From Diprion similis (lineage: Eukaryota > Arthropoda > Insecta > Hymenoptera > Diprionidae): DNA of 64,000 nt. Each line of letters opens with the position of its first letter. Positions within the stretch are counted from its first letter, which is position 1. Positions 1 to 64,000 of this stretch are shown here, one piece after another. The stretch spans positions 6,944,001 to 7,008,000 of the forward strand of contig NC_060114.1 of NCBI RefSeq assembly GCF_021155765.1, in the 5' to 3' direction. The position numbers and the translations under genes were made by a program. Below the pieces are notes generated by a model that saw nothing but the letters and a program-made list of their open reading frames with translations, searched no databases and was not told the DNA's origin.

Positions 1-1872
1 TACGTCGGAATAGTGCCTCATTAAATTGATTGCAGCACTTTTCAAAGTCGTCGAAATTTTCGGCAAAAATCCAAAGGGGTTAGCCTTACTTTTTTGGTCA
101 TTTTTGGAGCCAAAAATTTCTCGTTTCGGAATCGATTTGTATGACCATTTCTAGGGTAATTCGACCACCAGGAACTCAGAAAACACACGAAAAAAAGCGT
201 AGGACTAGCAGCAGAGAAACGACGATTAAAATCATGAGTTTTTTAGCCGTATCTTTTCAGCTATCGCTCGCAGCGTATTGAGACTGCGCTTAATCGATTC
301 CTCTCGCAAAATTACGTCGGAATAGTGCCTCCTCAAATTGATTGCAGCACTTTTCAAAGTCGTCGAAATTCTCGGCAAAAATCCAAAGGGGTTAGCCTTA
401 CTTTTTTCGTCATTTTTGGAGCCAAAAATTTCTCGTTTCGGAATCGATTTGTATGACCATTTCTAGGGTAATTTGACCACCAGGAACTCAGAAAACACAT
501 TAAAAAAAGCGTAGGACTAGCAGCGGAGAAACGACGATGAAAATCATGAGTTTTTTGGCCGTATCTTTCCAGCTATCGCTCGCAGCGTATTGGGACTGCG
601 CTTAATCGATTCCTCTCGCAAAATTACGTCGAAATAGTGCCTCATTAAATTGATTGCAGCACTTTTCAAAGTCGTCGAAATTCTCGGCAAAAATCCAAAG
701 GGGTTAGCCTTACTTTTTTCGTCATTTTTGGAGCCAAAAATTTCTCGTTTCGAAATCGATTTAAATGAACATTCCCAGGGTAATTTGACCACCAGGAACT
801 CAGAAAACACATTAAAAAAAGCGTAGGACTAGCAGCAGAGAAACAACGATTAAAATCATGAGTTTTTTGGCCGTATCTTTCCAGCTATCGCTCGCAGCGT
901 ATTGGGACTGCGCTTAATGGATTCCTCTCGCAAAATTACGTCGGAATAGTGCCTCATTAAATTGATTGCAGCACTTTTCAAAGTCGTCGAAATTTTCGGC
1001 AAAAATCCAAAGGGGTTAGCCTTACTTTTTTGGTCATTTTTGGAGCCAAAAATTTCTCGTTTCGGAATCGATTTGTATGACCATTTCTAGGGTAATTCGA
1101 CCACCAGGAACTCAGAAAACACACGAAAAAAAGCGTAGGACTAGCAGCAGAGAAACGACGATTAAAATCATAAGTTTTTTAGCCGTATCTTTTCAGCTAT
1201 CGCTCGCAGCGTATTGAGACTGCGCTTAATCGATTCCTCTCGCAAAATTACGTCGGAATAGTGCCTCCTCAAATTGATTGCAGCACTTTTCAAAGTCGTC
1301 GAAATTCTCGGCAAAAATCCAAAGGGGTTAGCCTTACTTTTTTCGTCATTTTTGGAGCCAAAAATTTCTCGTTTCGGAATCGATTTGTATGACCATTTCT
1401 AGGGTAATTTGACCACCAGGAACTCAGAAAACACATTAAAAAAAGCGTAGGACTAGCAGCGGAGAAACGACGATGAAAATCATGAGTTTTTTGGCCGTAT
1501 CTTTCCAGCTATCGCTCGCAGCGTATTGGGACTGCGCTTAATCGATTCCTCTCGCAAAATTACGTCGAAATAGTGCCTCATTAAATTGATTGCAGCACTT
1601 TTCAAAGTCGTCGAAATTCTCGGCAAAAATCCAAAGGGGTTAGCCTTACTTTTTTCGTCATTTTTGGAGCCAAAAATTTCTCGTTTCGAAATCGATTTAA
1701 ATGAACATTCCCAGGGTAATTTGACCACCAGGAACTCAGAAAACACATTAAAAAAAGCGTAGGACTAGCAGCAGAGAAACAACGATTAAAATCATGAGTT
1801 TTTTGGCCGTATCTTTCCAGCTATCGCTCGCAGCGTATTGGGACTGCGCTTAATCGATTCCTCTCGCAAAAT
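1..1872. repeat. Higher-order repeat: two copies of a 3-monomer (936-bp) block
   Basis: Positions 1-936 and 937-1872 are almost identical at an offset of exactly 936 bp (3 x 312); the 544-810 segment is repeated base for base at 1480-1746. Differences are few: atgag/ataag near 233 versus 1169, and taatgg/taatcg near 918 versus 1854. Neighbouring monomers are less alike than monomers three apart, the hallmark of recent block duplication. The first copy may start upstream of the window. Confidence 0.9.
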
Positions 1873-3959
1873 TACGTCGAAATAGTGCCTCATTTAATTG
1901 ATTGCAGCACTTTTCAAAGTCGTCGAAATTCTCGGCAAAAATCCAAAGGGGTTAGCCTTACTTTTTTCGTCATTTTTGAAGCCAAAAATTTCTCGTTTCG
2001 AAATCGATTTGAATGACCATTCCCAGGGTAATTCGACCACCAGGAACTCAGAAAACACATTAAAAAAAGCGTAGGACTAGCAGCAGAGAAACGACGATTA
2101 AAATCATGAGTTTTTTGGCCGTATCTTTCCAGCTATCGCTCGCAGCGTATTGGGACTGCGCTTAATCGATTCCTCTCGCAAAATTACGTCGGAATAGTGC
2201 CTCATCAAATTGATTGCAGCACTTTTCAAAGTCTTCGAAATTTTCGGCAAAAATCCAAAGGGGTTAGCCTTACTTTTTTGGCCATTTTCAGAGCTAAAAA
2301 TTTCTCGTCTCGCAATCGATTTGTATGACCATTTCTAGGGTAATTCGACCACCAGGAACTCAGAAAACACACGAAAAAAAGCGTAGGACTAGCAGCAGAG
2401 AAACGACGATTAAAATGATGAGTTTTTCGGCCGTATCTTTTCAGCTATCGCTCGCAGCGTATTGAGACTGCGCTTAATCGATTCCTCTCGCAAAATTACG
2501 TCGGAATAGTGCCTCCTCAAATTGATTGCAGCACTTTTCAAAGTCGTCGAAATTCTCGGCAAAAATCCAAAGGGGTTAGCCTTACTTTTTTCGTCATTTT
2601 TGTAGCCAAAAATTTCTCGTTTCGGAATCGATTTGTATGACCATTTCTAGGGTAATTTGACCACCAGGAACTCAGAAAACACATTAAAAAAAGCGTAGGA
2701 CTAGCAGCGGAGAAACGACGACGAAAATCATGAGTTTTTCGGCCGTAACTTTTCAGCTATCGCTCGCAGCGTATTGGGACTGCGCTTAATCGATTCCTCT
2801 CGCAAAATTACGTCGGAATAGTGCCTCCTCAAATTGATTGCAGCACTTTTCAAAGTCGTCGAAATTTTCGGCAAAAATCCAAAGGGGTTAGCCTTACTTT
2901 TTTGGTCATTTTTGGAGCTAAAAATTTCTCGTCTCGGAATCAATCTGTATGACCATTTCTAGGGTAATTCGACCACCAGGAACTCGGAAAACACATTCAA
3001 AAAAGCGTAGGACTAGCAGCGGAGAAACGACGATTAAAATCATGAGTTTTTTGGCCGTATCTTTTCAGCTATCGCTCGCAGCGTATTGGGACTGCGCTTA
3101 ATCGATTCCTCTCGCAAAATTACGTAGGAATAGTGCCTTATCAAACTGATTGCAGCACTTTTCAAAGTCGTCGAAATTTTCGGCAAAAATCCAAAGGGGT
3201 TAGCCTTACTTTTTTGGTCATTTTTAGAGCCAGAAATTTCTCGTTTCGGAATCGATTTGTATGACCATTTCTAGGGTAATTCGACCACCAGGAACTCAGA
3301 AAACACATTAAAAAAAGCGTAGGACTAGCAGCGGAGAAACGACGATGAAAATCATGAGTTTTTTGGCCGTATCTTTCCAGCTATCGCTCGCAGCGTATTG
3401 GGACTGCGCTTAATGGATTCCTCTCGCAAAATTACGTCGAAATAGTGCCTCATTAAATTGATTGCAGCACTTTTCGAAGTCGTCGAAATTTTCGGCAAAA
3501 ATCCAAAGGGGTTAGCCTTACTTTTTTGGTCATTTTTGGAGCCAAAAATTTTTCGTCTCGGAATCGATTTGTATGACCATTTCTAGGGTAATTCGACCAC
3601 CAGGAACTCAGAAAACACATTAAAAAAAGCGTAGGACTAGCAGCGGAGAAACGACGATGAAAATCATGAGTTTTTTGGCCGTATCTTTCCAGCTATCGCT
3701 CGCAGCGTATTGGGACTGCGCTTAATCGATTCCTCTCGCAAAATTACGTCGGAATAGTGCCTCATCAAATTGATTGCAGCACTTTTCAAAGTCGTCGAAA
3801 TTTTCGGCAAAAATCCAAAGGGGTTCGCCTTACTTTTTTGTTCATTTTTGGAGCTCAAAATTTCTCGTTTCGGAATCGATCTGTATGACCATTTCTAGGG
3901 TAATTCGACCACCAGGAACTCAGAAAACACATTAAAAAAAGCGTAGGACTAGCAGCAGA

Positions 3960-6900
3960 GAAACGACGATTAAAATCATGAGTTTTTTGGCCGTATCTTT
4001 CCAGCTATCGCTCGCAGCGTATTGGGACTGCGCTCAATCGATTCCTCTCGCAAAATTACGTTGGAATAGTGCCTCATCAAATTGATTGCAGCACTTTTCA
4101 AAGTCTTCGAAATTTTCGGCAAAAATCCAAAGGGGTTAGCCTTACTTTTTTGGCCATTTTTAGAGCCAAAAATTTCTCGTTTCGGAATCGATTTGTATGA
4201 CCATTTATAGGGTAATTCGACCACCAGGAACTCAGAAAACACATTAAAAAAAGCGTAGGACTAGCAGCGGAGAAACGACGATGAAAATCATGAGTTTTTT
4301 GGCCGTATCTTTCCAGCTATCGCTCGCAGCGTATTGGGACTGCGCTTAATCGATTCCTCTCGCAAAATTACGTCGGAATAGTGCCTCATCAAATTGATTG
4401 CAGCACTTTTCAAAGTCGTCGAAATTTTCGGCAAAAATCCAAAGGGGTTCGCCTTACTTTTTTGGTCATTTTTGGAGCTAAAAATTTCTCGTTTCGGAAT
4501 CGATCTGTATGACCATTTCTAGGGTAATTTGACCACCAGGAACTCAGAGAGAACATTAAAACAAGCGTAGGACTAGCAGCAGAGAAACGACGATGAAAAT
4601 CATGAGTTTTTCGGCCGTAACTTTTCAGCTATCGCTCGCAGCGTATTGGGACTGCGCTTAATCGATTCCTTTCGCAAAATTACGTCGGAATAGTGCCTCA
4701 TCAAATTGATTGCAGCACTTTTCAAAGTCGTCGAAATTTTCGGCAAAAATCCAAAGGGGTTAGCCTCACTTTTTTGGTCATTTTTGGAGCTAAAAATTTC
4801 TCGTTTCGGAATCGATCTGTATGACCATTTCTAGGGTAATTCGACCACCAGGAACTCAGAAAACACATTAAAAAAAGCGTAGGACTAGCAGAGGAGAAAC
4901 GACGATTAAAATCATGAGTTTTTTGGCCGTATCTTTTCAGCTATCGCTCGCAGCGTATTGGGACTGCGCTTAATCGATTCCTCTCGCAAAATTACGTCGG
5001 AATAGTGCCTCATCAAATTGATTGCAGCCCTTTTCAAAGTCGTCGAAATTTTCGGCAAAAATCTAAAGGGGTTAGCCTTACTTTTTTGGTCATTTTTGGA
5101 GCCAAAAATTTCTCGTTTCGGAATCGATTTGTATGACCATTTCTAGGGTAATTCGACCACCAGGAACTCAGAAAACACATTAAAAAAAGCGTAGGACTAG
5201 CAGCGGAGAAACGACGATGAAAATCATGAGTTTTTTGGCCGTATCTTTCCAGCTATCGCTCGCAGCGTATTGGGACTGCGCTCAATCGATTCCTCTCGCA
5301 AAATTACGTCGGAATAGTGCCTCATCAAATTGATTGCAGCACTTTTCAAAGTCTTCGAAATTTTCGGCAAAAATCCAAAGGGGTTAGCCTTACTTTTTTG
5401 GCCATTTTGAGAGCTAAAAATTTCTCGTCTCGGAATCGATTTGTATGACCATTTCTAGGGTAATTCGACCACCAGGAACTCAGAAAACACATTAAGAAAA
5501 GCGTAGGACTAGCAGCAGAGAAACGACGATTAAAATCATGAGTTTTTTGGCCGTATCTTTCCAGCTATCGCTCGCAGCGTATTGGGACTGCGCTCAATCG
5601 ATTCCTCTCGCAAAATTACGTTGGAATAGTGCCTCATCAAATTGATTGCAGCACTTTTCAAAGTCTTCGAAATTTTCGGCAAAAATCCAAAGGGGTTAGC
5701 CTTACTTTTTTGGCCATTTTTAGAGCCAAAAATTTCTCGTTTCGGAATCGATTTGTATGACCATTTCTAGGGTAATTTGACCACCAGGAACTCAGAGAGA
5801 ACATTAAAACAAGCGTAGGACTAGCAGCAGAGAAACGACGATGAAAATCATGAGTTTTTCGGCCGTAACTTTTCAGCTATCGCTCGCAGCGTATTGGGAC
5901 TGCGCTTAATCGATTCCTTTCGCAAAATTACGTCGGAATAGTGCCTCATCAAATTGATTGCAGCACTTTTCAAAGTCGTCGAAATTTTCGGCAAAAATCC
6001 AAAGGGGTTAGCCTCACTTTTTTGGTCATTTTTGGAGCTAAAAATTTCTCGTTTCGGAATCGATTTGTATGACCATTTCTAGGGTAATTCGACCACCAGG
6101 AACTCAGAAAACACATTAAGAAAAGCGTAGGACTAGCAGCAGAGAAACGACGATTAAAATCATGAGTTTTTTGGCCGTATCTTTCCAGCTATCGCTCGCA
6201 GCGTATTGGGACTGCGCTCAATCGATTCCTCTCGCAAAATTACGTTGGAATAGTGCCTCATCAAATTGATTGCAGCACTTTTCAAAGTCTTCGAAATTTT
6301 CGGCAAAAATCCAAAGGGGTTAGCCTTACTTTTTTGGCCATTTTTAGAGCCAAAAATTTCTCGTTTCGGAATCGATTTGTATGACCATTTATAGGGTAAT
6401 TCGACCACCAGGAACTCAGAAAACACATTAAAAAAAGCGTAGGACTAGCAGCGGAGAAACGACGATGAAAATCATGAGTTTTTTGGCCGTATCTTTCCAG
6501 CTATCGCTCGCAGCGTATTGGGACTGCGCTTAATCGATTCCTCTCGCAAAATTACGTCGGAATAGTGCCTCATCAAATTGATTGCAGCACTTTTCAAAGT
6601 CGTCGAAATTTTCGGCAAAAATCCAAAGGGGTTCGCCTTACTTTTTTGGTCATTTTTGGAGCTAAAAATTTCTCGTTTCGGAATCGATCTGTATGACCAT
6701 TTCTAGGGTAATTTGACCACCAGGAACTCAGAGAGAACATTAAAACAAGCGTAGGACTAGCAGCAGAGAAACGACGATGAAAATCATGAGTTTTTCGGCC
6801 GTAACTTTTCAGCTATCGCTCGCAGCGTATTGGGACTGCGCTTAATCGATTCCTTTCGCAAAATTACGTCGGAATAGTGCCTCATCAAATTGATTGCGGC

Positions 6901-7275
6901 ACTTTTCAAAGTCGTCGAAATTTTCGGCAAAAATCCAAAGGGGTTAGCCTCACTTTTTTGGTCATTTTTGGAGCTAAAAATTTCTCGTTTCGGAATCGAT
7001 CTGTATGACCATTTCTAGGGTAATTCGACCACCAGGAACTCAGAAAACACATTAAAAAAAGCGTAGGACTAGCAGAGGAGAAACGACGATTAAAATCATG
7101 AGTTTTTTGGCCGTATCTTTTCAGCTATCGCTCGCAGCGTATTGGGACTGCGCTTAATCGATTCCTCTCGCAAAATTACGTCGGAATAGTGCCTCATCAA
7201 ATTGATTGCAGCCCTTTTCAAAGTCGTCGAAATTTTCGGCAAAAATCCAAAGGGGTTAGCCTTACTTTTTTGGTC
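3960..7275. repeat. Higher-order repeat: 7-monomer (2184-bp) offset with an internal 4+3 structure
   Basis: A rare variant (aactcagagagaacatt) occurs at about 4541, 5789 and 6725, offsets of 1248 (4 monomers) and 936 (3 monomers), together 2184 bp. Other rare variants (gcagaggag, attgcagccc) recur near 4888/7072 and 5025/7209, also 2184 bp apart. Similarity starts near 3960/6144 and is lost after about 5090/7274. This indicates nested rounds of unequal exchange. Confidence 0.82.
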
Positions 7276-7414
7276 ATTTTTGGAACCAAAAATTTCTCGT
7301 CTCGCAATCGATTTGTATGACCATTTCTAGGGTAATTCGACTACCAGGAACTCAGAGAACACACGAAAAAAAGCGTAGGACTAGCTGCAGAGAAACGACG
7401 ATTAAAATTATGAG

Positions 7415-10400
7415 TTTTTTGGCCGTATCTTTCCAGCTATCGCTCGCAGCGTATTGGGACTGCGCTTAATCGATTCCTCTGGCAAAATTACGTCGGAATA
7501 GTGCCTCATCAAATTGATTGCAGCACTTTTCAAAGTCTTCGAAATTTTCGGCAAAAATCCAAAGGGGTTAGCCTTACTTTTTTGGCCATTTTTGGAGCCA
7601 AAAATTTCTGGTCTCGGAATCGATTTGTATGACCATTTCTAGGGTAATTCGACCACCAGGAACTCAGAAAACACATCAAAAAAAGCGTAGGACTAGCAGC
7701 AGAGAAACGACGATTGAAATCATGAGTTTTTTGGCCGTATCTTTCCAGCTATCGCTCGCAGCGTATTGGGACTGCGCTCAATCGATTCCTCTCGCAAAAT
7801 TACGTCGGAATAGTGCCTCATCAAATTGATTGCAGCACTTTTCAAAGTCTTCGAAATTTTCGGCAAAAATCCAAAGGGGTTAGCCTTACTTTTTTGGCCA
7901 TTTTGAGAGCCAAAAATTTCTCGTCTCGGAATCGATTTGTATGACCATTTCTAGGGTAATTCGACCACCAGGAACTCAGAAAACACATTAAGAAAAGCGT
8001 AGGACTAGCAGCAGAGAAACGACGATTAAAATCATGAGTTTTTTGGCCGTATCTTTTCAGCTATCGCTCGCAGCGTATTGGGACTGCGCTTAATCGATTC
8101 CTCTCGCAAAATTACGTCGGAATAGTGCCTCAACAAATTGATTGCAGCACTTTTTAAAGTCGTCGAAATTTTCGGCAAAAATCCAAAGGGGTTAGCCTTA
8201 CTTTTCTGGTCATTTTTGGAGCCAAAAATTTCTCGTTTCGGAATCGATTTGTATGACCATTTCTAGGGTAGTTCGACCACCAGGAACTCAGAAAACACAT
8301 TAAAAAAAGCGTAGGACTAGCAGCGGAGAAACGACGATGAAAATCATGAGTTTTTTGGCCGTATCTTTCCAGCTATCGCTCGCAGCGTATTGGGACTGCG
8401 CTTAATCGATTCCTCTCGCAAAATTACGTCGGAATAGTGTCTCATTGAATTGATTGCAGCACTTCTCAAAGTCGTCGAAATTTTCGGCAAAAATCCAAAG
8501 GGGTTAGCCTTACTTTTTTGGCCATTATTAGAGCCAAAAATTTCTCGTCTCGGAATCGATTTGTATGACCATTTCTAGGGTAATTCGACCACCAGGAACT
8601 CAGAAAACACATTAAAAAAAGCGTAGGACTAGCAGCGGAGAAACGACGATGAAAATCATGAGTTTTTCGGCCGTAACTTTCCAGCTATCGCTCGCAGCGT
8701 ATTGGGACTGCGCTCAATCGATACCTCTCGCAAAATTACGTCGGAATAGTGCCTCCTCAAATTGATTGCAGCACTTTTCAAAGTCGTCGAAATTTTCGGC
8801 AAAAATCCAAAGGGGTTAGCCTTACTTTTTTGGCCATTTTTGGAGCCAAAAATTTCTCGTCTCGGAATCGATTTGTATGACCATTTCTAGGGTAATTCGA
8901 CCACCAGGAACTCAGAAAACACATCAAAAAAAACGTAGGACTAGCAGCAGAGAAACGACGATTGAAATCATGAGTTTTTTGGCCGTATCTTTTCAGCTAT
9001 CGCTCGCAGCGTATTGGGACTGCGCTCAATCGATTCCTCTCGCAAAATTACGTCGGAATAGTGCCTCATCAAATTGATTGCAGCACTTTTCAAAGTCTTC
9101 GAAATTTTCGGCAAAAATCCAAAGGGGTTAGCCTTACTTTTTTGGCCATTTTTAGAACCAAAAATTTCTCGTCTCGGAATCGATTTGTATGACCATTTCT
9201 AGGGTAATTCGACCACCAGGAACTCAGAAAACACATTAAGAAAAGCGTAGGACCAGCAGCAGAGAAACGACGATTAAAATCATGAGTTTTTTGGCCGTAT
9301 CTTTTCAGCTATCGCTCGCAGCGTATTGGGACTGCGCTTAATCGATTCCTCTCGCAAAATTACGTCGGAATAGTGCCTCATCAAATTGATTGCAGCACTT
9401 TTTAAAGTCGTCGAAATTTTCGGCAAAAATCCAAAGGGGTTCGCCTTACTTTTTTGGTCATTTTTGGAGCTAAAAATTTCTCGTTTCGGAATCGATCTGT
9501 ATGACCATTTCTAGGGTTATTCGACCACCAGGAACTCAGAAAACACATTAAAAAAAGCGTAGGACTAGCAGCGGAGAAACGACGATTAAAATCATAAGTT
9601 TTTTGGCCGTATCTTTTCAGCTATCGCTCGCAGCGTATTGGGACTGCGCTTAATCGATTCCTCTTGCAAAATTACGTCGGAATAGTGCCTCATCAAATTG
9701 ATTGCAGCACTTTTCAAAGTCGTCGAAATTTTCGGCAAAAATCCAAAGGGGTTAGCCTTACTTTTTTGGTCATTTTTGGAGCCAAAAATTTCTCGTTTCG
9801 GAATCGATTTGTATGACCATTTCTAGGGTAATTCGACCACCAGGAACTCAGAAAACACATTAAAAAAAGCGTAGGACTAGCAGCGGAGAAACGACGATGA
9901 AAATCATGAGTTTTTTGGCCGTATCTTTCCAGCTATCGCTCGCAGCGTATTGGGACTGCGCTTAATCGATTCCTCTGGCAAAATTACGTCGGAATAGTGC
10001 CTCATCAAATTGATTGCAGCACTTTTCAAAGTCTTCGAAATTTTCGGCAAAAATCCAAAGGGGTTAGCCTTACTTTTTTGGCCATTTTTGGAGCCAAAAA
10101 TTTCTGGTCTCGGAATCGATTTGTATGACCATTTCTAGGGTAATTCGACCACCAGGAACTCAGAAAACACATCAAAAAAAGCGTAGGACTAGCAGCAGAG
10201 AAACGACGATTGAAATCATGAGTTTTTTGGCCGTATCTTTCCAGCTATCGCTCGCAGCGTATTGGGACTGCGCTCAATCGATTCCTCTCGCAAAATTACG
10301 TCGGAATAGTGCCTCATCAAATTGATTGCAGCACTTTTCAAAGTCTTCGAAATTTTCGGCAAAAATCCAAAGGGGTTAGCCTTACTTTTTTGGCCATTTC

Positions 10401-12406
10401 GAGAGCCAAAAATTTCTCGTCTCGGAATCGATTTGTATGACCATTTCTAGGGTAATTCGACCACCAGGAACTCAGAAAACACATTAAGAAAAGCGTAGGA
10501 CTAGCAGCAGAGAAACGACGATTAAAATCATGAGTTTTTTGGCCGTATCTTTTCAGCTATCGCTCGCAGCGTATTGGGACTGCGCTTAATCGATTCCTCT
10601 CGCAAAATTACGTCGGAATAGTGCCTCAACAAATTGATTGCAGCACTTTTTAAAGTCGTCGAAATTTTCGGCAAAAATCCAAAGGGGTTAGCCTTACTTT
10701 TTTGGTCATTTTTGGAGCCAAAAATTTCTCGTTTCGGAATCGATTTGTATGACCACTTCTAGGGTAGTTCGACCACCAGGAACTCAGAAAACACATTAAA
10801 AAAAGCGTAGGACTAGCAGCGGAGAAACGACGATGAAAATCATGAGTTTTTTGGCCGTATCTTTCCAGCTATCGCTCGCAGCGTATTGGGACTGCGCTTA
10901 ATCGATTCCTCTCGCAAAATTACGTCGGAATAGTGTCTCATTGAATTGATTGCAGCACTTCTCAAAGTCGTCGAAATTTTCGGCAAAAATCCAAAGGGGT
11001 TAGCCTTACTTTTTTGGCCATTTTTAGAGCCAAAAATTTCTCGTCTCGGAATCGATTTGTATGACCATTTCTAGGGTAATTCGACCACCAGGAACTCAGA
11101 AAACACATTAAAAAAAGCGTAGGACTAGCAGCGGAGAAACGACGATGAAAATCATGAGTTTTTCGGCCGTAACTTTCCAGCTATCGCTCGCAGCGTATTG
11201 GGACTGCGCTCAATCGATACCTCTCGCAAAATTACGTCGGAATAGTGCCTCCTCAAATTGATTGCAGCATTTTTCAAAGTCGTCGAAATTTTCGGCAAAA
11301 ATCCAAAGGGGTTAGCCTTACTTTTTTGGCCATTTTTGGAGCCAAAAATTTCTCGTCTCGGAATCGATTTGTATGACCATTTCTAGGGTAATTCGACCAC
11401 CAGGAACTCAGAAAACACATCAAAAAAAACGTAGGACTAGCAGCAGAGAAACGACGATTGAAATCATGAGTTTTTTGGCCGTATCTTTCCAGCTATCGCT
11501 CGCAGCGTATTGGGACTGCGCTCAATCGATTCCTCTCGCAAAATTACGTCGGAATAGTGCCTCATCAAATTGATTGCAGCACTTTTCAAAGTCTTCGAAA
11601 TTTTCGGCAAAAATCCAAAGGGGTTAGCCTTACTTTTTTGGCCATTTTTAGAACCAAAAATTTCTCGTCTCGGAATCGATTCGTATGACCATTTCTAGGG
11701 TAATTCGACCACCAGGAACTCAGAAAACACATTAAGAAAAGCGTAGGACCAGCAGCAGAGAAACGACGATTAAAATCATGAGTTTTTTGGCCGTATCTTT
11801 CCAGCTATCGCTCGCAGCGTATTGGGACTGCGCTTAATTGATTCCTCTCGCAAAATTACGTCGGAATAGTGCCTCATCAAATTGATTGCAGCACTTTTTA
11901 AAGTCGTCGAAATTTTCGGCAAAAATCCAAAGGGGTTCGCCTTACTTTTTTGGTCATTTTTGGAGCTAAAAATTTCTCGTTTCGGAATCGATCTGTATGA
12001 CCATTTCTAGGGTTATTCGACCACCAGGAACTCAGAAAACACATTAAAAAAAGCGTAGGACTAGCAGCGGAGAAACGACGATTAAAATCATAAGTTTTTT
12101 GGCCGTATCTTTTCAGCTATCGCTCGCAGCGTATTGGGACTGCGCTTAATCGATTCCTCTTGCAAAATTACGTCGGAATAGTGCCTCATCAAATTGATTG
12201 CAGCACTTTTCAAAGTCGTCGAAATTTTCGGCAAAAATCCAAAGGGGTTAGCCTTACTTTTTTGGTCATTTTTGGAGCCAAAAATTTCTCGTTTCGGAAT
12301 CGATTTGTATGACCATTTCTAGGGTAATTCGACCACCAGGAACTCAGAAAACACATTAAAAAAAGCGTAGGACTAGCAGCGGAGAAACGACGATGAAAAT
12401 CATGAG
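7415..12406. repeat. Higher-order repeat: two copies of an 8-monomer (2496-bp) block
   Basis: About 7415-9910 and 9911-12406 match at a constant offset of 2496 bp. Private variants are shared in order: cctctggcaaa (7477/9973), tagtgtctcattg (8436/10,932) and cttgcaaaatt. Only scattered single-base differences were noticed (near 8205/10,701, 8527/11,023, 8984/11,480, 9195/11,691). Each block also contains related 4-monomer halves, since the same 201-bp open segment lies at 7629, 8877, 10,125 and 11,373, offsets of 1248 bp. Confidence 0.88.
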
Positions 12407-15400
12407 TTTTTTGGCCGTATCTTTCCAGCTATCGCTCGCAGCGTATTGGGACTGCGCTTAATCGATTCCTCTCGCAAAATTACGTCGGAATAGTGCCTCA
12501 TTAAATTGATTGCAGCACTTTTCAAAGTCGTCGAAATTTTCGGCAAAAATCCAAAGGGGTTAGCCTTACTTTTTTGGCCATTTTTGGAGCCAAAAATTTC
12601 TCGTCTCGGAATCGATTTGTATGACCATTTCTAGGGTAATTCGACCACCAGGAACTCAGAAAACACATTAAAAAAAGCGTAGGACTAGCAGCGGAGAAAC
12701 GACGATGAAAATCATGAGTTTTTCGGCCGTAACTTTCCAGCTATCGCTCGCAGCGTATTGGGACTGCGCTCAATCGATACCTCTCGCAAAATTACGTCGG
12801 AATAGTGCCTCCTCAAATTGATTGCAGCACTTTTCAAAGTCGTCGAAATTTTCGGCAAAAATCCAAAGGGGTTAGCCTTACTTTTTTGGTCATTTTTGGA
12901 GCCAAAAATTTCTCGTTTCGGAATCGATTTGTATGACCATTTCTAGGGTAATTCGACCACCAGGAACTCAGAAAACACATTAAAAAAAGCGTAGGACTAG
13001 CAGCAGAGAAACGACGATTAAAATCATGAGTTTTTTGGCCGTATCTTTTCAGCTATCGCTCGCAGCGTATTGGGACTGCGCTTAATCGATTCCTCTCGCA
13101 AAATTACGTCGGAATATTGCCTCATTAAATTGATTGCAGCACTTTTCAAAGTCGTCGAAATTTTCGGCAAAAATCCAAAGGGGTTAGCCTTACTTTTTTG
13201 GCCATTTTTGGAGCCAAAAATTTCTCGTCTCGGAATCGATTTGTATGACCATTTCTAGGGTAATTCGACCACCAGGAACTCAGAAAACACATCAAAAAAG
13301 CGTAGGACTAGCAGCAGAGAAACGACGATTAAAATCATGAGTTTTTTGGCCGTATCTTTTCAGCTATCGCTCGCAGCGTATTGGGACTGCGCTTAATCGA
13401 TTCCTCTCGCAAAATTACGTCGGAATAGTGCCTTATCAAATTGATTGCAGCACTTTTCAAAGTCGTCGAAATTTTCGGCAAAAATCCAAAGGGGTTAGCC
13501 TTACTTTTTTGGTCATTTTTGGAGCCAAAAATTTCTCGTTTCGGAATCGATTTGTATGACCATTTCTAGGGTAATTCGACCACCAGGAACTCAGAAAACA
13601 CATTAAAAAAAGCGTAGGACTAGCAGCGGAGAAACGACGATGAAAATCACGAGTTTTTCGGCCGTAACTTTCCAGCTATCGCTCGCAGCGTATTGGGACT
13701 GCGCTCAATCGATACCTCTCGCAAAATTACGTCGGAATAGTGCCTCATTAAATTGATTGCAGCACTTTTCAAAGTCGTCGAAATTTTCGGCAAAAATCCA
13801 AAGGGGTTAGCCTTACTTTTTTGGCCATTTTTGGAGCCAAAAATTTCTCGTCTCGGAATCGATTTGTATGACCATTTCTAGGGTAATTCGACCACCAGGA
13901 ACTCAGAAAACACATTCAAAAAAGCGTAGGACTAGCAGCGGAGAAACGACGATGAAAATCATGAGTTTTTCGGCCGTAACTTTCCAGCTATCGCTCGCAG
14001 CGTATTGGGACTGCGCTCAATCGATACCTCTCGCAAAATTACGTCGGAATAGTGCCTCCTCAAATTGATTGCAGCACTTTTCAAAGTCGTCGAAATTTTC
14101 GGCAAAAATCCAAAGGGGTTAGCCTTACTTTTTTGGTCATTTTTGGAGCCAAAAATTTCTCGTTTCGGAATCGATTTGTATGACCATTTCTAGGGTAATT
14201 CGACCACCAGGAACTCAGAAAACACATTAAAAAAAGCGTAGGACTAGCAGCGGAGAAACGACGATGAAAATCATGAGTTTTTCGGCCGTAACTTTCCAGC
14301 TATCGCTCGCAGCGTATTGGGACTGCGCTCAATCGATACCTCTCGCAAAATTACGTCGGAATAGTGCCTCATTAAATTGATTGCAGCACTTTTCAAAGTC
14401 GTCGAAATTTTCGGCAAAAATCCAAAGGGGTTAGCCTTACTTTTTTGGCCATTTTTGGAGCCAAAAATTTCTCGTCTCGGAATCGATTTGTATGACCATT
14501 TCTAGGGTAATTCGACCACCAGGAACTCAGAAAACACATTAAAAAAAGCGTAGGACTAGCAGCGGAGAAACGACGATGAAAATCATGAGTTTTTCGGCCG
14601 TAACTTTCCAGCTATCGCTCGCAGCGTATTGGGACTGCGCTCAATCGATACCTCTCGCAAAATTACGTCGGAATAGTGCCTCCTCAAATTGATTGCAGCA
14701 CTTTTCAAAGTCGTCGAAATTTTCGGCAAAAATCCAAAGGGGTTAGCCTTACTTTTTTGGTCATTTTTGGAGCCAAAAATTTCTCGTTTCGGAATCGATT
14801 TGTATGACCATTTCTAGGGTAATTCGACCACCAGGAACTCAGAAAACACATTAAAAAAAGCGTAGGACTAGCAGCGGAGAAACGACGATGAAAATCATGA
14901 GTTTTTTGGCCGTATCTTTCCAGCTATCGCTCGCAGCGTATTGGGACTGCGCTTAATCGATTCCTCTCGCAAAATTACGTCGGAATGGTGCCTCATTAAA
15001 TTGATTGCAGCACTTTTCAAAGTCGTCGAAATTCTCGGCAAAAATCCAAAGGGGTTAGCCTTACTTTTTTCGTCATTTTTGGAGCCAAAAATTTCTCGTT
15101 TCGAAATCGATTTGTATGACCATTCCCAGGGTAATTCGACCACCAGGAACTCAGAAAACACATTCAAAAAAGCGTAGGACTAGCAGCAGAGAAACGACGA
15201 TTAAAATCATGAGTTTTTTGGCCGTATCTTTCCAGCTATCGCTCGCAGCGTATTGGGACTGCGCTTAATCGATTCCTCTCGCAAAATTACGTCGGAATAT
15301 TGCCTCAATTAATTGATTGCAGCACTTTTCAAAGTCGTCGAAATTTTCGGCAAAAATCCAAAGGGGTTAGCCTTACTTTTTTGGTCATTTTTGGAGCCAA

Positions 15401-15700
15401 AAATTTCTCGTTTCGGAATCGATTTGTATGACCATTTCTAGGGTAATTCGACCACCAGGAACTCAGAAAACACATTAAAAAAAGCGTAGGACTAGCAGCG
15501 GAGAAACGACGATGAAAATCATGAGTTTTTCGGCCGTAACTTTCCAGCTATCGCTCGCAGCGTATTGGGACTGCGCTCAATCGATACCTCTCGCAAAATT
15601 ACGTCGGAATAGTGCCTCCTCAAATTGATTGCAGCATTTTTCAAAGTCGTCGAAATTTTCGGCAAAAATCCAAAGGGGTTAGCCTCACTTTTTTTGTCAT

Positions 15701-16180
15701 TTTTGGAGCCGAGAATTTTCCGTCTCGGAATCGATTCGTATGACCCTTTCTAGATTAATTGGACGCCCAGGAACTCAGAAAATACCACAAAAAAAGCGTA
15801 GGAGCAACAGCAGAGAAATATCGACGCAGAGACCAGCAGCTGAAAAATTGAGAAAATCCATCTTTCGTTTTTTGGCTGTAACTTTTGATCCGTTGCTCGC
15901 AGCGCATTCCGACTGCGCTTTATCGATTTCTCTCGTAAAATTACGTCGGAATAGAGCCTGAAAGAATTTATTGCAGCACTTTTCAGACTCATCGAAATTT
16001 TTTCAAAAAATCCAAACGGGTTATCCCAACTGCGTCGGCGATAATCGATCGTGGTTAGCCTCGAATTTGATTCGTGTGACCCTATCACAGCTAATTCGAT
16101 TCCATCAGAACGCAAAAAAGACAGCCATGAATAGAGCGTAGGACTACCAGCAAAGAAATCACAAAAAATATGGAGAAATC
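15701..16180. repeat. Divergent satellite monomers at the array edge
   Basis: The monomer between the acgtcggaatag motifs at 15,601 and 15,943 is 342 bp and carries an insertion around 15,822-15,875. The next one is clearly mutated and stops near 16,180. Similarity to the consensus remains obvious (ttttggctgtaacttttgatc, gtaggactaccagcaaagaaa). Confidence 0.85.
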
Positions 16181-16600
16181 TGATTATTAAATTATTCTTA
16201 TTCAGGATATACAGAAGAATAACAATATAACATCATACATAATGAATCGCGACATGCAGAGTTGCGTTTTGCTCGTACACAAGCCGTATCCTCAACCATA
16301 CATACAAACCACGATTATTACAATCTTATACAATATGTTCCCTAATCTGTTTAAGAGAATATGTATTGCACTGATTCATCTCTTATGGTAAGCAAATTTC
16401 TTAAATAATGTTGATTCATATTTTGGCATTTATTTTTTTCATCAACTCTCATACCATTTCGCAACTTACCAAATTACTACACACTGATACCGGAATACTC
16501 TTACTAGAATTAAGGCATTCCGAATAAACTGAAACTTCGTAGCTTACAATTGCTGAAAATAATTTCTCTTGCCCACCTTCTTGAAACCTCTTTGCTAGAT
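16181..16600. other. Non-satellite AT-rich stretch inside the satellite edge
   Basis: About 420 bp with no satellite similarity separate the divergent and the degenerate monomers. No open frame, RNA gene or clear terminal repeat was seen. It could be an insertion or satellite decayed beyond recognition. Confidence 0.5.
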
Positions 16601-17190
16601 TCCAAGTATTTTGGCCGTAACTTTCGATCGTTTTATTGAATCAGTGATCCTTGGTTTTTCTTTATTCCGAGACTTTCGAACCCAGACATTTCTTTGTCTA
16701 GAATTGGTTTCTACGACTCTCATCAGACTAAATGACCATCAGAAATGCAAAGACATCTAAAACAGCGTAGAATCAACAGCTTAAAAAATAGTAAGAAATC
16801 TCCTCGTTTTCCTACCATTACTCCCGCTACGTTGCTCGTAGCAAATTCTGATGGCACGCAATCGATTCCTTCCACAAAAACACGTTGGTATAGTGCACCA
16901 AAGAATCGATCCCAGAATTATTCGGAACCGTCAAAATTCTCATCATAAATCCAAAGATCCATCTTAATTTATCTTAGCAAGAAATGTTTCATCTCAGAAT
17001 CGATTAATATGTTCCTTTCTCGTCTAATTGGAGCCCCGAGAACGCATAAGAGGTACCAAAAACGGCGTACCAATAGCAGAGAAATTAGTGAGATAATTTT
17101 TCGTTTTTGAGCTGTGGCTCTTGATCTTCGCAGCGTACTCCATACAGCTCATCCACAAGCTCTACGAGTAGCCGTTTGAGATATAAATAA
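16601..17190. repeat. Highly degenerate satellite monomers
   Basis: Fragments in satellite order are still readable: ttggccgtaactttcgatcg (16,611), gtagaatcaacagc (16,767), ttgctcgtagcaaattctga (16,833), cgattccttccacaaaaacacg (16,862), then aaatccaaagatcc (16,948) and a partial further unit to about 17,190. This is the oldest edge of the array. Confidence 0.75.
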
Positions 17191-17784
17191 AATAATCTCA
17201 TTCATTCTCATTATTCTAGAATCGTAATGCATTGAAATGAATCAAGCATTGATATCTTTTTCATTATTATTTAGTGTTGAAAAGAAAGGCCCTGGACACG
17301 CCGGAATATTTTCAGTATCAATCATGCGGTAATAAACATATGAAAAGGCATCTTAATTATGCACGAGTGCACGATTCTGGAATAATGATAATGAATTAGA
17401 TTATTTTCTTACCTCGAAAAACTGCTACAGTTTTTTTTCGATTTCCTTCTCCCTTCTTCATTTTCTCCGTTTGTTCACACTTCCGATTAGCAATCTGAGA
17501 TTCTTCAATTTTTTGAATGAAAAAGCATCTGATACAACTGACTGAACAACGTAGATCAATACTCGCGGCATTTGCCGATGCTTCAGTACTCATCCATTTT
17601 TATGAGCGTCTTTTACCGCCAACGGAATTATTCATTTCAATCCGCTTACTATACAATTTTATTTATTTATACATTAATTATTATATTCTTATTTATCATC
17701 AGTGTATTTTGTGCAAGCAATGTACAAAGGTGTAAATATTTCGCGCAGAGCACATCCCAAAGACTGGTAAAATTCGCCAATATA
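17191..17784. other. AT-rich boundary between satellite and genes
   Basis: No convincing gene. It holds the probable 3' end of the neighbouring minus-strand transcript: on the minus strand an AATAAA hexamer lies at 17,658-17,663, about 125 bp past the stop at 17,785. Short open frames on both strands lack recognisable content. Confidence 0.45.
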
Positions 17785-18513
17785 TTACCCAAGACAACAG
17801 GGAATGATGGCCCGTTTTCTACGCCGCTTAACCGCGTCATTCAGTCGTCCAAAATCTGCATCCTTATCCTTCGGACAAAATTCTGACCGATCAGAGCTGC
17901 TCTCATCGCTGAAAGAGCTTTCGAAACATGGCCGCGTTTTTTCGCCGTCAAAGTCCTTCGACGAATTTCTCGAAATATCATCGATCCCAAAATGATCCTC
18001 ATAAACTCGGATCTCACTCTTGGATTTTGAGTAATCGAAAAACCGCAATTCCGTCTCGTCGCCGCTCAGAGGATCTCCGGATGTATTCTCTGCGGTTTTT
18101 CTCACGTATTCGAAAGGCAAAAATGAGATGTTGACTGGAGGATACAGAGAGAAGTCCTTCATCTCTCGGAAATCGTTGTTCAGCACGGAGGCCAATATCG
18201 GTGTGACTGGGGTTTCCGGTTCATCGGGAATAATCCTGATCAACTCGGCCTCGGCGTGTCGAATAATTTCGGCTTCGAGAAATCGTTTGAAGCTTCGTTT
18301 GCTCTCTTCAACGTTTTTTAAATTTATCCTATCAAGTTTCTTCCGTAATTTCAGACACTCTTTGAAATTCGTTTCTATTTTTGTACGCCTCGAGTCACCG
18401 CGCATTTCTGGCTTCTCGTCGATCGACAACACCAATGGAACATCTTCACCACAGCGATTTTTAGATGAATCTGTAGACGCTGATCCGGTCGAATTTCCAT
18501 TCTCGCAACGGTG
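17785..18513 (-). CDS. 242-codon open extension in frame with the GCP3 stop codon
   Basis: Directly after the GCP3 TGA (18,514-18,516) the same frame stays open for 242 codons to a TAA at 17,785-17,787, in DNA where stops are otherwise frequent. The predicted product is unfamiliar: charged, rich in S/E/D/K/R, with a basic probably helical section (KECLKLRKKLDRINLKN), an acidic serine-rich stretch (SSFSDESSSDRSEF) and a polybasic end KRRRKRAIIPCCLG whose last four residues resemble a CaaX-type lipidation signal. It could be a translational readthrough domain of GCP3 (stop context TGA-C), a separate gene starting at the ATG at 18,403-18,405 (206 aa), or an exon reached by splicing around the stop. 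The AATAAA at 17,658-17,663 lies downstream, so the GCP3 transcript may include it. No domain was recognised. Confidence 0.5.
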   Translation of the reverse strand, partial: HRCENGNSTGSASTDSSKNRCGEDVPLVLSIDEKPEMRGDSRRTKIETNFKECLKLRKKLDRINLKNVEESKRSFKRFLEAEIIRHAEAELIRIIPDEPETPVTPILASVLNNDFREMKDFSLYPPVNISFLPFEYVRKTAENTSGDPLSGDETELRFFDYSKSKSEIRVYEDHFGIDDISRNSSKDFDGEKTRPCFESSFSDESSSDRSEFCPKDKDADFGRLNDAVKRRRKRAIIPCCLG

Positions 18514-21500
18514 TCACTTGCAGACTGGAAACGACTGCTCGCTTTGTCTACGGTGCTGGTACGTCAAAGGTGCCACTAATCGGCTATCTCTGCTCTTGTA
18601 GTACTCGTTGAAGTCAAGCCGAACGCTGAGAAGCTGGAGCGAAACGTCTTCAGCCGATGCGAGCATCAGGAGAAACTTCTTCACGCGATCCTAACAGAAA
18701 CAAAAATGAAATCAGATACCTTTCGATTCGAGAGAATGGTGGATATTAGGGGTGTGCGAATCGAGTGGTGGTAAAAGTGTAAAATTTTTTTCATGAATTC
18801 GATTTAAGTTAAAAAAAAACAAGATTTCTTGATTTATTCGGTCGGGTTGGCGAATATTCGATTTTTTTTATATATTCGTGACAAAATATCCGAGTAATTC
18901 AATTAATACGAACCATTTCAGTAACTATAGAATAATTTGAAGTATTCTAATCGATTTTCTGATAGAATCCCGATTCGATTTGACAACAATTTGCACACTC
19001 CTGTGAAAATTAATTAACTGAAATCTGATTACATACTTGATAAGTTCTTGAGAGGAATTTCAGATGCAGGGAGAGTGTGGCTAGATATTTGGTGAAAATA
19101 TTTGTACGTTTGGCATCCTTCGCATCTCCGCTTGTTGTCCTCCCCCACTTTTTACTTGGTTCACATTTATTCTCAATTTTGTTTTCTGCTTTTTTTCGGT
19201 CTTCGTACTCCTGCATTGCTCTTTCTAGAAATGTCTCTTCCAGCGCCTGGAGCTCCAGGATCGGACCGTAAACAGATCTTAAATGATTCATGAGCTCCTG
19301 AAAGAAGTAAATCGTTTTCTTAGTATTTCAAGAAGACACGAAACTCATTGTTTTGCGATTTCGCAGAACTTTTCATCCTTCTGTGATCCAAATTCACTGG
19401 AAATCGCTTTTTGGATTTGTTTGCAAAGTGAGAAACCCTGTCTTCACGACGAAATTGTCCATTGCAATTTGGATGAAACCTACTTCAATGATTGAATTGT
19501 AGTTTCCTAATATTTTCGTCAATCAGTTCAGATCAAATTTTGCAAATTCACGACGCCTCTTCACAGAACTTGGCACACGACTTGATGGTGTTAATTTATA
19601 ATTTCAAGAATTTGTCTGTCATTTTTAATCTGCGAGGTACGGCAGGGCGAAATATTCAACTGTTTAAGTCGAAAAATCGCGCATAAAAAATTGCTGCTCT
19701 ATCACATTCTGAAAAATCCAGCGTGCTTTCAGTATCCTCTCTACTCACCTGCGAATTCTCGTCAAGCAGCGTGCCGCGTCTGACGGACTCAACGAAATTG
19801 TTATGCGCAGATATAATGTCATCAAGAGAAGTTGCTTGGCCTAATTGCCGGGCAAAAACATCCCAGGAACACTCTATTACCTGAAAAAAGGGTCAAATTG
19901 TATTGAATGAGTTGGTTCAGTTGATTTAAACGCTTGTTTCAAGCTGCATCGAGAAACAATCGCTCACCTCGAATAAAAAGTAATACTGCATTTGATGGAC
20001 GAGGTGAACCATGCTGCTCGTTATCAAGTGAATGTGATTCTGTATCGGTAATACTTCCGGCATTTTTCTAAATATCTTCGCCGACGTCGTCTGCCGCTTC
20101 CATATACCAGACAAAATCGATTCCATCCGCTTCGCTCGCCAAAGAGAGAAGAAGACGGTCTGATAAGTCTGACGACAAGGCTCCAGAATCTGTAATGTGT
20201 GAATATTTATGTACAGAAATTGTAGATTGTCGAAATTCTTCGATGCTCTTGCAAAAAAAAAAAAGCGTTTCTATTCACGAAAAATAAGATAAACACGCGT
20301 AATGATTGATTAAACGTAGCAGCCAGTGTGCAAAACCATTTCAGAATCTCCTTTTTGAACGGTTTCTCAAAGATACAGTCTACGAATATGTTATTAATCA
20401 GAAGTTACGCAGCGCATTTGTGGTGAATAGAAAATTCTCTTACCGTTCCTATAGGTCCATCGACGTTGTAGTCAAGTATGAAAACGTCCCATCCAGTCTC
20501 GTTTTCAGAGGGAGCAAGCGAGCGAACATACAAACGTCTCTGCACATCGAGATCATCAAATTTCGCGCTCGTAGCTCTGATCGCCGTTTCAAGGATAGGA
20601 AACAAGTTGTGAGTGTTCAACGAATTTGCCGGCTTAGCCAATTCAGGTCTGAAATGCAATTACCAAGTTTTCAAACATGGAAATTCGTGGACATTCCGTT
20701 TAAACGAAAATTAGCAATTTTCGACGCACCAATGAGTCGTTTAAATCAATAAAAGAAACAAAAAGTATTCGAACTCGGGGTAAAAAAACTGCGCGAAACC
20801 TCAAATCCATTGACTCACTCGAGGAGATGCATCAGGTGTTGAATAAAATGACCTTGTCCGAGTAAAAGGTAGCCTTTTATACCCTGCAGATGTTCCATGA
20901 GGTTGTATTGTTTGGTCAAAATTTCGACGACCCTCGTCGAAGTTTCTTTGAACGCAGTTTCCATCATAGTTTGAAGAGGACCATCTGGATCCATGTCGAA
21001 CAGAGCTTCAACTGAAAGAATATCGAATTTTAAGGTGCAGTCACAAATTTTTGGGTACAAAAAAGGTGAAAGGGTAAACATTTTGTAGAGTCTAAAAATC
21101 ATTGCAAGTCTAAAACAATCGATTAACTATCGACAATAATGAATGAAAAAAAATTATACACTGCAAATTAGAATAAAATTCAACTGAAAGAATTTTACCC
21201 ACTTCTTTGAAAGCGAAATTTGAGTTACTGGAACAGATTTTGTACCGTTTGAATCTTCCGCGTTTTGTTGAAACGATTCCCTGTGCCTCTCCTGAAGGGG
21301 TGCGGAGTCCTTACAAATCTCTCTCAGGAAATTGATGCTCTTTCCTGTCCCAAGAATCTTTCTCGCCTGAGCCTTGCTGATGAAAGTTGGAACCATGGAG
21401 TCCCTGACCTGATACTTTTCGTGCCACATTCTGTCACCTGCGACGTCTGACCTTGCTTCGATAAAAAACTCGTTTCTAGAGTCGTCCAGTTCTCCCTCGG

Positions 21501-24460
21501 CGATCCATCGCAGTAGCATTGTGTGCAGAGGGTCGCAAACTTTCTCCAGTATTCTTTTTACCAGCTGTTTTACGCCTGCGTCGCCGTGGTGGCTGAATCC
21601 GTAAACCGCGGATGCCAGGGCTCCCCCTTTTTGACCCTCACAGGCTTTCACGATGCTTGCAAGCCACTTCAGCGACTCCAATGGCTGATAAGCCCAGAGA
21701 TGGAGGTGCGAAAGCGTCACACTGTCCATTCCCAGTGGACTTTGAGATCTAAAGAGACGAGGAATTCGATTTTGTAATGAGAAGTTGGGAATTAGAGCTG
21801 ATTTTAAGTAGAAGTATATAGCTGAGGAGATGAGTGAATTTGGGAAATATGTATTACGATAACCAATTATTTAATCCGATTAAGGCTTGATTTGTTCAAA
21901 AGGATATTGATCGTGCTATGTTTGCATACTTTTATTTTTTAGAACCAATAAACAGAAAAAATCGTTATTGCCAATAAAATGTCAACCATTTTGCTCAGCA
22001 ACAGGTTTTGCAGTGACAACAATATCTCTAAAACGGCAAGATCAATTTACTTCAAATTTTGAAACAGTATGCTTGGATAGCTTATCCGCCGTAATGAAAA
22101 TAAACTCTGACCTGTTCACCTCCTCCTGCATGATAGCAATAAATCTATAATATTCCGAAAGTTCCTGATGCAGGGCAGCCACAAAGCTATCTGCAACTCG
22201 TCCGGAGCATGCAGCAGACATTCTTTCCAGCCCGCGGCTGACGACGTTGTGAAGATAGCCAAGCGCGCTGAGCCGCAAAACACCCTGTCTGTGCGTTCTG
22301 TTTACTTTTGCTTTCGGGTCTATTTGGAACCCGTAACTCGAGTCGAGTTTCAGAACCTTTCCCTCTATCCCCTGGAACGAGTAAATCAAATCCTGGACCA
22401 ACAGATCTTCGGACACTGACTCCTCGTTGAATATTCTCGCAGGATGCAGAGACGGACCGCGAACTATCGTCTCTGTGCAACTCAGCGGCAGCATCTGTCC
22501 CTGAGAGCACGAAACCTGCGAGGTCTGACCTGATTCGAAACAAAGAATATCAGATAAGCAATGACAAATCTTTGTGGAGGTTTTTAAGTAACTCGGAAAC
22601 GATTAAAAAAAAGAATCGATGCTGTTTTATGATACAGTTTATGATACAAAAATAAGTCTATAATAAACTCGAATCTGTAAAAAAATATATATAAGACAGA
22701 ACTAGGACAAGGCAATTGATTTATTGTAGATTTTGGTCAACTGTTTTTTGATGAAATTATTGTTTTTTTGATTGTTCGATCGATTGGTCTTTCCAATTCA
22801 CCGTTTTTTCAATGAATCCATTAATTGGCCCGGTCTGTTGATCATATTTTCGATTAATCACAGTTTCCAACTTTTCCTTTGGTCAGTTAATTGAGATCAT
22901 GATCCTTTCAATTAACCGTTTCTTCGATTAATTGTTTAACCGGCATTTTCAATTATTCGATTATTCGGCACTTTATTCTTTAGACACTTAATTATTCGTT
23001 TTTTCAATTGTTCCAGTCAATAGACTCTTTCAATTAACTGCTTTCATAATTAATCAATGAAATGCACAGCCCTAAACAAAACATTGATTATAGAAGTTTG
23101 TCTTTCGGGCTTGATATCTTTGCAAAAAAATTTTCACTCTTTTTTGCCAAGTTCAGGGTAATTTTTTCCATATTATTCTTGATTGGAAATTCGTAACGAA
23201 GTTAGAAAGAAGCCGAATTTCCTTTTTTATACAATCATCTACAATGAATTGAAAAATAGTGCGAGTTCTGAAATTCTTTACGCACGGCTGGTAGAAGCGA
23301 CGGGTGAAGTCAGGCCAAGCCTCATATCAGGAAACGAAAAGTGTCTGTCCTTGGTCTGATCAATGGATTGTCCCATGTAAAGCAGAAAAGTCAGGATGCT
23401 GAGTCTGTTCTTCAGCGGCTGTAAAAATGAGGTTGTAAAATGAAGAATTTAGTTGATCTATAAGCAAAATAAACTATAAACAAGCCAAACGCACCCCATC
23501 CTTGAGATCGTTGTGAAGTTTGTCGAACTGAATGGCGTCGCGAACTTGAAGTTTTCCCTTGATCTGTACGGCAATGTTCATTTCATCTTCTCGAAGTGTT
23601 TCTGCACCTGGAGACGAGGAGAGGAGTCCCAACGCAAAACGCACAAAGCGTCTTATAGCCTCTGCAAGTATTAGAACATGCAATTTTTAGTCTAAATTGA
23701 TTGAGGACGCTCTCCTCCGTTCACCTCTGATGTATGGATCCTTAACAGGCATGTTTTAAATTTAACAAGATAATTGTATATGGTCCGAAAATTATTTTGT
23801 TCCTGCATAAAGGTGAGAATAGTAATATCTCAATTTTTCCTTTTATCAAAAAACATTCAAGTCCCCTTTAAGGTGCCCGCTTCCCGGATTTGTTTTCTTC
23901 GATGCCATGGCAACTGCAGGAAAGAAAGATGCATCTGGTATGCAAAAAATCTGGGAAAACTGAAAACTTCGGGGCTATAAAATTAACAATAGCAATTTCT
24001 GATTCTGATCAACCTTGAAAAATAAATCATGGTAATTCTGGGGATAAAAATGTATCTCTGAGTATTTCCGACTGTAAATATGGTTTTAGTCAAGTGAAAA
24101 TATTGCAGTTAAGGTTTGATAATTATCAAAAATAACTACAAAATGATTAAATGAGATTAAAAAGATTCCAGTCGACAATATTTCATGATTTTATAAGTGC
24201 GAATAACGTGTAAAACAAAATGTGGAGATTCTAACAAAGCTGAAATACATATTCAACGAGTTTGGAGACTTTATAACATGTCATTGTGCTTAAAAACGGA
24301 CGTAATAAACGCGTAAAAACGGCTGTGGCGAGTAATTAGCCCGGCCTTAAACCAACCTAACCTAATTTAACCTAACCTAACCTGGTTTTTGATCTCCCCA
24401 AAGAGAAACGACAAGTTTTTGGATCAGATCACTGATTGTTTCAACGTCAGGAACGCTCAT
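18514..24460 (-). CDS. TUBGCP3: Gamma-tubulin complex component 3 (GCP3 / Grip91 family)
   Basis: Core subunit of the gamma-tubulin small and ring complexes that nucleate microtubules at centrosomes. Exons in transcript order: 24,460-24,382; 23,661-23,495; 23,418-23,286; 22,529-22,112; 21,748-21,246; 21,011-20,819; 20,648-20,444; 20,189-19,968; 19,880-19,749; 19,297-19,037; 18,690-18,514. All phases agree, giving about 829 aa against about 900 in human. Family landmarks from memory: LIYSFQGIEGKVLKLDSS and AALHQELSEYYRFIAIM (N-terminal grip region), GELDDSRNEFFIEA and WHEKYQVRDSMVPTFIS, then the C-terminal gamma-tubulin-binding region with GWDVFILDYNVDGPIGT, SLWRAKRMESIL, VHQMQYYFLFEVIECSWDVF and LLSVRLDFNEYYKSRDSRL next to the stop, as in the human protein. 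The start MSVPDVETISDLIQKL aligns with the family N-terminus. The exon 5 donor (21,246, gtacaa) is weak and is the least certain junction. Confidence 0.95.
18748..19002. mobile_element. MITE-like element in GCP3 intron 10
   Basis: About 255 bp bounded by inverted ends: aggggtgtgcgaat (18,748) and atttgcacactcct (18,989-19,002), the second being the reverse complement of aggagtgtgcaaat. The interior is AT-rich, with repeated cgaatattcga-like motifs and no coding capacity. No clear target-site duplication was read. Confidence 0.5.
21890..22105. repeat. Dispersed repeat remnant abutting a GCP3 splice donor
   Basis: The stretch from about 21,965 (ccattttgctcagcaacagg) to 22,096 resembles 39,865-39,970 (ccattttgctcggcgacaag) through several shared blocks, ending in gatagcttatccgcc versus gatagtttatttgcc. 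It stops within about 15 bp of the exon 4 donor at 22,111. A member of an unidentified interspersed family. Confidence 0.55.
22740..23080. repeat. Degenerate AATTAA/CGATTAAT-rich repeat in GCP3 intron 3
   Basis: About 340 bp of loosely repeated motifs (tcaattaaccgtttcttcgattaattg and relatives) ending in gcacagccctaa. No coding potential. It looks like a decayed transposon or low-order tandem repeat. Confidence 0.4.
24352..24385. repeat. TTAGG-type telomere-like repeat at the start of GCP3 intron 1
   Basis: On the plus strand ccaacctaacctaa, a short break, then cctaacctaacctgg; on the minus strand this is GTTAGGTTAGG and so on. The first exon ends AACCAG and the intron donor GTTAGG is the first unit of the repeat. 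TTAGG is the usual arthropod telomere unit; interstitial copies are common in insects. Confidence 0.8.
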
Positions 24461-25620
24461 TTTTATACTCTGTAGTGCAATTGATGCAATTCTATCAGGC
24501 TACGGCTGTTATTGAGATATTAATTATCCTCCTGCACATTCGATCCCGAGAGTGAGTGACCATAGAATGAAAGTGACAGTTAAGCAATTAACTGTTTACA
24601 GACCTGAAGTTAGCCTACGCTCAGTGTTGCCAACTTCGATTTTTTAACGCTACAAATCGATGGCCAATAATCGATGTTTTGAGTATGTGTCACTGATAGA
24701 TTCTAACATGTTCGATATCCCTAGGAATTTTACGACCCCCGGTGTTGAATGAGCACCGCTTGTACTCACGAAATTCCTAGAAACGCTAGAAATGTTGAAT
24801 TTTGAGTGAATCACTACATCTCTCACCGAAAACATTGATTCATTTTAAGGCCCCGCTGACCTGGCATGTCATATAATTATATTTCTAGCCATTAGAAGCG
24901 AGGAAATTGGGTGAAACGCCATTACGAATCCTGCAAGAACGGAAGCACGAATCTTACTCTGAAAATTTTTAAATTGAAGCTTGAATAAAAGTGTACGTGG
25001 CTAACTGAGTCACTGGTCATGCAAATCGCTGATAATGTTTGTAATAAAGAATAATGAAGTGAATAAAATCACGCCACAACAAACATGGCCGATCGGAGCT
25101 ACCGCATGTTGAATATTCACTGATTGCACTGTTTCAGAATTTCTTTCACTCTCGCCAGACAGTTAGCCACGTACAAAAGCACTCACTTTATTCGGGAAAA
25201 CTTATACTATCAGTTATTTTTTTGTAAATATGGCACGATTCGTAACGGCGATTTTCATGTGATAGCAGCCCGTTCATGGCCCACAAGAAGTATGTCTCGA
25301 TCTGTAACTGATATCATTGGTTGGATCTAACAGAACAAGCCAATGAAATCAGCGGTGTTATTTCACCGTTTAATATTCAGACGCGCTGCACGTACTTATG
25401 ACGTCACGATTTGATATTTTCAAGTCAGTTCAGCGGCGCCTTAAATTAACCGACAAAATTTTTCCACCAAAAACCTTCAAAAACTACCAGATCCAACGGA
25501 AATATCATCAAGTTGGCAATGCTGGAATCATTTCACATGTTCCAGTCCCTCCATCGGTAAAGTATCCCATATCCGAAAAACTAGATCGAAGGCGTCTGTA
25601 ACGTTATTATTTTGTCTCTG
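24461..25620. other. Divergent intergenic region, GCP3 side
   Basis: Space between the GCP3 start (24,460) and the RRM2 promoter. It contains small inverted repeats (ctaggaattt at 24,721 with aaattcctag at 24,770) and a larger foldback element (24,905-25,270). An open stretch at 25,398-25,601 (67 codons from ATG) is not recognised. The GCP3 promoter must lie here, but no clear core element was seen. Confidence 0.5.
24905..25270. mobile_element. Foldback (inverted-repeat) element
   Basis: The left arm (about 24,912-25,008) reads gaaacgccattacgaatcctgc through gaataaaagtgtacgtggct. The right arm (about 25,155-25,260) is its approximate reverse complement: agttagccacgtacaaaagc, actttattcg, then cacgattcgtaacggcgatttt. 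The arms are imperfect, with small indels. No coding capacity; probably a non-autonomous DNA element. Confidence 0.5.
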
Positions 25621-25956
25621 TTTGGCGGGAAATATTGCGCGCGAGGAACAAGAAATAGCGCGGGAAACGACCGAGACAAAATACGATGATCTTTTATTAT
25701 CGAACCGATCCGCAACCGAGGAAACGATTTTTTCCCGCCACGTGATTGCCAAAGAAATCAGAATAAACCGGTTAATCAACGTGTGAGTAAAATTTGGCGG
25801 CAACACCGTGATTTTCGATTGGCTATAGCAGTCACGTGACAGATTGTGGTAGCGAATCGGCCAATCACAGAAGCCAGAGGCGGAGCCTCGATGACTGGGA
25901 ATTCCGCAGCTCCGAATCCTGTGTCAACTCGTCGTCAGAAGGTGATTAAGTATAAA
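25621..25956 (+). promoter_or_regulatory. RRM2 promoter with E2F, CCAAT and E-box motifs
   Basis: Upstream of the RRM2 ATG (25,995) lie four E2F-like sites: tttggcgggaaa (25,621-25,632), gcgcgggaaa (25,658-25,667), tttcccgcc (25,731-25,739, overlapping CACGTG at 25,739-25,744) and tttggcggc (25,793-25,801). CCAAT boxes occur as gattggc (25,817) and ccaat (25,861), with a second CACGTG at 25,833-25,838 and tataaa at 25,951-25,956. E2F control of ribonucleotide reductase at G1/S is well known, so the grouping is coherent. Binding is inferred from motifs only. Confidence 0.65.
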
Positions 25957-25994
25957 CGAACAAGGAACCCGATTAAAATTTGACTGCAATCATC

Positions 25995-28900
25995 ATGCCA
26001 CTCCAAGTTTCGCAGAAAGAGAATGTTTCCCGCAAATTGGAAAGCCTAAAAATCAAGGAAAACGTAAGTCTGAATCTATTTGTTGTCAGAAATGATATTT
26101 AATTTCTGTTTCAAACTCACGCTTACAGCTGAGTTTTTCTCGTCCAGTAGCCTTTTGCAGCTGCGCGTGACGTGCGATAGGCGTTTTAACGTGTGTGTCA
26201 ATTCCACAATTCACACAGTCACACACGTACATGGTTTTAGTTTCTTGACGCGAGTTTATGCTCTAATCGCAAACTGCGCCACGACCTTAAAACGCGTACA
26301 ATGCACTTAAATTCGCCAAAGCTGGCTCTAAGTCTTGTTTTTCGTCTCGCATATTCTACTTCGTAAAACGTCGTCATGCTATCATCAGCCGCTAATTTCA
26401 CGGCGAAATCAGGAATCCTGGTTTCCACGTTAACTGAGGAAATTCATGTCTGTGCAAATGCCGACGAGGACCTCAGGTTATCGGTCACTTTTCTTCTATT
26501 GGTCGCGCTCTCTATCACAATTTTTTACTACGCTGCCAAGCGCAGCTTCCTCGGTGTCTCCATTCACCGCAAGTCGCCTATTTTTGCCTGCTCCGTTCAT
26601 CGTGATAATGGCAATTGTTCTGTCGTACGTATCTACACATGTTGATGCGAGAGGTTGTTGACTTTAGGGAGCCCTGAATACATGTAAATTGAAGAAACTA
26701 AACAATGACTCAAATGTTTCTTGAAATTACAAGGAATCTGTTGGGATAATTGAAGTCATGTCTGAATAACTTGAAATCTTTTGCAATAACATGATATCGC
26801 TAGAGAATTCACCTGGCAACAAACTCTAGAAATTGTAGCACTTGCGATAAACTAAAAATTATTTCAATTGACTAACATCGATGCCCAGTCTTTTGATTGA
26901 TTTCTATTTTAAGTGATTTGTTGCGATTCTCTGTCAACTTATTTAATCTGAAAACCATTGGGAATTGCTTGGTAAACTGGAAATGAATTACAATGAGATG
27001 ATATGGTAGAAATCGGTGTTGATGAATTTAAGTAATTTACTTTGAAAAGTCATAAACTTGATAACACTTAAAAAATACTGTATAGCAGAGGAACTTGAAT
27101 GACTTGAAATATTGTTTGAAATTATAGGAAATTGGACAACATCATTGACAAAGTGTCCAATCATTTGAAGTTACAAGATAGCATTGAAGTAATCGTGCAG
27201 AGAGTGTTTGAAATCATTATGAAAATCGTTGTTTGTATAAGAATGATTTATAGACAAAATACAAACAAATAAATTTATCCAAGCTTTTGGTTCATTGTGT
27301 ATGGAATTCTTTGAGATTTATTTAATAATTCGATTCTATATACAGAACTCAAATTTCTAAAGGTCTATTCCATTTAACTGTATTTTATCTGATGGAAATA
27401 AGTTGTCCTGATCGTTTAAATTACCTGAATAAAAAAAATCGTCACATTTTATCCTGAAAATGAGGAGAGACTTTGCAAAAGTATTTTGCATTGTTCTGTT
27501 GATTAATTTTACTGTACACAGTCTGTATAAATGACAAAATAATTCAAAGGACTAGGCAACGAATCCAAGGAATTAGAAAATACAAATAGATTGAAGATTT
27601 TCTTTCTACTTACTTTTCAGGTTTCCCCAAAGAAGCTTTGCGTCTCTCCAAACTTCCAACAGAATGCCAATGGAAAACCTGGAATACAGGATGTAAGGAA
27701 TTAGTTTGATCAGAATTAAGCATTTATAGTACAAAAAAATAAATGAGTAAATGAGAAAATGTCAATTTTCTTTTTAATAAACAAGTGATTCACTTTCAGG
27801 CTGACAAATCTAAGGCAGTGAAGAAAATCGACCTCAAGGAAAATACCTTCAATCCAGAACTGGAACCTCTGCTTAGAGATAATCCTCAGAGATTCGTCAT
27901 ATTCCCGATCCAATGGCCGGACATTTGGAAAATGTATAAGAAGGCAGAAGCATCCTTTTGGACAGTCGAAGAAGTCGATTTATCCAAGGTAGTTAAGCAT
28001 TCGATAAATGTGATATATTTTTTAACTTGTGCTTCACTTTATTGCTCTAACTGACGTTTAAATGAATATCTGATCCAAATAATTATTTCCCCGTATACAA
28101 AGCAAATTTGATAAGCTGTCGAAGAATTTTCTTTCAATAATCACATTGACTGTATCAAGATTGTCGTACTGAAGAAGATCAACTTCTAAAAGAGATTTAT
28201 GAAAAACTTCAACTCAAATACTTTCAGGATATGTCGGACTGGAAGGATCTGAAGGACAGCGAGCGTCATTTCATATCTCACGTCCTGGCATTTTTCGCAG
28301 CATCGGATGGAATCGTTAACGAAAATCTGGTGGAGCGTTTCAGTCAGGAAGTGACAGTAACGGAAGCCAGATGCTTTTACGGCTTTCAAATAGCCATGGA
28401 AAATGTTCACTCGGAAATGTACTCGCTGCTCATCGACACTTACGTCAGTGACGCAAAGCAGAGGTGGGAAAAATGAAAAATAATTCTAGTTAGGAAAAGT
28501 TGGGAGTAAAAAAAACAACTTAAACAATTTTCAACGAGGAAAATGAGCCCCAAAGCATGCGAATCGGATTAAAAACAGTAGAGTTTAATCATTTTGAATA
28601 TGTTTCTGATCATTAAATCTTCTCTCAAATTGTCGATATCTTAGCTTGCGTTTCTCGAATTTTCTCAGAATCATTTGTATTACCTGACAGAGATGTTTTT
28701 CGATTTGTGTTGCAAATCATAAGTGTAAATAACACTGCTGGATATTTTTTTTTTACGGTTTTTCCCTTTCCTAATGTTTGATTTAGTCGTTACAGCCCAT
28801 TTATCCTGAGATAAAAGTTCCTTCTGAAATTTTCACACCCAAAATACTTGAATTTTTCAGAAACTTCCTATTCAACGCCATTGAAAACCTTCCCTGTGTC

Positions 28901-29851
28901 GCTAAGAAGGCGAACTGGGCGCTGAACTGGATAAACAACGACAGTGCGAACTTTGGCGAGCGAGTCGTGGCCTTCGCAGCGGTCGAAGGGATCTTCTTCA
29001 GCGGAAGTTTCGCCTCCATATTCTGGCTCAAAAAGCGTGGATTGATGCCAGGTCTGACCTTCAGCAACGAGCTCATCTCCAGGGACGAGGTCAGTCGCAG
29101 TTGATCGGCATTTTCTTAGAATTCTGGAGATCGAATCCGTCTGTGGAACATCCGTCTCAATCCCCTCCATCTTCGTTTTTTTTCCAGGGATTGCACTGCG
29201 ACTTTGCTTGTCTTATGTTCAAACACATCGTCCAAAAACCATCTCAACAACGAGTCACCTCCATCATTAGAGACGCCGTTGTTATCGAACAGGAATTCTT
29301 GACAGACGCTCTTCCCGTTGCTATGCTAGGAATGAACTGCGAGCTCATGTGTCGCTACATCGAATTCGTAGCTGACAGACTCCTCGTCGAACTCGGCTGC
29401 CCAAAGGTAAAAGAGAATTCATCATTCGTTTTCAATTTTTTATCGTACAAGTTTTTTCACTTACCTACCCTAACTATTTTTAAATAGTTTTCATTTTCAG
29501 TAAGTTTATGATCACTAGTGTTGCCACTTCTTGTAAATTCGAAGTAAATTCCTGTCCAATTTCGATTATTCGAATCGATTAACCATTTTTTCACCTTTTA
29601 GATCAATCATTTATCATTTAAGTCATTGTTTTACGAAACTTGATCATTTGAAATGGTTTTGTTTTTCACGAAATGTACGTAATATTGAATATTCGCAGAT
29701 ATACAACTCCGAGAATCCGTTCGATTTCATGGAAAACATATCGCTAGAAGGAAAGACTAATTTCTTTGAGAAGAAGGTAGGAGAGTACCAAAAATGGGGT
29801 GTAATGAGAGAGAAAAACGAGAGTGAGTTCACAATAGATGCAGATTTCTAA
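25995..29851 (+). CDS. RRM2: Ribonucleoside-diphosphate reductase small subunit (R2)
   Basis: Makes the diiron-tyrosyl radical used by the large subunit to reduce NDPs to dNDPs; cytosolic, S-phase dNTP supply. Exons: 25,995-26,063; 27,621-27,692; 27,800-27,988; 28,228-28,463; 28,861-29,089; 29,188-29,406; 29,699-29,851; all junctions GT-AG with matching phases, 388 aa (human 389). Ligands by family position: Asp137 (ASDGIV), Glu168 and His171 ([10 protein letters not shown]), Glu231 (AAVEGIFF), Glu265 and His268 (DEGLHC); radical Tyr175 in SEMYSLL. The C-terminus FTIDADF is the tail that docks on the large subunit. The variable N-terminus has two KEN tripeptides (8-10, 21-23) and an SPKK site (25-28). 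Codes for a complete, apparently functional enzyme. Confidence 0.98.
28480..28790. repeat. Dispersed repeat copy in RRM2 intron 4
   Basis: The block gtcgatatcttagcttgcg (from about 28,632) and following sequence resemble 42,519-42,620 in an mxt intron (gtcaatatcttagcttg). The ends look like loose inverted repeats (gttaggaaaagttgg near 28,491 and cctttcctaatg near 28,766). Unidentified non-coding element. Confidence 0.45.
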
Positions 29852-32259
29852 AGAAAAGGAAAAATTAACACCGTTAAAACGAAAAATTAGAGTGAAGATG
29901 AATCATTTTATACTTAATTTCTGTAAGCAGCAAGTTCTGCGTCCATAAATTTTCTCACATTGAATTACAAAACGAATGTGTAAAACAATATGTCAAGAAA
30001 TCAACTCAGTCATACTTCTCTCTGAAGATTTATTGATAACAACTAACTGAATTAAAAAAATAATGATGTAGAATAGAAGATTAGGGATCTTGTACACTTT
30101 TGTAAATCTTGTAAAAAGAATACTAGTTACACGCAATATTCGACTTATTTACATTTAGAATATAATTATTTTCCAATTCGGAAATCGGGGGAAAAATCGA
30201 TGAAAGTAAAATTCGGCAATTGAATAGAAATAAATTTTCCTTTATACCCCGTTACTTAATTTATCGAATATAGTTTAAAATCAAGGCTTTAATTATAGTC
30301 AAGTATTTAGTATGTTTTGAAATATTATCAGACGCACGTTTCTTAAGACGAATGATTATTTGTGCACGTTTTCTCTTTCCATGTTTTTGTTTTTCATATA
30401 TAAATTTGACTCCATTCAATTACAATAAGTGGATACTACATCACAATTGACTAGATATTTCCGTTGACACGTAAAATTAAACGAGTATGATAAAAACTGG
30501 TTTTTTGTACTATTTTTGTCTTTTTTTTCTTGACTGCGAAGACGCGAAACTTTCAATAGCATTTGCTGCATTTATTTGTTTGCTGTTTTTTTTTTTTTTT
30601 ACGTGTATTTTACTTTTTCACGCCGTACAATTATTTGAATAACGTCAGTATTTTTCAGGACTAAGATATATAAGTTAATAAGTTAAATACTATTACCATT
30701 ACCTGTACATATACAATACTATAAACACATGTAATATTATTAATTAGTTACTTAAAAATATAATAAAATGTAACTTGATAACAAATTACCTTCGTGTGTT
30801 TAGAATTTTTTCCCCTCTCTCCCTCTCCGATAATGACTAAAATCAAATTTTATGCAGCCATATTTCGAAGAACGAAAGTTTATGTAAAATACGAAAATGA
30901 TCGCGTTGCATCTTTGCATGAAGCAAAAAGCAACTATTAAAAATAATTGTTGAATAACCTGAGCAAAGAAAGATAGAAATCGGAAAAATTACACGTAATA
31001 TCGTGTTGAGCGTGTTTAAAATTTATTGAGGGTAAAGTAATGAAAAAAAAAAAAAAAAAAATTACATGTATACTGTTGCAATCACAATAAATATATGTAT
31101 GTACATAATATAATAATATCCATTACATATGAAATTTATTGTTATTCATTATTGCATGTGTATTTCTTTAGTTAGTAGTGACTATTATTTATAATATCAT
31201 ATATACTGTTATATTATATCAAGGCAATAAATTATTTAATTAGTCAAATATATTTTTCACGTACGCGGTTACGACGATTCGTAATTTACAATTATTATTA
31301 TTATTAATATTAATAATAATAATAACTTTCATACATTTCGAACCCTTTAAAAACAATTTAACAGATCGTAGAGAGATTGTAGGCTTATCGTTTTCGTATT
31401 CGTTTTTTTTTCGAGTTTTAGTTATTGTATATAATATATAAATATTAATAATCTATACATTTGCATCCCCCGATGGGCGAAGAAAAAAAAAAAGGGAAAC
31501 CAAATAAATAAATACTTAAATATATTGATTTGTTTATTTTATATACCTAACCAGCTTTTCTCTAGATTATTATTTATTTATTGGTAACAACCTGCCGGTT
31601 AAAACACAGAGCAAATAATGTAATATATAGTTAGAAGTCTTGGAAGAAATTATTCAATGTTTTAGGTGATTCTCTAAATATTGCTAAGAAAAAGAACGAG
31701 TGAATAAATTGAACAAATAAAATTGGTAAAAAAAAAAAAAAAAAAAAAAAAAACAACAACAGGAACCAAAATATAAAGTGAATGCGCAATCTGCAAAATT
31801 AATTTACATATCGTAAATAAGAATATCTTTACTTCATCTCTCGCCCCCTCAAAAGAAAAAAATTAATAAAATAAACTTTTTGACCTACTGGAAATTTTTT
31901 TTTTTTCTTTCATTTTTTTTCTCTAAAGCATAATTGTAGCTAATTAGTTTCAATGATTATTGATAGAGAAAAAAAAAAAAACTAGAACAAAAATTCCCTT
32001 CTCGAATTTTGGTTTTTCTTCGGATCACCTCGATATTGAAATACTATATTGTAACACAAGGAGGCAAACTCGGTCTTCTCTGGCCGAGCGTAAGTTTGCA
32101 ATACGAATCTGAATATTACAAATACGCGAGGCGAAAAAACCGTTGCTTTCTTGTTGCACACGATTCTTTATACAACAAGAGTATGTTATGCGTTTTTTCA
32201 CAAAGCACAAAATTGAGGTTAGGGTCGCATATCGTTAGATATGTTGCGACAGCGGATAC

Positions 32260-32313
32260 GCGCACTGCGCAGTAAGGAGTAAAAGTGGTCTTTTCTGCAC
32301 TCGGCGCATGCGC
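32260..32313. promoter_or_regulatory. Pair of NRF1/EWG-like palindromic sites
   Basis: gcgcactgcgca (32,260-32,271) and gcgcatgcgc (32,304-32,313) match the GCGCAnGCGC consensus bound by NRF1 and its insect homologue EWG. Such pairs normally mark promoters, yet no gene start is recognised nearby. Confidence 0.4.
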
Positions 32314-32429
32314 ATTCGCAAATTCACTCTACGGTTATAAAAACCTATAAGTCTATGCATAAAAACGAGTACCTCATATACGGAAAAAACGTATGAAAAA
32401 ACGCTCAAGTCATGCTCGCGTTATATAAC

Positions 32430-32590
32430 AGTAAATTTCTTAACGAGCATCGATACGGTTTTTTGACGAGACGTGAGATGTAACTGTAACACGCGAGTCA
32501 AAAAACCTTATCCGTACGAGTTTCGACGCGTAATTTTCAGCACGAGAGCAAAGAAAACGCGATTTTGAGGTTATAGTGCTGAAAATTCAT
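32430..32590. repeat. Cluster of short perfect inverted repeats
   Basis: Two stem-forming pairs lie side by side: ggttttttgac (32,457-32,467) with gtcaaaaaacc (32,497-32,507), and aattttcagcac (32,532-32,543) with gtgctgaaaatt (32,576-32,587). A weaker pair, tgctcgcgtta / taacgagca, lies just upstream. Possible relics of foldback elements. Confidence 0.5.
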
Positions 32591-34499
32591 TTCTTTTACT
32601 CTCTGACTTCCAATCTCTCAATCTCTCTGTCAGTCTCTATCTCACAAGTTCGCTTAAAAGTAAAAAATATAAAATCACTTTATAAATCTTTTTTTTTTTT
32701 TTTTTGGTATTAGATTCGTTTGTAGTTTTTTTTGTTGTTTTTATCATTTTGTTGTTAAGAGTCGATTTAGTTATCCGTCGTCTACGTTTATACTAGAACG
32801 ATATTTCAATTAATGAAATGTAATGCAACGTACATATTGATTTTTCGTTGTTTTTTCAACGTTGCTTTTTACTTCTCTCTTTCTCCCTTTCTCTCCGTTC
32901 CGCCTTCATTATCAGTATTTAGACTAGACTATATTTAATCACTGATCATCCTCGGTTAAATCCTTAAAGACTTATCAAGATTCTCTTTCGTCGCCAGAAA
33001 AAAAATACGCGTAAAATAAAAACTGAAGAGCATCGTGTAAAATTTTTACATATCCTTAAGAATTTGCTCATTGACTAAAAATTGCCTAACAATAAGAAGA
33101 AGTAGAAAGGAAAGAGTAAATTAGATAAGAAAAGAAAATGAGCGTTTTTGTTTCTAGCCAGTTTGTTTTTCAAATAGTTGAAATGAATTAGCGAAAAAAT
33201 TAAAAGCTGTTCGATGAAGTAAACTTTCTTTTTTGGCTCCTCAGTTTTACGTCTTCAGGACTGCATTATTATAATTAAGTATTAGAGCTGCGTATTTTCT
33301 AAGCTACCGGTAACATTTGCATAAATAATCTACTGGGATGACACTATTTTACAGGCAAAAATAGAATTCTTGTTGTTGTTATTCTTTTTTTGGACAAATG
33401 TGACGAAGAGAGATTCAAATCAAAACTGTACGCATAGTACATAATATAATAACTGTTAACCACTTTCCCCCCTCTGCTCTCTCGTTCTCTCTTGCAAGAA
33501 ATAATTTTCTCAACGCCGAGAGTAAAAAAGAAACAGCAAAAAAATTAATTTAACAAATAGAATAGAACAGCCGTGTGTTTGGTTGATAAATAAATAAATA
33601 AATAGATAAATAAATAAATAAATAAATGAGTAGACTAAAGTAAAATGGAGTAAATTGAATGGAAAAATTTTCTCACAGCATTAATAATTGACAACAAAAT
33701 TTGGGAAGGAGAAAAAAATATGTAATACAAGTTTAGAATAGTGACACCCTCGCTCTTTCAACTAATTTCAATCAAGAGTCGTTCAAAGAAGAAAAAAAAT
33801 ATACTACACACGTACAGCTATACGTATGGTGAATAAAGTTCCTTTTGAATACCTATTTTTATACTCATTTTTACAAAAAAGCAGACGAAAAAGAGAAGAA
33901 AAATACCCAAAAGCGCGACATTGAAGATACTGAGAAACTAAGTATTCCCAACACTTGATAATTGAGCTGCAAAGCGTGTAAAAGGCACTGATGGTGACGA
34001 ATGCTACGTCGTAAGATTTGATAATCAAATTTCTCCTGTAGTTTGAGAATAAAAGGGGGGATAATAAACCGACAAGAAGAAAGTAATTAGAAAAAGAAAG
34101 TGAACCGAGATTGATTCGATGAATACGTTTAGAATATCTCTGATGCTTCTACCTTCTAGCTTTGAAAAGCAATTTTCAAAACAGTGTAATGAAATCGATT
34201 TCAAAATTCACGTACAAAGAACTTGAATAATTCCTCAATTTGTAGAACTTTGATTATTCAATGAGCCATAATTCGATTAAATCGAGCTTGTCGTTTTGGA
34301 TATTCTCGAATCTTCCTTATCGGCGGTTTGTAAAGCAAAAAGTTTTCCGCCAATTATAAAAAATAAAGTTTAACAGTCCTGAGACGAACGCGTTATGTAA
34401 AAATAACGATAAATATGTTCTATGTACTGTAATATTAGATCTAATTAGGGATTAGACAAGTTATTTAATTTATATATAATTAATTTTTCACCATTAAAT

Positions 34500-37237
34500 T
34501 CACTCGGCTTCATTTTCTGTGTCACCGGCAGGTACGACGGTAACAAGACCTGCAGCTGCGACTCGCGTCTTGTATGCCTCCGGTTCAAAAAAGCTGATCG
34601 GAGCCTGCGAAAACAAACCGAAACAGACAACCAATTATTGTACATGAATGTATTGAATAAAAATATATTTTCAAATTTCATTACATACAAAATACTACAA
34701 TTTCACTCAGGAGTGTGATTTTTTTCAAATATGTAGCTTCTGATCGAAATATCGATAAATTTCTTGTTACCGAATGGTTAAAAAAGTGAGTGAATTTATG
34801 GAATTTACAACTCGACAATCAATTGATCAATTCAAATGGAGTTTATACTGTTCAAAAGTATGTTAAACAAGCTTAGTTTACATATTTTTTCATTGGAATC
34901 AATCAACAGGAAGCATTTTTATTGTCAGTAACGTCACTGAACAAAATAGTTGACTTTATACTGAATGACAATGTGTCCTATTATTTGATTCTGATGAAAA
35001 AAATGCAATCAAAGCACGATCTACATACTTTTGAACAAAACAAACCGCATCCCAGTTGAACAATTAGTCGTTGAAATATAAATTCCGGAAATCGGGCCGT
35101 TTTTTCAGCGATTCATTACTAAAAATTCATTGCCAACAACTGAAAAATATAATTAGGATACTGAAGATGAATGAAAATAAACAAGTAACTAAGAATGCAG
35201 AGTAAAAATTCTGAATTATTTGTGTTTCAGTTTTATTTACTTCTTCTCGCACCGTAGGCATTACTGAAATAATCGAAGTGATGATAAAATACTTGCGGAA
35301 TATGTATGAAAGCGTATCGTTACAATTTATCGTTAAAAGCGTCAATTAATGATGATAAAGATTAATGGGGCGGCTTACCTTTACTGAGGATTTGTTACAT
35401 GGAGGAAGAAGCAGCATGCCATAAAAAATTTGAGTATATATAATAGTGATAATTCGACTGGTCACAATATTTTGTGCAAATTACTCGATGTATTAATATT
35501 CACAAGTAAATACGTATATATATGTTATAAATTTATCCACATAGGTACATGTATGTGGATATGCAAAACGGAATGTTTGCGTTGCGATACTGTTACTTTG
35601 GGAGCGATGTTTATGAAAATTTATACCAATTCTGCAGCTGGACATATACATGGAGCTGTCCATTTCAATACGACACTCCTCCAGACCTCCGGACAAAAAA
35701 AATGGATCGAATCGGAGACGGCGAGGTCTGGAGGTGTGCCATATTGAGGTGGATAGCCCCTTACATATGTATACATATATATACATATATATTTAAACAT
35801 TATTTGAAGAAGTTCAATGAGTTTTTAAAACTATACAGAATCTCAAGAAACTTATGAACATTTTCAGAACTTAATATGACTGTATCTTTCGAAATAATTT
35901 CAATAAATACGAAATGCCGTGAACTTTCTGAAAATCATTGATAAATTTTTGATAATTTCATTATGTTGGTGTAATGAAATAGTTTTTTTTAGTAAAGTTT
36001 TTCAATCAAAAATTTATTTCTCGTATATTTTCCCAAATTTTACCGTAAAATGCATCACTCACAATTAGTACACTGAATAATGGTATCATCGTTAATAAAT
36101 GTGAGAAATTATTATTATAATGGTAGCATTGCATTTGGCGATGAATATCGAAAGCTGTTAGAAGACAAGAATTTTATTTGTTAGTAAGTTTGTTTGTTTG
36201 TTTGTTTGTTTGTTTTGTTTGTTTTGTTTTTCTATTCCACAATAGTAACAAACGATTATTATCTTTACTATAACAATAATATTCGCTTCGTAATTATCAT
36301 TAATTAAACGACAATATTATATACGATTTACTTTTGTCTTCTCCGTTTGCATTTTAGTATTGATAATTTTTCCTCATCTCTCACATTCTCTTTGGTTTTG
36401 GTTTTAAGAATAACTACCTATGTAAGCTCAACTTTCTTTCGTACGTTAGTTAATGACTAATTAGCGTTAAGTATATAGCAGCAAAGTTATTCGTATATAT
36501 ATTTTTAATCTAATACACAACGAATTTTGAAAATAAACAAATACATATATATATATTTTTTTTTTATATATAATAACAAAGTTACATAGAAAATTCAAAT
36601 AAAACACGAAATAAAACGAATCATAGGAACTGACTGAAGTAAATAACGACAATGCTTGTCAATACTAATGGTAACAAGTAATAATAACAATAATGAATAA
36701 TAATGGCAAGTGGAACCAAATTTCTTTCTCTAACTGGATTCTCTTTGGATAGTTTTTGCCCATGTTCTTTGTCAAATTTTTTTCATTATAAAATAATATA
36801 CATGCACGTATGCAACGGAATATAAGCATGGAATAATTGCATGTGTCAGCACCATAAACTTTAATAACAATAGTAATAATAAACTTTAATCTCTAAAGAA
36901 ACGACTTTTATATATTTATGATAATGAAAAAAATAATATCAACGTTGCTTTTATAATTATCATTAATATTGTACTAGAAAGAAAATACTGAATCTGCCTT
37001 ATACCTTTTTGGTTTTTTCATTGTTCATAAATACGAACACTGCTAAGAATAATTATCACACAATCACTTGAATCTATCAAACGCGTAACGCTAAATATTA
37101 ATTTTCTGCAATCACAAAAAAAGAATGAAAGAAAGTACGCTGTGAAATATATTTCAATTAAGGTAATACTATCAGATCGACCATTAGATACACATTCGAA
37201 ACTTTTCCCCTCAAACTGCGATGAGATATTAAATTAA

Positions 37238-37270
<33 letters not shown>

Positions 37271-40200
37271 TAATAATAGAAGATAAATTAAATTTCCGAA
37301 AATATTCTGTCAAGTACGTTTTTCTGTTTCCTTTCCTGTTTCTCTCGTTTATACCGCATTCGAAGATACTGTGTTGTCCACGAGGAAAGTGCGCATATTA
37401 TGCGCGTGCGTATAACAGCTAACAGTAAGCTCCTAGGAACACTTTCTGACAGTCGCGATTGGTATTGCGTCGGCCAATAAAATGCGAACGACTTGACGCA
37501 CGCGCGTGAGATGCGCACTGTCCTCATGGAAACACGATATAACTCGAATTTGTTTAGCGTTTAGATACGTGTTCCAGTATTATTTCCATTTTGTTAAAAA
37601 TCACAATATTTACGAAAAGATTTTTAAACCTTCTTTTCACCAGTGTTATATGCGAGAGTACGAAATTGGCAAGAATCTTTTCTTAATTTGATCTTAACGT
37701 TGTAATTTATACCGTTTAAATGCCGCGAAAGAAGTTAAGCACTTATATATATATGTAATATTAATAACAAGAATAATAATATGCTCGATGAGATAATATA
37801 GTGTAATAGTTTTTGTTTTTTTTTCTTCTTCTTCTTCTTTTTTAGCGTAATAATAACGAACCGAAAGAATTATATGAAATGCAATCAATGCAATTCCAAT
37901 ATACCGTAATATATGTAACACTCTTCTATGGCTTAGATTTTTGTTCTTTTCGACGATTTTCCTTGTCGATAATAAATCCTCTAATTAAACACAAACCACT
38001 TTTATAATCTTCTCATAGGTCCTTTCTTCTTTGTCTTATTTCTCCCGTCTGATTGATTATCGCCTTAAAAATGACGTACAAATATTGCATTTTTCAAACC
38101 AACTTGCCATAATTTAAACCAGTAAAAATTGAGCAGGTTGACAAAATTCAGAAGGAAAAAAAAAACAATCGGAGATGAAATTAGGGTTGTATAAGCGCAA
38201 AATTTTTGTAACAAGTATTTCATCTATCTGATAGACCATAAACTGGAATCCAAATCTGTCAGAAATTTTGAACGAAGCTCAAAACGATACTCAAGACTTT
38301 ACGGTTTATTTATCACTTCGTTCAAAATCCTCAACTAATCAACTTCCGAGTTTTAGCTGAAAAATAGTCCTATACACGAGTTCTTAAAAACATATTTGAA
38401 TCATCTCATAAGTCAAAGACTGAATACGCCAGAGTTTTCTTAAAGATTTCAAAATAAAGCTAAAACTTTAAACTTTATTTTGAATCTTGTTTCAACTTAT
38501 TGACATACACAGTTATCGAATTATAGGCAATGAAAGAAACTGCCAAGAACTCGATTCGTGGCTAAGTAATTAAGGACAAAGGCCTAATTTCATTGCCAAA
38601 GAAAAAAAAAATGTTACCTTCAATCTCTGAGCAAAGTTCTTTAGGAATTCTTTTTCTTCAAGAATAGAAAAAAAAAACATTTTGCACATTGTTAGGATAA
38701 TTGTTAATGGTTAATATCGAGCTATGTTAGTAGTTTGTTATTCCCTCTCCATTACCGAATCAGTGTCCCGCGTATTTTAATTCAGTACTGACGAACTGCA
38801 ATCGTGGCTGAATGAGAATTGCGATTTTCAAACCACCTGCAGTTGTTCTGTTGATTATTGTCGAAGTGATAAGCTACATTTTGATTGTTATAGCGATTGT
38901 TAGCGTCAGAATGCGGTGCGATTATTGAGCAGTTTGACAATGAATAGTGATTGTCGTAGTTGTTGTCGCGTTGTTCTTGTTGTTGCTGTTGTTGTTGTTG
39001 TTGTACCTTTCTAACAATGCTCGGACAGTCCTTTTGGATTCTAGCCCAATCGGCCGGAGCTCGTTTTGCATACGGGCCTGCGGAGCACTGCAGCAGAAAC
39101 TCGTACGTGAGCTCTCTGCTCTCTGAAACAGCGTAACATAAAACCCTCTACTTGTTTCAGAACAATTGCTGCACTGTCGTTTCTTCTATCTTCCCTATTG
39201 TTTTCATTTTTTTATATCTCCACATTGCGCAGGATATTACGAGTTGAAAAGAACTGAATTTGAAATGGGCAAGTTTCAAGAATTTATATCTCTACTAGCA
39301 ATCCCGGCCACGCGTTGCTGTGTTTCAGCTCAAAATAATGATACGCAAAAAACTAAACAGACACGTTTTTCATGTCGTATATCCGTGGAAGACGTGTGAC
39401 ATGGAATAAATTCTAGCATCGAGAAAACGTTTGAAATTGAAACACAGCCCAATTTATTGAATACTTATTGAATACTCGCACCGCCATCTATTGAAAACTT
39501 TTAGAACTCAATAGATTAACTCACACCGCCATCTATTAAAGACTTTTGGAACTTGTAAATGACTTACAGCCCTTTGTCCTAATAAAACTCCTTAAATTTG
39601 CAATAAAAAATATGGTGGGTCACTTATCGGGATGAAAACTATCCTGTGTCTCGAGTTGAATCGAGCAATACATATTCACAAAACGGCATTACAATCGGTT
39701 AAGCGATTTCGGAGATCAGCGTGGACGAACATCATGACATGGGATTGCTCCATTTGACTGAGGTTTGTTTTATTCAAAAGCAGGGATTCCAGCTCGGTTT
39801 ATCTGTTTTTTGTTGTAACAAGTAACCACTAGGAAGCATTCTTATTTGGAATAACCTAAGCCATTTTGCTCGGCGACAAGTTTTACGCTGTTCATGACAT
39901 CTCAAAAACAAGTCAACCGATTTATTTCAAATTTAAAAACAGCGTTCTCGGATAGTTTATTTGCCATCATCCCACTTTTTTTTTCGTAATCACCAAATTA
40001 ATAACCAGTTGATTAAATAAAAAAGACTTGTCTGACGTTATTATCAATAACAGTGCTTTCTGTTAATTGATTCAAATAAAAAATAATATATAAATAAACC
40101 TCGATTTACATGCTTTTGAATAAAAGAAATCCCAATCGAATAAAATAATTGATTGCAGAGATACAAGTTCCCAAAAATCATGTGCTGTTTAAGAGTTTTT

Positions 40201-43200
40201 GGCATATGTCAAGAGTTTAATGTTCAACGATAATTGAATAAAGGGTCAAAGAAATGGAGGCCAATATAAAGGAAAATGAAGAAAAACCAAAATGGGAATG
40301 AAAAGAGGAAAATTCAACCAAGAACATTCGTGTAAAACAAACGATACACATGCTTTCGATGGTTTTGTTTGTGTTCTATAGAAACTGAGAGAAATAAATT
40401 TGTTGTTTTAGTCTCTCAATTGCAAAAATGTACTAAAATCAAAATAGTGAAATTGAAAATTGTTCCTACCAGATATGAAGTAAACTTCTAACTGATACAG
40501 TGTGGGTGTGAAACGAAGAAAAGGAAAACAAGACGAGCAAAGAAAAAACAAAGTGGCACAAATTGTCTCAACTAAATAAACACCGCAACTGCAGTGAAGT
40601 GAAATTGGATTTTGAATTACGTTCGATAAAAAGAAAAAATCATCATCTGGAAACGAAAAAAAAAAATCGTAATGGAGCTACAAATTAGAAATTTAGACTC
40701 ACCGACTGCAGCAGCGGGACTGAGCTGGGAATTGGGACGAGGTTTGTACGTTTCCTCACTTTCTGAAGTAGCTGCACTGTCTAGGCTCAGTTTACGACCG
40801 ACAGTGTTCAATCCGCCTGGAGTAATTGGAGTGTGCAGAGTCGTCGGAGTAACGGGAGCGTAAGCTGGTTCCTCCTCGAAACTGAAGTATTCAACGCCAC
40901 TGGCAAAGTGTTCAGAATCACCAGAAAAATATTCCTCAAGTACCAGTTTAGCGGTCTGAAAAAAAAAAAGGAGAAAGAATCGAAGTGAAAGCGATCCGAA
41001 ATTGGAAGATTCCTCGATTTTTTTGGAGCAGGTGTAGAATAAAAAAAACTGTTAAAGGATTCTAACTCGCATTAAGATCAAACACTTCATTTAGCTAATG
41101 AAAATATCATTCCAGTTTATCTTCCTTTATTTTTGGAAAAACTGAGTGAAGAAATCGAAACGGTAAACGGAAACTGAGAAAATAATTTTGAGGCAGTTGT
41201 GTTAACCAATTTAAAGTCTATAAAAAACCGCATTTTATAATGTTTCGGTTACAATAGGCGAAATTTTTTTTAATAACATTCAATAAATCCAGTTCAGTTC
41301 TGTCTTGAAAACCCTGTTTTTCGACAATTCTTCAACCAAAAAGATGATTTTGACAATGAAAACTAACGTGAATTTTCCAGATTTACCTAGAAGTGAACTT
41401 TCTTTATTTCAATCAGCACTTTTCAAAGTTTTTTCGACATCAAGGACAGATTCTCTGGATAAAATCTCAAGCTGATAAACTTGACCTGCAATTTTCAAAC
41501 CGCAATCTTATCTATGGTAAAAACTTCAAAGCATCAAGTACCTTAACGAGATCAAGATTAGATCCAGTGATCTTGAGGGAATGGTTGTCAACTGTGACTG
41601 TATATTTGTACTCGCCAATGCTGGCGTCGTTGGTGGAAAAACTGTGGAGCAGGGTGGAGCGGAAACGGGAGGCTTGCTGCTGCTGCTGCTGAAGCCTGTT
41701 GCTCTCGTCTGACGCGCTGCTGTTCAGCGAAGAGCTGGATCCGCCTATTCCACTCTTGTCGCTTCCACCCTGCTCCAGCCTCACCGGGGATGCGTTTCGC
41801 TGTATAGTATCTTTTATAAGGTCCTTAGCGTAGCTGAAACAGATTCAAAATTCGTGAATCGATTACACGTTTTCTTTTTTTCTGATTGTTCTCATCGATT
41901 TCTCACATTTGTGGTTGAAGATCAATGAATTTCTATAACTGAATCTGTTTTATTCAATTTCAGCATTATTTTAAGGATGAATCAAGTCGTGACGGCTGAA
42001 TCAGAAGTTTGGATGAATAAAAACGGTTTAATAAATATTCGGCAGTGTTATTTGCACTGATGATAATGAACGCAAATGAAACAACGTTCCTACTGTCTAA
42101 TAGAAATCATTTCAGACAAATTCGAATAACTCAAGCTAAGATATCAACGATCTTAGAAAAGGCTTTGTAATCAGAGTATTAAAAAGGCTTAAATTTTGAT
42201 GTTTTTTATCTGATTGTTTCTGAGTTCATCTTGTTCGTTGTAAAAAAAACTCTAGAGATTGGCTGCAAAAATAATTTAAAGCAAATAGTAATGTTCAGAG
42301 TGGATAAAAAATAGATTTCTGAAAAGCACCGTAAAACAAATGTTCCCTAATAATTGAATTTTCGCGTTTACAGATTTACTATAATGTGAGATTTAGAATG
42401 ATTTTCAAACGATTCTGGGCACCTGGTCAGTGAGAAAAATTAACTAAAAATCGTTAGAATAGGTTCAAAAACACCAGATTTTGAACAACGTTCTAATTAT
42501 GAAACCTTTGCTAATATTGTCAATATCTTAGCTTGTGTTGCTTGAATTTGCTTAAAACTATCTTTATAACGCAGTAGGATTGTCATTTCATTCATGCTTA
42601 CCATTGTCGGTGTAAATAATTTACCGAAAACTTTTGAAAAGTTTTTTTTAGCTTTTCCTAACTTTCAATACAGACTAATTTATGTTCTTGGATAAAAATT
42701 CGCTGATGGATGAAATAAATAGCTAATTTTGAATCGTTGCGACAGTTTAAAAAATATACTTCAGTAGTTCTGTGTACTGAAATTGTGTTAAAAAATTAAC
42801 GGTTTGATTAGATTACCGATACATGAAATGTCAGCAAAACTGCAAATTTCGGATCTTCATAAACCGAATTTGAAGACTCAACTCTTCATAAATTGTTGAA
42901 ACTTCACAAGATATATAAAAAACACTCACTTTATCTTGTCCTCGGAGGTTCCGGTTATTTGGACAAGTCGTTCTTTGGCTCCAGGGTTCACTGAAATCAT
43001 TTTAACAGCGTCTGTCGGAACTCGTAGCTTTTGTCAAATGCGTTAAAAATCCGTTAATTGCGTTAATTAATCACAATTAATTAGTCGTTTAGGTCTATTT
43101 ATTAGCATATCAATGTGCATGTATATTTATTTTTCATTAAAGATAACTCAACGCAAGAATTTCAACGAAACATCTCTAAAATTCCATCATTTCAATTTCA

Positions 43201-46200
43201 TTTCCAACGGTTGAAAATTTTTTTAATGAAATTTTCGGCTGTATTTAATAAAAATTTTCAATTCTCGTGTGGAATTTATCTTTATCGATTCGTTTGCTTT
43301 TTATTTTTTATGCGAACATACGGCAAGTTAACAAAATGTCGTTATTATTATTGTTATTATTAATACCATCTTGAAGATATTAAATATATGAGCACAGCAT
43401 TCGACAATCGTTATCGATGATATCAGTTTTAATTAAAAAAATTGATAAACATGGAGGATTTAGAAAATAAATTTGAAGCAAAAGATTTTAAAAGTAGATA
43501 ATAAATAAAATTCATTAACTGCACACACACACACTGAATATGGTTAATTGAAAACGAAAATCGAATAACTTACAACGCAGTTCATTGAAAAACAGATAAA
43601 CGAACGAAAGTTATGAGAAATAATTGCTATAATAAATCACAAACATTAAACAAAATAGTAAGACTAATCATTTAGTGTCTGGTTTCAAGAAAACAATTCA
43701 ATAATCGCTAGACGAAAATATTAAAGAGCGGAGTTATTTTTACAACAAGGTAGCAACAGCGTGATGCAAAACGATGATTTGATTTTAGCGTGTCGGAGGA
43801 GCAGCCGTGTTTTTTTGTTTCCATCCATCGACATTCGATGCATGTTTCAAGAATAACAAACAATCCAATCTTTGGGCATGAAAAAGATTTTTATGAATTA
43901 TTTCACGTGAAGAATATTTGAGAAACTTATGTGTAGGCAACAATTTTCAGATCTTCAAGTTTATTCTTTTCTTCTTTAACGTTTTTTTGCCCTGTTAAAA
44001 TCGCTGATAGAACTAACTTGTAAAATATTAACTTGTGATTCTACTTCCTTAAGAAATCAAAACTTTTACAAGTAATTCAATCCGCTTCATTAATAATTCA
44101 ATAATAATAAATAAATTGACACGCGGAAAAGTTTAGGGATTTACTAATAATTTCATTCCATGATGTATTAAAAAATTCAATTAATATTCAAAAACATATT
44201 CAAGATCTATCTTTTTAATCCCCATGAAGGTGATCAATTCGAAACAGTAATTATTTTGAGAATTTTACTTCTGCAACGGGAAAAGCTTACCCTCGATTCT
44301 TGTTTCGTACTTTAATAAAATTCCCTAACTTTTCATTGATCATTTTTTCAAATTCCCTAATCTTTTACTGATGATTTTTCGAATTCCCTAGCTTTTCCCT
44401 GATCATTTTCCAACTTCCCTAATCTTTTACTGATCATTTTTCGAATTCCTTAGCTTCCGTGACCAGTAGCAACCATATTTTAATCCTGAATTATTTTTTC
44501 TTCGAACGCCGACTCATTTTCTACTCTACTACTCCCCTAACAGTATAATATAACGGTTCAAGGTTAGATAAACGGCTGCAAGCAATCATGCGGGCATTAT
44601 TTCTTATCGCAATTCATCGAAGAATATTGAATAACGATTATCAAATCGTACGATAATGTCATTGGTAGATTATGCTAATATAATAAAAACGAACATAGAA
44701 ATAACATCAAGGATGAAAAAAATTCGTCGTCCAATCTTCGATAAATTAGATAAACAAAATGAGAGAATCTGATCATTTTGTTATGACATTAAGTGATAGC
44801 AATGCAAATATCAGTCAATCAGTCGCTATTTCTGAATCTCTCGACCGAAGATGGGTCGTCGCTTGGCTGGTACTGGAAAATTTTCGTTCTTTACTCCTTT
44901 TTCTATCTTTTATCATGAATTCCTTTTATTCTTTTTTGTATCCATCAATAAATTGGCTGACAAAAAGTGCTATTCTTCATTTTATTCTTTTTAGTCTTAG
45001 TTCACTAGATGCTGACAATTCAAGTAAATCAACGTCGACAGTTGTAGATTAAAGAAAAGTTACACAAGAGACAAAGAGCATGTAAAATTAACTAAAATAT
45101 TTAGAAAGTTTTGAAAAGTGCTATGAATGTCGAAATTATCTCAAAAGGAAAAAAAAAAAAAAAAAAAAAAAAAAAACAGAGAAAATTGTAAATCAGTTAA
45201 ATGTTGAAATGCTTTTGATCCAAAAGTATGGCAACGACCCAACTCAGTCGGAAAAACCAGCATGAAGCCATTTGTGCTCGCACTTTGCAGGTTTTTAAAA
45301 TTGTTTGTAAATTTTTTTGTTTGAATTCTGGTTTGTTTGTTTGTTTGTTGATAGTTTTACCTCGCTGGAAGGAGATGATTGTCTCGCTGAGCTCCTCAAT
45401 CATGTGAACTCGTCTCCCCTTTATTCCCATCACTATAGTATAGCAGAGTTTTTGTGTGATTCAAATTTTTTTATTCTAGGTGATGCATTTTTCGTTCTTT
45501 TTTTTTCATTCTTTTATTCAAGATTAAAAAAATTTTTTCAAGATTATAAGCAAGAGGGCGTTTCTTTTTTGATAAGATATGATAACTTTACCTAAATATT
45601 ACATCGTTCAAAAAGTTTCATCTCGCTCTTAACAAAAAAAAAAACAAAAAAACAAAAAAAAAACAAAAACAGTAACAATAACAATATGAAAAAAGAAAAA
45701 CAAAAGGTCAATTTAAAACAAAGAAAGAAAAAAAAACTGAAACAAATTGTGCAATGTCTTGAAATAAATATTTTCTACAAAATAAATATATATTTGTATT
45801 ATATAGATCAAATACGAAAAGATAAATTGACGTCGACTCACCTTTCCCAGAGTCGCTGTTGCGTATCACAACTTCATCCTTGCAGTAATTTTTTCCAGGT
45901 ATGCGGGTCGGTTTCGAAAATTTACCGCTGTTCTTTATAACTTCGCCGGGTCCGAGGATTGGCGGAGCGGTCGGTGATGGCATTGGCATCAAGTTAGAGG
46001 TCAACAAGTTTGTGGGCGTATCTGGGGTCAGCGGCACATCTCCTTGCTGAAGATAAAGAAGATATGAGAAATAAATCGACGAACCTGTGATAACTGTGCC
46101 ACGTCACTTTTAACTAGCCTAAGTGTTTCGGCGATTTTTATGGGCCGCGAGGCAAATACAAGAATAAAAATATACTTGTATTCGTGTGATATATGATATA

Positions 46201-49200
46201 GTTATGTTAAACCAGTTAGTCGTCGTTGTCAGATCTAATGGGATACTCAGGCATCAATAAATCGCTAAGCCTGCTACACTCAACTAAACAGCATTCTTCT
46301 AAAATTTGTGTTTTTTATTGCTCCAATGTTAGACCTACAAAACTATTTTATTTTGCAATATCGTAGCAAATTTTTGGGACATAATAATTTATTTAAGCAG
46401 GTTGTTTGGAAGATGGGCCCAATTTTCCCCGACCGAATTAAACCCATTGGATTTTGCCTGATAAAACCCATCAGAAATAAACACGGTTTATAAAAATTAT
46501 TTTTTTTCTCTTTTAATATTGTTTTTTTCAAGAATGGAGAAAAGAGTATAACTTTACATTATATGTGCTTATTAGGTATTGAGGAAACGTTAAAACGAAT
46601 GATTGACTTTCAGACAATATCTTACAGTAGCAAGAGAGTGCGAATCACAGAGTTTGGATGAGAGAGCGTGAACCAGACCAAACGTGTCTCGTTGTCAGTA
46701 ATCCGACGTTGAATAACATGTAATGAATGAAACCTAATTTTACCACAATTTTTTTTCCATCCTGGTGGTTTGCCCAAAACAATATTTTTCATTCCTTTTA
46801 TACATTATAGTCATACGTTGAATATTTTTCGAATTGTCGTATCCTCAAACTACCTATACAAAAATACAAAAACAGAATCTTGGATGTCGATGATTTATTT
46901 CGAATCGCTTCAAGATTGTGTAAAATCTAGTAGATTTCTTGAATTATACTTTACGATGGCTTATTTTATTCAGAAAAATAATCTCTACACTTTCACAGAT
47001 AGTCCCCTGAACAAAATGAGTCATCGTGGAATGAAGTGGAACAAATCTAGTGGATTTTTGACACCAAACTATAGATATCTAAACTTTTGTCTATAACTGA
47101 AGCATTTTTTGTTTTTAAAGAAAATATCGTAACTTACGAATACAATAATTTGATAAATACGAAACTAATGAAAAACTGCAATTTCGCTTAACAAGCGAGG
47201 AATTCTCAGAAATGAGTTAAGTGGTGTTCCTCAGACTTTTTATGACCCTTGAAAAAGAGGGGAAATTTGGGACGGATGGACAATGTTTGAACAGGGTAAG
47301 GGTCTACAAGAAAGGAAAGTCTGGAAAGGATCAACAACATTTGAACAGGGTAAGGGTCTTTGTTTTTTTTTTTGTTTTTTTTTTCGAAGTGGTCATAAAT
47401 TTCGCACGTGGCCAGCATTCCGTGACCTGAGAATGTTTAGTCGGTCCTTTTCTGTTCTGATTTCTCTTTACCCACGTCACAGTTAACGTTTTATCTATTT
47501 ATTTATTTTTTTGCTGTCACCAATTTTGTTCAGATCGAATAAAAAATCTTTGACCATCGTTAAAAGATTGGTATGAAACGTAAAAATGGTCGTAATACCA
47601 AGATGTTGGTAAAAATAAAAAAAAAAAACTTACACTGTCAAGGTGGGAAAGTTTGTGGCAATAATAGGAATCCATCGCGTCTGTGTGACGCCATTGTTTT
47701 GCTCTGAGTTCAATCAGTTCCAGCAAGTGAACTCTAGTCGTGACGTCAAGCCTTTCATCTTGACTACCGTTTCTGATAGCGACAAAAGCTCTGTCAAGTT
47801 GATCTGGAATAGAGGGAAGTATTCAAGAAGTTGAAAAAAAAAAAAACTAACACAGTTTTCTGAACTTTATTTGCACTATTTGTGAATCAATTTTCAATTT
47901 TGCAATTTTTCATCTGGTTCTACCGAATATTCTTTGGTGATTTGGAAAATTTTATTTGATTTTCATGACTATTTCTCAATGCAACTTGAAAAATTAAAAA
48001 AAAATGTGCATAACCCATTTCCCGTCATTCTTTTGGTCAATCCACAATCTGCATCTTTGGTTGTTTCTACAAATACACATTTTGTAATAAAAAAAAAAAA
48101 AATAAGATAAAAATTTTTCGGGGTTTTTTGATCACTCTTTTACCATATTTCCATGGCTAAAGACAAACGGTAAAGGATTTTGCATTGTCCTAGCACCTCG
48201 TAAAATCGGCGGCGGCATAACAGAGAGATCTTAATAAAAAATGACCCACTTTATAACTAGCATCACGGAGGGGGAAGGCTTGTTACAATAGAAAGTAACA
48301 ACTTCAGAAAGTAACTGTACAACAGACTGTGTTTTATATAATTATTATTCCGTCTTAGAACTTGTATTCTGAATTCAATTATTCCTTCTCCTTTGAGTGA
48401 TAAGAATCATTCACCCTTTATCAATATTTAATATCGCATTGTCAATAAACTTATTTTCTTCTAATTTTCAAAGATCTCAGTCGATTTTCTATCGCTTTAA
48501 ATCGTCTGACAGTAATTAGTCAGTCTATTTTTTATACTATTGTATATAATTTTCACAATCATTTGATAAAAGTCTTTGAGCGGATCATTGGTTTGGATTT
48601 TCGAAATCAGTTGATTTATTACAGATTTTCTAAGGTTTGTAACAATTATTGCAAATTATATCTAGCAAAACTTTTATACGATTCCAAAAATTTCGAAAGA
48701 CGTGAGAACAAATTATGTATCGATAGAAAAAAATGTACTAAAATACACCTTTTGCAAGGTCTAATCATTGAAACGCATGTGTAGTTTCCAGAAATAATTG
48801 TTAGATACGTACCCTTGTAAATAGCTTCCAATTGGTGTGCATGGAGCTTGAGGTGATTGCACATCGTGATGACGTTCATCTGCAGAGTTCTGTCGAAGTA
48901 GCCATTCGATAGATGTATCGCAACATTGTCGATCAAGGAAACTATCTCCTCGACTAGAAGAAAAATCAAGCAAACAAGCAATTTTTGAAAAGCTCTAATA
49001 TAAGGACATAACTGCTGTTAAATAAAAATATTGACCTTTAAAATACATGTAATAGAGTTTATGAAAGATTTCGAGTGTTAGGTAACAGTTGGTATTGACA
49101 TTATTACAATATGTAATCAAAAATTTACCAGTCGTGATCCGCCCGTCGACGGTCGTATGGCGATGCTGTGTAAGCTTCAGAGGTCTGGGCTTCTCAAGTT

Positions 49201-49243
49201 TCCTTAGTGTTCTACTTCTGTTCAATTGCTGTGTGGTCGCCAT
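34500..49243 (-). CDS. mxt: Mextli-like eIF4E-binding translation regulator
   Basis: Coding exons in transcript order: 49,243-49,129; 48,953-48,813; 47,803-47,634; 46,046-45,842; 42,990-42,930; 41,833-41,542; 40,955-40,703; 39,122-39,007; 34,604-34,500; about 485 aa with all phases consistent. The N-terminus MATTQQLNRSRTLRKLEKPR precedes an all-helical block (about 39-160; VEEIVSLIDNVAIHLSNGYF, MNVITMCNHLKLHAHQLEAI, LLELIELRAKQW) like the MIF4G-type domain of Mextli. A Pro/Thr-rich linker is followed by a KH-like region (about 196-330; NPGAKERLVQITGTSEDKI, YKYTVTVDNHSLKITG) with an inserted Ser/Gln-rich segment. ELTYEFLLQCS (416-426) sits where an eIF4E-binding motif would be. Mextli proteins join eIF4E to translation initiation complexes in the cytoplasm. 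Identification rests on domain order and remembered family features. An acceptor (tttccag) just before aatataATG implies a 5'UTR intron. Confidence 0.8.
35640..35780. repeat. Long hairpin / foldback in mxt intron 8
   Basis: The arm at 35,659-35,689 (ends cctccagacctc) pairs with 35,723-35,753 (starts gaggtctggagg) at 26 of 31 positions, loop about 33 bp. Weaker pairing extends outward. Size fits a MITE or a miRNA-precursor-like hairpin. Confidence 0.55.
36187..36230. repeat. (GTTT)n microsatellite
   Basis: Tandem tttg/gttt units over about 44 bp in mxt intron 8. Confidence 0.85.
37366..37545. mobile_element. Foldback element with GC-rich arms
   Basis: ccacgaggaaagtgcgcat (37,378-37,396) pairs with atgcgcactgtcctcatgg (37,511-37,529), two mismatches in 19 bp. 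Inner segments gcgcgtgcgt and acgcacgcgc also pair, and two CCAAT-type motifs face each other in the centre (gattgg, ccaat). It stands out as GC-rich in AT-rich surroundings. Confidence 0.5.
38782..39006 (-). CDS. mxt: Alternative poly-Q/N-rich C-terminus of mxt (intron retention)
   Basis: If the donor AAG|GTACAA at 39,006 is not used, the frame continues from VRK into VQQQQQQQ and a Q/N/Y-rich tail of about 74 residues (for example DNNYDNHYSLSNCS, NNQQNNCRWFENRN), stopping at TGA 38,782-38,784. The full isoform would be about 525 aa. The poly-Q is made of a CAA/CAG tract that begins at the splice site itself. The open frame argues for coding use, but low-complexity Q/N sequence can stay open by chance. 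Confidence 0.5.
   Translation of the reverse strand, partial: VQQQQQQQQQEQRDNNYDNHYSLSNCSIIAPHSDANNRYNNQNVAYHFDNNQQNNCRWFENRNSHSATIAVRQY
39255..40200. mobile_element. Decayed transposable-element sequence in mxt intron 7
   Basis: Contains ctagcaatcccggccacgcg (from about 39,295), and cggttaagcgatttcggaga (about 39,697), both of a kind that recurs in insect transposon ends. An imperfect tandem duplication (caccgccatctatt at about 39,480 and 39,523) lies inside. From about 39,770 it resembles the copy at 21,890-22,105, and around 40,100-40,190 another copy near 35,010-35,100. No reading frame survives; the class is not certain. Confidence 0.5.
42120..42665. mobile_element. Inverted-repeat element in mxt intron 5
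   Basis: caagctaagatatcaac (42,132-42,148) and gtcaatatcttagcttg (42,519-42,535) are near-perfect inverted copies about 370 bp apart. The right-hand arm is shared with RRM2 intron 4 (28,632 onward), so this is one dispersed family, here in head-to-head form. Confidence 0.45.
44319..44455. repeat. About 31-bp minisatellite
   Basis: Four to five imperfect units of the type aattccctaatcttttactg atcatttttcg, with alternate units more alike (62-bp period). Lies in mxt intron 4. Confidence 0.75.
45149..45177. repeat. Poly-A tract
   Basis: A run of A residues (about 26) after ctcaaaagg; typical of a retroposed tail or simple repeat. No source gene was identified upstream. Confidence 0.7.
47262..47375. 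repeat. Tandem duplication, two units of about 58 bp
   Basis: tttgaacagggtaagggtct occurs twice, at about 47,286 and 47,340, within a duplicated segment in mxt intron 3. Confidence 0.7.
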
Positions 49244-49503
49244 TATATTCTGGAAAATGAACAAATATTTATTCAACAATAAAAACTACAGTGTTTTTAT
49301 ATTTGATAGATTTTTTCTTTCTTTGCTAAAAATTTTATGATTTCCATGTTACGACACAAATAAACATTTTATCTAATCCTCAATCCTTCCAAATATATGA
49401 TTGAAATATGCACGATAGTAAAAAAAATGATATAAATCGCATCAGAAGAACCGATGATGTTTGTGTTCCAATTTTACATCTACAAGACAAACTCGTTAAA
49501 TCG

Positions 49504-49878
49504 TTAAGGGGGTGCCCTGGTGGATTTCGACGTTGACATATATATTTCCCAATATCCAAATCCACGTATTGCAAACGTGAAAAAGGGCTTAACAGCCCCA
49601 TCATATACGCAATTCTAAACAAAAATACACCTATACATTTGTATTTGACGTAGAAATAAAGAAATGGGATGAATTTTACAAAATTGCAATAGCAAATTCG
49701 TAGAATCCATGCCATTTTTTTTATTTCTGCGTCAATTGAAAATGCGCTGAAGTTTTTTTTTTTTTTTTTTTTTTTTGAGTAACGTATTGTACGGGGCTAT
49801 TGAGCCGTTTTTCGTGTTTGACATACGTGGACTTTGATATTTTTAGATATATACGAAATCGACTAGGCACCCCTTTAA
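49504..49878. mobile_element. TTAA-flanked MITE with long terminal inverted repeats
   Basis: TTAA at 49,504-49,507 is followed by gggggtgccctggtggattt. The right end reads aaatcgactaggcacccct and then TTAA at 49,875-49,878. The arms are about 95 bp (49,508-49,600 and 49,787-49,874) and pair through tccacgtat, caaacgtgaaaaa and the aacagcccc/ggggctatt blocks, with mismatches. TTAA target duplication is the signature of piggyBac-type transposition. Non-autonomous, about 370 bp, with a poly-T run inside. It lies just upstream of the mxt start exon. Confidence 0.75.
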
Positions 49879-52150
49879 TTGAATTTAGAAAATAAAATAA
49901 ATAAGTAAAATATTGTGAATAAAAAATGGGGAGGGGATTGCTATATGGCCGCCGTTAAGACGCTTGGAATTTTACTTCGGTAGTATTATCATTTCCAGCA
50001 TTCCGAATTTATCAAACGCTATATCACGCCCAATGAAACGACGGCAAGAATAGCTAAAGTGTGATTTTACTATCGTCGAGTCTCAAAGACGCGAGAATTT
50101 AGTCCGTAAAATTCCATCGTATGGCTTGAGAGTGAAGTTTGGCACTTGCGCGTTCTATTACCTCTGTAGGTTCGAAAGCGGCTAACTTCACTGTACAATG
50201 TGACCGTAAAATACATCGGACGAACGGTTGAAATGTAATAAAAGTTATCAATAAATGTATGCACATGAAAATTATTTTTATTAAACGGGTTGACATGCGG
50301 AAAACTAGACTTATTCCAAAAATTTCTTGACAGTTGTTTGTGACCTAGAAATATTCTGCATCAACGATTTTAAACACACACGTCCGCGGATACGCATCTA
50401 TGTGTTTGATGTAAAACAGACGTAAGTCAACTGTACATGCATAGTCAGCTCGCTCGGCCTTCAGTCAGCGGCCAATGCACAGCGTTGAAGCAAAAACTGC
50501 GTTAGCAGATTCTCTCCAGATTAAAGTATGCGTATGATAATTTATGCACATTAATCAATTCCAGGTAAGTATATTTGACGTTGTGTTATGTTATGACTAC
50601 GTTTTTCTTTTGTCGCAGTTGAAGCTAGCTAGGCTCATAGAAATAGTTAGAAAGTTACAGCATCAGTTACACCTAGAAGTATCCTTCAACAAGATTGTCG
50701 GTAGAGTATATACATACATACGTCGAATACATGATCATTGTTGTGTAGTGTCTTATGGCGAACGTTAAATTAGGTTATGTTAGTGCGAATGTTATCTAAT
50801 CAGGGTCGTTGCCGCGCATGAAGGAGGAACAAATTGCGCGCCAAACAACAGGGAAAAGAAGAAAATTAAAGACACACTCAGTACCGAAAGTACCTTTGAT
50901 AGTGACGCGAGGGATGCTGAATGGCTGTGGAGTCAGTTAATTTGGCAAGTGCTCTACAGATCTCAAGACGCAGAGATCGTCAAGTAATCGAAAACGGCGA
51001 ATATGCGATAGAGATTATCGCCTGACGGCGGCGTCGCGTAAGGATTACAACGCAACGTCTTCAAAAGTCACCACTGGCGGATTTCTCGAATTATAGGACA
51101 ACGAAAACCAGATCTCATGACGTGCAAATTTCGTGGAAGAATGAGAAAACAGAGGACGGTCTGACGATGAAGATGCAAGAATAAACGCACATCGTTGCTT
51201 CCGACTACCAAAGGTTTATAGTAAAAATGAATGATATGGAGAACGAAAATAACCTCACGTGTCATACCTGCAATATGTATTGTATATACAGCAATGTATA
51301 CTGGACCATGTGTCTATAAATTCGTCTACCTGTGTGTACGGTACACTAGAATAGCAAATGAAGAAACTACAGTCTTATTACTGCGTGCAATTATTTATTA
51401 ATAAACGTTTTTCAAAACAATATGCTTCATGAGGTTTCTTCTCAATGTTTCGTTGTGTTAACGTTACTAACTTCATTCTCGTTGTGTCCGATACATTACC
51501 GTTTTATCGTTTCTAATTGCACCCTATCACTGCGGTTAATCAAATCATTGCATATTCAAGTGGCGTCGATTTTTCATCGCGGAGCTTTCGATTTCCGATC
51601 CTAATCCTAACTTAAACCGAGCTCATCGGAGTCAGCGGACGTTCGCTGTATATAAACCGTGAAACATGGCATATATAAGTACCTACAGCATAGAGATCAC
51701 TGCTATTGCAGATGTAGGCGTATGTGTGTAACAATGTTCGAAAATACATGCACGCACGCGCGTTTGGTATTACCACATACATGCACGTATACTTACTGCT
51801 GACTTCAGGTAGGCAGGTACGTTGCTGATTTACGTGCTGTACGTTGCACTGTCCTCTTCCTCTTCCTCTTCACCCAGACTAACAATGAGCCGTCGCTTAA
51901 TTTTATGTGGCCACACGGCGATCGACAAACGTGCGTGCACGGATCTGACGCGAACTCTAGTATGTTGATTTTTGTTTTTTCGATTTTTATTTAGGGATCA
52001 CACCAAAGACGACGACCAGCGATTCGTCATGGTATTTTCTCTCTACCCTGTCCTCCGCCTCGCCGCACCTCGCTTAGCCGGACTTCTTACCCGGGCTCTC
52101 ACGACACGATATCCCTCAGCCCAGAGCAGAGAACGGGCAGAGAGTCAACT
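49879..52150. other. mxt upstream region (probable 5'UTR intron)
   Basis: No protein-coding gene seen. On the minus strand GCA|GTAAGT near 51,797 is a good donor for a mxt 5'UTR exon. On the plus strand a strong donor ccag|gtaagt occurs at about 50,563, with no recognisable exon. Otherwise mixed sequence. Confidence 0.4.
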
Positions 52151-52159
52151 AACCTACTA

Positions 52160-52330
52160 GTCAACCGCGGAGCAATATATTGCTCCGTAAGTCAACTGGG
52201 TGCTGACTTTGTCCCTGCCTTCCTCTACCGACAGAAATTCAAAGGCCAATCAGAGTTCGAGTCTGAAGAGAGATTCCCTAGATTCTTGTCTATCTCTTTT
52301 CTGATTGGTTTACTCGACTTTCGATGAGCT
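52160..52330 (-). promoter_or_regulatory. Candidate mxt promoter with opposed CCAAT boxes
   Basis: ggccaatcag (about 52,242) and tctgattggt (about 52,300) are opposed CCAAT boxes in a locally GC-richer stretch, next to a perfect 20-bp palindrome at 52,168-52,187. The first mxt exon would end near 51,797. Motif-based inference only. Confidence 0.35.
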
Positions 52331-54467
52331 GCCTTGAGTGAATTCTCATCATTTTTTTTTAACGAATACGCGACGCGGGAAATTTGAAAGTTGTTTGAAA
52401 ATTCCGCACTACAAACTTTAATTTATCTTCAGTCAACGAATCGAATGCTGTATATCGCAACCGTTTTGATTCCGCTCAAGTTGTAAATACATATTCCAGG
52501 TTCATAAGTCGCTGTAAAATTTCAAAACTGAAGTGGAATGCAATTTTCTCGAAATAAAATGCATTCTCGAAAATTTCAAGGTGAAGAAAAAATAAGATTC
52601 TCTGACTCTGGAGATGATAAGTGTATATTATACAAAGGCAAAGAGAATTCAGACATTGAAAACATTTTATTCAGTCAGTAAGAAGCCTTCTACATAATAA
52701 TTCATTTTCATATGTAAATCACACCTCGTGGTGTAATTTACACAACAATATACAACGTCATTTTTCCGCGTACCGTTTAGTTTTTTCTGCTTACTTTTTT
52801 TTTTTTTTTTTTTTTACTTGTTTTGATCAGTTATTTTACGTTCATGTTATGCCGAAAATTAAATTATCTTTAAACATAGTCAATATTAATACTCATAATA
52901 TTGTTTATCCATCATCATCGTCATCATTGTGTAAATTTTATATTATTATTATTGTTGTTACTGTTATTATTACTAATTTTAGTCCATAAATGATTCCTAT
53001 TTTATTGCAACTTAGTTTTCACTGCAACAATTTTAAAATTTATTCTGGTTTTTTTTTAAATTATTTCTTATCGGTTTCCTCCTCCTTTCATCGGAATTCG
53101 AAATAGAAGCCATTCAGATCTCACTTTGAGTATTTAACGACGTTACGATTGAAGAATTAGCAAAGACAGTGGATAAAATTTTTTCTTCCTTATCATACTT
53201 GTTTGTTTGTTTTTGTTTTTTCTACAACCGTTTTTTTTTTTTTTTTTTTTATTTTTTTTTTATAGTTCAACTGCAATTTTCAAAAAATCTCAAAGAGTAT
53301 CTTTTGAATTCGCAGAGGTTTCAGTCTCAGAGCGCAAACGAGGTGCTAAAGTACAACATTGTATATCATATATCGTGATCAGTGAGTAAAAATTTGCCAA
53401 CTGTTCGCAGAGAGATCGTAATTTAATAATACCTTCAATAATTATTAATATGTATGTTATGTATGTATATGTTATAATGTATGTATAATATTATCAACTA
53501 TAATTATAGGTTAGATAATGCGAGATAGAATATAGATGAAAAAGGCACTCGTTTTGTGTAGTAGAAACATAATCCAGGAACCAATATAACGTTGTGTTAG
53601 CACACCGCGCCAAAACACAATCTCCCTATATTCTGCCACAGCTTTCTTTCGTCCTTTCATTCTTCCATTCTCTTCTCTGTACTAAAGGTACTCGTTTGAT
53701 TAAGTGAATGAATAAATTATTATCATTATCATCGTATAATCATCATCATTATTCATTGTTATTAGTATTTTTTATATCAGTCTAAAAAATTATTACTATC
53801 ATCTCCTTTTCATTATTCTTGTTCTTCTTCTTCTTCTTCTTCTTCTCTGAAAGACTGTATAATGTATTTAACGATAAAATTAATACAATGTATACGCTAC
53901 ATTCATTCATCCTCTCTGTTCTCATCTTCGTCGTCGGTATCGTGATATATTTTATTATAAAAGATCTCGCTTTCTGCGACAGAAGGTAATTTCAACTTTC
54001 TTTTAATTTTTTTTGTTCTCTTACACATGTATAATCGAAAAATTTGTACTTTAGCACAATGTTTGCTTCAAGATCGAGGGCGATTGATACGTAACTTAAA
54101 CAGGCTTTAGGGAAGAAAGAAAACAATATTTTTTATTGCCTCGTGTTATGCACATGTTTACCTTAGTGTAACACATACTCGCATTCATTATGTTTACATC
54201 GAAAATAATATAATTTCGTGCTAAAATTGACTCAACTGCTTCGACAATGTTTCTGCATTTATATTATATGCAAGTATGGTAAAAGAGAAGAAAAAAAACT
54301 TTTCAAAATAACACAGAAACGCGTACTCAAAAGGGAGGAAAAAAAAAAAAAAAAAAAACAGACAGAACCCATTGAACCAAAGGTTTAATATTTTTATCTC
54401 GATATAAACGTGACAATATTTTTTTTGTTTTCTTTCCTCTTTTCTATTGATTTGAGGTAGTCGATCA

Positions 54468-54498
<31 letters not shown>

Positions 54499-55358
54499 TT
54501 ATTTTTTGATTCCATTGTTTGTGGATATGTGTTTTGCTTTAGCTTTTGCTTTTCCTTCACTTTGCTACGTACGTACGTTTCTTACGTCCATAAGCATTCG
54601 AATATCCTCAAATGCGAGTCAGGAGAGAGCGAAGCGATAAAAAAAATAGTTGTAGAAAATCTACAACCGATTTCCTCAAAGAGAAGAAGAAATCAATTTT
54701 CTCGCTCGTTCATCTCTCCCGTAATACAGCAAGGAACAGTGATACCTAACATTTTCTGTATCGTACAAGTTTTGCCAAGCATTTGTAAATAATGCGAAGG
54801 CAAATCGCGCTATTTTGTTAAGTATCATTATATCATTAGTTTTAGTTTTATCATTATTATTATTATTCAGTTTTAGTGTTACTTTTCAACTCTTCCTCAT
54901 ATTCTTTTCGTTTTACTTCATTTCCCATCAAACTGTTATTTTTTTTTTTCTTTTTCTTCTTTTCTTCATTTTCTCTCTTCATCCTTTTCATATTCATGAA
55001 TAATTCATCGATTATCACATATTTTATCTTCTTCGACTAATTCATGTAATTCTTTTTTTTTTTTTTTTTTTTTTTTACTCTTCGTTTTACTTCACTTTAA
55101 TTTCATTCATCTTGTTTATTTATTTACTTAAGTTTTTCACCTTGTTCTCAGAGATTTAAAGTTAGGGAGGAGTGTTTTTGATGAAAAATTAAAAGTAGAA
55201 AACCAACCAACGTCGTCTAATATTTTCAACTATCCCCGGAACGCGACTCAGCAATTGAACACTTCTGTAAAAAATATAAATTCTATGGATGGTTGATGAG
55301 CGAGTACCGGGTCAGCCATCATATACACATGTGTATACGTATATATGTATACATATTT

Positions 55359-55390
<32 letters not shown>

Positions 55391-57985
55391 ATAACGACAG
55401 TAATGATTTTAAATTACGAAACTAGTTACGCAATAATTATTTCTCTCTTTATTGTATACCGCTCACCAGAATGACGCAAAATGACTATTAATTCGTTTAA
55501 AACAAATTGAAACAAAAAAAAAAAATAAAAAATCATAAAAAAACTTACCCAAACGTTTATCGACCAAAAACGTGTCCTACACAAACTGCGATTGGTGTTG
55601 ATATTTTTTCATCGTAATATCAATCAGTTATTTAACTTATGGTTTGAATCCCAATTAATTAGCCATTCGGATCAAACGGTGAGCAGGTATCCGTATCTCA
55701 GTTATTTAAAATCATACTTTTCGTTTTTTTTTTTTTTTTTTTTCCATTAGCTGTTAGACGTCGCAATTGGCTTTTACATTCACCCCAGTGATTCAGAAAT
55801 TTCAACTCAACGGCCATAATTATTATTAAACCTAAGTAGTACTTCTTCGGACACGTTAACATCAATTTTGAATTTTGTCACATACACATTACTTTTAATT
55901 AATTAATAATTTTTTTTTTTTTGTTTTTCATTTTTTTTTCTCCTTTTTTTTCGTATCTTCTTTATAATATATATACCATAATATTATATGATTTAAAACT
56001 CAAGTCGATACTTGAAAAGAAAGAAACGTTCGAGAGACTCGTCTTTTTTCTTTCTTTTTTCCGTAGACATTGTTACTTGTTTAAGATTTTCTTTTTGCTC
56101 CTGTCAAAACATATTGACATCCTCTCTTACTACAATTGAAACAACAAATAAGAAAAGAGATCAAACAAATATGATAATAATATTAGAAGAAACTCGCAAC
56201 AAACACAATAATTATGTATAATGATAATTAATAATTGTACACCGCGAGAACGAAAAAACTTAACGATAAGAATATAGATAATAATAATAATAATAATAAT
56301 AGTAATAAATACCTAACTAAAAACACAATAATTAATTAGACAAATATCGCCAACAACTTCAACATATTTTTTTTTTCTTTCTTTGTCTGGAAAAATGAGA
56401 ACAAAATATATTTAATTGCTAATCAACGAGATAAAAAATTGAAGTTAAATGAAAACACCATTCGATCTTCTAGCGCTACCGTAGCTGAGATCTGAATTTT
56501 CAAAGGAATCTGATCACTGCGGGGGAGAGAAAAAAGCACATAACGAAGAAAGTAAAGAGTGGAAGGAAAAAATTCGTCCTATTTTCTTACAGAAACTTTG
56601 AAATTGCATTAAATAACATTTCAATATCTATTGTATCTTTGTTGGGATCGTTTTGGTTCATATTGCATGATTTTTAACAATAGCAATTTAGATCTCCGTA
56701 AAATATTGTAAGTACTCAACTAATATTTAGCTCGTTCAATGTTGTTGTTCCGACTCCTGCATAGAAAATCAAGTTTTCCATGATCAAATGGAGTCAGTAT
56801 TTGTGTACATATAATATTTCCTTTTACGTTTTTGCGTTTATGAATTCTTTCGTTCTCTTTTTGCCATTCTTTCTGAGAGAGAAAGCTCTGGTATTTGTTA
56901 TTTAATCATGTTATTTCTTCTTGGAACAGGGATTTGATGAACTTAAATTAATGTCGTATAGTTACAGAATTATTCGATTCGTTATTGTTCGATGTATTGT
57001 AATTATAGATAGAAAAAAAAAAAAAAAAAAAAAAATCTAGGACAAGAGAAAAAAAAACGAGAAAAATAAGAGATTTGACAAAAATCTCAACAGAAAAAAT
57101 TGCAATCAAAGACTTTAGCTTTCTCTCTCTCTGTTCATCTTTCATTCTCCTTCTCATTTTCCCTCCTTATCCCTCTTTCGGAATTACTCTCATTAACAAT
57201 TAAAACCGATAGTAATATTATTAATTATATGACTAAATTATTTAATTACATAAATAATACGTAATAGATAATAATAATAATAAATTAAAACACCATACCA
57301 ATGTAAAAACAGAGGTATATACACGTTATATATTATCGATATTAATGAATTTGATCACGTATGAATAATAAGTGATTAAATTGCAGATTCAGTAGCTCAT
57401 TGGGTCATTTCCACTGAAATCCGGTTATTTCATCGATTTTCTTTCGTATTGACATTGATAAACTATAAATTAACCAGTGCGCATGTTACTCAAGTCGTTG
57501 GATTATCAGAGTAAATTTCATGTATAGTTTATTTTTATTTTCATTATTATCATTATTATTATTGTTACGTTGTTCTTCTTCTTCTTCTTCTTCTTCTTTC
57601 GTTTAAAATGTTTATTTTATGTTTATTTCAATAGTTACCGCTGTACGATCCTCGGCTTTGTGGGTTTGGCTTGCTTGTTTTTTTTTTGTTTTTTTTTTTT
57701 TTTTTTTTGTGTTTATGTGTGTGTGTGTTTTTCAAGGTTTTCAAATTAATGCTTTTTTTTCTTGAAACCTGGAAAAAAAAAAAAATACACAAATTCAATC
57801 TCAAAGATCGGATGGCGATTTTCGCATGGTTTTCAAATTCAGAGAGAAATGGGGGGAGTGAAAAAAATAAATTGAGCGAGAAGCAGTAACTTTTTTCACT
57901 TTCAAAAATTGTATTCAGATGCCCAGATAAGAGAGAAAAAAAAATCAGAATTGTAAGTGTAAAATGGATAAAATATCGTCTACCT
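52331..57985. other. AT-rich intergenic region, simple repeats
   Basis: No gene recognised. Holds many poly-T/A runs (52,797; 53,231; 55,054; 55,726; 57,019; 57,697), (TA)n at 55,358-55,382, (AAT)n at 54,466-54,493 and 56,279-56,300, and (TTC)n at 53,822-53,846 and 57,571-57,597. Part is likely the 3' flank of neuroguidin. Short open frames are low complexity. Confidence 0.6.
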
Positions 57986-59058
57986 TTAAAACCATAACGA
58001 ATTAGTGAAGAAATAATTACTTTTTTTGGCTTTTCCTTTAGGGGCTTTCCTTTTCTTTCCAGTCTTTACAACGGACGATGGTCCACCGAAGGAAGTGATC
58101 TCGTCACCCAAACTTCCAAGCGTAGTAACCTGGCGACGACGGTGTCTCTCTTGTTTAGTGACAGGAAGACGAGTCATGTAGTTTTCCTCGTACTCCATTT
58201 TACGCTTATTCTCGAATCCAAGACTTGCCTGCTTCTCTCCAAGGCTCTGCGAGTCCTCTGCTGGCGCATCCAGATACTCCTCTCTTAACTCTCTGAGAAC
58301 CGCTCCTGACACAGCACGCCTTTTCGCTCTCATATCCGCCTTGCGCTGCCTCTCCACAGTCGTTTCGTCCCCATCTAAACAGCCAGAATTCAGATTAGTA
58401 GTTTCGGAATGTGGAATTTTTGTCTTCGTGCAGAATACGCTAGATGCCACTCAAGATAAGATAGTGAAAAAAGGAATGGAAATGCCGAAGATGAATAAGA
58501 ATGCTTATTTCTTTTTTTTTTACCATAATGAACAGCGGCCAATCTGGGTGGCACATAAACGCCGGACTTCTTGGTCTGAGTTTTAACCATTTCTTTTTCC
58601 TCGCCGTCTTCGCTATCCGGGTCCAAATCGGAGGCCTCGATTTTTCCCACAAGCGCATCAGGGTTTGCCTTGAAGTTAGCAGGATCGTCTCCGCTGGCGG
58701 TACCAGTCACGGCGGTTTTAACGAGCTTGTCTATCTGATACTTAAGCTTATGATCAATGGGTCGAATTTTCTCGAGTACGGTCCTTATCTCGACAAGACG
58801 GTCTATTGATGGATCGCCCTCGATTCTTTCACCCGAGCATTTCCTCAAGACGACGTAGGTGAGGTTTATGAGGTAGGAGAGAAGCATGTGGTACTTCATC
58901 TCCAGGAAACTTAGACCCTTGTCCGTCGATATTTCCCCACTTTTGACCCTTGCCAGCATGTTGTCCACAAGCTGATTCACCTGCGTTACATTGGCGTTCA
59001 TTTCGCCTAGAAGACGGAACGCCTGTGGCAAATCACGCTGCTCCATTTCATCGATTGC
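57986..59058 (-). CDS. NGDN: Neuroguidin (Sas10/Utp3/Lcp5 family)
   Basis: Nucleolar SSU-processome factor (yeast Lcp5 relative) for 18S rRNA maturation; the vertebrate protein has also been linked to eIF4E. Coding exons 59,046-58,524 and 58,374-57,986, 303 aa from the ATG at 59,044-59,046 (human 315). The Sas10 domain occupies about residues 10-110 (GLSFLEMKYHMLLSYLINLT, VEIRTVLEKIRPIDHKLKYQ). An acidic section (DLDPDSEDGEEKE) and the conserved YVPPRLAAVHYDG across the intron follow, then basic helices (RAKRRAVSGAVLRELREEYL, YEENYMTRLPVTKQERHRRR) and a KKRKAPKGKAKK tail. The exon is preceded by an acceptor (cattag) and its frame stays open upstream (AIDE before the Met), so a further 5' exon may supply the true start. 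Confidence 0.95.
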
Positions 59059-60730
59059 CTAATGATTACAAGAAAAGTACGTCTTAGTATCTTGGTTCAG
59101 AAATACAACAGATTGGGCTTTTTCATCGTTTAAATACCATGAGATCAAGGGAGAGAAAAATAAAAACGTTTATATCAAGAATCGACTTACTTTGGAAAAA
59201 TTATATAGTAATTTGATAAGTAAGATGGAACTGAAGGAAATCTATCAGTAAATAGCCAAAAGCCAATATTAAACTTTTCTGATGTTCTATTTTGACAGTA
59301 ATAATTAAACTTTTTGATCAACAAAAATTCAAATCACTTCTAATATTTGAATAGAAATTTTTACCGCTAATGACGAATGAATGAAAGAAAGACACGAAGC
59401 ACAGTTTCTTGGAAAAAAGGAAAGTATATTTGGTTGTAGAAAAAACTTGGAAATTATCAAATTTGGGAGATTTTACAAGTGACGATGGGAAAGCAGGTAA
59501 TAATTAACTCAATGACAGAATATGAAAAAGTTTCAACAAAAAGAATTAAGATTCATCTTTTTTTTTCATACACCTTATAAAACTATGATATAACAACAGA
59601 ACGTGTGCATTATAAGTACAATAACAAGAATTATCTAAACTTGTATGTGAAGTGTGAAATGAGAAATTTGAGTTTTGCAATACAATATAAACACAATTCA
59701 ACTTCTAATAATGATGATGATGATGACGATAATAATAATAATAATGTTCTATACTCTAAGGACACACATGCATGCATGCAGTAGCACTAAACTGTGATAA
59801 CACAAGAATATTATTTGTAACAACTATAATACGGATTGAGATTCAGGCAACATTGAGTCTGTGGGCGGGTAAGAAATAGGTAGAACTAAACATTAAAAAA
59901 CCGATGAAGAAACAAGAAAATAACCTAGTTCGTGTCGTAGTACTTGTAGCAGTATTCGATTATTTATGTATGTATACTTTTTCCAGCTCGCTATTGCAGC
60001 CGAATATAGATGATATTATTACGAAAAAAAGCCGCAGATATACGTATAATAATGATAACAGTATGATTGGGATTTGCTGTTTTGTTTTTTTAATCTTCTT
60101 TCGTTTCACAGAAGTAACCCTTTGCAAATTAATATAAAATTGAAATAATCTGCCATCTTTTTGCCTACAAAGTGTATCTGCATTTACTATAATGGATGAC
60201 TACTGTGGATGACAGACAGAGAAGATACCCGGCAACCGAGAAAAGAGAGTGATTCGGGACGAATTGCAGGCAACGAAGAACCGAGGGTGCTGGAGATGAT
60301 CGCGGAAGCGAGACGGAGAAAGAAACGAGCAACGCGCTAACGATAAAGAAAGAGCGAAATGAAAGATAAAAGAACAGGAGGAAAAAAATTCAGGTACGCG
60401 CAGCGCACGGCGCAGAGAAAAACACAAACACAAAGTCACAAACCCCGGCACACGGATGCCAACTACACGACCGTGAAATATTCTACGATGGTGTGAGAGG
60501 AAAAAAAAGAAACGAGAAAAATGAACGAATATGCATCGGTTCTTTTATCGTTATTTAACGAATGTTCTGAGGCTGTTTATACATTCAATGTAATGCTCTT
60601 ACCTGCACCATTGTTATTCAGTCAAAATAAACACAACAAACACATATCTAATCGAACAAAACTTGTAATTAAAGCCCCCCACGTGGGACGATATTTTCCT
60701 TTTTCGAGGGATATATTTCGTCTTTTTTCT

Positions 60731-60757
60731 CCCCCCCCCCCCCCCCCCCCCCCCCCC
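60731..60757. repeat. Poly-C tract (27 bases)
   Basis: An uninterrupted run of 27 C in an AT-rich genome, after a poly-T/C stretch. The G strand can form a quadruplex. The exact length is prone to sequencing error. Confidence 0.85.
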
Positions 60758-61179
60758 AACGCTCCGACGGCGCGCGACGGTTCACGATTGCAAATCCCAT
60801 CACAGAATGGCCAACCATATGGTTTCAAAAAATTTAGTCAAAATGAAGACTGGGCTAGTTCTATCTATTTCGACCTAGCGTCGACCTTTTGTGTCTCATT
60901 CCGGGAGGATCAGTAGAAAATATGTGAAGCTATTTTGCAGTACTTTTCAAGATATGAAAGAACGTAACTGCGGAATTCCTTTTATAATTAGGAGTGACCT
61001 GAAGTTAGCTACTAGTGCACAAAATTAGTCAAGCAGAGATACTTAGCATAGAGATATCGCCATAGTGATATGCCTGGCGGGCATGGTCGAAGGATTATTA
61101 TGTTGGTAAGATTATGTCTACCAATGACAGAGTTCTTACAACGCCATGTTGTGTTTTATAGAGGACCGAACACGATCTT

Positions 61180-61225
61180 ATCGTTGATTGAAGATTTATA
61201 ACTACTTATATCTTCAGTCAACGAT
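61180..61225. repeat. Short hairpin
   Basis: atcgttgattgaagat (61,180-61,195) and atcttcagtcaacgat (61,210-61,225) form a 16-bp stem with one mismatch and a 14-base loop. Confidence 0.6.
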
Positions 61226-61720
61226 CTTATCATACAACCACACAAACGAAGCCTCATTTCAATAAGGCAGTGTGTACCGGTTACGAGCTCCGCTAATCTT
61301 TTTGCTCACCACCAAATCCGCTGCTGCGATCTAGTAACATGTAAATTACAACACCGTAGGACCGAGCATTAAGAGCGCTCAGTGTGGTGAAGTCTTGTAC
61401 TAAAATAAACATTTTAGTTCTCTGTGCCAATGTCTGACCCAAGATTGTTTTATAGAATTTCTTCTACGTATCTCTTCTTCCTTTCCCGGAATAATCCTAT
61501 AGGCAAGAAAAAGGCAACACATTGATGAACATTCGTTGACTACACATTGCCAACGTATACCTATGTTTCAGCTTAGCTTGCAAAAAGACGAGTTCTGTCT
61601 ACGAACATCATTTAACAGACAGCGACCACGACAAATATTTGCGTTTATTAGGCGCTGTCGATCATAGTCAGCATTGCCAACTTCAACCCATAGATAGCTA
61701 TAGACTGCCCGGTCTGGCCC

Positions 61721-61987
61721 GATCTGTGCACCCAGCTGAAGCCCTGATTAGAAACTAACAGCGGAACTCCAACCTCTCTGTTGCCCGGTCGAAAGAGTGG
61801 GGAGCACAGATTTCTATAGAAATTTGTGGTGGGGAGCAGCTGCCAGGCGGGGAAAGCAATAAGGCAAGCGGGGAGGTAACTTGTATAAGCTAGGAGTTTC
61901 TCCCTCCAAGTTCCCATTAGAGTGAGAGATCGGACTCCAGCTGTTGATTTTTCTTTCTAATTAGGGCTTCAGCTCGGTGCACGGATC
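61721..61987. mobile_element. Inverted-repeat pair, possible MITE
   Basis: The 34-bp arms 61,721-61,754 and 61,954-61,987 are reverse complements with three mismatches; the core gctgaagccct and attagaaa are perfect. They flank about 200 bp without coding content. Fits a small DNA element or its ends. Confidence 0.5.
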
Positions 61988-62382
61988 GCGCAGTCTTATC
62001 TTTATAAGTCTATACCTCAATTTTTCGCTGACCTGTAGCGTCCAGTGGATAAATCCGTAGATATAGTGGGCGGAAGATTTAAAATCCTCAAACTTATCCA
62101 TTAAATCGTGAATATTGAAATTATCTGCATAGCAATACTGGCCGCTGATACTACAGAAAATTCTTTTTATGAAATTGCCATATGATGGCGCTTGGTGCGT
62201 TTCACCTAGGGAATATTTATTCCTCAAGCTGGCTAACCTGGGATCGAATGTCTAATAGTGGCTACGTTCAGACGACTGTTATGGTTCTGCTGCAATTTTG
62301 ACGTGTGAACGAGTGGGTATCGCGATTAAAAGTCAGGTAGGGTCGGCGTGGCGCGCCTTTGGCCAAACACTAACGTCAAACG

Positions 62383-63982
62383 ATGGTGAGTAAAATAATT
62401 ATAATATTCAACAACGATTCATCTTAACACCGAACATGTGCAGCGATATTCGAGCGTTCAATTTTCCTCTGTTACACGAATATTCGAATCTCCGTCGAAT
62501 ATTTTTCATCTCCTCGCGGCTCGAGCATTTCTTACATATTCTCATCGCCTTTCTTCCTAACCATAAGCGATTTTTACTCCCCAAATATCCTTTATCGGCC
62601 AAAATCGCACGTCACGTCGTCTTCAGTGGTTCATACCGCGTTTCAGTCTCTCTTCCTCTAAGCTTATTTTTTCCACTTATTCCACGCACTTCTGGTAATG
62701 CAAACCGTCAGCCGTTGGTTCGACAAACACAGCTAATGAATTAAAGCTGTGCAAACATTTACTGACAGCTTGGCACTTTTTGTCAGTTGAACGCTTCACA
62801 CCTTTTTATTAGTAAATATTTAATCCATTTCATCCAGATCCAACCTTTCAATATCCTGATTCCATCACGCTGAATTTCATCTATACCGCTGAATCTTGTT
62901 ACACACTTTGATTCGTTTCCATTTTCATTGTATTTGCAGGAAAGGTTAAAATGGTGGACGATCTGGCTTTACGTCTTGCTTCTCCAGGCGGATGCTTTTT
63001 ATGTACCAGGAGTTGCACCGGTAGAATTCACAGCTGGTCAGAAAATCGACGTCAAGGCCGTCAAAATGACGAGTACTAGAACTCAGCTGCCGTACGGCTA
63101 CTACTCATTGGACTTCTGCAATCCAAAAGGCGGCGCTCTCATTTATAAGTCCGAAAACTTAGGCGAGATACTTAGGGGCGATAGGTGACACGATTTATTA
63201 TGAATCTGAGAAGTGTTCTGCTTCTATAATTGATTTTTGCACGATAAATCCAAATCTTGATGCTAAAATCTTTTACTATAATATAGAAATCAGGCGACAA
63301 GCAGGAATTGTATTTGATTTATGAATATACTTTATTACAATCCATGGAATTTTATTATTCCATTTAATAATATGATACAATCAATATGAAAAGAGTAGGA
63401 TTTCAAACCATCGCAAGTAATTTTCTTCAGAAGAGAGTAGTTTTTGGTTTTTACTAGTACTGTTTGTTATTTTAGAGTTTCAACAGCATCTATGCTACTA
63501 AATTTGTACGTCTTTCTTGTAGTTTTTGTTTGCGCCCAACTTGAAGCTGTTTTCTCTGTTCAAAGAATTGTCAACACACCTTATGAAGTGGAGATGAATG
63601 TTCCTGTTCATTGTCGACTTCTTTGCCATACGCCAAACGAGAAGATGACTTGGAGCAAGGAAAAATCTGAGCTAGCGATAGAGCGAATTCAGCACGAGTA
63701 CTATGTACATCTGTGAGTAAATTTTTCAACAATTCTGGTGATTCTGGGCTTGAAAATCTAACAAGGCATTTTCTTAAGAATTTTTTTCTGCGTTTCTCTT
63801 CATTCTGTTGCCCTTGCTGATTTCAGACTGATAGACAATCTGCCTGCGGCAACTAAACAGCAGCATCCAGAGACCAATGACTTCACAGTTCAACCCGGAT
63901 ACAGATTAGGTGGAATTAAAGATGGCCAAGCGTACATCAATAATTACCTGAAACTGATTCTCAGCTATCACAAACACGGAGA
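62383..63982 (+). CDS. TM9SF4: Transmembrane 9 superfamily member 4 (5' part, runs off the window)
   Basis: Nonaspanin of Golgi/endosomal membranes involved in sorting of transmembrane cargo and in phagocytosis and adhesion. Coding exons seen: 62,383-62,385 (only ATG), 62,940-63,184, 63,566-63,712, 63,827-63,982; the next donor gtaagt is present and the gene continues beyond 64,000. The N-terminus MERLKWWTIWLYVLLLQADA is a signal peptide, followed by the mature start FYVPGVAP typical of the family. The luminal domain follows (TRTQLPYGYYSLDFCNPKGG, ENLGEILRGDRIVNTPYEVE, HEYYVHLLIDNLPAAT, GYRLGGIKDGQAYINNYLKL), closest to TM9SF4. The nine membrane segments lie outside the window. The ATG choice is supported by an in-frame TAA twelve bases before it and by a phase-0 join. 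Confidence 0.95.
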
Positions 63983-64000
63983 GTAAGTCGATCTTTATTG

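Follow-up and report, generated by a model that had tools for sequence, protein, structure and literature searches.

The gene for gamma-tubulin complex component 3 (GCP3), a microtubule-nucleating protein that belongs to the core of the gamma-tubulin complex, ends in this stretch of DNA at a TGA codon, and the reading frame then stays open for a further 242 codons before it meets a second stop. The locus raises two questions: whether the DNA beyond the TGA encodes protein and, if it does, by which route ribosomes might come to translate it.

The end of GCP3 and the frame beyond its stop codon

The window referred to here is the whole stretch of DNA that was analysed, 64,000 nucleotides in length. 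GCP3 lies on its minus strand, where its exons match the Pfam families GCP_N_terminal and GCP_C_terminal, and all features described below are on the minus strand unless stated otherwise. The last coding exon (18517-18690, 58 codons) follows a 3' splice site placed before 18690. Comparison of this exon, taken together with its stop codon (18690-18514), with PDB sequences matched the C-termini of three distinct GCP3 sequences with E values of 4.7e-8 to 8.5e-7. The best match covers residues 858-905 of the 907 residues of a chain that we take to be human GCP3, and the PDB alignment of the exon ends 8 residues before the TGA. The three matched sequences are 906 to 910 residues long and terminate at the family C-terminus. 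The exon also aligns with positions 276-309 of Pfam GCP_C_terminal, with an E value of 0.0063 that, taken alone, falls below the curated cut-off. The alignment with the ends of the three PDB sequences bears out the first-pass annotation of this DNA, which had placed the TGA at the conserved C-terminus of the family.

Read directly from 18690 to 17785, a single frame comprises the end of GCP3 (...QHRRQSEQSFPVCK), the TGA (18516-18514), 242 sense codons (18513-17788) and a TAA (17787-17785), as had been proposed, and the nucleotide that follows the TGA is a C, which confirms the leaky TGA-C context described earlier. Eight stop-to-stop frames in the window reach 150 aa or more; the second frame is the longest of them, ahead of one of 238. 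Under Markov models with the ORF's own composition, the probability of 242 open codons is 1.7e-5 (dinucleotide model) or 9.8e-5 (order-2 model), and about 0.006 frames as long as the second ORF would be expected in the window. The G+C content of the frame is 45.7%, compared with 29% immediately beyond its end and 31% for the last intron of GCP3; the earlier description of the ORF as lying in AT-rich DNA thus applies to its flanks and not to the ORF itself.

A motif search placed overlapping AATAAA poly(A) signals at 17658-17667, one beginning at 17667 and the other at 17663, some 120 nt past the second stop, where the first-pass annotation had also seen an AATAAA. Between the two stops neither AATAAA nor ATTAAA was found on the minus strand (16800-19400 searched), and the signals past the second stop are the sole AATAAA found downstream of the TGA as far as 16800. 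Given this position of the poly(A) signals, the second frame is most simply placed within the GCP3 mRNA.

Coding character of the second frame

We assessed the second frame with two kinds of measure, a Z-curve classifier and plain codon log-odds, both trained on 26 of 30 kinase loci, the other four having been dropped for stops inside the match. The Z-curve classifier was built within this single genome and had a cross-validated AUC of 0.957. In the frame of GCP3 (frame 0), the second ORF gave a score of 1.86, which is inside the range of 0.53 to 4.79 spanned by five pieces of GCP3 exons (3.23 when the pieces were joined in frame), whereas the other five frames over the same DNA were all negative, at -1.97 to -5.79. 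Scores as high as that of the second ORF were found for 0.3% of off-frame windows, 3.5% of antisense windows and 1.8% of non-coding windows. Some of the non-coding training windows, which came from positions 1001-14000 of the window, are satellite DNA; with satellite DNA left out of the negatives, a 120-codon classifier gave the second ORF 2.11, and the result holds.

The Z-curve signal varies along the ORF. Codons 1-121 scored 2.47 and codons 122-242 scored 1.26, with 3.65 for codons 37-156 and -2.19 for codons 205-240. Among the 36-codon sliding windows wholly inside the ORF, 9 of 11 were positive in frame 0, the two negative ones being 18366-18259 (-2.02, with 1.15 in frame 1) and 17934-17827 (-0.25). 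Both 36-codon windows that span the TGA were negative (-0.91 and -1.19). The first 36 codons, which precede the first in-frame ATG, scored best in frame 0 (0.77 versus -1.56 and -3.29), at a coding likelihood ratio of only about 2.4. On balance, the coding signal is strongest at about codons 69-206.

Codon counts were compared with 1988 null blocks. GAN codons number 47 in the second ORF against 30.9 expected, a count reached by 5 of the blocks, and CAA/CAG codons are absent where 6.5 were expected, as in only 2 of the blocks; the two other frames of the same strand hold 10 and 9 of them. RNY codons number 72 against 62, which 160 blocks reached. Plain codon log-odds, measured against the ORF's own composition, were weak with each of the three training sets (z of 0.64, 1.07 and 1.35; p of 0.28, 0.16 and 0.09), and in every set at least one antisense frame stood above the sense frame. 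A chi-square test of base by codon position gave p = 0.097. We consider the second frame to be probably coding and probably translated, with a signal from one of the two kinds of measure, the Z-curve, and a codon usage that is weakly coding-like. A plus-strand open frame at 18035-18601 (188 aa) was considered as a case of antisense coding and rejected on the Z-curve scores of the plus-strand frames over the ORF (-3.93 to -5.79); this rejection is qualified by the plain codon log-odds, in which some antisense frames outscored the sense frame.

Routes by which the second frame might be translated

The first-pass annotation had offered three explanations for the second frame: readthrough of the TGA, an independent gene starting at 18405 and splicing around the stop. 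The best of these is readthrough, given the TGA-C context, the lack of a good splice that would retain most of the frame, the position of the sole downstream AATAAA past the second stop and the weakly coding-like sequence before the ATG. The evidence within this genome that the frame is coding (Z-curve and codon counts) also speaks for it, while a downstream start still competes. In our judgement, which is not a computation of odds, translational readthrough of TGA-C yielding a minor form of GCP3 with a charged tail is the somewhat likelier truth about this locus. The GCP3 mRNA would extend past the TGA as far as the poly(A) signals around 17660, and the majority of ribosomes would terminate at the TGA to give ordinary GCP3. 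Some ribosomes would decode the leaky TGA-C with a near-cognate tRNA, stay in frame and terminate at the TAA, producing a GCP3 that carries about 243 additional residues. This would probably provide the cell with a minor set of gamma-tubulin complexes whose targeting or partners are changed. Two steps in this account are inferred: the passage of ribosomes over the TGA and a function for the tail. The 110 nt from the TGA onward showed no unusual RNA fold (z 0.26). RNA editing of the UGA was set aside as a cause, an A that follows a G being, from general knowledge, a poor editing site.

The GCP3 tail would be a new and long case of a phenomenon that is well known and abundant in insects. One study puts the number of stops subject to readthrough at over 600 in a mosquito and over 900 in a fruit fly; it takes a C after the stop and the length of the second frame as signs of readthrough, and bases its criteria on cross-species conservation (PMC5100048). 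A bumblebee study reports 851 readthrough candidates, at least 306 of them considered functional, and gives TGA-C as the context favoured in readthrough genes of insects (PMC7826183). The readthrough genes of Drosophila, Anopheles and bumblebees in these two sources are like GCP3 in that their first stop is TGA-C and is followed in frame by a second ORF that looks coding, a character that in GCP3 is weak by plain codon usage. In contrast to the conserved genes in those sources (PMC5100048, PMC7826183), the GCP3 tail is known from a single genome, is 242 codons long and comes without RNA structure after the stop. A further comparison is offered by C-terminal extensions with targeting signals found by ribosome profiling in Drosophila, of which 3 of the 4 NLS-bearing ones tested reportedly took a reporter into the nucleus (PMC3840789). 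They share with the GCP3 tail a basic NLS-like run and the Z-curve as a type of evidence; however, they have footprints and, where novel, a median length of 16 codons, whereas the GCP3 tail is known from sequence alone (PMC3840789). Compared with known GCP3, the proposed form has the same protein body and the usual C-terminus, where the three PDB sequences end without a tail. Among the papers listed in our literature search, none appeared to link GCP3, Grip91 or gamma-tubulin with readthrough or a C-terminal extension, although GCP3 of other insects may be among the candidates already published.

The best-placed alternative to readthrough, although we hold it to be unlikely, is a separate product of 206 aa translated from the first in-frame ATG (18403-18405, context ccagaaATGC), either from a dicistronic GCP3 mRNA or from a short transcript of its own that starts inside the 3' end of GCP3. 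The ATG is present at 18405, as the first-pass annotation had stated, and forms codon 37 of the second frame; it has an A at -4 and a G, hence a purine, at -3, and the codons that begin with it (37-156) carry the Z-curve score of 3.65 given above. A TATAAA is found at 18872, within the last intron of GCP3, but between this TATA-like motif and the ATG there are four other ATGs, of which three are not in frame. The stretch of 36 codons that precedes the ATG is open and has its best score in the frame of GCP3, which argues against an internal start, although the coding signal there is only weakly positive and 37 open codons alone have a chance probability of 0.19. In addition, an independent gene starting at 18405 would match the frame of GCP3 only one time in three.

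An alternative splice form that links GCP3, or a gene nested in GCP3, to part of the second frame while omitting the TGA appears to us very unlikely. We scored 331 frame-keeping splice pairs, whose donors were the GT sites within the last two exons plus one donor further upstream, with generic consensus scores and not with a trained model or MaxEnt. Donor 19748 paired with acceptor 17868 gave the best total (7.82), which is above that of one real intron (7.34), but this pair would retain only 27 codons. Within the second frame there is also a strong 3'-splice-like site, with 18134 as the first base after it, which scored 5.24 against 4.93 for the real acceptor of the last exon. This site is in phase 1, however, and is incompatible with the two canonical donors scored, both of which are in phase 0; the best donor that would keep the frame with it is weak (-0.47) and brings the total to 4.76 with 115 codons retained, and the sequence just upstream of it (18258-18151) is itself coding-like, with a Z-curve score of 3.96. 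Pairs with an acceptor before codon 37 reached totals of at most 3.0, whereas the two real introns that we scored reached 13.1 and 7.3. Among the 331 pairs, and on these generic scores, the splices that would remove the TGA and retain most of the second frame thus use poor sites.

Less probable still is that GCP3 is normally long-tailed in this species and that the TGA arose by a recent nonsense mutation, is polymorphic or reflects an error of the assembly. GCP3 and the second frame are continuous, such that a single substitution would unite them, but the TGA falls within a few residues of the ends of the matched GCP3 chains, which suggests that the stop is at its expected ancestral place. We give hardly any weight to a long open frame that arose by chance in the 3' untranslated region: the weak plain codon log-odds would fit such a frame, but the probabilities of openness (1.7e-5 to 9.8e-5), the frame-specific signal in the Z-curve and codon counts and the coincidence of the G+C borders with the frame all count against it. 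Selenocysteine insertion, for which the TGA codon itself speaks, is disfavoured and most improbable. None of the three Rfam matches at 17400-18700 (E up to 10, all far below their own cut-offs) is a SECIS, and a search of the genome for eEFSec domain III (PF21208), with E values up to 1, gave no match, though an exon-split gene could escape this search, which had no eukaryote control. Selenoproteins are reported as lost in both Hymenoptera genomes examined (PMC2500217).

The predicted tail and its surroundings

The first-pass annotation had predicted a long charged tail, and the composition agrees: the 242 residues include 43 K/R and 47 D/E, and neither Gln nor Trp. Correspondingly, there is no CAA, CAG or TGG among the 242 codons of the ORF. 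Serine occurs 10 times in the first half of the tail and 17 times in the second. The tail ends in KRRRKRAIIPCCLG, and near this C-terminal end a basic run, KRRRKR (17812-17829), is followed by AIIPCCLG; this end may serve as a signal for nuclear localization or membrane contact. A run of six consecutive K/R was obtained in 454 of 100000 composition shuffles of the tail, and a role for the tail in targeting is a fair guess, no more.

A search of the tail against its own genome (269 Mb, 60 contigs; E up to 1) returned a single match, which was the tail itself, and searches of Pfam and NCBIfam returned 0 families each. Against PDB sequences the tail gave one match at chance level, to a chain named Matrix protein (E 1.1), and 8 pattern matches in viral contigs and 26 in prokaryotic genome contigs included none that was confirmed.

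If the readthrough form is real, the composition of the gamma-tubulin complex would be tunable by translation in some insects. One could imagine, as a quite unlikely extension of this idea, that readthrough is regulated and provides this insect lineage with a second class of gamma-tubulin ring complex, in which the basic end and the cysteine pair of the 243-residue tail would move a minor pool to the nucleus or a membrane, and the degree to which a single stop codon leaks would determine the sites of microtubule nucleation. The length of the tail makes a test by mass spectrometry or footprinting easy.

Beyond GCP3, positions 1-15818 of the window are occupied by a satellite array in which a unit of 312 bp recurs in about 50.7 copies (95% match); it begins at or before the edge of the window and ends some 2 kb past the TAA of the second frame. 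TTAGG arrays, which fit an insect other than a fly, are also present in the genome, those listed being at the start of contig C1.
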